From assembly GCF_003851125.1 (NCBI RefSeq), contig NZ_BGOW01000029.1:1-48293 (forward strand): a stretch of DNA of 48,293 bases. Direction: 5' to 3'. Below the pieces are notes generated by a model that worked only from the letters and a program-made list of their open reading frames with translations, did not search any database and was not told the origin of the DNA. Of the stretch, positions 1-48,293 are shown one piece after another. Every line of letters begins with the position of its first letter. The stretch's first letter is position 1. The translations under genes were made by a program, and so were the position numbers. This DNA is from Sulfuriferula multivorans. GTDB lineage: Bacteria; Pseudomonadota; Gammaproteobacteria; Burkholderiales; Sulfuriferulaceae.

Positions 1-34
1 CTCGCGACTGCTTGCGGGCGTCTTCTTTTTCCAT
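1..34 (-). CDS. Possible 5' end of a leftward ORF cut by the window edge
   Basis: An ATG at position 34 on the minus strand opens a frame of 11 codons, rich in Lys, Glu and Arg, that runs off the window edge. No clear ribosome binding site is visible. The fragment is too short to identify. It lies downstream of parC in the same direction, but the gap between them of about 75 bp shows no further signal. Confidence 0.22.
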   Translation of the reverse strand, partial: MEKEDARKQSR

Positions 35-110
35 GCGCGCTGAGACACGTTACAAACCTTAAAGTTCACGGATAATTCGTGCCGAGTCTATAGTGCTTGC
101 AAATGATGGT

Positions 111-2492
111 CTATGATTCAGTTACAATCGATTCCACTTTGAATTTCACCGGCGCCAATACACCCTTGCGGGCGCGGTGCAGAACGTAATCCTGCAATGC
201 ATTCCAGGCCAGCGAGTGTTCCGAGCGTTTGCCGCCCCTGCCCTGACCGAGGATTTTCACTGTGCCGCCTTCGCGTACCGTGGTAGCGGAAAGCATGGTC
301 TCACCTTCCCCGACGGCCAGCACAATCACGCCTTTGCCGCCCGATAGCACTTTCATTTCGCCGACCGGGAAGGCAAGCAGCTTGCCATTGCTACCCAAGG
401 CGACGATGAGCGCGCCGTCACCAACTTCAACGGGTGGCAACAGGACATCCTTCTCGCCGATGTTCATGAATGCCTTGCCGGCGCGTTGTCGCGACACCAG
501 ATCCTTGAGTACCGCGATGAAGCCGTAGCCTGCCGAGGTGCTGAACAGGTATTGGGTATCGGGTGCAGCCGCACACATGGCGACAATTTTCGCCTTGGCC
601 GGCAAACCCAGCAGGGAAGCCACCGGCACGCCATCGCTGCGACCGCCGGGAATATCGGACGAGGCCACGGTGTAAGCGCGCCCACCGCTGTCGATCAGCA
701 CCACCGGATGCACGGTGCGTGTTTTGCAGAGCGCAAGCAGATCATCGCCGTCCTTGAAAGTCAGGGTGCTGGCGTCGGCGTCATGGCCGCTGCGTTGCCT
801 GATCCAGCCATTCTTCGACAGGATTACCGTACAGGCTTCGTCGGGGACAGCAACGGCTTTGGCACTAATCCGCTCCGCTGCCTCGATCAGCGTGCGCCGC
901 TCATCGCCGAATTTCTTCACGTCGGCCTTGATCTCGCTCACGATCAGGTCGCGCATGACCTTGCGGCTGCCCAGTACCTTGTTCAGGCCGTCTTCTTCCG
1001 TCCGCAGTTCGCCGATTTCTTTCTCGATGCGGATGGCCTCCAGACGCGCCAATTGCCGCAAACGGATTTCCAGAATGTCCTCAGCCTGGATTTCGCTGAG
1101 TTTGAAATGCATCATCAAATCGCTTTTCGGCTCATCCGATTCGCGAATTACGCGGATGACTTCATCGATGTTGAGCAGCACCGCCATCCGGCCTTCAAGG
1201 ATATGCAGCCGCTTTTGTACCTGGGCCAGGCGCGTCTCGCTCCGGCGCGTGACGGTGGTGTAGCGGAACGCGATCCATTCGGACAATAGATCGAGAATAT
1301 TCTTCTGGCTCGGCCTGCCATCCAGCCCGATCGCCACCATATTGGCGGATACGGTCGTCTCCAGGCTGGTATGCGTCAGCAACAGCGCGGTGAATTGCTC
1401 CAGCGGCATGCGCGAGGAACGCGGCTCCAGCACGATGCGTACGCTGGCGTCCTTGCCGGATTCGTCGCGCACCGTTTCCAGCGCATCGAGGAACAATTGC
1501 TTCATCGCCTTTTGCTCTGGGTTCAGGTCTTTCTTGCCTGCCTTCACCTGCGGATCGGTGTATTCGCCGATTTCCTCCAGCACTTTTTTTACCGACACGC
1601 CGTGCGGCAACTCGTGGATCACCATGCGCCACTGGCCACGTGCCTGCTGTTCGATGGTCCAGCGCGCGCGTACGCGCAAGCTGCCGCGACCGCTGACATA
1701 AGTGTCACGGATGTCTTTCGGGCTGGAAATGATGTGGCCGCCACCGGGGAAATCCGGCCCCTTGATGTGTTCCAGCACGCCATCCACGCTGAGGGCCGGG
1801 TCGCGCAACAAGGCCACCGCCGCTGCGCCCACTTCGCGCATGTTGTGCGGCAGGCATTCGGTCGCCATCCCCACCGCGATACCGGATGCGCCATTCAGCA
1901 ACAGGAACGGCAAGCGCGCCGGCAGGTCCACCGGTTCCTGTTCGGAGCCATCGTAATTGGGGCGGAAATCCACCGTACCTGCGCCCACTTCGGACAGCAG
2001 CAGCTCGGCATATTTGGTCAGCCGCACTTCGGTGTAACGCATGGCGGCCGCGGAGTCGCCATCGCGCGACCCGAAATTGCCCTGCCCGTCGACCAGCGGA
2101 TAGCGCAGCACGAAATCCTGCGCCATGCGCACCATGGCTTCATACGAGGCGGAATCGCCATGCGGGTGGTATTTACCGATCACATCGCCGACCACGCGCG
2201 CCGATTTCACCGGCTTGGCGCCGGGCATCAGGCCCAGCTGGTGCATGGCAAACAAAATGCGGCGCTGCACCGGTTTTTCGCCATCCGATACGGACGGCAA
2301 CGCGCGTCCCTTCACCACGCTGATGGCATAGCGCAGATACACCTGATGGGTATATTCACCGAGCAGAAAACGCACATCCCCGTCTTCCGGCGGCGCCGCG
2401 GATGCGGGCGGCGGCTGATCGCCGTTACCGCCGCCCGCGGAGGCCGCCGGCAAATCACTGATCCCGGAAAATAAATCTGTTGGTTTGTTCAT
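111..2492 (-). CDS. parC: DNA topoisomerase IV subunit A
   Basis: This 793-aa protein is the DNA-cleaving subunit of topoisomerase IV, which decatenates daughter chromosomes together with ParE. The N-terminal breakage-reunion domain carries the typical stretch [17 protein letters not shown]. The catalytic tyrosine is in [11 protein letters not shown]. The quinolone-determining region reads [12 protein letters not shown], with the Ser and Glu found in sensitive enzymes. The C-terminal part is the beta-pinwheel region. The start chosen (MNKPTD) has AGGA at good spacing; a start 11 codons upstream is open but unsupported. The gene lies downstream of parE on the same strand, 177 bp away, with a heptamer repeat tract between them. 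The ParC assignment rather than GyrA rests on the parE neighbour and the length. Confidence 0.96.
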
Positions 2493-2573
2493 GTTAAGTC
2501 CTGATTTACAGCTCGAATAAAGCACACGCCACGAAGAACACTGAAAAGATAATCCTCAAGCCCAGTGGAGTCC

Positions 2574-2664
2574 TTGCCTTTTGCCTTTTGCCTTTTGCCT
2601 TTTGCCTTTTGCCTTTTGCCTTTTGCCTTTTGCCTTTTGCCTTTTGCCTTTTGCCTTTTGCCTT
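2574..2664. repeat. 13 perfect tandem copies of a 7-bp unit (TTGCCTT)
   Basis: Ninety-one bases consist of exactly 13 head-to-tail copies of TTGCCTT (AAGGCAA on the coding strand of the neighbours) with no mismatch. The tract begins 5 bp past the parE stop codon and ends well before the parC start. Perfect identity suggests recent slippage or active copy-number change. Read on the minus strand it encodes a repeating Lys/Gly/Arg/Gln/Ala peptide, which I regard as incidental. Confidence 0.97.
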
Positions 2665-2669
2665 CCCCG

Positions 2670-4634
2670 TTAAATATCTGCCTCGACTTCATTGCCATGC
2701 ACGGAGATCTGTTCCTTGCGATACGCTGCGTTGGCCTTGCCCATCAAGTTATCGAAGATGCTCAAAGTGCCGGGCAGATCGTCGCCGACCTCGACCCGCA
2801 CCAGTCTTCTGGTATCCGGGCACAGTGTGGTTTCCCACAGCTGGATCGCATCCATCTCGCCCAGACCCTTGAAGCGCGATACCTGCCAGGCGCCTTCCTT
2901 GACGCCTTCCTGGCGCAGGCGCGCTTCCAGCACCGTCAGTTCCGTCTCGTCCAGCGCATACAGTTTGCGCGGCGGCTTGCCTTTGCCCTGCGCGGGAACG
3001 TCGACGCGGAACAGCGGCGGCTGGGCGATGTAGATATGCCCATGCGTGATCAGCTGCGGGAAGTGGCGGAAAAACAGCGTCAGCAACAGCGCCTTGATAT
3101 GCTCGCCGTCATCATCGGCATCGGCCAGGATGATCACTTTTCCGTAGCGCAGTTCGTTCAGGTCCAGCGTGCTGTCCAGGCTATGCGGGTCGATGGCCAG
3201 CGAGACGGCGATGTTGTGGATTTCCTGATTGGCAAGGATCTGCGAGCGTTCCACCTCCCAGCTGTTCATGCCCTTGCCGCGCAATGGCAGCACCGCCTGA
3301 ATCTCCTTGTCGCGGCCGGCCTTGGCCGAGCCTCCGGCGGAATCGCCCTCCACCAGAAACAGCTCGGTAATGCGATTGTCGGTGGATTCCGCATCGCTCA
3401 GTTTTCCCGGCAATACTGCTACCCCCGAACTCTTGCGCCGCTCCACCGCCTTCGACGACTTGGTGCGCGCCACCGCCAGCTTGATCGCCTGCTCGGCAAT
3501 GCGGGTGGCCTCCGCCACATGCTTGTTGAGCCACAGATCGAAAGTGTCCTTGATGGCCGCACCGACCAGCTTGACTGCCTCGCGCGAGGACAGCTTTTCC
3601 TTGGTCTGTCCGGCAAAACTCGGATCGACCATGCGCACCGCCAGCACAAAGCGCAGTTTGGCCCACACGTCGTCGGCGGCAAGCTTCACGTTGCGCTGCA
3701 TCAGTCCGTGCTGTTCGGCAAATATGCGTACGCTGTTGAACACCGTGTCGCGCAAGCCGGCCTCGTGCGTGCCGCCGCCCAGCGTCGGGATGAGGTTGAC
3801 ATACGATTCTCCGCCGCCCGATCCTGTCACCCACGCCAGCGCCCATTGCACCCCTTCGCCATTGGAAAAGGATTCGTTGCCGCTCAGATAGCGCTCGCCG
3901 CAAAACGCCGGTGCGATGGGCTCGTCTTCGGCAATCATCTGGTCGAGATACTGCGCCATGCCGCCTTCGAAATGCCATTCCTTCACATCCGTTCCGGATG
4001 CGGTTTCGATGTTGAGCGTGACGCGCACGCCGGGCAGCAGCATGGCCTTGGCGCGCAGCAGGTGTTCCAGCTCGCTGCGCGAAACACCGGGCGAATCGAA
4101 ATATTTCGGGTTCGGCCAGATGCGGATTGCCGTGCCGGTGTCTTTGGCCGCACAGTTACCGGTGATGGTCAGCGGTTCGACAACCTCGCCTTCGGCAAAG
4201 CTCATGCGGTGCAGCTTGCCTCCGCGTTTGACTTCGACTTCCAGCCGCGTGGACAGTGCGTTGGTGACCGAAACCCCCACGCCATGCAGCCCGCCGGTGA
4301 ATTTATAGCTGCTGTCCGCATCGCCTTTGGCGAATTTCCCGCCGGAATGGATGACGGTAAACACCACCTGCACCGTCGGCACTTTTTCTTCCGGGTGGAT
4401 GCCGGTTGGAATACCGCGCCCGTCGTCGCGCACCGAAACCGAGGCATCGCGGTGCAGCGTGACTTCGATATTTTTCGCGTAGCCTGCCATTGCCTCATCC
4501 ACGCCATTGTCGATGGCCTCCACAATGATGTGGGTGGGATCGTTGGTGCGGGTATACATGCCGGGGCGTAACTGGATCGGCTCCAGTTTGCGCAGTACGC
4601 GGATGGAAGATTCGTCGTAATTCTGTTTTGCCAT
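2670..4634 (-). CDS. parE: DNA topoisomerase IV subunit B
   Basis: The 654-aa ATPase subunit of topoisomerase IV, which powers strand passage by ParC. The N-terminal GHKL ATPase domain shows the Asn-containing helix [13 protein letters not shown] and the loops [12 protein letters not shown] and [14 protein letters not shown]. The TOPRIM part has [15 protein letters not shown], and its acidic cluster is DADDDGEHI. The length is near the roughly 630 aa usual for ParE and shorter than GyrB, which supports ParE. The ATG start gives the family N-terminus ([14 protein letters not shown]). It is divergent from htpG and leads toward parC. Confidence 0.96.
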
Positions 4635-4763
4635 GGGTGTGTTGCCGTATATATTTTATTCAGGAATGCGCTATAGACTAACAAGAATGCGCGCAAGCAT
4701 AAATCGGTAGATGGTAATTCCCGGGAGGATTATCGTGCAAACCAGCCCGATAAGCCTCTTCCT

Positions 4764-4791
4764 CTTGAAAAATTTTCACTCGCCCCAATTT
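4764..4791 (+). promoter_or_regulatory. Sigma32 (heat-shock) type promoter of htpG
   Basis: CTTGAA at 4764-4769 is followed 13 bp later by CCCCAATTT at 4783-4791. This matches the sigma32 pattern CTTGAA / CCCCATnT with normal spacing. It lies 43 bp before the htpG start codon, and htpG is a classic heat-shock gene. Seen in sequence; the assignment to sigma32 is inferred from the consensus. Confidence 0.78.
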
Positions 4792-4833
4792 GATTACCAG
4801 CTTTTTTACCCTACTAACCGGAGAATCCATACC

Positions 4834-6735
4834 ATGACCGTAGAGGCACACAAGGAAACCCTTGGCTTCCAGGCTGAAGTCAAGCAGTTGCTGAACCTGA
4901 TGATCCACTCGCTGTACAGCAACAAGGAAATTTTCCTGCGCGAACTGATTTCCAATGCTTCCGACGCGGCCGACAAGCTGCGCTTCGAAGCGCTGTCGGA
5001 CGACGCGCTTTGGGAAAACGACCCGGAACTCAGGATCCGTATCGCTTTCGACAAGGATGCCCGTACCGTCACCATTTCCGACAACGGCATCGGCATGAAC
5101 CGCCAGGAAGTGATCGAGCATATCGGTACCATTGCCAAATCCGGCACACGCCAGTTTTTCGATGCCTTATCCGGCGACCAGGCCAAAGACTCGCACCTGA
5201 TCGGCCAGTTCGGCGTGGGCTTCTATTCGGCCTTCCTGGTTGCCGACAAGGTGACCCTGATCACGCGCCGCGCCGGGCTGGGCGCCGAGCATGCGGTGCA
5301 GTGGGAATCCGCAGGCGAAGGCGACTACACGCTGGAAACCGTGGAAAAATCCGGTCGCGGCACCGACGTGATCCTGCATCTGCGCGCAGACGAGGACGAA
5401 CTGCTGTCCAGCTACAAACTGCAATCCATCATCCGCAAATATTCCGACCATATCACCCTGCCCATTGTGATGAAAAAGGAAGAGTGGGACGCGGAGAAAA
5501 AAGAAACCGTGGTCAGGGACGAGGAAGAAGCCATTAATCAGGCCTCCGCGCTGTGGGCCCGCCCCAAGAGCGAAATCACGCCGGAACAGTACGAAGAATT
5601 CTACAAGCATGTGGCGCACGATTATGAAGCGCCGCTGGCCTATATCCACGCCAAGGTGGAAGGCAAACAGGAATACACCCAGCTGCTGTATATCCCCGCA
5701 CACGCCCCGTTCGATCTGTGGGACCGCGAGCAGCGCCATGGCATCAAGCTCTACGTGCGGCGCGTGTTCATCATGGACGACGCCAAGCAGCTGATGCCGA
5801 CCTACCTGCGCTTCGTGCGCGGCGTGATCGACTCCAACGACCTGCCGCTCAACGTATCGCGCGAAATATTGCAGGAGAGCAAGGACATCGAAGCCATACG
5901 CGGCGGCTCGGTGAAGAAAGTACTCGGCATGCTGGAAGACCTGGCGCAAAACCAGACGGAAAAATACACCGCTTTCTGGAAGGAATTCGGCCGTGTCATC
6001 AAGGAGGGCGTGGGCGAGGATTTCGCCAACAAGGATCGCATCGCCAAGTTGATCCGCTTCTCCTCCACGCACAACGACAGCGAGGAACAAGGCGTCTCAC
6101 TGGCCGACTACATCGGCCGCATGAAGGAAGGCCAGGACGCGATTTACTTCGTCACCGCCGACAGCTTCGCCGCAGCCAAAAACAGCCCGCACCTGGAAAT
6201 TTTCCGCGCCAAGGGCGTGGAGGTGCTGTTACTTGCCGATCGCGTGGACGAGTGGATGATTTCCCACCTGACCGAGTTCGACGGCAAAAAACTGCAATCC
6301 GTGGCCAAGGGTGACCTCGATCTGGGCAAACTGGCGGACGAGGAAGAGAAAAAGGAACAGGCGCAGGAAGCCGACGCCTTCAAGGAACTCACCGACAAGA
6401 TCAAGGAAGCACTGGGCGAGCAGGTCAAGGAAGTGCGCATTACGCATCGCCTGACTTCATCCCCGGCCTGCCTGGTGGCGGGCGAGCACGACATGGGCGC
6501 CAATCTGGAACGCCTGCTCAAGGCGGCAGGCCAGAACGTGCCGGGCAGCAAACCGATCCTGGAAATCAACCCCAAGCACGCCCTGGTGCAGCGCCTCAAG
6601 GACCAGGCCGACAGCGACAAATTCAGCGACTGGAGCGCCATCCTGTTCGACCAGGCGCTACTGGCCGAAGGCGGCCAACTGGAAGACCCGGCTGCTTTCG
6701 TGCGGCGTTTGAACGGGTTGTGGCTGGCGATGTAA
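4834..6735 (+). CDS. htpG: Molecular chaperone HtpG (bacterial Hsp90)
   Basis: A cytosolic ATP-dependent chaperone of 633 aa, the usual length. The N-terminal GHKL ATPase domain contains [17 protein letters not shown], with the ATP-binding Asn, then ISDNGIGM and [13 protein letters not shown]. The middle domain holds [11 protein letters not shown] with the conserved catalytic-loop Arg. The C-terminal dimerisation region ends LNGLWLAM. I chose the ATG preceded by GGAGA, which gives [13 protein letters not shown]; the frame stays open 41 codons upstream but the promoter lies inside that stretch. It is a single-gene unit: sigma32-type promoter in front, strong hairpin terminator 15 bp after the stop. 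Confidence 0.97.
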
Positions 6736-6750
6736 CAGCTGACCACAAGA

Positions 6751-6785
6751 AATGAAAAAGGGCGCGAGAGGCGCCCTTTTTCATT
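6751..6785 (+). terminator. Rho-independent terminator after htpG
   Basis: A perfect 15-bp stem (arms 6751-6765 and 6771-6785) encloses a 5-nt loop. The outer part is A-rich on the left and T-rich on the right, with a GC-rich core. It can work in both directions but serves htpG. Confidence 0.93.
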
Positions 6786-6809
6786 GGTATCCGGGACGGG
6801 ATACGCAGC

Positions 6810-6846
6810 AAAAAAAAACGAGGCATGGAGGGCGAGCCTGCCATGC
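6810..6846 (-). terminator. Hairpin followed by a T run on the minus strand
   Basis: Arms at 6823-6831 and 6837-6846 form a roughly 9-bp stem (GCATGG/CCATGC plus AGG/CCT, with one bulge). On the minus strand this is followed, after a few bases, by nine T residues (A run at 6810-6818). It looks like an intrinsic terminator for leftward transcription, yet no leftward gene ends here. Confidence 0.4.
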
Positions 6847-7037
6847 AGCAATCCCATCACGTCACCAAAATAGCCCTGCGCCCTCGGCGCATCGGCAAGC
6901 TTGCAATATTTCAGCATCTATCATTTCCTCTGAGCGCTCGCTCTTCGGCTTATTATTTTTGGTTTATACTTTGCCAGGCTTCCTCGACCAGCAGATATTT
7001 CCCCTTGATTTATCTGCGTAAATAGCCCGGAAACATC

Positions 7038-7460
7038 ATGACCATTTATGAATTTGGAATCACGGATTTTCGATGCATTGTTGCGGGTGCCGACATTCCT
7101 GGAAACGGCGGAGGCGGCAATTTCAGTGATGCGGTCGACGTGGCAGAAGAACAGGCAAAGCGTGGTTGGCACGGCCCGGATTCGAGTCCAAGCAACGTAC
7201 CTGATATTGTTGCACCGGATTCAAACTGTTACTGCTCAGAAAGTACCGGCCTTGGTTTTTCCAATGCCACCGATGATCTGGAGACGTATTTCAATTCGAA
7301 GAAAGGCAGGAGCACCGGTCATGCTGTCATTGTTGTTACAGTCGGGACCGCACCTGAACTCTACAGTGCTGCCGGGGTGATCGCATCGTTCGCCAGACTG
7401 CTGCACGGCATCGGTTATGCCGGTGCGCTTCCCTATCCTGAGTCCCGCAGACATGGCTGA
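7038..7460 (+). CDS. Hypothetical protein upstream of a c-di-GMP enzyme
   Basis: I do not recognise this 140-aa protein. It is rich in Gly, Ala, Ser, Asp and Asn, with a Gly-rich run near residue 25 and a more hydrophobic stretch around residues 95-110. There is no clear signal peptide and no motif I can name. Its codon use looks like real coding sequence. Its last 8 bases overlap the start of the GGDEF-EAL gene in another frame, which suggests translational coupling. The ribosome binding site is weak. A competing 110-codon frame (7048-7380) overlaps most of it, but its composition is less protein-like after the first 25 residues. Confidence 0.5.
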   Translation: MTIYEFGITDFRCIVAGADIPGNGGGGNFSDAVDVAEEQAKRGWHGPDSSPSNVPDIVAPDSNCYCSESTGLGFSNATDDLETYFNSKKGRSTGHAVIVVTVGTAPELYSAAGVIASFARLLHGIGYAGALPYPESRRHG

Positions 7461-9570
7461 AAAGGATATCAATAAGGAGCGTCTCGAACTTGCCCTGGAA
7501 GCTGCCGGTCTTGATCTTTGGGAAAACGATTTGCTTACCGGCGAGGTGATCTGCAAATCGAACAAGATATTTTTCGAACTCGGTTACAGTGAAGAAGATA
7601 TCGCCTCCAACATGGACAGCATTTTCGCAATTGTCCACCACGACGACATCCCCCTTATCAAGGCTGCCATCTACGATCATTTGACCGGTGTTACCGCGCA
7701 ATATCGTAGCGAGTTCAGGGCACGCGCCAAATGCGGCACATGGGTGTGGTATGCCAACTATGGCAAAATCATGGATCGCGATAAAAATAGTCAAGGGCAG
7801 CGGTTTATCGGCGTAACGTTCAATATCGACGACCGAAAACGCCAGGAAGTGTTGCTCGCTGCCCGCGAGACGGAGTGGCGCACTTTAGTCGAAAACTCCC
7901 CCAATACCATCGTACGTTACGATAGTGATTGCCGGCGCATTTATGCTAATCCGGCAATATGCGCAGTATCTGCAGGTGGCAAAGCTGCACTGCTGGGAAG
8001 AAAACCTTCGGAATATCCGGGAGGTGAAAACTTTACGGCATATGAAAAAAAAATCCGGAAGGTATTTGCAACCGGAGACGATGCCGAGTTCGAGTTGAAC
8101 TCGACAGGCAAGAACGGCAAGGAATTTTGCAGCCATATTCGGCTGACGGCAGAACGTGATCTGCATGGTGAGATCGTCTCTGTCATGGGGGTCGGGCACG
8201 ATATCACCGAGCTAAATTCACAGCGCCTGAAGATTCGCGAGATTGCGTTCTATGATCCGCTCACTGGCCTGCCCAACCGGCGGCTGCTTGTCGACCGGCT
8301 TCAGCATGCATTGGCCTCCAGTGCGCGTAACGGTCTGCAAAGTGCGCTGATTATTATTGATCTGGATAATTTCAAAACACTGAACGACACGCTTGGCCAT
8401 GACATCGGCGACCTGTTGCTGCAACAAGTCGCACAACGGCTCACCGCATGCGTGCGGCAGGGCGATACTGTTGCGCGTATGGGCGGCGACGAGTTCGTGA
8501 TTATTCTGGAAAATTTGAGCGATAAAACTCAGGAAGCTGCATTCCAGGTAGAGACTTTTGGTGAAAAAATCCTGGCAACCCTCAATCAGCCCTACCAGCT
8601 CGCCAATCACAGTCGCCATAGCACACCCAGCATTGGCGTTGTCATATTCTCCGGCAACCAGATTTCTATTGAGGAGCTGATGAAGCGTGCGGATATCGCC
8701 ATGTATTCGGCTAAAAAATCCGGCCGCAATGCCATTCGGTTCTTTGATCTTGATATGCAGGCTGCTGTAGAGAACCGTTCATCTCTTGAAGAGTCGATGA
8801 AGCAAGCATTGCCTCAACAGCAGTTCGTGCTTTTTTATCAGGCGCAGGTGGATAACGCAGGCGTGATTGTGGGTGCCGAGGTATTGCTGCGCTGGCAACG
8901 CCCTACCCACGGCATGACCCTTCCCGAGGCTTTCATTCCTGTTGCAGAAGAAACCGGATTGATCGTTGCTATCGGTCTGTGGGTGCTGGAATCAGTCTGT
9001 CACCAACTAAAAGTGTGGGAGCATGAACCGGGGAAAGAGCTTCTGCACGTTGCCGTGAACGTCAGCGCACGCCAATTTCAGCAGACCAACTTTGTCGAGC
9101 AGATTATCGATGTGCTGGAGGCGACTGAGGTCAATCCGGCACGCATTACGCTTGAACTCACCGAAAGTATGGTGTTGGCCAACATTCCCGAAGCAATCAG
9201 CAAAATGCAGGTGCTCAAGCAGAAGGGCATTAAATTCGCGATGGATGACTTCGGCACCGGCCACTCATCTTTATCCAGCCTGCAGAAGCTACCTCTTGAT
9301 CAGCTAAAAATTGATCAGAGTTTTATTCACGACATAGCCGAGAATCACGATGGTGTCGTGATTGTACAAACCATCATTGCCATGGCGAATAAGCTAGGCA
9401 TGGAAGTGATTGCGGAAGGTGTGGAAACGAAGGCGCAAAAGGATTTTCTTATCCAGCAGCACTGCCTGAACTTCCAGGGCTATCTCTTCGGCAAACCGAT
9501 GCCTGTGAACGAGTTTGAACAGGCGTTAGAATACTGGGCAACACCTTCTGATGAATCCCTGCCGGTATAG
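7453..9570 (+). CDS. PAS-PAS-GGDEF-EAL cyclic-di-GMP signalling protein
   Basis: A 705-aa soluble protein. Two PAS domains (about residues 5-125 and 135-255) are followed by a diguanylate cyclase domain and an EAL phosphodiesterase domain. The cyclase motif is intact (RMGGDEFVII). An RxxD inhibitory site (RQGD) lies exactly five residues before GGDEF, so product inhibition is likely. In the EAL domain the signature reads EVL instead of EAL. The other catalytic stretches are present: ELTESMVL, DDFGTGHSSL, LKIDQSF and IAEGVET. Both activities therefore look possible. The start at MAEKDINKERL fits the PAS fold; an in-frame ATG 12 codons upstream is an alternative. No transmembrane segment is seen, so it should sense a cytosolic signal. 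Confidence 0.93.
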   Translation: MAEKDINKERLELALEAAGLDLWENDLLTGEVICKSNKIFFELGYSEEDIASNMDSIFAIVHHDDIPLIKAAIYDHLTGVTAQYRSEFRARAKCGTWVWYANYGKIMDRDKNSQGQRFIGVTFNIDDRKRQEVLLAARETEWRTLVENSPNTIVRYDSDCRRIYANPAICAVSAGGKAALLGRKPSEYPGGENFTAYEKKIRKVFATGDDAEFELNSTGKNGKEFCSHIRLTAERDLHGEIVSVMGVGHDITELNSQRLKIREIAFYDPLTGLPNRRLLVDRLQHALASSARNGLQSALIIIDLDNFKTLNDTLGHDIGDLLLQQVAQRLTACVRQGDTVARMGGDEFVIILENLSDKTQEAAFQVETFGEKILATLNQPYQLANHSRHSTPSIGVVIFSGNQISIEELMKRADIAMYSAKKSGRNAIRFFDLDMQAAVENRSSLEESMKQALPQQQFVLFYQAQVDNAGVIVGAEVLLRWQRPTHGMTLPEAFIPVAEETGLIVAIGLWVLESVCHQLKVWEHEPGKELLHVAVNVSARQFQQTNFVEQIIDVLEATEVNPARITLELTESMVLANIPEAISKMQVLKQKGIKFAMDDFGTGHSSLSSLQKLPLDQLKIDQSFIHDIAENHDGVVIVQTIIAMANKLGMEVIAEGVETKAQKDFLIQQHCLNFQGYLFGKPMPVNEFEQALEYWATPSDESLPV

Positions 9571-9697
9571 CGCTCCTATCGCTTTTGGGTGACGACAGGA
9601 CGTTCGCGACTGACATCCTGTTCGATCTCGAATCAGGTCCCGATTAACGTGAGACCGACGTATTTTCATGCAGAATCAATAGCAAGTTCTCATTTCC

Positions 9698-9730
9698 AGA
9701 CCCTTCCAATGAAAAAGGGAAAGGTCTTTT
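9698..9730 (+). terminator. Probable terminator after the GGDEF-EAL gene
   Basis: AGACC (9698-9702) pairs with GGTCT (9723-9727) and TTCC (9704-9707) with GGAA (9718-9721), with one internal mismatch and a 10-nt loop. A short T run follows. It sits between two convergent genes. Confidence 0.5.
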
Positions 9731-9740
9731 GCGCAGCCTG

Positions 9741-10205
9741 TCAGAGAAACCGGTCCAGCAGTTTGCGGCTGGCTTTGTCCAGGGCGTTCAGGTCACGAAT
9801 CAGGAACTGGATGCCGTGGCTGTCGGCGATGAGCAGGCTGGATGCGCCGAGTCGGCGAATATCGTCTTCGCCTTTCAGCACGAAACTGGTATCGCCGCGG
9901 TCTGTTTCCACCTCCCAGGTAGTCGGGGTAGCGAAGCTGGATACGTGACGCAGGCGGCGAATCTCGGGCACGAACTCGCGGCTTGCCAACTCCTCCTCCA
10001 CCAGCGCGCGTGCATCCCCGGGCAAATCGCTCAGATGCTCGACCCACGCCAGTTCGTGACCATCCGCGCTCAGCAAGGCGATGCCCTCCTGAGGCGCGGC
10101 GATGGGAAAGGCGCGCACCGGCACCACGTTTTCGTGAACCTTGCCGTCGGACGCGATGAGAACCAGCTGGTCGAAGGGGTTGCGGTTTATTTTGAAATTA
10201 ACCAT
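9741..10205 (-). CDS. DUF1854 family protein linked to cyanophycin loci
   Basis: A 154-aa soluble protein of the DUF1854 family, recognised by the PVRAFPIAAP stretch, the ASREFVPEIRR stretch and the C-terminal LIADSHGIQFLIRDL...LLDRFL. Its biochemical function is unknown. It follows the ABC exporter on the same strand, separated by a 180-bp gap that holds a palindromic repeat. Members are known to co-occur with cyanophycin synthetases and this exporter, which fits here. The start MVNFKINRNPF is preferred because the frame upstream translates the repeat element. It may be an accessory factor of the exporter or of cyanophycin metabolism; this is inference. Confidence 0.85.
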   Translation of the reverse strand: MVNFKINRNPFDQLVLIASDGKVHENVVPVRAFPIAAPQEGIALLSADGHELAWVEHLSDLPGDARALVEEELASREFVPEIRRLRHVSSFATPTTWEVETDRGDTSFVLKGEDDIRRLGASSLLIADSHGIQFLIRDLNALDKASRKLLDRFL

Positions 10206-10248
10206 GGATATCCCAGTGGTATGGGTCATCACGGAAAAAGCAATCGAA

Positions 10249-10368
10249 GCCACAGAGAACACAGAGGCCACAGAGTGGACGCGGGTTTGGAGAAAAATTA
10301 TTTGCTCCTGAAGGACGCGCCTGGAAACGCCGCCCACACGTTGTTGTTACGCGGTGCTCTCCGTGGCC
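10249..10368. repeat. Imperfect palindromic intergenic element (CCACAGAG type)
   Basis: The left arm around 10249-10277 contains GCCACAGAGAACACAGAGG and a second CCACAGAG. The right arm at 10351-10368 is close to its reverse complement (GGCCACGGAGAGCACCGC when inverted). The element fills most of the gap between the ABC exporter and DUF1854 genes. Similar CCACGAA/CACAGAG arms occur near 2530 and 18276. Confidence 0.6.
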
Positions 10369-10385
10369 AATTATCTTTGTTAGGA

Positions 10386-12692
10386 TCATGACTTAGCCAA
10401 TCCATCGCTCAACACGATTGCGTTATCTACATCCACATCGTCCAGATCCGTGTCCACGTTGCGCGCCTGGGCCTGATACAGGCGGTAGTAGGCCCCTTCG
10501 CGCGCCATCAGGTCTTCGTGCTTGCCGACCTCGACAATCTGGCCGCGATCCATCACCACCAGCCGATCGGCACGGCGCAACGTGGAGAGACGGTGGGCAA
10601 TGGCGATGGTGGTACGGCCGAGCACCAGATTGTCCAGCGCCTTCTGGATTTCCTTTTCGGTTTCGGTATCCACCGAGGAAGTGGCTTCGTCGAGGATGAG
10701 TATGCGCGGGTCGATGAGCAGCGCCCGGGCAATCGAGATGCGCTGGCGCTCGCCGCCGGATAGCCCGTGACCACGTTCGCCGACCAGCGAATCGTAGCCT
10801 TGCGGCAGCCGCAGTATGAATTCGTGGGCATGGGCGGCGCGCGCTGCGGCAATGATCTGGTCGCGCGAGGCATCCTGTTTGCCGTAGGCGATATTCTCGG
10901 CAATGGTGCCGAAGAACAGGAACGGCTCCTGCAGTACCAGGCCGATATTGCGCCGGAATTCGGCTACCGGCAGCGAACGGATATCCACGCCTTCCAGACG
11001 TATCGAGCCTTCGGTCACATCATAGAAACGGCAAATCAGATTGACCAGCGTGCTTTTGCCCGACCCGCTATGCCCTACCAGTCCGATCATCTCGCCGGGC
11101 GCGATGGCGAGATTGACGCCGCGAATCACCGAGCGGTTGCCGTAGCGGAAACCCACGTCCTGCAGTTCGATGCTGCCGGCCACCTGCTCCAGATGCACGG
11201 GTTTGGTCGGCTCGGGAACGCTGGACACATGATCGAGGATGTCGAAAATACGCTTGGCCCCAGCTGCGGCTTTCTGCGTTACCGAGACGATGCGGCTCAT
11301 GCCGTCAAGCCGGGTATAGAAGCGGCTGATGTAGGCCAGAAAGGCAGTCAGCACACCCACCGTGATCTGGTTGGTGGAAACCTGCCAGATGCCGAACGCC
11401 CACACCACCAGCAATCCCACTTCGGTGAGCAGCGTAACCGTAGGCGAGAACAGCGACCAGATCCTGTTGATGCGGTCATTGACGATCAGGTTATGCCTGT
11501 TGGCCTCGCGGAACCGTGCCGCCTCGCGCCGTTCCTGGGCGAAGGCCTTGACCACACGGATACCCGGGATGGTATCGGCGAGAATGTTGGTGACTTCCGA
11601 CCAGACCCGGTCGATTTTTTCGAAACCGGTGCGCAATCTGTCGCGCACCACATGGATCATCCAGGCGATGAACGGCAGCGGCAGCAATGTCACCAGCGCC
11701 AGCCACGGGTTGATCGACACCAGGATCGCCGTGGTCATGATGATCATCAGGATGTCGGTGGCGAAATCCAGCAGATGCAGCGACAGGAATACGCAGATGC
11801 GGTCGGTCTCCGAACCGATGCGCGCCATCAGGTCGCCGGTGCGCTTGCCGCCGAAGTATTCCAGCGAGAGTTGCATCAGGTGTTCGTAGGTGGTGGTGCG
11901 CAGATCGGCCCCGATGCGCTCGCTGACCCGCGCCAGGATATAGGTACGTGCCCAGCCCAGGCCCCAGGCAAGCAGCGCGGAGCCGAACAGCCCGGCCAGG
12001 TAGAGTGCGACCAGATGCACATCGATATGAGCGCCGTTCTGGTAGGGAATCAGCACGTTGTCCATCAACGGCATGGTGAGATAAGGCGGCACCAGCGTGG
12101 CGGCAGTGGAGGCGAGGGTCAGCAGAAAACCGGCCAGCAACTGATTCCGGTAAGGTTTGGCAAAGCGCCATAGCCGGAACAGCGTCCAGGTCGAAGGTGG
12201 CACATGCGCCTCTCTGGCGCAGAGGGCGCACTCATCCTGACCCGGCTCAAGCGCTGTCTTGCAGTTCGGACAAACCGCCACCGCATCACCCTCTACCGGC
12301 TGGCCGGACACCTGGCTGTCAAGCTGTCGTTCAAACGCGGCAATCACGCGCAGTGCTGCCACATTGCGTCCCAGCGTATAGCGCCAGCCCGCCAGGCGCG
12401 CCTGCGCATCGCGCAGTTCAAGCGTACCAACCCCGGCATGGTCATGATGAACGAGTGTCAGCCCGGCATGAAAAATCCAGCTATCCCATGTCTTCTCAGC
12501 CATGGTCCTGGCCAGAATCCGCTGGTTGGTGACGACCACCAGGCCTTGCGAAAACTGTAGCCGGGTATCGAGATCAAGCTCCACCCATGCCAGGATGTTT
12601 TCCGTATCAGTCAGCGTAGGGGCTATCTCGCCAAGCCAGGGATCGGGCAGCGTGGCATGAGCTGAAGTCACATTAATGGATCGGCTTGTCAT
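10386..12692 (-). CDS. ABC exporter (fused permease-ATPase) of the cyanophycin locus
   Basis: A 768-aa half-transporter. The first 135 residues form a soluble domain with a PH-like feel (GLVVVTNQRIL). A CPNC...CALC zinc ribbon follows (Cys141, 144, 155, 158). Next comes a six-helix exporter membrane domain (about 170-470) and a nucleotide-binding domain. The latter has Walker A GHSGSGKST (about 536-545), signature LSGGERQR (about 642), Walker B ILILDEATSS and the H-loop IAHRLSTL. The fold is that of type IV exporters (MsbA/lipid or peptide exporters). Substrate unknown. It is divergent from cphA' and co-directional with DUF1854. The N-terminal domain plus zinc ribbon is not part of ordinary exporters and suggests an added regulatory or binding role. 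Confidence 0.92.
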   Translation of the reverse strand: MTSRSINVTSAHATLPDPWLGEIAPTLTDTENILAWVELDLDTRLQFSQGLVVVTNQRILARTMAEKTWDSWIFHAGLTLVHHDHAGVGTLELRDAQARLAGWRYTLGRNVAALRVIAAFERQLDSQVSGQPVEGDAVAVCPNCKTALEPGQDECALCAREAHVPPSTWTLFRLWRFAKPYRNQLLAGFLLTLASTAATLVPPYLTMPLMDNVLIPYQNGAHIDVHLVALYLAGLFGSALLAWGLGWARTYILARVSERIGADLRTTTYEHLMQLSLEYFGGKRTGDLMARIGSETDRICVFLSLHLLDFATDILMIIMTTAILVSINPWLALVTLLPLPFIAWMIHVVRDRLRTGFEKIDRVWSEVTNILADTIPGIRVVKAFAQERREAARFREANRHNLIVNDRINRIWSLFSPTVTLLTEVGLLVVWAFGIWQVSTNQITVGVLTAFLAYISRFYTRLDGMSRIVSVTQKAAAGAKRIFDILDHVSSVPEPTKPVHLEQVAGSIELQDVGFRYGNRSVIRGVNLAIAPGEMIGLVGHSGSGKSTLVNLICRFYDVTEGSIRLEGVDIRSLPVAEFRRNIGLVLQEPFLFFGTIAENIAYGKQDASRDQIIAAARAAHAHEFILRLPQGYDSLVGERGHGLSGGERQRISIARALLIDPRILILDEATSSVDTETEKEIQKALDNLVLGRTTIAIAHRLSTLRRADRLVVMDRGQIVEVGKHEDLMAREGAYYRLYQAQARNVDTDLDDVDVDNAIVLSDGLAKS

Positions 12693-12996
12693 CGTAAAAG
12701 TAGATTGGCACGTTAATCGCGGTTGTGAAGTTAGAACGCAGGGCGAACCTAACGTAAACCGTGCTTTTTTTGGTCTGTCGCTGGTTACCTGTCAGCGTTG
12801 CACTTTACGTACCTGCTCGGTTGACCGCATGTTTCGTCGAGCAAAATGCAATAAACGTTTAAACTATTAAAATTCCAGGCGCAGCAATGACCTTACACCT
12901 TGCTGGTGCTGAAACAGTAAATTATATCCTAGCCCAGAAAATAAACTGGCAGGTCTCGCGCAAATGTATGCCTGAGTCCTGCCATGCCACCCGGAC
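12693..12996. other. Divergent intergenic region between the exporter and cphA'
   Basis: A 304-bp gap without a supported gene. It must hold the promoters for both the exporter/DUF1854 arm and the cphA'-cphA arm. It becomes AT-rich toward the cphA' side (about 12840-12935). A TTGACC near 12820 lacks a convincing -10 at standard spacing, so I do not call a promoter. Confidence 0.6.
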
Positions 12997-15198
12997 ATGA
13001 AAAACAAAGACATTCGGTTCCTTCGCATCACCCATCTGTCCGGCCCGAATATATGGACGTATCGTCCAGTGCTGGAGGCATGGGTCGACATCGGCGACCT
13101 CGAGGACTGCCCGTCCAACACCATTCCAGGATTTTACGAACGGCTCACGGCCTGGCTGCCCGGCCTGGTTGAGCACCGCTGCGGGGTGGGCGAACGTGGC
13201 GGTTTTCTGCAACGCCTGCGCGAGGGCACCTGGCCGGCCCATATACTGGAGCATGTCACGCTGGAGTTGCAGACCCTGGCGGGAATGAAAGTCGGCTTCG
13301 GCAAGGCGCGCGAAACCTCGGTACGCGGCATATACAAAGTCGCCGTGCGTACCCGCAACGAACAGGTCGGGCGCGCTTGCCTGCATGACGCACGCGACTT
13401 GCTGATGGCAGCCATCGAAGACCGCCCTTTCGATATGGCGGCCACCACAGAACGATTGCGCAATATGGCCGACAGTCTCTGCCTCGGCCCCAGTACCGCC
13501 TGCATCGTCGATGCGGCTACGGAGTGCCACATTCCCTTTATCCGCCTGACCGACGGTAATCTTGTGCAGCTCGGTTACGGTGCACGCCAGCGTCGTATCT
13601 GGACCGCCGAAACCGACCAGACCGCTGCCATTGCCGAATCGATCGCGAGCGACAAGGATCTGACCAAAAGCCTGTTGCATGCCTGCGGCGTACCGGTGCC
13701 CGAAGGGCGCATCGTCGACAGTCCGCAAGACGCCTGGGAAGCGGCCGAAGACATCGGTCTGCCGGTGGTGGTCAAGCCGGTCGATGCCAATCACGGGCGC
13801 GGCGTGTCGCTCGATCTGATGACGCAGGCGCATGTCGAAGCCGCCTATGCAGTCGCCCGCGCGGAAAGCCGCAAGGTGATTGTCGAGCGCTACGTACCTG
13901 GCCACGAACACCGTTTGCTGGTGGTGGGAGGACGTGTCGTCGCAGCGGCACGAGGTGAAGTTGCATGCGTAACAGGCGATGGTCGCTCGACCATCATCGA
14001 ACTCATCGACAGTCAGTTGAATACCGACCCGCGCCGCGGCGCGACTGAAGACTATCCCCTCGATGTGATACTGATCGACGAGCAACCTGCGATTCGCCTG
14101 GAACTGACGCGACAGGGATTCAATCCGGACTCGATCCCGGCACCGGGTCAGGAAGTAATGGTGCAACGCAACGGAAATGTGGCCATCGATGTCACCGACA
14201 CGGTTCATCCGGAGGTATGCGCGATGGCTACCCTCGCAGCCCGTATCATCGGCCTGGATGTGGCCGGCGTTGATCTGGTGGCGGGGGATATTACGCGTCC
14301 GCTGGAGCCGCAGCGCGGCGCGATCGTTGAAGTGAATGCCGGCCCCGGCCTGCTGATGCACCTCAAGCCCGCACAAGGCGAACCGCGTCCGGTCGGCCGT
14401 GCCATCGTCGACCATCTGATCCCGCAGTCGGAAAACGGCCGTATCCCGATTGTCGGAATCAGCGGCAGCAATGGGACGCTGGTTGCGCGGCTGGTGGCGT
14501 CACTGCTGCATCTCTCCGGGCGATATGTCGGACTTGCCTGCAGTGATGGTCTGTACATGAATCAGCGCCAGGTCGAGCGTGGCAATTGCACCACCTGGCA
14601 AGCCGGCCAACGCTTGCTCATGAACCGTGCGGTGGAGGCTGCGGTATTCGAGCATCCGGCTGTCGCCATCCTGAGCGAGGGGCTGGCCTATGACCGTTGC
14701 CAGGTAGGCGTGGTGACCGACGTCAGCGGTGCCGACACGCTCGGCGAGTTCTACATCAGCGAACCGGATCAGCTCTACAACGTGCTGCGTACGCAAATGG
14801 ATGTGGTGCTGTCCGACGGCGTCGCCGTGCTCAACGCCGACGATGCATTGGTGGTGAAGATGGCGTCATTGTGTGATGGCGCGATTATTTTCTTCGGACT
14901 CGATCCCCAATCTCCGGTCATCACCGAACACCGGGCAAAAGGCGGCCGGACACTGTTTGTACGCGATGGAGAAATCATCCTGGCGAGCGGCGCGAAAGAA
15001 GTTGTTTTTGTCCAGCTATCTGCTTTGCCGCTGACCGGATCGGGACAGCCGGGCCATCATACCGCCAGCCTGCTGGCGGCCATTGGCGTCGCCTGGGCAC
15101 TCGACATCGCACCGGAATTGATTCACGCAGGAGTCGAAACCTATGAATCAGGCCAGTCAGCCCACCCACTTTTCGGACACGCCACGCGAGATCATTAA
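12997..15198 (+). CDS. cphA': Cyanophycin synthetase-like protein CphA' with degenerate Mur-ligase half
   Basis: This 733-aa protein aligns over its whole length with the CphA encoded next door but is 124 aa shorter. The N domain and ATP-grasp domain look intact: LPVVVKPVDANHGRGV, VERYVPGHEHRLLVV and IVEVNAGPGLLMHL. The Mur-ligase half is not. The P-loop GTNGKTT of CphA reads GSNGTLV here (residues 490-496), so the ATP-binding Lys and Thr are gone. The FETARGG segment has become FEHPAVA. The C-terminal Mur domain with its HNPDA motif is missing. Cyanobacterial CphA2, which polymerises beta-Asp-Arg dipeptides, is likewise reduced to one active site, so a similar role is possible (inference). 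A structural partner of CphA is the alternative. It is first in a two-gene unit with cphA. Confidence 0.9.
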   Translation: MKNKDIRFLRITHLSGPNIWTYRPVLEAWVDIGDLEDCPSNTIPGFYERLTAWLPGLVEHRCGVGERGGFLQRLREGTWPAHILEHVTLELQTLAGMKVGFGKARETSVRGIYKVAVRTRNEQVGRACLHDARDLLMAAIEDRPFDMAATTERLRNMADSLCLGPSTACIVDAATECHIPFIRLTDGNLVQLGYGARQRRIWTAETDQTAAIAESIASDKDLTKSLLHACGVPVPEGRIVDSPQDAWEAAEDIGLPVVVKPVDANHGRGVSLDLMTQAHVEAAYAVARAESRKVIVERYVPGHEHRLLVVGGRVVAAARGEVACVTGDGRSTIIELIDSQLNTDPRRGATEDYPLDVILIDEQPAIRLELTRQGFNPDSIPAPGQEVMVQRNGNVAIDVTDTVHPEVCAMATLAARIIGLDVAGVDLVAGDITRPLEPQRGAIVEVNAGPGLLMHLKPAQGEPRPVGRAIVDHLIPQSENGRIPIVGISGSNGTLVARLVASLLHLSGRYVGLACSDGLYMNQRQVERGNCTTWQAGQRLLMNRAVEAAVFEHPAVAILSEGLAYDRCQVGVVTDVSGADTLGEFYISEPDQLYNVLRTQMDVVLSDGVAVLNADDALVVKMASLCDGAIIFFGLDPQSPVITEHRAKGGRTLFVRDGEIILASGAKEVVFVQLSALPLTGSGQPGHHTASLLAAIGVAWALDIAPELIHAGVETYESGQSAHPLFGHATRDH

Positions 15199-15242
15199 GC
15201 GACGTTGATAAACGTCCACAAAAACCAAAGGAACACCGGTCC

Positions 15243-17816
15243 ATGGAAGTCACACGCATCCGCGCACTGCGCGGCCCCAATTTGTGGAGCAGACACACCA
15301 GCCTCGAAGCGCTGGTGCGATGCTCGGTCGAAGAGTGTCACGTCACCCGGATGTCGGGCCTGGAAGCGCGGCTGCGCGCACGTTTCCCGGAAATCGGCGC
15401 ACTGCGTTCCATTGGCGACGAAGGGGAAATTTCTATTGCGCATGCCCTCGCTTTCGCCGTCCTCGGCTTGCAGGCACAGGCAGGTTGCCCGGTCACCTTT
15501 ATGCATATTGCGCAAACAGTAGAATCCGGGCTCTACCAGGTTGTCGTTGAATACACGGAAGAAACCGTTGGCAGGCTTGCCTTTGAACTCGGCGAGGCGC
15601 TGTGTCGCGCTGCCGCAGAAAACCAGCCATTCGATCTGGATGCCGCCCTAGCCCGGCTGCATGAACTGGACGAAGATGTTCGCCTCGGACCCAGCACCGC
15701 TGCCATTGTTCAGGCCGCGGTCACGCGCGGCATTCCCTATCGGCGCCTGACCGACGGCAGCCTGGTGCAGTTCGGCTGGGGCAGCCGTCAGCGCCGCATC
15801 CAGGCTGCCGAAACCGACCACAGCAGCGCCATTGCCGAATCCATCGCGCAGGATAAGGAACTCACCAAAAAACTGCTGCAGGCTGCCGGCGTTCCGGTGT
15901 CTGTCGGCCGCTCCGTATCGGATAAAGACGACGCCTGGGCAGCCGCCTGCGCAATCGGCCTGCCGGTAGTGGTCAAGCCGCGCGACGGCAACCAGGGCAA
16001 GGGGGTTACCGTAAACATCGTCACGCGCGATCATCTCGACATTGCTTATGCGGCAGCGGCTGAAATCAGCAGCGAAGTGATGGTGGAAGGCTTTATTCAC
16101 GGCCATGATCATCGCCTGTTCGTGGTTGGAAAACATGTCATTGCTGCAGCCCGGCGCGAACCGCCGCATGTAATCGGCGATGGCATCCACAGCGTGCGCA
16201 TGCTCGTGGATCAGATCAACAGCGATCCGCGCCGCAGCGAGGGGCATGCAACCTCGCTGAGCAAGATTCATCTTGACGACATCGCCGTGGCACGCCTGGC
16301 AGTCCAGGGCATGAATCCTGATTCGGTACCCAGCAAAGGAGAGCACGTCACGCTGCGCAATAATGCCAACCTGAGCACCGGGGGTACCGCTACCGATGTC
16401 ACCGATGACGTGCACCCGGAAGTCGCGGCCCGTGCTGTGGAAGCTGCGCAAATGATCGGGCTCGATATCTGCGGTGTGGATGTGGTGTGTGAAAGCGTGC
16501 ACAAGCCCCTTGAAGAACAAGGCGGCGGCATTGTCGAAGTCAACGCTGCGCCCGGTCTGCGCATGCACCTCAACCCTTCCTTCGGCAAAGGACGCCCGGT
16601 CGGCGAAGCCATTATCTCGGCAATGTTCGCCGACGGCGACAACGGCCGTATTCCACTGGTGGCAGTGGCCGGAACCAACGGCAAGACCACCACGGTGCGC
16701 CTGATTGCCCACATGCTTACCCTCAGCGGCAAGCGCGTGGGAATGACCAATTCCGATGGCGTCTACATCGAGCGGCGGCGCATCGACAGCGGCGATTGCA
16801 GCGGTCCGAAGAGTGCCCGTAACGTGCTGCTTCATCCCGACGTCGATGCCGCGGTGTTCGAAACCGCGCGCGGCGGCATACTGCGCGAAGGGCTGGCATT
16901 CGACCACTGCGATGTCGCGGTGGTGACGAATATCGGCATGGGCGATCATCTCGGCCTCAACTACATCACCACGGTGGCAGACCTGGCTGTGGTCAAGCGC
17001 GTCGTTGTTCAGAACGTCGCACCGAACGGCACTGCCGTGCTCAACGCGGCCGATCCGATGGTCGTGCAGATGGCCGCCTACTGTCCCGGTTCGGTGATAT
17101 TTTTCGCGCGCGACATGTTGCATCCCATCATTGCGACGCACCGTGCACAGGGTCACCGGGCGGTCTTTGTTAACGCGGACGCGATCGTCGCAATCCAGGG
17201 CCGCTCGGAATGCCGTATTCCGCTTGCCGAAATTCCCCTTACCCGCAACGGCAGCATCGGTTTTCAGATTGAAAATGCAATGGCTGCCATCGCTGCCGCC
17301 TGGGCGCTAGGTATCCCCTGGGAAACCATCTGCGCCGGGTTGGGCAGCTTCATCAACGACGCGGCCACTGCGCCGGGGCGATTCAATGTGTTCAACTATC
17401 GCGGCGCGACCCTGATCGCCGATTACGGTCACAACCCCGACGCCATACTCGCGCTGGTGAATGCGATAGAAACCATGCCGGCAAAACGCCGCCTGGTGGT
17501 GATTAGCGGCGCCGGCGACCGGCGCGATGAGGATATCCGGCAGCAGACTCAAATTCTGGGTGACGCTTTTGATGAAGTGATCCTGTATCAGGACCAGTGT
17601 CAGCGCGGTCGTGCCGATGGAGAAGTACTGGCCCTGCTGCGCGAAGGGCTTACCGGAGCGAAACGAGCCGTTGCCATCGACGCGATCAATGGCGAATTCT
17701 CTGCGATTGATAACGCGCTCGCGCGGCTCTCACCTGGCGACCTGTGCCTGATCCTGATCGATCAGGTCGATGAGGCGCTGGCGCATATTGCCCAACGCCT
17801 CGCCGAAGCACGCTGA
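15243..17816 (+). CDS. cphA: Cyanophycin synthetase
   Basis: An 857-aa enzyme that makes cyanophycin by ATP-dependent addition of Asp to the backbone (ATP-grasp domain) and Arg to the side chain (Mur-ligase domain). Visible features are an N domain starting MEVTRIRALRGPN, the ATP-grasp loops VVVKPRDGNQGKGV, GFIHGHDHRLFVV and IVEVNAAPGLRMHL, the Mur P-loop GTNGKTT (residues 477-483, Lys481), FETARGG (about residue 539) and the C-terminal DYGHNPDAI. Length and motifs are those of canonical CphA. It lies 44 bp behind cphA', with AAAGGA a little far from the ATG. No cyanophycinase or isoaspartyl dipeptidase gene is in the window. It converges on cueR, 20 bp away. Confidence 0.96.
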   Translation: MEVTRIRALRGPNLWSRHTSLEALVRCSVEECHVTRMSGLEARLRARFPEIGALRSIGDEGEISIAHALAFAVLGLQAQAGCPVTFMHIAQTVESGLYQVVVEYTEETVGRLAFELGEALCRAAAENQPFDLDAALARLHELDEDVRLGPSTAAIVQAAVTRGIPYRRLTDGSLVQFGWGSRQRRIQAAETDHSSAIAESIAQDKELTKKLLQAAGVPVSVGRSVSDKDDAWAAACAIGLPVVVKPRDGNQGKGVTVNIVTRDHLDIAYAAAAEISSEVMVEGFIHGHDHRLFVVGKHVIAAARREPPHVIGDGIHSVRMLVDQINSDPRRSEGHATSLSKIHLDDIAVARLAVQGMNPDSVPSKGEHVTLRNNANLSTGGTATDVTDDVHPEVAARAVEAAQMIGLDICGVDVVCESVHKPLEEQGGGIVEVNAAPGLRMHLNPSFGKGRPVGEAIISAMFADGDNGRIPLVAVAGTNGKTTTVRLIAHMLTLSGKRVGMTNSDGVYIERRRIDSGDCSGPKSARNVLLHPDVDAAVFETARGGILREGLAFDHCDVAVVTNIGMGDHLGLNYITTVADLAVVKRVVVQNVAPNGTAVLNAADPMVVQMAAYCPGSVIFFARDMLHPIIATHRAQGHRAVFVNADAIVAIQGRSECRIPLAEIPLTRNGSIGFQIENAMAAIAAAWALGIPWETICAGLGSFINDAATAPGRFNVFNYRGATLIADYGHNPDAILALVNAIETMPAKRRLVVISGAGDRRDEDIRQQTQILGDAFDEVILYQDQCQRGRADGEVLALLREGLTGAKRAVAIDAINGEFSAIDNALARLSPGDLCLILIDQVDEALAHIAQRLAEAR

Positions 17817-17836
17817 TCTTCCTGTCGTCCGCGGAG

Positions 17837-18241
17837 CTACGGCGCCGCCAGCCCATCCAGTATCGGGCAGTCCGGACGTTCATCACCGTGGCAGTGCCTG
17901 GCGAGACGTTCCAGCGTGGCCTTCATGGCCTGCATTTCGCGGATTTTTTCATCCAGTTCCTGAATGTGCTGCAGCGCGACGTTTTTCACCTCGCGGCTAG
18001 GGCGCGTGCGGTTTTGCCACAGACTCAGCAGCACGGAAATCTGCTTCATCGAAAAGCCGAGATTGCGCGCCTGTTTGATGAAACGCAGGGTATGGATATC
18101 GCGCTCCGAATAAGTGCGATAACCGGAAAAAGTGCGTGCAGGTTTGGCGATCAAACCAATGGCTTCGTAATGGCGAATCATCTTGGCGGAAACACCGGAA
18201 GCCTGCGCGGCACTGCCGATGTTGCGAGATGGGATGTCCAT
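17837..18241 (-). CDS. cueR: MerR-family Cu(I)-responsive regulator
   Basis: A 134-aa MerR-type activator. The N-terminal winged helix has NIGSAAQASGVSAKMIRHYE and the wing SGYRTYSERDI. A long dimerisation helix follows, then a metal loop CHGDERPDC with Cys117 and Cys125 separated by seven residues, the CueR spacing for two-coordinate Cu(I)/Ag(I)/Au(I). The ATG at 18241 matches the family N-terminus; the frame upstream runs into a repeat. It lies downstream of copA on the same strand. Two matching operators are visible in this window, in front of copA and copZ, so these are its likely targets. Confidence 0.92.
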   Translation of the reverse strand: MDIPSRNIGSAAQASGVSAKMIRHYEAIGLIAKPARTFSGYRTYSERDIHTLRFIKQARNLGFSMKQISVLLSLWQNRTRPSREVKNVALQHIQELDEKIREMQAMKATLERLARHCHGDERPDCPILDGLAAP

Positions 18242-18275
18242 GCAGTCTCCATTCAACCTAAAAAACGGTGATTTA

Positions 18276-18373
18276 TCCACGAAAGACACGAAATTAAGTC
18301 ATTCAATCTTTGAGTGATGAACTACCGCTTGTTATCTTTTTGAGTATTTCGTGTTTTTTGTGTTTTTCGTGGA
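18276..18373. repeat. Imperfect inverted repeat between copA and cueR
   Basis: The left arm TCCACGAAAGACACGAAAT (18276-18294) is matched by an inverted right arm at 18346-18373 that carries about 9 extra bases. The AT-rich spacer has no coding signal. It may act as a weak terminator or processing site after copA. It belongs to the same class of CCACGAA/CACAGAG intergenic elements as the one at 10249-10368. Confidence 0.65.
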
Positions 18374-18392
18374 CCGGCTGCTTTTTCAAGGC

Positions 18393-20813
18393 TCAATCCT
18401 GATTGCGCTGTCCGGCAGGCCGCCAGCGCCGCAGCAGCAGCGCGTTGGACACCACGCTGAAACTGCTGAACGCCATGGCCGCCCCTGCGATCACCGGATT
18501 GAGCAGCCCGAATGCCGCCAGCGGGATACCGACCAGGTTATAGATAAACGCCCAGAATAAATTCTGGCGGATTTTGCGATATGTCCTGCGCGAAATATCG
18601 AGCGTATCCGCTACAAGCCGGGGGTCACCACGCATCAATGTGACGCCGGCGGTATGCATGGCCACATCGGTGCCGGTGGCCATGGCGATACCCACATCCG
18701 CAGCAGCCAGCGCCGGTGCATCGTTGATCCCGTCGCCCACCATCGCCACGACCGTGCCGTCGGCTTTCAAATCGCTTATCGCCTGCGCTTTGTCGGCAGG
18801 CAGGATTTCGGCTTTGAATTCATCTATGCCGAGCGCCTGCGCAACGGCTGCGGCGCTGCCCGGGTTATCGCCGGTCAGCATCACGGTGCGCACGCCTTGT
18901 GCCTGCAGTTGGGCAATGGCGGCTTGTGCCAGAGGCTTGATGGTGTCGCCAAAGGCCAGCAGGGCAAGCAATGTGGCCTGCCCGTCCTTGTTTTGCGCTA
19001 GCCAGGACACGCTGCGCCCGGCTTGTTCGTGGCGGGCAGCGCTGGCGGCGAGCGCGGCGGTGTCGATTCCCAGATTCTGCATCAGACGGCTGCTGCCCAG
19101 AGACAAGGTGACGCTGTCGATTTGCGCTTCTATCCCCAGGCCGGGCAGCGCCTTGACTGTACTGGCGCCCGGCAAGGCCAAGTGCTTGGCGGCGGCAGCT
19201 CGCATTACTGCGCGCGCCAGCGGATGTTCGCTGCCCTGCTGTACCCCCGCTGCAAGACGCAGCATGTCATCGGCGTTCCCCGTTGCTGGCTCCAGTGCAA
19301 CCAGATCGGGGTGGCCTACGGTGAGCGTGCCAGTCTTGTCAAACGCCACGCAGCGCACTGCATGCGCGACTTCCAGCGCTTCGGCGTCCTTGATCAGGAT
19401 GCCGTAACGCGCAGCAACACCCGTGCCGACCATGATGGCCGTCGGCGTTGCCAGACCCAGCGCGCACGGACATGCGATGACCAGTACCGCAACCGCGTTC
19501 AGCAATGCCTGTTGCCAGTCACCCGTGGTAAAGCCCCAGCCCAGCAAGGTGGCCAGCGCGATGACCAGCACCACCGGCACAAACACCTCGCTCACCTTGT
19601 CCACCAATCGCTGGATCGGCGCCTTGGCTGCCTGCGCGTTTTCCACCATGCGGATGATGCGCGCCAGCGTGGTTTCAGCACCCACCGCCAGGGTTTCCAC
19701 CAGCAGCAGACCATCTCCATTCACCGAGCCGCCGGTGACATGAGCATCGGGGCCTTTGCTGAGCGGCAGGCTCTCGCCGGTGATCAGCGATTCATCCACC
19801 TCGCTGTGGCCTTCGCGTATCGCACCATCCACGGCGATGCGCTCGCCCGGACGCACCACGACCAGGTCGCCGACCTGCACGCTAGCGACCGCAACTTCGA
19901 CATCCACGCCATCGCGGCGTACCCGTGCGGTATCCGGGCGCAGCGCCTGCAATGCGCGAATGGCGGCGGCAGTCTCGCGCTTGGCGCGAGTTTCCAGCCA
20001 TTTACCCAGCAACACCAGCGTGATCACCACGGCGGATGCCTCGAAATACAGGTGTTGCATGGCATGACCAGCCGGCACAAACAGCAGGTAAACCGACAGT
20101 CCATACGCTGCCGAGGTCCCCAGCGCCACCAGCAAATCCATGTTGCCGGCACCCGCCTTGACTGCCTTCCATCCCGCACGATAGAAACGCCCGCCGAGCC
20201 AGAATTGCACCGGCGTCGCCAGCGCCCATTGCACCCAACCGGGCAAAGCCCAGTGTTGCCCGAATAGCAAGCCGAACATCTGCGCAATCAGCGGCAAGCT
20301 CAATGCAGCCGACAGCGCCACCGGCCACCATTCCGGCAGGCGCGATGGCTTTGTCTGACTGCCGGCATCCCCGGTCACTGCCGCCACTTCATAACCTGCG
20401 CTGCGTACGGCCTGCTGCAAGGCCTCTTGCGAGATACCGGCATTGGCCATGACACGCGCCTGCTCGGTCGCCAGATTAACCGACACCGAGCGTACGCCAG
20501 GCACCTTGCCCAGCGCTTTTTCCACGCGCCCCACACAGGAGGCACAGGTCATGCCCTGGATGCCGATGTTGATTTCCTGTACTGCGACTTCATAGCCGGC
20601 CTGTTGCACCGCCGCCACCAGATCGGCCGTGGAGACATCCGGACTGGCGCTGATGCTGGCCTGCTCGGTGGCAAGATTCACGCTGACATCGCTGACTCCG
20701 GGTACTTTGCGCAAGCCTTTTTCCACCCGCGCCACGCACGAGGCACAGGTCATGCCGGTAATTTGCAGGCGCTGTTCCTGTGTAGTCTGTTGCGCTGGGC
20801 TTGTAGCTGCCAT
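18393..20813 (-). CDS. copA: Cu(I)-exporting P1B-type ATPase
   Basis: An 806-aa inner-membrane pump that exports Cu(I) from the cytosol. Two N-terminal heavy-metal domains carry GMTCASC (Cys23/26, and a second pair near residue 90). The membrane CPC motif is in [12 protein letters not shown], which marks the Cu+/Ag+ subgroup. The phosphorylation motif DKTGTLT and the hinge [10 protein letters not shown] are intact. The ATG at 20813 has CAGGAG seven bases upstream; a TTG two codons earlier is less likely. A MerR-type promoter with a 19-bp spacer lies 31 bp upstream. cueR follows. Confidence 0.96.
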
Positions 20814-20843
20814 GACCAACTCCTGATAGTGGCTAATGGGTTT

Positions 20844-20874
20844 ATGTTAAACCTTACCATAATGGGAGAGTCCA
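20844..20874 (-). promoter_or_regulatory. CueR-type promoter/operator of copA
   Basis: Read on the minus strand: -35 TGGACT (20869-20874), a 19-bp spacer, and -10 TAACAT (20844-20849). The spacer holds an imperfect dyad ACTCTCC...GGTAAGGT, close to the CueR consensus ACCTTCC-N7-GGAAGGT. The long 19-bp spacer is the hallmark of MerR-activated promoters. Confidence 0.8.
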
Positions 20875-21079
20875 GTATTTTTCTCGCGGCTGGCTTCCGG
20901 CATTCTTGACCATGTCATCGACGGCTATAATGGAAACGTCCATGTTTGATGGTGTTTATAAGCGATCAGGTGCAGCCAGATGGATCATTAGCGCTGTTCC
21001 GCTCAGTCATTCATCACACCTCCAAAGCCAGTCATGAACTCCATCCACTTTTACCACATGCCGCGAAGCAGGGAATCCT

Positions 21080-21892
21080 ATGGATATGCAACAACGTAAG
21101 CAGATGATTAGAGATACATTCGATACGGTGGCCGAGGATTACGATCATCCCTCGTTAAGTTTTTTCCAGGAAACTGCGCAGCGAATGCTGGATTATCTTG
21201 CCCCTGACCCGGCTGCACGCTGTCTGGATGTGGCTACCGGCACCGGCATGGTGGCACTGGAAGCGGCACAGCGTTTGCCAGCCGGTTCCATCATCGGTAT
21301 TGACCTGTCCAGCGGCATGTTGCGCCAGGCACAAGCCAAAGCACAGGCCCGGAATTTACACAATGTCGCCTTCCGCCAGATGGATCTGGACGAGATGGAT
21401 TTTGCCAATGACCAATTCGATATCGTTACCTGTAGTTTCGGACTGTTTTTTATTGATGATATGGAAGACGCCATGCGCCGCCTTGCGCGCACCGTAAAAC
21501 CCGGCGGCCAAATTGCCATCAGCTGCTTCATGGAAACAGCTTTTTCGCCATTCTCTCCGGCCTTCTTGTCTTTGTATGAAGATTTTGGAAAACATGTTCC
21601 GCCTCTATCCTGGAAACGTTTAGCCAATGCCTCGGTTATCGAAAATGTTTATCGTGAAGCGGGCATCACAGACATTACCTTGCACCATGAACCGCTGGGT
21701 TATGCGCTGCAATCTGAACAGCAATGGTGGGATATTGTTTGGAACGCCGGTTTCCGCGGGCTGCTCAAGCAGTTGAGTGAAAAAGAGCTTGTGGCATTCA
21801 AAGAACAGCATCTGGACAGGGTCCGTACACTGTTACGCAATGGGGAAACCTGGCTGGATACCAGTGTCACAATCGCTGTGGGAAGAAAATAA
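21080..21892 (+). CDS. Class I SAM-dependent methyltransferase
   Basis: A 270-aa methyltransferase of the UbiE/Methyltransf_11 type. Motif I is [16 protein letters not shown] (about residues 47-62), followed by the acidic residue in IGIDLS, motif D in FRQMDLDEM, and [11 protein letters not shown] with [10 protein letters not shown]. No substrate-specific motif is recognisable. GGGA precedes the ATG. It is followed 46 bp later by the yyaL-type gene, perhaps as one transcript. Confidence 0.88.
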
Positions 21893-21938
21893 CCGATCTG
21901 GTTCGCCCAACTGTTCCATATATCTTATCGAGCTGACC

Positions 21939-23981
21939 ATGACCAACCGACTTGCACAGGAAACCAGCCCTTATTTACAACAGCACGCCGAGAACCCCGT
22001 CGACTGGTATCCGTGGGGTGAAGAAGCGCTGCGTCTTGCGCGCGAGCAGAATAAACCGATTCTGCTGTCGGTCGGTTATTCCGCCTGCCACTGGTGCCAT
22101 GTGATGGCGCATGAATCGTTCGAAGATGCCGAAGTCGCAGCGGTCATGAATGAGCATTTCATCAATATCAAGGTGGACCGCGAAGAACGTCCCGACCTCG
22201 ACCACATTTACCAGACCGCTCATTACATGCTGACCCAGCGCAACGGCGGCTGGCCGCTGACGCTGTTTTTGACACCGGACCAGACCCCGTTTTTCGGCGG
22301 CACCTATTTCCCCAAACAGGCGCGTCACAACCTGCCCGGCTTTATATCCTTGATGGAGCGTGTGACCGAAATTTACCGCACTCGCCAGCAGGATATCACC
22401 GCCCAGAATGCCTCGCTGCTGCAAGCGTTCGACACCACCCTGCCCGCACGCCCACAAGACCAGATCAGCTTCAGCGCAACGCCGCTGAACGATGCATGCA
22501 GCGCATTGCAGCATTCCTTCGACCCGATCCATGGCGGTTTTGGCAGCGCGCCCAAATTTCCGCGGCCCACGGATATGGAATTTCTGCTCAGGCATGCAGC
22601 GCGCGACGGCGACCACAACGCACGCTACATGGCGCTGCATACCCTGCGCAAAATGGCGGACGGCGGCATCTACGACCAGTTGGGCGGCGGTTTTTGCCGC
22701 TACAGCGTGGACGAGCGCTGGGCCATCCCCCACTTCGAAAAAATGCTCTACGACAATGGCCCGCTGCTGGCGCTGTACACCGATGCCTGTGTGCTGACCG
22801 GCGAGGCTTCGTTCCAGCGCGTGGTGCACGGCATCGCAGGCTGGGTCATGCGCGAGATGCAGGCGCCGCAGGGCGGCTACTATTCCAGTCTGGACGCAGA
22901 TTCCGAACACGAAGAGGGCAAGTTTTATGTGTGGACGCCGGAGCAGGTTCGCAGCCTGTTGAGCGAGGAGGAATACGCCATTGCCATGCCCTACTATGGG
23001 CTGGATCAGCCGCCGAATTTCGAGAACAGGCACTGGAACCTGATTGTTGCCCGGCCGCTGGCCGCCATCGCCGAAGCGCACCAGTTTCCGCTGGAACAAG
23101 TTGAGCCACTGCTCGCCAGTGCGCAACAAAAACTGTTCGCCGCGCGCGCCAGCCGGGTGCGCCCAGGGCGCGACGAAAAAATCCTGGTGAGCTGGAACGC
23201 CCTGATGATCAAAGGCATGGCGCGCGCCGGGAGAATGCTGGACGAACCGACGTGGATTACCTCGGCGCAACAGGCAGTCGACTTCATCCATACCGACATG
23301 TGGCAGTACGGTCGTCTGCTGGCGACGTGCAAGGACGGCAAGGCACATCTGAATGCCTATCTGGACGACTACGCATTCATGCTAGACGCCTTGCTGGAAT
23401 TGTTGCAGGCGCAGTTCCGCCTGGCTGATCTGGAATTTGCGCGCGCACTCGCCGACATACTGCTGGAACAATTCGAGGATAGCCAGGCGGGCGGATTCTT
23501 CTTCACCAGCCACGACCACGAACAGCTCATCCATCGCCCCAAACCCGGCCATGACAATGCCATGCCGTCGGGCAACGGCATCGCCGCCTTCTCCCTGCAG
23601 CGCCTCGGCTATCTGCTGGGGGAAGTGCGTTACCTCGATGCCGCCGAGCGCACGCTGGCGCTTTATTATCCTGCGCTGATGCACCAGCCAGCGGGCTACA
23701 CCAGTCTGTTAATGACCTTGCAGGAACATCTCACCCCGCCGCAAATTATTATCCTGCGCAGCGCGCCGGGGCAAGGCGACGATTGGCGCCGCCAGCTATT
23801 CCAGCACTATGCACCCGACAAGCTGATCCTGGCGCTGGAAGGCGAGCTGGCCGGACTGCCCGAGGCGCTGGCGAAGCCTCTGTCGCAAAGTGTCAACGCC
23901 TGGATCTGCCAGGGCACGCAATGCTTGCCGCCGGTCGACGATTGCCAGAAATTGCTGGCGGCGTGTTTCCACAACAAATAA
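21939..23981 (+). CDS. YyaL/DUF255 thioredoxin-fold protein
   Basis: A 680-aa protein of the YyaL (SSP411/spermatogenesis-associated 20-like) family. The N-terminal DUF255 thioredoxin-like domain has a CHWC active-site motif at Cys50-Cys53, with [10 protein letters not shown] after it. The rest is an alpha/alpha-barrel resembling six-hairpin glycosidases ([27 protein letters not shown]). The biochemical role of the family is not settled. The chosen ATG gives [16 protein letters not shown], the conserved family start; the frame extends 54 codons upstream into the methyltransferase gene and is not used. Confidence 0.92.
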
Positions 23982-24232
23982 ATCTGCAAAATATGTTGAA
24001 GTCATGAATGGGCATCACCGAATAGCATAGTCCAATCCCGCTTCAATTTTGTCATACCCTCATCTTCTTTAAGATTTTCTCAACTACTGGAACTAAGCAA
24101 TTACACAGCAATCGTATTATTACGATAGCGAGATTCTTCACATCCCGCCCCATTCATCCACGGGAGTGCCTGTTTGCTCCTACCGTGACGGCTCTGTCAT
24201 CGATATCTATCTTTCCTCCAGGAGGATTTAAA

Positions 24233-25282
24233 ATGAACTCCAAACAGTCAATACATTTTTCCAGTATTTTGTTGGCCAGCCTGATTGTCGTAGCGGCTCC
24301 CGTAGCCCAAGCGAAGACTGATGCTGGTGCAGATTCGTTGCATATCCTGGTCGGTGCATTTCCCTCTGCACCTATGGGTGCAGGACCGGGTAAGCTGGCT
24401 GAAATTCGGTTGCCTGGCGATTCGGCGCAAGTTGTGGATTTCGGCAAGGCGGGCACACCCACCGGGAACAGTTTTTATGTCGCTGTAGATGCCCAGAACC
24501 AGCAGCTTTTTGTTCCAAGCGTGGCCGGTACAACCAACGTGATTGATCTCGCTACAAATAAACTGGTGCGACAGTTCAAGAGCATACCTGGTGGTCGTGC
24601 CGCAATTGTTTCACCTGACCACAGCATGGTTTTCATACTCTCAGGTAAAACACTCGCTGCCTATTCGACCAATGACGATACGCTGCGTTATCAAGTGCCG
24701 GTCGGCGGCAACGCGATGGCGTTCAATACAGATGGCAGCCACTTATATGTGGGCGGAAACATGAACAAAACCATCGCCGACATCAATCCATCCAACGGCC
24801 ATATTGAGCACCAGATTTCTATCGGGCATTCGGGAGATTTGGCTTGGGCAAACGGCAAGCTTTTTTCCGCGGATATCAAGAGTGGTGTGATGTCTGCATA
24901 CAATCCCGCAACCGATCATATTTATAATATTCAAACGAATGAAGTGGATCCAAATTTTTCGTACAACAAAATCCTCATGGCCAAGGCCGGATTCATGCAA
25001 TTGTCCGTCAGCCCGAGTCAGGATAGCGTCTACGCTGCCGGGTTTTCTGGTCATATCCTGCGCTTCTCGACTGCCGAGCCAGCCTATCTAGGCCAGGTCA
25101 AAGTCTCGGTAGGTAAGGCGGGTCCAGACAAGCTCAGTGGGCTGGCTGTACTACCCAATACTGACGAGGCCATCACAACGATTGAAAATCGTCATGAATC
25201 CGTGATTGTGGACCTGCACAATGGCAAAGTGCTGAAACGCCAGCCGAATCTCGCCAGCAATCGTTGGGTAGCGGCTCTTTAG
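24233..25282 (+). CDS. Exported YncE-like beta-propeller protein
   Basis: A 349-aa protein with a clear Sec signal peptide: a Lys, a hydrophobic stretch (ILLASLIVVAAP) and a likely cleavage after VAQA, about residue 28. The mature part shows repeated YVTN/YncE-type blades (GTTNVIDLATNKLV, MNKTIADINPSNGHIEHQI, HESVIVDLHNGKV). It is probably periplasmic, and its ligand is unknown. The ATG is preceded by AGGAGG at ideal spacing. It stands alone, with a 251-bp gap in front that holds no gene I can support. Confidence 0.85.
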   Translation: MNSKQSIHFSSILLASLIVVAAPVAQAKTDAGADSLHILVGAFPSAPMGAGPGKLAEIRLPGDSAQVVDFGKAGTPTGNSFYVAVDAQNQQLFVPSVAGTTNVIDLATNKLVRQFKSIPGGRAAIVSPDHSMVFILSGKTLAAYSTNDDTLRYQVPVGGNAMAFNTDGSHLYVGGNMNKTIADINPSNGHIEHQISIGHSGDLAWANGKLFSADIKSGVMSAYNPATDHIYNIQTNEVDPNFSYNKILMAKAGFMQLSVSPSQDSVYAAGFSGHILRFSTAEPAYLGQVKVSVGKAGPDKLSGLAVLPNTDEAITTIENRHESVIVDLHNGKVLKRQPNLASNRWVAAL

Positions 25283-25396
25283 CCATCGGTATGAACCAGA
25301 TTTCCGCACGAAAACTTCCTGCTTGCTTTAATTACAGCGATAGGTCTGGTTCAACCGGGTTCACGGGTTTGAAGCTTTGAAACAGCATTGCGGCAC

Positions 25397-25789
25397 TCAA
25401 TTGGATTGCCCATCGCCATCTCTTTCTGCGAATACTTCCTTGGCGGCAAAAATGCCATTCAATGCGGCAGGGAATCCCGCATAAACCGCCATTTGTATCA
25501 TGATTTCCACTATGTCCTGTCGCGTGCAGCCGACGTTGAGCGCTCCATGAATATGAACCTTGAGCTGTGGCTGCGCATTTCCTAATGCGGCGAGTGCCGC
25601 AACCGTAGCGATTTCACGCTCTTTCAGGGAAAGCACGCCGCGGGAATAAACATCTCCGAAAGGAAACTCGATCGTGTAGCGGGCAAGATCGGGGGCGATG
25701 TCTTTCAGTGCTTCAATTACCCGTTCGCCGGCCTGTCCGTCAATTTCCTTGAGCTTTTCCCAGCCGCGTTTATAACGATCGGATTCCAT
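25397..25789 (-). CDS. Carboxymuconolactone decarboxylase family protein
   Basis: A 130-aa alpha-helical protein of the CMD (PcaC/AhpD-like) family. The core region spans [49 protein letters not shown]. It has the single Cys of PcaC-like members rather than the CxxC of AhpD peroxidases. No aromatic-degradation genes are nearby, so the true substrate is open. It is the last gene of a leftward group of small enzymes. Confidence 0.88.
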
Positions 25790-25833
25790 GAGTCACTCCT
25801 GATGTGCTGTTAATCGGCATGCGTCTGTGTACA

Positions 25834-26244
25834 TCAACCCATAGAACGCCGCATGTTCAGAACGTCAACGCCATAAGAATTATCAATCAGACAACGCCAG
25901 CCCCCATCCTCGGACTTCCTGAAAACATAGGTAGGCTGCCTTTCCATAGAAACGGGAGATGATGCCTTCCCTTCAGTAGTCAACTTCAGATTGCAGACAA
26001 CCAGCGCTACACCACCACCTTCTATGATATGGAAGTCTCTCTGGGTTACCACCAGACTCTGGTTGAAGAAATCGAAAATGGCTTCGAATGCTGTAGCTAT
26101 TTCCTTCTTACCTCGAGCGAATCGACCTGGTTCAATGACCAAGGTCGCGTCTTCTTCATAAAAATCCATAAGTGCGATCAGATCTCTCCGATTGATTGCC
26201 TGATCCGCACGTTCGATTGCTTTAGCTAGTTCGTGATCATTCAT
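25834..26244 (-). CDS. SnoaL/DUF4440-like (NTF2-fold) protein
   Basis: A 136-aa NTF2-like protein. An N-terminal helix (HELAKAIERADQAINRRDL) is followed by LMDFYEEDATLVIEPGRFARG, the typical cone-shaped pocket entrance, and by beta strands ending in WRCLIDNSYG. Function unknown; NTF2-like proteins include isomerases, hydratases and binding proteins. The ATG at 26244 has GGAG eight bases upstream. The same frame continues upstream to an ATG at 26322 with a strong GGGAGG site but is broken by TAG at 26278-26280. Confidence 0.75.
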   Translation of the reverse strand: MNDHELAKAIERADQAINRRDLIALMDFYEEDATLVIEPGRFARGKKEIATAFEAIFDFFNQSLVVTQRDFHIIEGGGVALVVCNLKLTTEGKASSPVSMERQPTYVFRKSEDGGWRCLIDNSYGVDVLNMRRSMG

Positions 26245-26277
26245 GTCAGTAACTCCAGCCAAGGTTGCTGCCTCACG

Positions 26278-26322
26278 CTAAAAAGCGAATTTGCTTTCGT
26301 AGTCTTTTAGCTGTTCATTCAT
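26278..26322 (-). other. 14-codon leader ORF in frame with the NTF2-like gene
   Basis: An ATG at 26322 preceded by GGGAGG opens MNEQLKDYESKFAF and stops at an amber codon (26278-26280). The frame then runs without another stop into the NTF2-like gene whose own ATG is at 26244. This is either a leader peptide or the remnant N-terminus of a longer protein. Confidence 0.45.
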
Positions 26323-26409
26323 AGCTTGATTCCTCCCGTACATTGCTTCAAAACACTCGCTCTATAACGGAATTAGTCTATTTGTAGCATAGCTAAGCAA
26401 GCATTCAGG

Positions 26410-26811
26410 TCATTGATCACTTACGACAGTTCCCTGGTGGTACACGATCTTCCAATCGAGACCGGACCGCCGCCAGATGGTAGACCGACGTGTCATTCGT
26501 TCACCCTGAAGGAGCGTATAGGTGAGGAGGTAATTGTCGGCAGCGATCTCGATGCAGTGAAAATCCTTCGCCTCCCAGCTATCTTCGATCGGGTTCGCGG
26601 AACGCTGCTCCAGCACATCCAAAATGTACTCCCGACTATAACGACGACCTGAAGCGCCGACTTCCCAAAACGTAGCTTCCGTCATCTTCTCGAAATCAAG
26701 GCGCGTCGTTCCAAATTCGGAGCGATGGAAAATGGGCTCCCGTTGCATGAGTTCTTTCATAACATCCAAAAGCTTTGGGTCAGTAATCAAAACGGGCTCC
26801 ATATTTGACAT
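26410..26811 (-). CDS. DUF4440-like (NTF2-fold) protein
   Basis: A 133-aa protein with the layout of DUF4440 proteins: an N-terminal helix containing ELMQREPIFHRSEFG, a middle REYILDVLEQR segment, and strands around CIEIAADNYLLTYTLLQGERMTRRSTIWRRSG and WKIVYHQGT. The WRR...WKIVYHQGT ending is typical of the family. Function unknown. The ATG at 26811 (MSNMEPV) lies 5 bp after the stop of the preceding membrane-protein gene, so the two are probably cotranscribed. Confidence 0.75.
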   Translation of the reverse strand: MSNMEPVLITDPKLLDVMKELMQREPIFHRSEFGTTRLDFEKMTEATFWEVGASGRRYSREYILDVLEQRSANPIEDSWEAKDFHCIEIAADNYLLTYTLLQGERMTRRSTIWRRSGLDWKIVYHQGTVVSDQ

Positions 26812-26815
26812 GAAA

Positions 26816-27292
26816 TCAGGCCTCGTTTTTAGCATTGGCAGCACTCAGCCGCGCCTGCACTTCAAACCGATTGTCCCAATACGGATTGTTCCCGCGCACC
26901 CACTGATAGAGACTTGAAGCGGGATAGGCAAGGAAGAAGAACAAACCCCAACGCTCGTATTGCCTTACGTGTTCATGCTCATGAGCACGCAAATGCTCAA
27001 GGTTGTGCGCGGTTAGGCCGATGACGACATGGCCGAAGGTTATGGCACAAAATGGCAGCCTATGCAGCAGGCGGAAGTCGGGTTTCACCTGCTGCGACAA
27101 TGCGATTTCAAGCACGCCGCAAACGCTGTGAGCCTTGGCTCCGGCAAGGAGCAGAGGTGCCGCGAGAACCAAGCCAACCACCGAGCATGGCACCGCCCAG
27201 ATATAGCGCACCAGACGAGGGAGAAACTTAGTGGCGTTAGGCATGGGAGATGGGCCTTGCGGCAAACGAAGACTCATGACAGCAGAAATCAT
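26816..27292 (-). CDS. Small membrane protein with HEHEH motif
   Basis: A 158-aa protein. One clear hydrophobic segment (about residues 30-52, IWAVPCSVVGLVLAAPLLLAG) is followed by a more polar region with LRAHEHEHVRQYERWG. A second hydrophobic stretch (LFFFLAYPASSLYQWV) comes next. HEHEH fits the HExxH zinc-protease pattern, and the following Glu could be a ligand, but no protease family is clearly recognised. The start is uncertain: 27292 has AGGTGG upstream, while internal ATGs at 27277 and 27244 lack a site. It is just upstream of the DUF4440-like gene. Confidence 0.65.
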   Translation of the reverse strand: MISAVMSLRLPQGPSPMPNATKFLPRLVRYIWAVPCSVVGLVLAAPLLLAGAKAHSVCGVLEIALSQQVKPDFRLLHRLPFCAITFGHVVIGLTAHNLEHLRAHEHEHVRQYERWGLFFFLAYPASSLYQWVRGNNPYWDNRFEVQARLSAANAKNEA

Positions 27293-27327
27293 GTCACCAC
27301 CTGAAATCTTTCTTCTGTTCGCACCAG

Positions 27328-27953
27328 TTAATTTTTCGATAAAACAGTTCGAGTAGCCGGTAGTGTAGTTGCACGGTTACTAATCGCAGTAACCCAATTT
27401 CTCAAATTAGGGTAGTCACACAGATTAATCTCGGCCATATCCTCTAAAATTACCGACCATGGGTATAGCGCAATATCAGCGATAGAATATTCGCCACAGA
27501 GGTATTCTCGTCCATCAAGTTGTTGATTAAGGATAGAACAGTATCGAACGAGCTTGTCCTTATAACGCTGAAGAATGGCCTCGGAAATTTCCTAAGCATC
27601 TTTCAACATGTAATGGTACAACTCCACCATTGTGGGGCATACGTTGGCAACTTCAAACATCAACCATTTCACAACTTCAGCTCGATCAGTAAGGTCAGTT
27701 GGCAACAGTTTTCTGGTTTTTTCCGCAAGGTAATACAGGATTGCACCGGACTCAAAAGTGTAGTGCCATTGTCTGTATCAACAATAGCGGGCACGGTGGC
27801 ATTAGGATTTATCGCGATAAAATCATCCGAAAATTTCCCGCCATTTTGTTTCTCCACGCATTTGACAGTATAGGGCAAACCGATTTCTTCAAGCATGATT
27901 GAAATCTTTCGAATATTCGGACTTTCGCTGTGCATTGTATAAAAAACAATCAT
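27328..27953 (-). pseudogene. Glutathione S-transferase pseudogene
   Basis: The first part reads as a GST N-terminal thioredoxin domain: MIVFYTMHSESPNIRK, LPYTVKCVEK, NPNATVPAIVD. Near 27754 one base is missing and the frame must shift to continue with the expected ESGAILYYLAEKTRKLLP. A TAG at 27592-27594 then interrupts LKDA*EISEAILQRYKD in the C-terminal domain. The rest (GEYSIADIALYPW, LRNWVTAISNRA) is clean to a TAA at 27328. Two independent lesions mean the protein is not made in full. Everything else is well preserved, so decay is probably recent. Confidence 0.88.
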
Positions 27954-28000
27954 TGGTGTGCTCCTATTGAAATGGATATGGTTGGGACTGTTGACGCATC

Positions 28001-28031
28001 TTGACCTTCCCATACAGGGAAGGTTTATATT
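28001..28031 (+). promoter_or_regulatory. CueR promoter/operator of copZ
   Basis: -35 TTGACC (28001-28006), 19-bp spacer and -10 TATATT (28026-28031). The spacer contains a perfect 8-bp dyad, ACCTTCCC...GGGAAGGT (28004-28024), which is the CueR operator. It lies 34 bp before copZ. Confidence 0.93.
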
Positions 28032-28065
28032 GCTAAGTTACCAACCAATATAGTCGGAGTACGCC

Positions 28066-28266
28066 ATGATTGAATTTAAAGTTGATGACATGACCTGTGG
28101 CCACTGCGCCGGGGTGATTACCAAGGCCGTCGCTGCGGTGGATGCGAAAGCCAAGGTAGCCATTGATATTCCCAACCGCACGGTACGCATTGACGGCAGC
28201 TCCCGGCAACAGGCGATTCAGGATGCGATTACCGAGGCGGGCTATACCCCGGTTCTGGTCGCCTGA
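28066..28266 (+). CDS. copZ: Copper chaperone CopZ-like (HMA domain)
   Basis: A 66-aa single heavy-metal-associated domain with the metal loop MTCGHC (Cys11, Cys14), the usual beta-alpha-beta-beta-alpha-beta length, and a C-terminal EAGYTP. Such proteins carry Cu(I) to CopA and to copper sensors. GGAG precedes the ATG and a perfect CueR operator lies upstream, so it should be induced by copper along with copA. Its 3' end is repeated in a decayed copy at 36573-36644. Confidence 0.93.
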   Translation: MIEFKVDDMTCGHCAGVITKAVAAVDAKAKVAIDIPNRTVRIDGSSRQQAIQDAITEAGYTPVLVA

Positions 28267-28301
28267 TTCAGGAACGCTGGACGCCGGAGAAATCAGCGCA
28301 A

Positions 28302-28997
28302 CTACTCGAGCGCCAGCCTGTATCCAACCCCGGCCTCGGTAAGGAAGAAACGTGGCTGAGCCGGATTTTCTTCCAGTTTGTGGCGAAGCTGGCCCATGTA
28401 GATGCGCAAATAATGGCTGCTTTCGACGTGGGAAGGCCCCCATATTTCACGCAGAATTTGACGATGGGTCAGCATTTTCCCGGCATTACGGACAAGCAGT
28501 GCAAGCAGCCGGTATTCGATGGGCGTGAGATGCACCATTTGCCCACCGCGCATTACGCTGTGGTTGACTAGGTCGACACGCACCCCGCCAAACTCAACGA
28601 CAGTCGCGCCTGCTGCGCCCGTCTTCTGGTGGCGCCTGAGCGCAACCCGTACCCGTGCCAACAACTCCCCAACGCCGAAAGGTTTGGTCAGATAATCGTC
28701 CGCGCCGGCATCCAGCGCCGCAATCTTGTCCATCTCGTGGGATCTTGCCGACAACACGATGATGGGCAGTTCCGACCAGCCCCGTAGATCGCGGATGAAC
28801 TCGATGCCATCGCAGTCCGGCAGCCCCAGGTCAAGAATGACGAGGTCCGGTTTGCGCGTGCCTGCTTCGATCAACCCCTGCCGCACTGTTTCGGCCTCGT
28901 AGACCTGCCAGCCCTCAGCTTCGAGTGCGTCTCGCACAAAACGACGAATTTGTTTCTCGTCCTCAACGAGGATGGCGATGGGTGTGATCTCGTTCAT
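28302..28997 (-). CDS. kdpE: Response regulator of potassium transport
   Basis: A 231-aa OmpR-family response regulator, the partner of KdpD. The receiver domain has the acidic pair in VEDEKQ, the phospho-acceptor Asp56 in LVILDLGLPDCDG, the Ser in IIVLSARS, and the Lys in DDYLTKPFGVGEL. The C-terminal winged helix includes HLTPIEYRLLALLVRNAGKMLTHRQILREIWG. It overlaps the end of kdpD by 4 bases (ATGA), implying coupling. Last gene of the kdp unit. Confidence 0.96.
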   Translation of the reverse strand: MNEITPIAILVEDEKQIRRFVRDALEAEGWQVYEAETVRQGLIEAGTRKPDLVILDLGLPDCDGIEFIRDLRGWSELPIIVLSARSHEMDKIAALDAGADDYLTKPFGVGELLARVRVALRRHQKTGAAGATVVEFGGVRVDLVNHSVMRGGQMVHLTPIEYRLLALLVRNAGKMLTHRQILREIWGPSHVESSHYLRIYMGQLRHKLEENPAQPRFFLTEAGVGYRLALE

Positions 28998-31726
28998 TCT
29001 GGCTTTGGCCCCGCGTGTTCCGGACGCTCATCTTCGAGGAAGTCAGTGAGCGTCGGCGGCATGCCGCGCGGCAGCGTGAATATGAAACGGGCGCCACCCG
29101 CGGGAATGTTTTCCGCCCAGATGCGCCCTTTGTGGGCCTCGACGATGGCGCGGCAGATGGCCAGCCCCAAGCCCACACCTGGCGTTACCGACTCCCTTTC
29201 GCCGCGCGTGAATTTCTCGAATATCGCTTCTTCTTTTCCCGGTGGCAATCCCGGCCCATTGTCGCTGACCGAAATCTGGACTTCATAGCCTTCAATGCGC
29301 GCCTCGACCCGGATCTCGCTGCCCGGCGGCGTATATTTCGCTGCGTTTTCGAGTAGATTGCAAAACACGCGCTCGATCAGCACCGCGTCGAATTCCAGCA
29401 GTGGAAGGTCCGGAGGCAGCGCAACATGTATCCGGTGGCTGGACAATTGCTGTTCGCGTGCCTTGAGCGCGCTGCCGACCACCTCTTCCAGCGGCTGCCA
29501 TTGCCGGTTGAGTTTGACGTCGCCTGCCTGCAGGCGGGCCATATCCAGCAGGTTATTGACCAGCGCGTTCATGCGGAAGGCTTGCTCCCGAATCGCGCCG
29601 GCCATTTCGAACTGCGCCCCGTTGAGCGCCGGTTTGGTGAGGGTGAGCGCATCAGCCAGGCCGACAAGGGCAGTCAGCGGCGTGCGCAAGTCGTGCGACA
29701 AAGCAGATAGCACTGAATTACGCAGCCGTTCGGACTCGATCCTCAGCGTCGCCTCCTGTGCCACCTGGATGTAATGGACGCGCTCCAGAGCAGTAGCAAT
29801 CAGCGCGGCAAATGCATCCAGTTGGCGCCGCTGCTCCGGGATCATCAGCCAGCGCGGATTGATCGGCTCCACTGCCAGAACACCCCGCGTGCGCATCGGC
29901 GCAATCAGCGGCAAGTACAGCATTGGGCTGCCTGGTAAAGTGTCCGTGCCGAAACCGGCAGGCTCCGCATGATCAAAAGACCACTGGGCAATCCCATAGT
30001 CGATGGCGGAAACCGGTCCTGCATCATCGATCATTACAGGTGCTTGCAGCTTGTCGTGTTCGTCCGCCAGCAGAACACCCACCTTGACGCCGAAGGTGCT
30101 TTCAACAAACTTGTGGCTGAGGACAATAATCTGCTCCGGGAGCAATACTGCGGAAAGGTCCCGGGCCATTTCATAAAGCGCCCGCAGGCGCGACTCGCGT
30201 TGTGATGCCACACGTGCCTGATATTGGAGACTGGCAGTCAACTGGCCGATAATGAGCGCCACCGAAAGCATCACCGCAAACGTCAGCAGGTACTGCACAT
30301 CGCTGACGGCGAACGACAGACGCGGCGGAACCAGAAAAAAATCGAACAGCGCAACGCTTACAAAGGAAGCCATAACAGCCGGGCCGCGTCCGAATCTGAC
30401 TGCCACGAGGACCACGGCGAGCAGGAAAAGCATGACAACGTTAGCGAGATCGAAATAAGGCAGCACCTGGGTAGCCAGCACCGTCGTGGCCGCGCAGACA
30501 GCCACTGCCCAGACATAGGATGGCCAGGACGTTCCGGAGCCCTCACGCCATACGCGTCGTTCTGCCGGACTCCTCAGGCGATCCTCAGGCGATTCCTGTG
30601 CAATCTGGATCACATCCATATCCGACGACAATTGACCGATCCGGTCCGCAAAGGAACGTTTCCATGGCAGCCAGCTTTTCACGGAGTCCCGCCCGACGAT
30701 GATCTTGCCAAGATTGTGACTGCGCGCATAGTCGACGACTGTCTCAGCCACATCCTGGCCGGCCAGGGTGGCAGTGTTGGCCCCCAATTCGTGGGCCAGT
30801 CGAAGCGTACTCAGGATACGTGCGCGTTCGGCTTCGGGAAGGCGCTGCAGCCGTGGGGTTTCCACGTACACAGCGTGCCAGTCCACATCGAGTTGGCTGG
30901 CGATGCGACTTGCGCTGCGCACGATTTTTTTCGAACCCCGATGCGGCCCCACACACACCAGCAAAGACCCCTTGGTCTGCCACACGGTCTCGATGGATTG
31001 CTCCAGCCGGTACGTGCGCATCTGATCGTCGACGCGGTCGGCAGTCCGCCGCAGCGAGAGTTCGCGCAGGGCGATCAGGTTGCCTTTGCGGAAGAAGTTC
31101 CGTATCGCTCCTTCGGCCTGCTGGGGCAGGTAGACCTTGCCCTCCTTGAGCCGCTGCAGCAGCTCGTCAGGCGTAATGTCAACCAGAACCACCTCGTCGG
31201 CCTGATCAAACGCCTTGTCCGGTACCGTTTCCTGCACGCGGATGCCGGTGATACTCCCCACAATGTCGTTGAGCGTTTCCAGATGCTGGACGTTGACTGT
31301 GGTCAACACATCAATGCCTGCAGCAAGGAGTTCCTCAATATCCTGCCAGCGCTTTGGGTGACGTGAGCCCTCGACGTTCGAGTGGGCCAGTTCGTCTACC
31401 AGGATAAGCGCCGGTTTGCGTTTGAGGGCACCGTCAAGGTCGAATTCACGCAAGATTTTTCCGCGATATTCAACCTCTCTGAGAGGCAGCACCTCCAGCC
31501 CATCCAGCAACGCCATTGTCTCGGATCTGCCGTGGGTTTCGACGATGCCAACCACCACATCACGTCCCTGGGCCCGGAGTTGGCGGGCTGCCGACAGCAT
31601 CGAATAGGTTTTCCCGACACCAGCGGATGCGCCAAAGAATATCTTGAGCTTGCCCCGCTGGGCTTTCTCTTCCTCGCGCAGTATTTTGTCGAGGAGCGCA
31701 TCTGGATTGGGGCGTTGATCGGTCAT
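28994..31726 (-). CDS. kdpD: Sensor histidine kinase of potassium transport
   Basis: A 910-aa membrane kinase. The cytosolic N-terminus carries the KdpD domain with Walker A GASAGVGKT (residues 32-40) and a universal-stress-like domain (about 250-370). Four membrane helices (DUF4118, about 400-500) follow, then a GAF-like domain and a kinase core with the H-box ALSHDLRTPLTALVG (His about 674). The ATP lid motifs are DNGPGLPPG and GVGLGLAICRAIVEAHKG. It responds to K+ limitation and osmotic state and phosphorylates KdpE. It starts 30 bp after kdpC and overlaps kdpE. Confidence 0.96.
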   Translation of the reverse strand: MTDQRPNPDALLDKILREEEKAQRGKLKIFFGASAGVGKTYSMLSAARQLRAQGRDVVVGIVETHGRSETMALLDGLEVLPLREVEYRGKILREFDLDGALKRKPALILVDELAHSNVEGSRHPKRWQDIEELLAAGIDVLTTVNVQHLETLNDIVGSITGIRVQETVPDKAFDQADEVVLVDITPDELLQRLKEGKVYLPQQAEGAIRNFFRKGNLIALRELSLRRTADRVDDQMRTYRLEQSIETVWQTKGSLLVCVGPHRGSKKIVRSASRIASQLDVDWHAVYVETPRLQRLPEAERARILSTLRLAHELGANTATLAGQDVAETVVDYARSHNLGKIIVGRDSVKSWLPWKRSFADRIGQLSSDMDVIQIAQESPEDRLRSPAERRVWREGSGTSWPSYVWAVAVCAATTVLATQVLPYFDLANVVMLFLLAVVLVAVRFGRGPAVMASFVSVALFDFFLVPPRLSFAVSDVQYLLTFAVMLSVALIIGQLTASLQYQARVASQRESRLRALYEMARDLSAVLLPEQIIVLSHKFVESTFGVKVGVLLADEHDKLQAPVMIDDAGPVSAIDYGIAQWSFDHAEPAGFGTDTLPGSPMLYLPLIAPMRTRGVLAVEPINPRWLMIPEQRRQLDAFAALIATALERVHYIQVAQEATLRIESERLRNSVLSALSHDLRTPLTALVGLADALTLTKPALNGAQFEMAGAIREQAFRMNALVNNLLDMARLQAGDVKLNRQWQPLEEVVGSALKAREQQLSSHRIHVALPPDLPLLEFDAVLIERVFCNLLENAAKYTPPGSEIRVEARIEGYEVQISVSDNGPGLPPGKEEAIFEKFTRGERESVTPGVGLGLAICRAIVEAHKGRIWAENIPAGGARFIFTLPRGMPPTLTDFLEDERPEHAGPKPE

Positions 31727-31756
31727 GTTAATCAGTATAAAGCGATATCCATCCCG

Positions 31757-32329
31757 TCAATGTAGTGCGCTCAGCGCCAGATTGAGCTGCAACACATTCA
31801 CCCGTGGCTCACCCAATACGCCAAGCTGGCGGTCCTCGGTATGCTGTCGCACCAGCCGGCGTACTTCCTTGACAGGCAAGCCCCGCACCCGGGCCACACG
31901 CTGCACCTGATATTCCGCTGCGGCCGGGCTGATCTGAGGGTCGAGACCGCTGCCGGAAGCGGTGACGAGGTCCACCGGGATCGGTGCGGTATTGCCGGGG
32001 TCGGCATCGCGCAAGGCTTTCACCCTGGCTTTGACAGCATCGATCAAGGCCGGATTGGTCGGCCCCAGGTTGGAGCCGCTGGATGCGGCAGCGTTATCAG
32101 GCATAGGCCCCGTGGCTGAGGGGCGGCCCCAGAAATACTTGGGGTCGCTGAAGTTCTGGCCGATCAGTGCCGAGCCCATTGGCCTGCCGTCTTTCATGAT
32201 CAGGCTGCCATTCGCCTGTTCTGGCATGAGCCCCTGGGCAATACCCGTTACGACGAGCGGGTAGGCGATGCCGGTGATCAGCGTGAGAACGAGGAAACTG
32301 ATAATGGCTGGTTTAAGTTCTTTTAGCAT
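31757..32329 (-). CDS. kdpC: Potassium-transporting ATPase subunit C
   Basis: A 190-aa membrane-anchored subunit of the KdpFABC pump. One N-terminal transmembrane helix ([25 protein letters not shown]) precedes the conserved periplasmic parts: [39 protein letters not shown] and [15 protein letters not shown] lies six bases before the ATG. It sits between kdpB and kdpD with short gaps. Confidence 0.96.
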
Positions 32330-32344
32330 GGCAATTCCTTTCCA

Positions 32345-34417
<2,073 letters not shown>

Positions 34418-34442
34418 ATCAATTCTCCTAAACAGCCCGCAA

Positions 34443-36251
34443 TTAATGCGCGCCGATCATGGTCAGGTGCTCGACAATTGGACCAAGGCCCAACGCTGGC
34501 ACGAAGGTCAGCGCCCCAACCAGAATCACTGTGCCGATCAACAGCCCGACAAATATCGGGGTATGGGTGTGCATGGTTCCTGCCCCCTCCGGAATGCGCT
34601 TCTTCGCCGCCAGGGAACCGGCCAGGGCCAGCACCGGGATCATCAGCCAGAAGCGGCCAAACCATGCCGAGAAGCCCAGTGCGGTGTTGTAGAAGGGCGT
34701 ATTCGCGGAGATGCCGGCAAACGCGCTGCCGTTGTTGCCGACAGCCGACGTAAACGCATACAGAACCTCGCTGAAACCATGGGCGCCCGGGTTGAAAATG
34801 CTGCTCTTGCCTGCGTCCAGCATGACCGCCAGGGCCGTTCCACCCAGGATGATCAGTGGCGGGATCAGAATGACCAGGGATGCCATCTTGATGTCGAAGA
34901 CCTCGATTTTCTTGCCCAGGTATTCCGGCGTGCGCCCGATCATCAAACCGGCGATAAATACCGCGATCACGGCGTAGATCAGCATGACGTACAGCCCCGA
35001 TCCCACCCCGCCGAACACGACTTCACCGAGTTGTATTTGCGCCAAGGGCACCAGTCCGCCCAGGGGCATGAACGAATCGTGCATGCTGTTCACCGCACCG
35101 CACGAGGCGGCCGTGGTGACGGTGGCAAACAGGGCGGAGTTGACGATGCCGAAGCGGGTTTCCTTGCCTTCCATGTTGCCGCCGGGCTGGGTTGCGGAAG
35201 CGGTTTGGTCCACGCCCAGCGCAGCAAACGCGGGGTTGCCCTGCTGTTCCGAAATCTCCGCCACCGCCAGGAAGCCTGCGAACAACACGGTCATGGCGGC
35301 GAGGATGGCCCAGCCCTGGCGCGTATCACCCACCATGCTGCCGAAGGTGTAGCAAAGGGCGGCGGGGATCAGGAAAATCGCCAGCATTTCCAGGAAATTG
35401 GTTAACGGCGTGGGGTTCTCGAACGGGTGCGCAGAGTTGGCGTTAAAGAAGCCGCCGCCGTTGGTGCCCAGCTCCTTGATCGCTTCCTGCGAGGCAACCG
35501 GTCCAAGCGCGATGGTCTGCTCCTTCACGGTCATTTTTTCCGTCACCGGATTGCCGGTGGCGTCCTTCATCGGATTGCCAGCCGCGTCCAGCTTCGGCTG
35601 GTCATAACTGACGCCATCCACGAGGGGAACGGATTTATATTCCGAGAAGTTCTGCACCACGCCCTGGCTGACCAGCACCAGCGCGAGCAGAACTGACAGC
35701 GGCAGCAGGATGTAGACGATGCTGCGGGTCATGTCCACCCAGAAGTTGCCGATGGTTTCCGCGCTATGCCGGGCCAAACCGCGAATCAGAGCCACAAGGA
35801 CAGCCATGCCACTGGCGGCAGAGAAGAAGTTCTGTACTGCCAGAGCCACCATCTGCGTGAGGTAGCTCATGGTGGATTCGCCAACGTAGCCCTGCCAGTT
35901 GGTGTTGGTGACGAAACTTAACGTCGTGTTGAAGGAAGAATCCGGGCTAATCGCACCGAAATGCTGGGGATTCAGCGGCAGCAAGCCTTGCAGCCGCTGC
36001 ATGGCATATACCGCCAGCACCCCGAGCAGGCTGAACCACAATACGGCGAACGCATACCGGGTCCAGCGCATCTCCTCTTCGCGATTCACCCCGCACAGGC
36101 GGTAAAACAGATTTTCAGCAGGCGCCATCCAGCGCACAAACGCTGGCAGCTTGCCCTCGTAGACTCGCGCCATGTACCAGCCCAGGGGCTTCGTCAGGGC
36201 TAGAAGCACCCCGAGGAACAAGGCGATTTGCAGCAATCCATTCGCACTCAT
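34443..36251 (-). CDS. kdpA: Potassium-transporting ATPase subunit A
   Basis: The 602-aa K+-channel-like subunit of KdpFABC. About ten membrane helices are arranged as four pore-helix repeats. Selectivity-filter-like stretches are seen in [48 protein letters not shown] and [19 protein letters not shown]. The start overlaps the kdpF stop by 4 bases (ATGA). Confidence 0.97.
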
Positions 36252-36340
36252 GAAAATAGCTCCGGTTTAAGCAATGCGACGACGAGATACACCATCAAGC
36301 CTATGGCGACGATTGCGCCTAATGTGTAAATCCAGGTCAT
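36248..36340 (-). CDS. kdpF: Potassium-transporting ATPase subunit F
   Basis: A 30-aa single-helix peptide (MTWIYTLGAIVAIGLMVYLV..., ending ALLKPELFS), matching KdpF, which stabilises the Kdp complex. AAGGAGG lies six bases before the ATG. Its stop overlaps the kdpA start, and its start overlaps the stop of another 30-codon ORF upstream (ATGA at both junctions). Confidence 0.93.
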   Translation of the reverse strand: MTWIYTLGAIVAIGLMVYLVVALLKPELFS

Positions 36341-36429
36341 GACGGCCTCCTTAGCTTTTCGCAGCCATGGACAAAAAGGGCCGATAGCCCAAAAAAGACC
36401 ACAATAAGCCCGAGATAAAGTAAGTCCAT
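36337..36429 (-). CDS. 30-aa membrane micro-ORF upstream of kdpF
   Basis: An ATG at 36429, preceded by GGGGGA, opens a 30-codon frame that begins MDLLYLGLIVVFFGLSALFV. It has one hydrophobic helix followed by a basic tail (HGCEKLRRPS). The stop TGA overlaps the kdpF start as ATGA, so translation should be coupled. The purine-rich tail codons supply the kdpF ribosome binding site. Similar mini-genes occur before kdpF in other bacteria as far as I recall; the function is unknown. It could be a second small subunit or a translational leader. Confidence 0.72.
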   Translation of the reverse strand: MDLLYLGLIVVFFGLSALFVHGCEKLRRPS

Positions 36430-36452
36430 TTGATTTCCCCCAGTGAAGATTC

Positions 36453-36519
36453 ACTATAGGCATGCTAGATGGCAGGGGATAAAAATGGCCTAAAGATTGC
36501 GGGGAGATGTATAAAGATT
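36453..36519 (-). promoter_or_regulatory. Candidate kdp promoter with KdpE-like direct repeats
   Basis: On the minus strand a -10-like TATAGT (36453-36458) has no good -35, as expected of an activator-dependent promoter. Upstream lie two direct AATCTTTA repeats (36512-36519 and 36491-36498) exactly 21 bp apart, that is two helical turns. The T-rich then C-rich stretch between them (TTTATACATCTCCCCGC) resembles the E. coli KdpE site. No binding evidence beyond the pattern. Confidence 0.5.
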
Positions 36520-36572
36520 TCGTAAAAACAGCTGGGAGGGCGTAGACAGTCGCAGCACCAGGCACTAACGTC

Positions 36573-36644
36573 GATTTCACCAAGGCAGTGGCTGGCGTGG
36601 ATGCGATTGCCGAGGCGGGCTATATCCCGGTTCTGGTCGCCTGA
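36573..36644 (+). pseudogene. Internally deleted copZ remnant
   Basis: This stretch reads TKAVAGVDAIAEAGYIPVLVA followed by TGA. It matches the start and end of the copZ core with 27 codons missing between them. In intact copZ the octamer GGATGCGA occurs at 28140-28147 and 28221-28228, 81 bp apart; the remnant has just one copy (36599-36606). The first part of copZ with the MTCGHC metal loop is absent, so no chaperone is made. Similarity continues about 12 bp past the stop codon. Confidence 0.88.
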
Positions 36645-37498
36645 TTGAGGAACGCCAGCAATTTGTCGGCGTGGCGTTCCAGTTCAGCGGATGAATCATG
36701 CTCGCCGGGCAGGATCAGCAATTGCACGGCGTCACTGCTGCGTTGTGCATGGATTTCGCGAGCCTCGCTAACCGGGATAATAGTGTCGTCGCTGCCGTGG
36801 ACCAGCAGCACCGGGCAACGGATTCGGGTAATGGTATGACGCGGCGCGATGGCATCGAAACGATGACCGATGATGTGCTGCACATAGCGTATGACATACC
36901 ATCCGAACGGCATGTAGGGCACGTGACGGGCGGCCAGAAAGCGCCGCATCATGTTGGCCGGGTGAGAAAATGCCGCGACGCTGACCACGGCAACCAGATC
37001 CTTGCGGCGCGACGCCGCCAGCAGCACCGCGCCGGCACCGACCGAGTGCCCGAGCACGGCGATTTTTGCCGCATCCACTCCCGGCTGCTGCACCAGCCAT
37101 CCCAGCGCGTAATCCAGGTCTTCGGCAAAGCGCGGCAGCGAAGCAAAGTTATCGTCATCACTGCGCCCATGACAGCGCGCATCGAACAACAGCACGGCAT
37201 AACCCGCCTGATTCAGTGGTGCCGCCACCGGCAGCATCATCTCGGCATTGCTGCCCCAGCCGTGCAGCACCACCACTGCCGGAGCCCGCGCGTTATCGGC
37301 CGCGGGGATATACCAGCCGAACAGTTGTTTGTTGCGCGCGGCGGGGATGGAAACGGTCTGGTATGCCAGGCCGCGCAACGCGGGCGAGCCCTGCTCAGGG
37401 ATGCGCGGCGCACGCAGGCTGTAGCGGATCAGCCAGTTTAAACCTGCAATGACGAGCGCGATTGCCAGCAGGGTGAATGCAACCGATGCGAGCGACAT
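36620..37498 (-). CDS. Alpha/beta hydrolase, membrane-anchored
   Basis: A 292-aa hydrolase. The N-terminal hydrophobic helix (VAFTLLAIALVIAGLNWLI) should anchor it in the inner membrane. The hydrolase fold has the oxyanion stretch VVVLHGWGSNAEMML, the nucleophile elbow GHSVGAG, the acid in LVHGSDDTIIP and the His in LPGEHDSS. The substrate is unknown (BAAT/dienelactone-hydrolase-like). The last nine codons run antisense through the copZ remnant, so the native C-terminus may have been replaced. It lies 11 bp downstream of uvrB on the same strand. Confidence 0.88.
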   Translation of the reverse strand: MSLASVAFTLLAIALVIAGLNWLIRYSLRAPRIPEQGSPALRGLAYQTVSIPAARNKQLFGWYIPAADNARAPAVVVLHGWGSNAEMMLPVAAPLNQAGYAVLLFDARCHGRSDDDNFASLPRFAEDLDYALGWLVQQPGVDAAKIAVLGHSVGAGAVLLAASRRKDLVAVVSVAAFSHPANMMRRFLAARHVPYMPFGWYVIRYVQHIIGHRFDAIAPRHTITRIRCPVLLVHGSDDTIIPVSEAREIHAQRSSDAVQLLILPGEHDSSAELERHADKLLAFLNQATRTGI

Positions 37499-37509
37499 GT
37501 CTGTCAGGT

Positions 37510-39537
37510 TCAGTCGTGTTCCTCAACCCCGAACAGCGCCAGCTTGATTTTTCTCAGCTGGTCGCGCAGCTCGGCGGCACGTTCGAATTCAAGATTTCTG
37601 GCGGCGGTCAGCATGTCTTTTTCGATGCGCTTGAGGTCGCGGGTAAGGGTTTTTTCGTCCATCGCCTTGTAGCTGGCCAGGTTTTGCGCGGCCTTGAGTT
37701 CCTGACGTGCGCCGTCCATGTCGTACACGCCGTCGATGATGTCCTTGATGCGCTTGACCACGCCGCGCGGGGTAATGCCATGTTCCAGATTGAACGCAAT
37801 CTGCTTGTTGCGGCGGCGCTCGGTTTCATCCATCGCGCGACGCATCGAGTTGGTGATGCGGTCGGCGTACAGAATCGCGCGGCCATTGAGGTGACGCGCG
37901 GCGCGGCCGATGGTCTGGATCAATGAACGCTCGGAACGCAGAAAGCCTTCCTTGTCCGCATCGAGAATGGCCACCAGCGAAACCTCCGGGATATCCAGCC
38001 CTTCGCGCAGCAGGTTGATGCCTACCAGCACGTCGAATAATCCCAGGCGCAGGTCGCGGATGATTTCCACGCGCTCTACGGTGTCAATGTCGGAGTGCAG
38101 GTAGCGCACCTTGATGCCGTGCTCGGCCAGATAGTCGGTGAGGTCTTCCGACATGCGCTTGGTCAGGGTCGTCACCAGCACGCGCTCGCCCAGCGCCACG
38201 CGCAGGTTGATCTCGGACAGCACATCGTCCACCTGACTGGTCGCCGGGCGCACCTCGATCTGCGGGTCGACCAGCCCGGTAGGACGCACCACCTGCTCGA
38301 CCACCTGACCCTGATGCTGCTGTTCGTAATCCGCCGGAGTGGCTGATATGAACACGGTCTGGCGCATCACCCGCTCGAATTCATCGAAGCGCAGCGGCCG
38401 GTTGTCCATGGCCGAAGGCAGGCGGAAGCCGTAATTGACCAGGTTTTCCTTGCGTGCGCGATCGCCCTTGTACATGCCGCCGATCTGCGGGATGGTGACA
38501 TGGGATTCGTCGATAAACATCAGCGCATGCGGTGGCAGGTAGTCGATCAACGTCGGTGGCGGCTCGCCCGGTTTGCGCCCGGACAAGTGGCGCGAGTAGT
38601 TTTCGATGCCCTTGCAGAAGCCTAGCTCGTTCATCATTTCCAGATCGAAGCGCGTGCGCTGTTCCAGACGCTGGGCTTCCACCAGCTTGTTTTCCTTGTA
38701 ATAAAATTCCAGGCGCTCGCGCAACTCGACCTTGATCGCCTCGATGGCGCGCAGCGTGGTGCTGCGCGGCGTGACGTAATGGCTGGACGGATACACCGTA
38801 AAGCGCGCCAGCTTGTGCAGGATATGGCCGGTGAGCGGGTCGAACAGGGTGATGGACTCCACCTCGTCGTCGAACAGCGAGACACGCACCGCGTGCTCCG
38901 CACTTTCCGCCGGGAAGATATCCAGCACATCGCCGCGCACGCGGAACACGCCGCGCTTGAATTCGATCTCGTTGCGGTCGTATTGCATGGCGATGAGGCG
39001 TTGAATGGCGTCGCGCTGACCCAGCTTTTCGCCCTGGTGCAGATGCAGGATCATGCCGTGATAATCGACCGGATCGCCGATACCGTAGATGGCGGAAACC
39101 GTCGCCACGATCACGCTGTCGTTGCGTTCCAGCAACGCCTTGGTGGCCGACAGGCGCATCTGCTCGATGTGCTCGTTGATGCTGGAATCTTTTTCGATGA
39201 ACAGATCGCGCGCCGGCACATAGGCCTCGGGCTGATAGTAGTCGTAATAGGAAACAAAATACTCGACCGAGTTTTCCGGAAAAAACTCGCGCATCTCCGA
39301 ATACAGCTGCGCCGCCAGCGTCTTGTTGGGTGCCATGACGATCGCCGGACGCCCGAGCCGGGCGATCACATTGGCCATGGTGTAAGTCTTGCCCGAGCCG
39401 GTCACGCCGAGCAGGGTCTGGAATGCCAGGCCGTCGTTGATGCCTTCCACCAGTTTTTCGATGGCGGCTGGCTGGTCGCCGGCCGGCAAAAATGGCTGAT
39501 GCAGACGGAATGGACTATTGGGAAAAGTGGCAATCAC
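37510..39537 (-). CDS. uvrB: Excinuclease ABC subunit B
   Basis: The helicase-like damage-verification subunit of UvrABC nucleotide excision repair, about 675 aa. Walker A is [15 protein letters not shown], the beta-hairpin is in [12 protein letters not shown], the DEAD-box-like motif is FIDESHVT, and later helicase motifs include [14 protein letters not shown] and QTIGRAARH. The C-terminal UVR motif ([18 protein letters not shown]) binds UvrC. The start is uncertain. The frame is open to a GTG at 39588, and I prefer the GTG at 39537, which is nearer the family start; neither has a good ribosome binding site. Confidence 0.95.
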
Positions 39538-39634
39538 AGGTAAAATTCGCGCTTTCGTGTCATCAAAATAAACATTGCATCCTATCACGCCGGGTATTTG
39601 ATTCTGCCCGCATTGCCAGCCCTAAGGACCCAAG

Positions 39635-40828
39635 TTGGAACTCTCGAAGCGCGTACAGGCCATCAAGCCCTCCCCCACCCTTGCCGTCACCGCGCGTGCA
39701 GCCAGATTAAAAGCAGAAGGCAAGGACATCATCGGCCTCGGCGCAGGCGAACCGGATTTCGATACCCCGCAACACATCAAGGATGCGGCAGTAGACGCCA
39801 TTGCCCGTGGCTTCACCAAATACACCGCAGTGGGCGGCACCCCGTCCCTGAAGCAGGCGGTCATCAACAAGTTCAAGCGCGACAACGGGCTGGACTACAC
39901 CGCCAAACAAATCCTGGTGTCATGTGGTGGCAAACAGAGTTTTTTCAACCTAGTGCAGGCGCTGATCAACCCCGGCGATGAAGTCATCATTCCCGCGCCG
40001 TACTGGGTTTCCTACCCGGACATCGTGATTCTGGCCGGCGGCAAACCGGTCATCGTCGAAGCCGGCATTGACCAGGGCTTCAAGATTACGCCGCAGCAAC
40101 TGCAAGCGGCGCTCAACGCCAATACCCGACTGGTGGTACTCAACAGCCCCAGCAACCCGAGCGGTGCGGTGTACAACCTGGCCGAATTGACCGCACTGGG
40201 TGAAGTATTACGGCGCCACCCGCAGGTCATCATCGCCACCGACGACATGTATGAACACATCCTGTTGCAGGATGCGCCGTTCGTGAACATCCTCAACGCC
40301 TGCCCGGATCTCTATCCGCGCACCATGGTGCTCAACGGCGTATCCAAGGCCTATGCCATGACCGGCTGGCGCATCGGTTATTGTGCCGGACCGGAAATGC
40401 TGATTACGGCGATGGAAAACGTGCAGTCGCAGTCCACTTCCAATCCCACCTCGATCTCGCAAGTGGCGGCCGAGGCCGCGCTGAACGGTGACCAGAGCTG
40501 CATCCAGCCGATGCTGACGGCCTTCCGCGAGCGCCATGAATACGTGGTGGCCGCGCTCAACGCGATACCCGGCGTGAATTGCCTGCATGGCGGCGGCGCG
40601 TTTTACGCCTTTCCCGATACGCGTTCTGCCATCGCGCGGCTGCATCGTGAAGGCAAACTCGCCAGCGCCACCGACGTGGCGTTCAGCGAATACCTGCTGG
40701 AACAAGGCGGTGTGGCAGTGGTGCCAGGCTCCGCCTTCGGCGCGGAAGGTTATATTCGCCTGTCTTTTGCCACGTCCATGGACAATCTCAAAGCTGCGCT
40801 GGAGCGCATTCACAAGCTCCTCGCCTGA
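39635..40828 (+). CDS. Pyridoxal-phosphate aminotransferase, aspartate aminotransferase type
   Basis: A 397-aa class I aminotransferase that transfers the amino group of aspartate (probably) to 2-oxoglutarate. The PLP lysine is Lys238 in NGVSKAYAMTGWRIGY. Other family marks are GAGEPDFDTP, NSPSNPSG and a C-terminal Arg in YIRLSFATS. It starts at TTG, chosen because AAGGA sits seven bases upstream and the next residues fit the family N-terminus. It is divergent from uvrB and followed by a strong terminator. Confidence 0.93.
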   Translation: MELSKRVQAIKPSPTLAVTARAARLKAEGKDIIGLGAGEPDFDTPQHIKDAAVDAIARGFTKYTAVGGTPSLKQAVINKFKRDNGLDYTAKQILVSCGGKQSFFNLVQALINPGDEVIIPAPYWVSYPDIVILAGGKPVIVEAGIDQGFKITPQQLQAALNANTRLVVLNSPSNPSGAVYNLAELTALGEVLRRHPQVIIATDDMYEHILLQDAPFVNILNACPDLYPRTMVLNGVSKAYAMTGWRIGYCAGPEMLITAMENVQSQSTSNPTSISQVAAEAALNGDQSCIQPMLTAFRERHEYVVAALNAIPGVNCLHGGGAFYAFPDTRSAIARLHREGKLASATDVAFSEYLLEQGGVAVVPGSAFGAEGYIRLSFATSMDNLKAALERIHKLLA

Positions 40829-40848
40829 AACCGTATCCGCACCGCAGC

Positions 40849-40882
40849 ATGAAAAAAGGCCGGTCACCCGGCCTTTTTTCAT
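40849..40882. terminator. Bidirectional terminator between the aminotransferase and fadL-type gene
   Basis: A perfect 15-bp stem (40849-40863 with 40868-40882) and a 4-nt loop. The A-rich left and T-rich right flanks allow it to end transcription from both convergent genes. Confidence 0.93.
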
Positions 40883-40898
40883 TTCCATCGCCCCTGTT

Positions 40899-42140
40899 TT
40901 AAAAACGATGGTTATATTGCACGCTGAGGATATCGACACTGTTGTCGTACGTGCCCACTAGTTTTCCGGTACTCGCACTGCCCATATTGATAGAGGAACT
41001 ATTGATAAAGATGTGGGTGTAACCGGCATCCACCGAGGCAGCGCTGGAAAGCTTGTAGCTTGCCCCAACCGACAGCCAGGTACGATTGGCATCCGGAATG
41101 CGTGCGGTACGGTATGGGTCCGATACCGGCGACTGGTCATAGGCAATTCCGCTGCGCAGCTTGAGTTTGTCGGTGGCCTGGTAGTTGGCGCCCACCGAAT
41201 AACGCAGCGTGTCATCCCAGTTTTCCGTAGTGAGCGCGACCAGTGCACCCGAGTCGCGCACGATACGCAACTCCTTGAAGCGGCTCCAGCGCGTCCAGGT
41301 CACGTCTCCCATTACCGCCCATTGCGGGTTGATCTGGTGGAAACCGCTCAATGAAACCGTTTCAGGCAAGGTCATTTCCGCACTGATCGGACCATTCAGC
41401 GCAGGCACGCCACCGCTGAATGTCACATCCCCCTCCAGCTTGTGGCGCACATCCGAGCGGTACGCCAGACCAAAGCGCGTTGCCGGATCCAGTTCGTACA
41501 ACACGCCCAGATTGTAGCCCACACTCCAGTCATCACCCTTCACTTGCGCCAAGCCCTCGGCCACGCCCAGGTTGACTGCATTGGTGAGTTCCGCCTTGAT
41601 GTATTGCGCATCCAGCCCTGCACCCACGGACAACTTGTCATTGATCTTATAGGCGAGCGAAGGATTGATATTGACGGTTTGCAACTCCGACTTGATCGCT
41701 TGAAAACGCCCCATCCAGCCCGGGTCATACTCGGTCTTGAGGCCGAACGGCGAGGAAATGCCGATACCCGCACGCAACTGCGGGCTCAATTCCGCCACGT
41801 AATAAAAATTGGGCACTGCAGCCCAGTACCCTGCGTCGCCACCACTATTACCCAGCGAACGCCCAGTCGCCGCTGTACTGGCCGTATTGGAAAACTCTAT
41901 CGTCGGTTTGATGGCATGCAGTACCAGCGACATCTGCTGACCCGACAAGCGCGTCATCCCGGCCGGGTTAAAAAACAAAGTGCTGGCATCCTCTGCACTG
42001 GCTGCACCGCCCGCAAATGCATTGCCCAAGCCACTGGCGCTCTCCTCAATCAACGCAAATCCGGATGCTGCTGCAAGATTGGCCGTGGTTAGTCCGAACC
42101 CACTTATTAATGCTGCTATTACAGTTTTTTTAATAGTCAT
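40899..42140 (-). CDS. FadL/OmpP1/TodX-family outer membrane transporter
   Basis: A 413-aa outer-membrane beta-barrel for hydrophobic substrates. The signal peptide (MTIKKTVIAALISGFGLTTA...) is likely cleaved after NLAAA. The mature N-terminus SGFALIEESASGLGNAFAGGAA is the FadL hatch signature, followed by FFNPAGMTRLSG. The C-terminus ends in Phe, as for barrel insertion (SVQYNHRF). The substrate could be long-chain fatty acids or aromatic hydrocarbons. GGGGTGA lies just upstream of the ATG. Confidence 0.93.
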   Translation of the reverse strand: MTIKKTVIAALISGFGLTTANLAAASGFALIEESASGLGNAFAGGAASAEDASTLFFNPAGMTRLSGQQMSLVLHAIKPTIEFSNTASTAATGRSLGNSGGDAGYWAAVPNFYYVAELSPQLRAGIGISSPFGLKTEYDPGWMGRFQAIKSELQTVNINPSLAYKINDKLSVGAGLDAQYIKAELTNAVNLGVAEGLAQVKGDDWSVGYNLGVLYELDPATRFGLAYRSDVRHKLEGDVTFSGGVPALNGPISAEMTLPETVSLSGFHQINPQWAVMGDVTWTRWSRFKELRIVRDSGALVALTTENWDDTLRYSVGANYQATDKLKLRSGIAYDQSPVSDPYRTARIPDANRTWLSVGASYKLSSAASVDAGYTHIFINSSSINMGSASTGKLVGTYDNSVDILSVQYNHRF

Positions 42141-42316
42141 CCTCTCACCCCGATCTTATAAATTTGATGCACAAGAAACGCAATGCGCCAAGTCTTGATC
42201 CACCATCGCAGAAGTATACCCTCGGCACTACCTGATTTTTACAATCAAATGAGGGCAGCAAGAAGTTTTTGAGACGAGCATATTAACAAAACAGCCATAG
42301 CAAACGCATAACACAG

Positions 42317-42345
42317 TTGACCAAATGCCCTGCTTACTTTAACAT
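42317..42345 (+). promoter_or_regulatory. Sigma70 promoter of tRNA-Asn
   Basis: TTGACC at 42317-42322, 17-bp spacer, TAACAT at 42340-42345, ending 14 bp before the tRNA. Close to consensus with ideal spacing. Confidence 0.72.
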
Positions 42346-42359
42346 TCGCGCTTCTCAAT

Positions 42360-42435
42360 TCCCTGATAGCTCAGTTGGTAGAGCGACGGACTGTTAATCC
42401 GCAGGTCCCTGGTTCGAGTCCAGGTCGGGGAGCCA
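42360..42435 (+). tRNA. tRNA-Asn (anticodon GTT)
   Basis: Cloverleaf of 76 nt including an encoded CCA. The acceptor stem TCCCTGA pairs with TCGGGGA with one G-T wobble. The D-arm is AGCTCAGTTGGTAGAGC, the anticodon loop CTGTTAA has GTT, and the T-arm is GGTTCGAGTCC. Own promoter in front and own terminator behind. Confidence 0.97.
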
Positions 42436-42449
42436 AAACACAAGCGCTT

Positions 42450-42476
42450 AGGCCATTCTTCGGATTGGCCTTTTTG
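42450..42476 (+). terminator. Terminator of the tRNA-Asn gene
   Basis: AGGCCA (42450-42455) pairs with TGGCCT (42466-42471). One T-T mismatch follows, then TC/GA closing a TTCG tetraloop (42459-42462). A T run follows. The C(UUCG)G loop is unusually stable. Confidence 0.87.
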
Positions 42477-42551
42477 CTTTTCCGAGTGTTCTGTATTGAC
42501 TCGAGGCGCCACCTTGGGTCACACGCTCATCCACACGTCAAAGGAATCGAC

Positions 42552-42818
42552 ATGCAGGCAGACCAAGTTCTAAACCACTTGAAAAAACATGGGCAGCTTC
42601 TCGACTTGGAGATAGCTTCAGCAACCGGGATTGCACTGGCTCAAGTGCGCAAGACACTGGCTGACTTAACGACACGGGGAGAAATATCCCAGTGCAGCGT
42701 CACCCACTTCAATGGCAACAAGCGTATTGATGGTTTTCAGTGCAGGATTTCGGGCTATGTGCCGCCCGTCGCACCAGGTCGAAAGGCCGGGCCTACCAAA
42801 AGCGCCTCATCAGACTAG
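42552..42818 (+). CDS. Small winged-helix DNA-binding protein
   Basis: An 88-aa protein with a compact winged-helix pattern: a helix (ADQVLNHLKKHGQLLDLEIASATG), a recognition helix (LAQVRKTLADLTTRGEI) and a wing (SQCSVTHFNGNKRIDGFQCR). A disordered, Pro/Gly-rich tail follows. It resembles FaeA-like or MarR-like small regulators. AAGGA sits seven bases before the ATG. First gene after tRNA-Asn, in an area of small unconnected genes. The target is unknown. Confidence 0.7.
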   Translation: MQADQVLNHLKKHGQLLDLEIASATGIALAQVRKTLADLTTRGEISQCSVTHFNGNKRIDGFQCRISGYVPPVAPGRKAGPTKSASSD

Positions 42819-43018
42819 AAACGAGGAAACCATTGAAGATACGTCGGAGTGAAGCGGATCAAGGCCCCTGACCGCCAGCGACGATGGGTTCAAGAACGAA
42901 CTCGGGCACAAGACGTTTTCGCTTCGAAGCCGTCTTGGCAGTCCAGGAGTCCAGCGGGTGATCCCTTCAGCGAGGGGTGATCCCAGTGGGTTTCAACCGA
43001 TATTAAGGAGCAATACCA

Positions 43019-43543
43019 GTGACCAACGCACAACGCCGAGCAGCCGCTGCCCGCATGGCTGAAATAAATGGCAGCAAGCCTGAACCAACGCCCGGCAACG
43101 CGTTCTGCCCTCAAGAGGCAGGCGCGTATTACCTCACTGACGTGGGTACTGTGAGCAACACGATCAATCTGTTTTCCAAAGACCTCAAGCCGCCTGTTCA
43201 CACCTACGGCATCATCACCGTTGATTTTGATCTGGATCCTGAGACCGGCAAATGGATCTGGTTTGATGGCGAGAAAAATCAATCCCCGCGCAAGAACCAG
43301 GATGGCTGGCGTCTTGGCAGCAGGAAGTTATATGACACACGCGAAGGCGCAGAGGCCGAGCTTCAGCGCGAGATGGTCAAAAACGGTGACCGGGTGACCA
43401 AGGTGCATGACCTGCCCGACGATATGACTGCGCTGAAAAAGATGCGTAGCGCCCACCATCCAGACCGCAACTCCGATGCCGATCAGGATCTCTATCAGGC
43501 TGTGGTCGAGAAGCTGGACAGGATGCGCTCGTTGAGTCAGTGA
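43019..43543 (+). CDS. Hypothetical protein with C-terminal J-domain-like HPD motif
   Basis: A 174-aa protein. It starts with GTG, chosen because AAGGAG lies nine bases upstream. The first 140 residues are not recognised; they include a beta-rich part (VHTYGIITVDFDLDPETGKWIWFDG). The last 35 residues read ALKKMRSAHHPDRNSDAD, then a helix (DLYQAVVEKLDRMR). This matches helix II, the HPD loop and helix III of a J domain. It might recruit DnaK to a specific client. Only the HPD part is suggestive, so confidence in function is low. Confidence 0.65.
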   Translation: MTNAQRRAAAARMAEINGSKPEPTPGNAFCPQEAGAYYLTDVGTVSNTINLFSKDLKPPVHTYGIITVDFDLDPETGKWIWFDGEKNQSPRKNQDGWRLGSRKLYDTREGAEAELQREMVKNGDRVTKVHDLPDDMTALKKMRSAHHPDRNSDADQDLYQAVVEKLDRMRSLSQ

Positions 43544-43606
43544 ACCGTACCGAAGCCTGACCGATTCAGTACATAGTGGTGTCACCTGCCTATAGAGGAG
43601 AGCGGC

Positions 43607-43975
43607 ATGTTAGTAGTAGAAGCAGTGAGCCCAAATGAATCAGCGCACTCAATGCGCAAACTATTCAAAACTTTAGAGTATCTTCGGGACAAAACGGGAA
43701 ACCCCGACTTGTTAGTATTAGCGGTGCAGATACTTCTGGAGGTCTCCATGAGGGCGGAGACGCCGATGCCCGAGCTGGAGTCAGCCGTTGGGGTTAGCCA
43801 AGCTACCATCTCCCGCAACGTGGCAAAACTGGGGGACGGGGTGACCTTCAAGGAAAAGGGAGCGGGACTTGTGGAAGCCTATGAGGACCCCAAATACCGC
43901 AGAAGGAAGTTGGTCAAACTCACGCCCAAAGGCAGGCGTGTGGTGGACGAGCTGTACATCCTGCTCAACAGCTAA
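43607..43975 (+). CDS. MarR-like winged-helix protein
   Basis: A 122-aa protein. A helical N-terminus (SAHSMRKLFKTLEYLRDKTG) leads into a helix-turn-helix (ETPMPELESAVGVSQATISRNVAKL), a wing (EDPKYRRRKLVKLTPKGRRV) and a final helix. The TPKGRRVVDEL ending is characteristic of MarR-type and phage or plasmid regulators. GAGGAG precedes the ATG. The first 100 bases are more AT-rich than surrounding genes, which hints at transfer. Confidence 0.75.
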   Translation: MLVVEAVSPNESAHSMRKLFKTLEYLRDKTGNPDLLVLAVQILLEVSMRAETPMPELESAVGVSQATISRNVAKLGDGVTFKEKGAGLVEAYEDPKYRRRKLVKLTPKGRRVVDELYILLNS

Positions 43976-44115
43976 GAGGTTCCGCATGATTAAGAAAAGA
44001 GCAATGGTGTACTGCGGCTGACGGTTCTTAGACATGCTTGAATCAATCCAAGCGTGCCCACGATCCAGATCAACCGTGACGATTCACCCTGCAATCAATT
44101 TTTAATGGGACGTGC

Positions 44116-44418
44116 ATGTCTGGTTTGGTCCAACTTCGCAATACAACCAACACAGAGCATCCCACGCCTATCATGGCCGAGTGGTACGTCTATATCCTCC
44201 AGTGCGCAGATCGCACCCTCTACACCGGTGTAACTACCGATATCACCGCACGCGTCGTCACCCACAACGCTGGCAAGGGTGCCAAATACACGCGTGGCAG
44301 GTTACCGGCAGTGCTGGTGTATCAAGAGAAAGCCAGTGATCGCGGAGCTGCGCTCAGACGCGAACATGCCATTAAGCAAATGCGTGCGGAGAAAAAGCGG
44401 CAATTATTTCGAGTGTAG
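44116..44418 (+). CDS. GIY-YIG nuclease-superfamily protein (YhbQ/UPF0213)
   Basis: A 100-aa protein whose core spans about 80 residues: [42 protein letters not shown], then [10 protein letters not shown]. The YV-Y and YTG parts are the GIY-YIG elements, and the Arg and Glu expected for catalysis are present. The ATG at 44116 has GGGA five bases upstream. The internal ATG at 44173 fits the family N-terminus better but lacks a site. Confidence 0.88.
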
Positions 44419-44598
44419 GGTTGGCACGATGGCAACCATGCTTGAGCGAACGGGCTTCTCGTGATCCCCTTGAGGGTGGTACCAGCGTTCTGGGCATGAG
44501 TACGCCTGATCAATTTTCGATGCACGCCTGGATTTCTGGCTGTCTCCATTTGTCGGCCAGACGGGCTGTATAATCGCCACTTTTTTTGAGCATCCGCC

Positions 44599-45504
44599 AT
44601 GTGGTTTAAAAACATCTTCGTTTATCGCCTTGCCTCTGACTGGGCCATGAGCGCCACGACCCTGGAAGAGAAACTCTCCCTTCACCCGCTTCAGGCATGC
44701 GCTGGCCTGGACAAGCAAAGTCGGGGATGGGTTTCCTGTCATGGGGATGATCGCCTGGTCCACGCATCAAATCGGCAGATGTTGATTACGCTTGGTGTAG
44801 AGCAGAAATTGCTGCCTGCATCCATAGTCAACCAGTTTGCCAAGGATCGCGTAGCTGATCTGGAAGCGCAGCAGGGCTACCGCGTTGGACGCAAGGAGAA
44901 GAAGGAGATCAAGGAACGAGTCACCGAAGAACTTCTCCCGCGCGCGTTTGCGCATCGGCGCATGACCTATGTGTGGATCGATCCGGTCAATGGTTGGCTG
45001 GTTGTGGATGCCGCCTCCCCGGCCAAGGCGGATGAAGCGCTGGAATTGCTGGGAAAGACGCTGGACGATCTACCGCTCAAACTGTTGCACACCCAGCGCT
45101 CTCCTGTTGCGGCAATGACGGACTGGCTCGCTGGGGGCGAATCGCCCGCTGGTTTCACCATCGACCGTGAACTGGAGCTCCGCTCCAGCGATGCAGGCAA
45201 GGCCACGGTGCGCTATGTCCGGCATGATCTGGAGGGCGATGAAATCCGTGCGCACATTGCCGCCGGCAAGACTGCCACCCGGCTGGGAATGACCTGGAAT
45301 GACCGGATTTCTTTCGTGCTGACCGAACAACTCCAGATCAAACGGCTCGACTTTCTGGACATCATCAAGGAACAGGCCGAGACCCAGGCAGAGTCAGCAG
45401 ACGAGATGTTCGATCTCGATTTTGCCCTGATGACTGGGGAACTGGCGAAGATGCTGGCTGATCTGGTCAACGCGCTCGGCGGCGAAAACCTGCAGCCGGC
45501 ATGA
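44599..45504 (+). CDS. rdgC: Recombination-associated protein RdgC
   Basis: A 301-aa nucleoid-associated, ring-forming DNA-binding protein that modulates RecA. It opens MWFKNIFVYRLASDW, then QSRGWVSC and LPASIVNQFAKDRV. It continues with KEIKERVTEELLPRAFAHRRMTYVWIDP, all RdgC hallmarks, and is of normal length. TATAAT at 44569-44574 is a candidate -10 close in front. No good ribosome binding site is seen. Confidence 0.95.
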   Translation: MWFKNIFVYRLASDWAMSATTLEEKLSLHPLQACAGLDKQSRGWVSCHGDDRLVHASNRQMLITLGVEQKLLPASIVNQFAKDRVADLEAQQGYRVGRKEKKEIKERVTEELLPRAFAHRRMTYVWIDPVNGWLVVDAASPAKADEALELLGKTLDDLPLKLLHTQRSPVAAMTDWLAGGESPAGFTIDRELELRSSDAGKATVRYVRHDLEGDEIRAHIAAGKTATRLGMTWNDRISFVLTEQLQIKRLDFLDIIKEQAETQAESADEMFDLDFALMTGELAKMLADLVNALGGENLQPA

Positions 45505-45610
45505 CTTGATTTACAAGTGAAATCAGCCAACCTCTCTATTCCCTCCTCTTAACCTATAGAATTGTGCTGGTCAGCACTTCATTACAATTCGTCAGAAAAG
45601 CCTCCTCGCC

Positions 45611-46309
45611 ATGCAACCATCCGCCCCAATGACCCACCAGGAAATTCAGCAGCTGGAAAACTGGCTTGCATCACCCATGTTCAGTGGCAAGGCCATGCCG
45701 CTGGACCGTCTACAAGGCTTTCTGGCTGCCGTGGTGAGCTCACCTGACATCATCCTGCCAAGTGTCTGGATGCCGGAAGTGCTGGGTTGCGCGCCAACGT
45801 ATGATTCGATGGAGCAGGCGCAGGCGTTCATGGATCTGCTGATGCGGTTTTACAATGAAGTAGCCAGTACACTCCCGGATAAGAAACCGCTCAAGCTGAT
45901 CCTGAAGCCGAAGGTATCCGGGGAACCGGATATGGACTATCAATCCTGGTGCGAGGGCTATATTTCCGGGTGGTCGCTGTCGAAAGAAGAATGGCTGCGC
46001 CCTGGCAACGAACCGCTCAAAAAGCTGACCTTCCCCATTCTGTTTCTGTCCGGAGCATTCCGCGAAGCCGCAGAATTCAGCGGGCAGAAATATATCCCTG
46101 ACGCTGACGACCTAAAAGTACAACAGGATTGTGTCGCGATGCTGCCGCAAGCCGTGACTGGCATATACAATTTCTGGCTGACGAAGCGCCGTCTGGCCCC
46201 CTCCCCCGCCCGACGGGAAACACCCAAGGTGGGGCGCAATGAATTATGCCCATGCGGCAGCGGTAAGAAATTCAAGCAGTGCTGCGGCGCCAACCGGATC
46301 GTTCACTGA
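45611..46309 (+). CDS. YecA/UPF0149 family protein with SEC-C zinc motif
   Basis: A 232-aa protein. The UPF0149 domain (about residues 10-190) includes [29 protein letters not shown] and [14 protein letters not shown]. The last 20 residues form a SEC-C metal-binding tail, [16 protein letters not shown], as in the SecA C-terminus, and may bind zinc and ribosomes or SecB-like partners. The exact role is not known. It overlaps or abuts the DUF455 gene, so they are probably cotranscribed. Confidence 0.92.
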
Positions 46310-46319
46310 CAACTTTCGC

Positions 46320-47153
46320 GTGAATACCCCTTGCACACATGAGCTCGGCCCTCAGCCGGAAGAATTGCGTCAGACGGCGCTGTTCTGGTTGGCTGAGCCG
46401 GATGTCGCCCGCAAAGTCGAGGGGGTGGCGCTTCTGGCGCAAGCATGGATTGCCGGCAACGTCGTGCTGGATGCGCATGCCGCGTTGTCGCCACGATCCC
46501 CGTTACCCGGCCAACCGGATAAACCGGAACAGGTGGCACCGCGCCTGGTTAAACACCGCTCAATGAATACGCCGGAGGGGCGCGCTGTATTGATCCATGC
46601 GTTGGCGCATATCGAGTTCAATGCCATCAACCTGGCACTGGATGCCATTTGGCGATTCGCCGATATGCCGCTTGCGTATTACGCTGACTGGCTGCAGGTG
46701 GCGAAGGAGGAAGCGCTGCATTTCACACTGCTGAGCAAGCACTTGCAAAGCCAAGGGCATGTTTACGGTGATTTCCCGGCGCATAACAGCTTATGGGAGA
46801 TGGCCGCCAAAACCCAGGGCGATATTCTGGCCCGCATCGCGCTGGTGCCCCGCACCATGGAGGCGCGCGGGCTGGATGCTTCACCACCCGTACGTGCCAA
46901 ACTCGCGCAGGCGGGTGATATGGCCGCCGCAGCTATCCTCGATATCATCCTGCATGATGAAATTGGTCATGTCGGTATCGGCAACCGCTGGTATGGCTGG
47001 CTGTGCGAACAGCGCGGCCTGGATCCGGTCACCACCTACGCCCGCCTGGCCGCTGAGTACCGGGCACCGGTCATGCGCGGCCCATTCAATCTCGAAGCAC
47101 GACGAGCAGCAGGTTTCAGTGAGATTGAATTGGCGGCGTTGGGACGGTCATGA
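46320..47153 (+). CDS. DUF455 ferritin-like protein
   Basis: A protein of about 277 aa in the DUF455 family with a ferritin-like four-helix bundle. Candidate di-metal ligands are in LIHALAHIEFNAINLALD, VAKEEALHFTLLSKHL and DIILHDEIGHVGIGNRWY (Glu and His spaced as ExxH). Members include MiaE-like oxygenases, but the substrate here is unknown. I suggest the GTG at 46320, 11 bp after the YecA stop. The frame is open from an ATG at 46239 inside the upstream gene, and neither start has a good site. Confidence 0.88.
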   Translation: MNTPCTHELGPQPEELRQTALFWLAEPDVARKVEGVALLAQAWIAGNVVLDAHAALSPRSPLPGQPDKPEQVAPRLVKHRSMNTPEGRAVLIHALAHIEFNAINLALDAIWRFADMPLAYYADWLQVAKEEALHFTLLSKHLQSQGHVYGDFPAHNSLWEMAAKTQGDILARIALVPRTMEARGLDASPPVRAKLAQAGDMAAAAILDIILHDEIGHVGIGNRWYGWLCEQRGLDPVTTYARLAAEYRAPVMRGPFNLEARRAAGFSEIELAALGRS

Positions 47154-47264
47154 ACAAATTGAGCTGATGCCTTCGGGGTAGTATGGGGCTGAACAAAATC
47201 CTGTTGCAGTGAACCGGCAAGCTCATTTTGTCCAGATCGTGCCAAGCCGCTTTTCATCGAGCGC

Positions 47265-47621
47265 TTGCATCGCTCCCACCCGATGGGTGGTCATGCAATC
47301 GACACCTTCGCCAACCCGGATTTCAATATTTTCCATGACGCGGGCACACTCATCGTCATCTGTGCCAAACCATCCAGCCCGTTTGTGGAAGCCGACTGCT
47401 GGCTGGCGGCGGAAAACCTGATGCTGGCGGCCTGCGCCATCGGGCTGGGCAGTTGCGTCATCGGTTCTTCTGTTGCAGCACTGAACCTTCCGGAAGTGAA
47501 AGCGGAACTCGGCATCCCGGCAGAATTCAACGCCGTGGCGCCGCTCATTGTGGGCGTGCTGAGTGGAGAAACCGCTGCCACTTCAAGGAAGGAACCCTTG
47601 ATTCTTTCCTGGAAAAAATGA
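47265..47621 (+). pseudogene. Nitroreductase remnant lacking the N-terminal half
   Basis: The 118 codons match the C-terminal part of nitroreductases: PDFNIFHDAGTLIVICAKPSSPFVEADCWLAAENLMLAACAIGLGSC, then a last segment ending KEPLILSWKK. The N-terminal segment with the FMN-contacting RxSxRxF motif is missing, and none of the frames upstream restores it. A very short dimer-like protein could still be made, but flavin binding is unlikely. Confidence 0.75.
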
Positions 47622-47767
47622 GCTGAACCATTCGGATATGCGGCCTACTGCTCTGCGCAGACAACCGCCAGTCTCAGCCGACTATGTCGCCAGCCACAAG
47701 ACTGGAGCCGGTTGTCGTGAAATTTGTACGCGCGGCCTTTCACAATGGCACTCCCACCCACACCGCG

Positions 47768-48136
47768 TTATTCCTTTAGCGGGGCTTCCTGGGGCTCTAT
47801 ACCCTCAATCTGGGGGATGCCTTTTCGCGGATGCTGCTTGATGGTCCGTTTCAATGCATCATCTCTCCAGGCGCTGTGGGCGCCGCTCTCCTGCGCCTCC
47901 AGTTCCTCCGTCAGGTTCTGCCCGGGCGGTTGCTGCTCGGCCTCCCCCCTGAAAATCGCATCTTCTGCCGTCAGCCAATCGTCGAGATCATGGCCAAGGA
48001 CAGCGCCACGCTGCAGGTAGCGAAAATAGGCAGCTTCCCGAATCATGCGCTCGAGTTGCTCGAGGCTGATTTCTCTATCCGAAGGAACGTTGGAGCGACT
48101 TTCTGGAGTAATCGACGCACTTGTCTTATTAGCCAT
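47768..48136 (-). CDS. DUF2934 domain protein
   Basis: A 122-aa, highly charged, presumably cytosolic protein. The DUF2934 core is MIREAAYFRYLQRGAVLGHDLDDWLTAEDAI. A Gln- and Pro-rich linker follows, and then a polar tail. Function unknown. Such proteins are frequent as short accessory genes. Confidence 0.78.
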   Translation of the reverse strand: MANKTSASITPESRSNVPSDREISLEQLERMIREAAYFRYLQRGAVLGHDLDDWLTAEDAIFRGEAEQQPPGQNLTEELEAQESGAHSAWRDDALKRTIKQHPRKGIPQIEGIEPQEAPLKE

Positions 48137-48293
48137 CTTTGCCCTTTCCGTAATTGACCAGAGAAATGAGAGATCGACGATGAATATTTATGTATATCCA
48201 CTAGATAGTGTCGTCACGAGATAGCGAGCCAAAGCACCAAGCAGCGTATGCGGACTGCGGCCAGGAATGAGGAAGCGTTTTTAACGTAGCGCG
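48137..48293. other. Right edge without a supported gene
   Basis: No open frame with a start and family match is visible. The last 90 bases are not obviously repetitive. A mobile-element end just outside the window is possible but cannot be shown. Confidence 0.4.

Follow-up and report, generated by a model that had tools for sequence, protein, structure and literature searches.

The primer-making site of cyanophycin synthetases was reported in 2022 as a cryptic third site of one protein (PMC9262961; here and below, a PMC number stands for the accessible portion of that paper). The isolated N domain of SuCphA1, or SuCphA1 with its G and M sites inactivated, renders the primer-dependent TmCphA1 primer-independent when supplied in trans (PMC9262961). 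Paired synthetase genes have also been described. Activated-sludge bacteria carry two adjoining cphA copies together with an ABC transporter and no cphB, and Accumulibacter expresses both cphA copies evenly (PMC10687191). The copies of Sideroxydans have been named CphA1 and CphA2 (PMC5178258), and no cyanophycin was detected for the two homologues of R. eutropha H16 (Adames 2013, as cited in the reviews PMC8560796 and PMC11362209).

The window analysed here, a stretch of 48,293 nucleotides from Sulfuriferula multivorans, contains a tandem pair of this kind on the + strand: cphA' (12997..15198), which encodes a cyanophycin synthetase paralogue of 733 aa, and 44 bases further on cphA (15243..17816), which encodes a full-length partner of 857 aa. 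An earlier reading of the same DNA, referred to below as the original prediction, had described the cphA' frame as open throughout and its product as ending 124 residues early, and both statements hold. Each protein exceeds the cut-off of 877 bits for the cyanophycin synthetase family NF010623 (CphA' 1073.8 bits, CphA 1241.6 bits). By Pfam, the N-terminal domain PF18921 is strong in CphA' (126.8 bits) and marginal in CphA (29.4 bits), and at E 0.001 Mur_ligase_M and Mur_ligase_C are both found in CphA and neither is found in CphA', which bears out the predicted loss of the Mur-ligase part.

Comparison at residue level showed a different complement of sites in each protein. The N domain of CphA' carries the motif Cx19HxxEH (13180..13254, +), identified with endo-cyanophycinase function in PMC9262961; its residues C62, H82, E85 and H86 align with SuCphA1 C59, H79, E82 and H83. 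The corresponding region of CphA (15393..15473, +) aligns without the Cys and HxxEH and reads HALAF for HIVEH; CphA has lost the N site and kept the Asp pocket of the G domain and the M site. The CphA' G domain retains the ATP-grasp P-loop NHGRG with the catalytic-type His equivalent to SuCphA1 H267 (13789..13803, +). Three Asp-binding residues are gone from it: Gly replaces R323 (13954..13956, +), the G-omega NLSTGG loop that carries S396 is deleted (14164..14184, +), and Leu replaces R458 (14353..14355, +). The claim that the ATP-grasp motifs are intact is thus correct for the ATP, Mg and chain-end residues and wrong for the Asp-acceptor pocket. Adames in 2013 is said to have found CphA' to lack part of a 'J-loop', a loss that would presumably fit the deleted NLSTGG loop. 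The M domain of CphA' retains a remnant P-loop, GSNGTLV (residues 490-496; 14464..14484, +), where CphA has GTNGKTT, and has FEHPAVA (residues 551-557; 14647..14667, +) instead of FETARGG, both exactly as predicted. Among seven M-site residues checked by alignment, K499, H586, R731 and H748 are absent from the window CphA'. Residues R598 and D602 (14788..14802, +) correspond to SuCphA1 S603 and E607, M-domain positions that contact the chain bound in the N-domain site (PMC9262961). The motifs of CphA' therefore show an intact N site and a partly intact G site, contrary to the proposal that the protein had been reduced to one active site. The original emphasis on the M domain was part of the story, and the N-site and Asp-pocket features had been missed.

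We compared these positions across relatives, using a SuCphA1 sequence reconstructed from alignments whose numbering agreed at all 26 positions checked. The relatives comprised 80 named loci, chosen as the best of 150 confirmed, further genomes of the same order at about one per genus with a listed match, and 13 genomes outside the order. Residue counts refer to 140 distinct CphA' and 143 distinct CphA sequences, with the duplicate contigs L137 = L003 and L154 = L008 counted once; genus mates of the window (13 CphA' and 10 CphA rows), the outside-order pair L205 and the gene L204 of genome G516 stand outside these counts. The motif Cx19HxxEH was present in 140/140 CphA' and 0/143 CphA, two of which retain HxxEH without the Cys. 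Conversely, R323, S396 and R458 were all lost in 140/140 CphA' and kept in 143/143 CphA, and the genus mates follow the same pattern at the N site as well as in the Asp pocket. The ATP, Mg and chain-end set K220, K261, H267, R309, D431 and E450 was complete in 137 of the 140 CphA', the same number that have H267. Seven M residues (K499, T500, E558, D585, H586, R731, H748) were complete in every CphA (143/143) and in 17/140 CphA'; ETARGG occurred in 138/143 and 0/140, respectively. Since K499, the P-loop Lys, is retained in 84/140 CphA' and the M lid can still be aligned over more than 60 residues in 33/140, truncation and loss of this Lys are lineage-specific and not general. What is universal in CphA' is the intact N-site motif, a damaged M domain, and a G site that has its ATP and chain-end residues without the Asp pocket. 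Within the CphA' M core, no more than 9 of 236 positions are invariant, and R603 and D607 are among them. Position 607 is mostly Gln in CphA (97/143), and R603 is also the commonest residue elsewhere (116/143 CphA and 16/21 single CphA1s), so it is its invariance, not its identity, that is special to CphA'. The two genes had the same strand and order in 141 loci (139 distinct), with a spacing within an estimated 200 bp in 138/141 and a median of 49 bp. The divergent pair L205, from outside the order, has a CphA' with an uninterrupted frame, a complete N motif and a degenerate G site, which looks as though the N site were what CphA' could not do without.

As controls we took 21 single CphA1s, of which 10 belong to two families within the order and 11 come from outside it. 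In each of the 21, one chain combines the Asp pocket and the G-domain ATP residues with all seven of the N residues aligned. The set of seven M residues is complete in 19/21; in the remaining two, T500 is replaced by Ser. The aligned Cys and HxxEH occur in 21/21, with the exact x19 spacing in 6/21, and ETARGG in 15/21, the others differing solely at the second letter. A tree of 115 proteins, from a quick search and unrooted, placed CphA', CphA, the single CphA1s and a further one-genus group each in one group (SH-aLRT 100, 99, 98 and 100, respectively). The G516 gene fell between CphA' and the rest of this unrooted tree with moderate support (86). It retains all checked sites except H267, which is Gln, and the contig ends inside the gene; it may represent the unsplit state.

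Reciprocal residue losses, universal in the loci examined, are found here in linked genes that are under constraint, and we consider it reasonably probable that the products of cphA' and cphA are specialised subunits which together form a split synthetase for cyanophycin or a cyanophycin-like polymer. CphA would use its G domain to extend the backbone with Asp and its M domain to attach Arg, or another amino acid, to the side chain. Since it has lost the N-domain metallopeptidase with which other CphA1s cut their own first chains into primers, CphA alone should be primer-dependent. CphA' would be the chain-handling subunit: its zinc-type N domain would cut the chains made by CphA into short primers in trans, the two proteins probably acting within a mixed oligomer. 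Its G domain would bind ATP and the C-terminal carboxylate of the chain and would no longer accept free Asp, and its M domain may persist chiefly to line the cutting site. We infer priming in trans by CphA' from the biochemistry of SuCphA1 and TmCphA1; since the SuCphA1 N domain acts in trans, a separate subunit with the N site beside a synthetase that lacks it is workable. As to the hetero-oligomer, a possible substrate for ligation by the CphA' G domain and the exact polymer, we infer only. Conservation of the ATP and chain-end residues in the CphA' G domain implies more than cutting, which, judged from sequence, may be the holding of the chain end or the ligation of some other acceptor in place of free Asp.

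Several observations count against two subunits. The strong constraint on the ATP residues of the CphA' G domain exceeds what a pure cutter would need. Genome G365 has a CphA that lacks the N site, and its assembly, 87% complete, contains no CphA' either in the 2.4 kb upstream of that gene or anywhere else; in G047 a CphA' is present and no CphA was matched. The null result for R. eutropha H16 also counts against this reading, as a complete two-subunit synthetase should give cyanophycin.

The G site of CphA is itself somewhat unusual. Position 267 is Gln in 140/143 CphA and His in 3/143. Since the mutation H267A impairs SuCphA1 and TeCphA1 (PMC9262961, PMC9427784), the G site of CphA may be weak. 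Glu215, which contacts Arg of the chain and is contributed by the neighbouring protomer (PMC9427784), is replaced in every CphA' and CphA counted (140 and 143), and a Glu lies one residue before it in at least 95% of each. Alignments with 7lgm and 7lgn showed that AbCphA1 and TmCphA1 retain both His267 and Glu215, which is what makes the CphA site unusual. Complementary half-sites across the G-G dimer, with H267 from CphA' and the Asp pocket from CphA, were considered and not adopted, because the residue supplied across protomers is E215 and neither paralogue retains it.

Upstream of cphA', on the - strand, lie a divergent ABC transporter gene (10386..12692; NF052233, 'cyanophycin metabolism-associated ABC transporter', 1445.8 bits, cut-off 880) and a DUF1854 gene (9741..10337; NF052234, 'cyanophycin metabolism-associated DUF1854 family protein', 239.4 bits, cut-off 150). 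Among the 80 named loci (best 80 of 150) the ABC gene was found in 74, although contig ends interrupt some of these, and the DUF1854 gene was found in 72, in each case within the stretch retrieved. Six named loci have neither, and in five of them the locus starts at a contig end, or close to one, before cphA'; for L075, neither gene was found within 6 kb. Across the order, cphA was detected at E 1e-100 in 147/399 genomes. Scoring was limited to two cphA candidates per genome, so no genome could show more than two matches. Of 135 genomes classed as pair-type, 60 were read as adjacent pairs in sequence, 12 (the window's genus) were assigned from match coordinates and the remainder, about half, were inferred from match pattern and kin, G365 and G047 being included with one gene found. 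G150, with four CphA-like genes of another kind, was excluded, and G240 was classed as single from its genus and fragments. DUF1854 occurred in 132 genomes of the order, every one with cphA: 132/135 pair-type, 0/11 single-CphA1 and 0/252 cphA-less genomes, kinship being ignored in these counts. The three pair-type genomes without it are G322, which has the ABC gene, G136, which has part of the ABC gene, and G296, which has neither. Cyanophycinase showed the reverse pattern, exceeding its cut-off in 11/11 single-CphA1 vs 10/135 pair-type genomes, again with kinship ignored. Five of these ten pair-type genomes, G361 and four from genus g54, have a further CphA locus within about 4 kb of a cyanophycinase gene. 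The corresponding Fisher tests were run with 136 pair-type genomes (G150 still included) with phylogeny ignored, and the in-order singles come from two families. Outside the order, single-CphA1 genomes had cyanophycinase in 11/11 and the DUF1854 and ABC genes in none; G765, which bears a pair, and G516 both had the ABC and DUF1854 genes, and cyanophycinase was absent from them.

This distribution bears on what the pair may be for. One tentative possibility, which we hold to be improbable as it stands, is that the pair with its ABC and DUF1854 neighbours forms an export-linked pathway and not a granule store, in which CphA would build the polymer, CphA' would cut it, and the oligomers, or a modified polymer, would be exported. 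Such a pathway would explain why pair-type genomes are rich in the transporter and poor in cyanophycinase, with the reverse in single-CphA1 genomes, and why cyanophycin went undetected with the C. necator genes.

The original prediction had offered two functions for CphA'. The first was that of a dipeptide polymerase like CphA2, whose G domain would add ready-made beta-Asp-Arg dipeptides to the chain end and so recycle them, the N site being incidental. We regard this as unlikely, even though several features point to it. A dead M site and a lost M lid are also found in CphA2 (PMC9427784), the M lid of CphA' being lost in the lineage of the window, and the ATP, Mg and chain-end residues of the G domain are kept. 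R323 binds the beta-carboxylate of free Asp, which is missing in a beta-Asp-Arg acceptor, so that its loss would fit. However, R458, the binder of the alpha-carboxylate, is lost too, and the N motif, missing from CphA2 according to PMC9262961, is missing from none of the 140 CphA'. The source of dipeptides would be cyanophycinase, which few pair-type genomes contain. An AlphaFold2 model of CphA' (mean pLDDT 81, pTM 0.58, 36 sequences) gave TM scores to the query of 0.66-0.76 against CphA1 structures and 0.50-0.53 against CphA2 and is thus nearer to CphA1, CphA2 being compared by description and fold. In searches of the PDB, the CphA2 entry 8fxh ranked sixth with the G domain and two fragments as queries, and lower for two other ATP-grasp proteins. 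CphA2 was not found among the plasmid matches listed (60 of 131 and 40 of 135 records). The dipeptide proposal thus drew weak support here; the other, that of a structural or priming partner of CphA, is supported, since CphA' carries the primer-generating N site that CphA has lost.

The scarcity of cyanophycinase in pair-type genomes also raises the possibility that CphA' takes the place of the missing depolymerase, with an N domain that mainly degrades polymer where cyanophycinase is lacking instead of making primers. The missing cyanophycinase of beta-proteobacteria is an open point in PMC10206079, and the contrast with single-CphA1 genomes is what this explanation would predict. We consider it rather improbable all the same, because the N domain of SuCphA1 works slowly and releases mostly tetramers in place of dipeptides (PMC9262961), cphA' lies in an operon-like arrangement with a synthetase gene, and the ATP residues of its G domain are retained. 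A more doubtful role still is that of a pseudoenzyme, which would serve as a partner in structure or regulation and use its N site to bind the chain and no more. The altered G and M sites of CphA' would suit such a partner, as would the fact that CphA1s are tetramers in which the chain is contacted by N and M residues (PMC9262961, PMC9427784). If the site only bound the chain, then not all of its residues would be required; the general base E82, the zinc ligands C59, H79 and H83, and the second-shell residues H57 and E87 are invariant in 140/140 CphA'.

We measured selection on the separate domains in 27 close pairs of loci, with every locus used once and values pooled. For CphA' the dN/dS was 0.058 (N), 0.054 (G) and 0.105 (M core), and for CphA 0.094, 0.052 and 0.063. 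The lost domain of either paralogue evolves 1.6-1.9 times faster, yet purifying selection persists. Bootstrap intervals for CphA' and CphA are without overlap for the M cores and overlap at 0.065-0.071 for the N domains. Two other runs, one on all pairs and one on pairs picked for low dS (pooled 0.21-0.34), were set aside because they contain distant pairs with saturated synonymous sites. The CphA' M core was the fastest domain in all three runs, and the all-pairs run gave little difference between the CphA domains. When the window was compared with its nearest relative only, dN/dS was nearly equal across the three domains (CphA' 0.120, 0.096, 0.095; CphA 0.099, 0.081, 0.106), so the contrast is a property of the family set and not of that pair. 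The value for the G domain of CphA' is not that of neutral change across the ATP-grasp half, and the values for all three domains support the view that the protein is selected and not decaying. A decaying duplicate, to which the degenerate M domain, the C-terminus lost in many lineages and the window's genus (18 genomes, both genes in 14, neither in G009 and G010, and CphA with only pieces of CphA' in the incomplete assemblies G005 and G015) might point, is very improbable given dN/dS of 0.05-0.11 in every CphA' domain, an open frame in the window and a cphA' that adjoins cphA in the 141 loci read.

If the pair is a split synthetase, then it offers a natural system in which to test how priming works together with polymerisation. 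A division into two subunits would offer testable answers to the rarity of recognisable cyanophycinase in beta-proteobacteria with cphA1 (PMC10206079) and to the undetected cyanophycin from the C. necator homologues, and it would suggest that cphA expressed without cphA' could limit polymer production. A literature search, whose reach did not extend to most subscription papers, found no statement dividing the active sites between the two proteins.

Among known systems, the CphA1 enzymes SuCphA1 and TeCphA1 provide the reference. The two paralogues share the N-G-M architecture of these enzymes; CphA' has the N motif and the G-domain ATP site, CphA holds the G-domain Asp pocket and the M site, and neither paralogue has the full set. 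The primer-dependent TmCphA1 resembles the window CphA in lacking Cx19HxxEH and possessing the Asp-pocket and M residues, and differs from it in keeping H267 and E215, neither of which the window CphA has. The accessible text of PMC9262961 makes no mention of a partner of the CphA' kind for TmCphA1, which counts against the split synthetase. CphA2 is like CphA' in its dead M site, its lost C-terminal lid and its retained G-domain ATP site; it differs in the absence of the N-domain motif, as given in the available part of PMC9262961, and in a fold more distant from the CphA' model. Closest of all are the cphA/cphA' genes of R. eutropha H16 and the activated-sludge 'Group 1' cluster, which are the same kind of gene pair with the same ABC neighbour. 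The gene pair, the ABC neighbour and the missing cphB had thus been described already, and active sites are not assigned to the two copies in the accessible parts of PMC10687191 and PMC5178258. What appears to be new is the division of the active sites between two paralogues and, as far as sequence can tell, the presence of the primer site on a separate subunit in a widespread bacterial lineage.

An unsplit state of the pair formed by cphA' (12997-15198) and cphA (15243-17816, both on the plus strand) is possibly represented by the CphA of one relative (L204, genome G516). There the ABC and DUF1854 genes, which are conserved neighbours of the split pair, adjoin a CphA in which all checked N, Asp and M residues are intact and the G-domain His267 (SuCphA1 numbering) is replaced by Gln; the contig stops within this gene. 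Outside the order, the divergent CphA' of L205 (G765) is encoded as a single continuous frame of 664 aa. Its N-domain motif is intact, while the G site is degenerate or missing at the NHGRG loop, the omega module and the Mg residues.

Four loci of genus g54 (L123, L125, L127, L129) lie in genomes that hold the split pair and, at a second locus apart from it, two additional CphA-like genes. These genes have a degenerate N motif and Gln267, and a cyanophycinase is encoded close to them. An apparently similar arrangement was seen in G361. Downstream of the single CphA1 in L113-L118 and L121 lies a shorter protein of about 575-660 aa, which matches the M (Mur-ligase) domain. A cluster that differs from the split pair was observed in G150 (contig C3, about 78-96 kb), where four CphA-like matches start from about the G domain. 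On a Microvirga ossetica plasmid (L207), a CphA-like ATP-grasp region lies inside a protein annotated as CapA family.

Downstream of cphA in the window, positions 17837-20819 include a CueR-like regulator and a candidate heavy-metal P-type ATPase gene, the latter assigned by eye only.

Judged from sequence, the polymer recognised by CphA/CphA' may differ from standard cyanophycin. Relative to SuCphA1, Glu215 is replaced in both window proteins, which instead carry Glu at 214, and His308 is changed to Phe or Tyr in most CphA.
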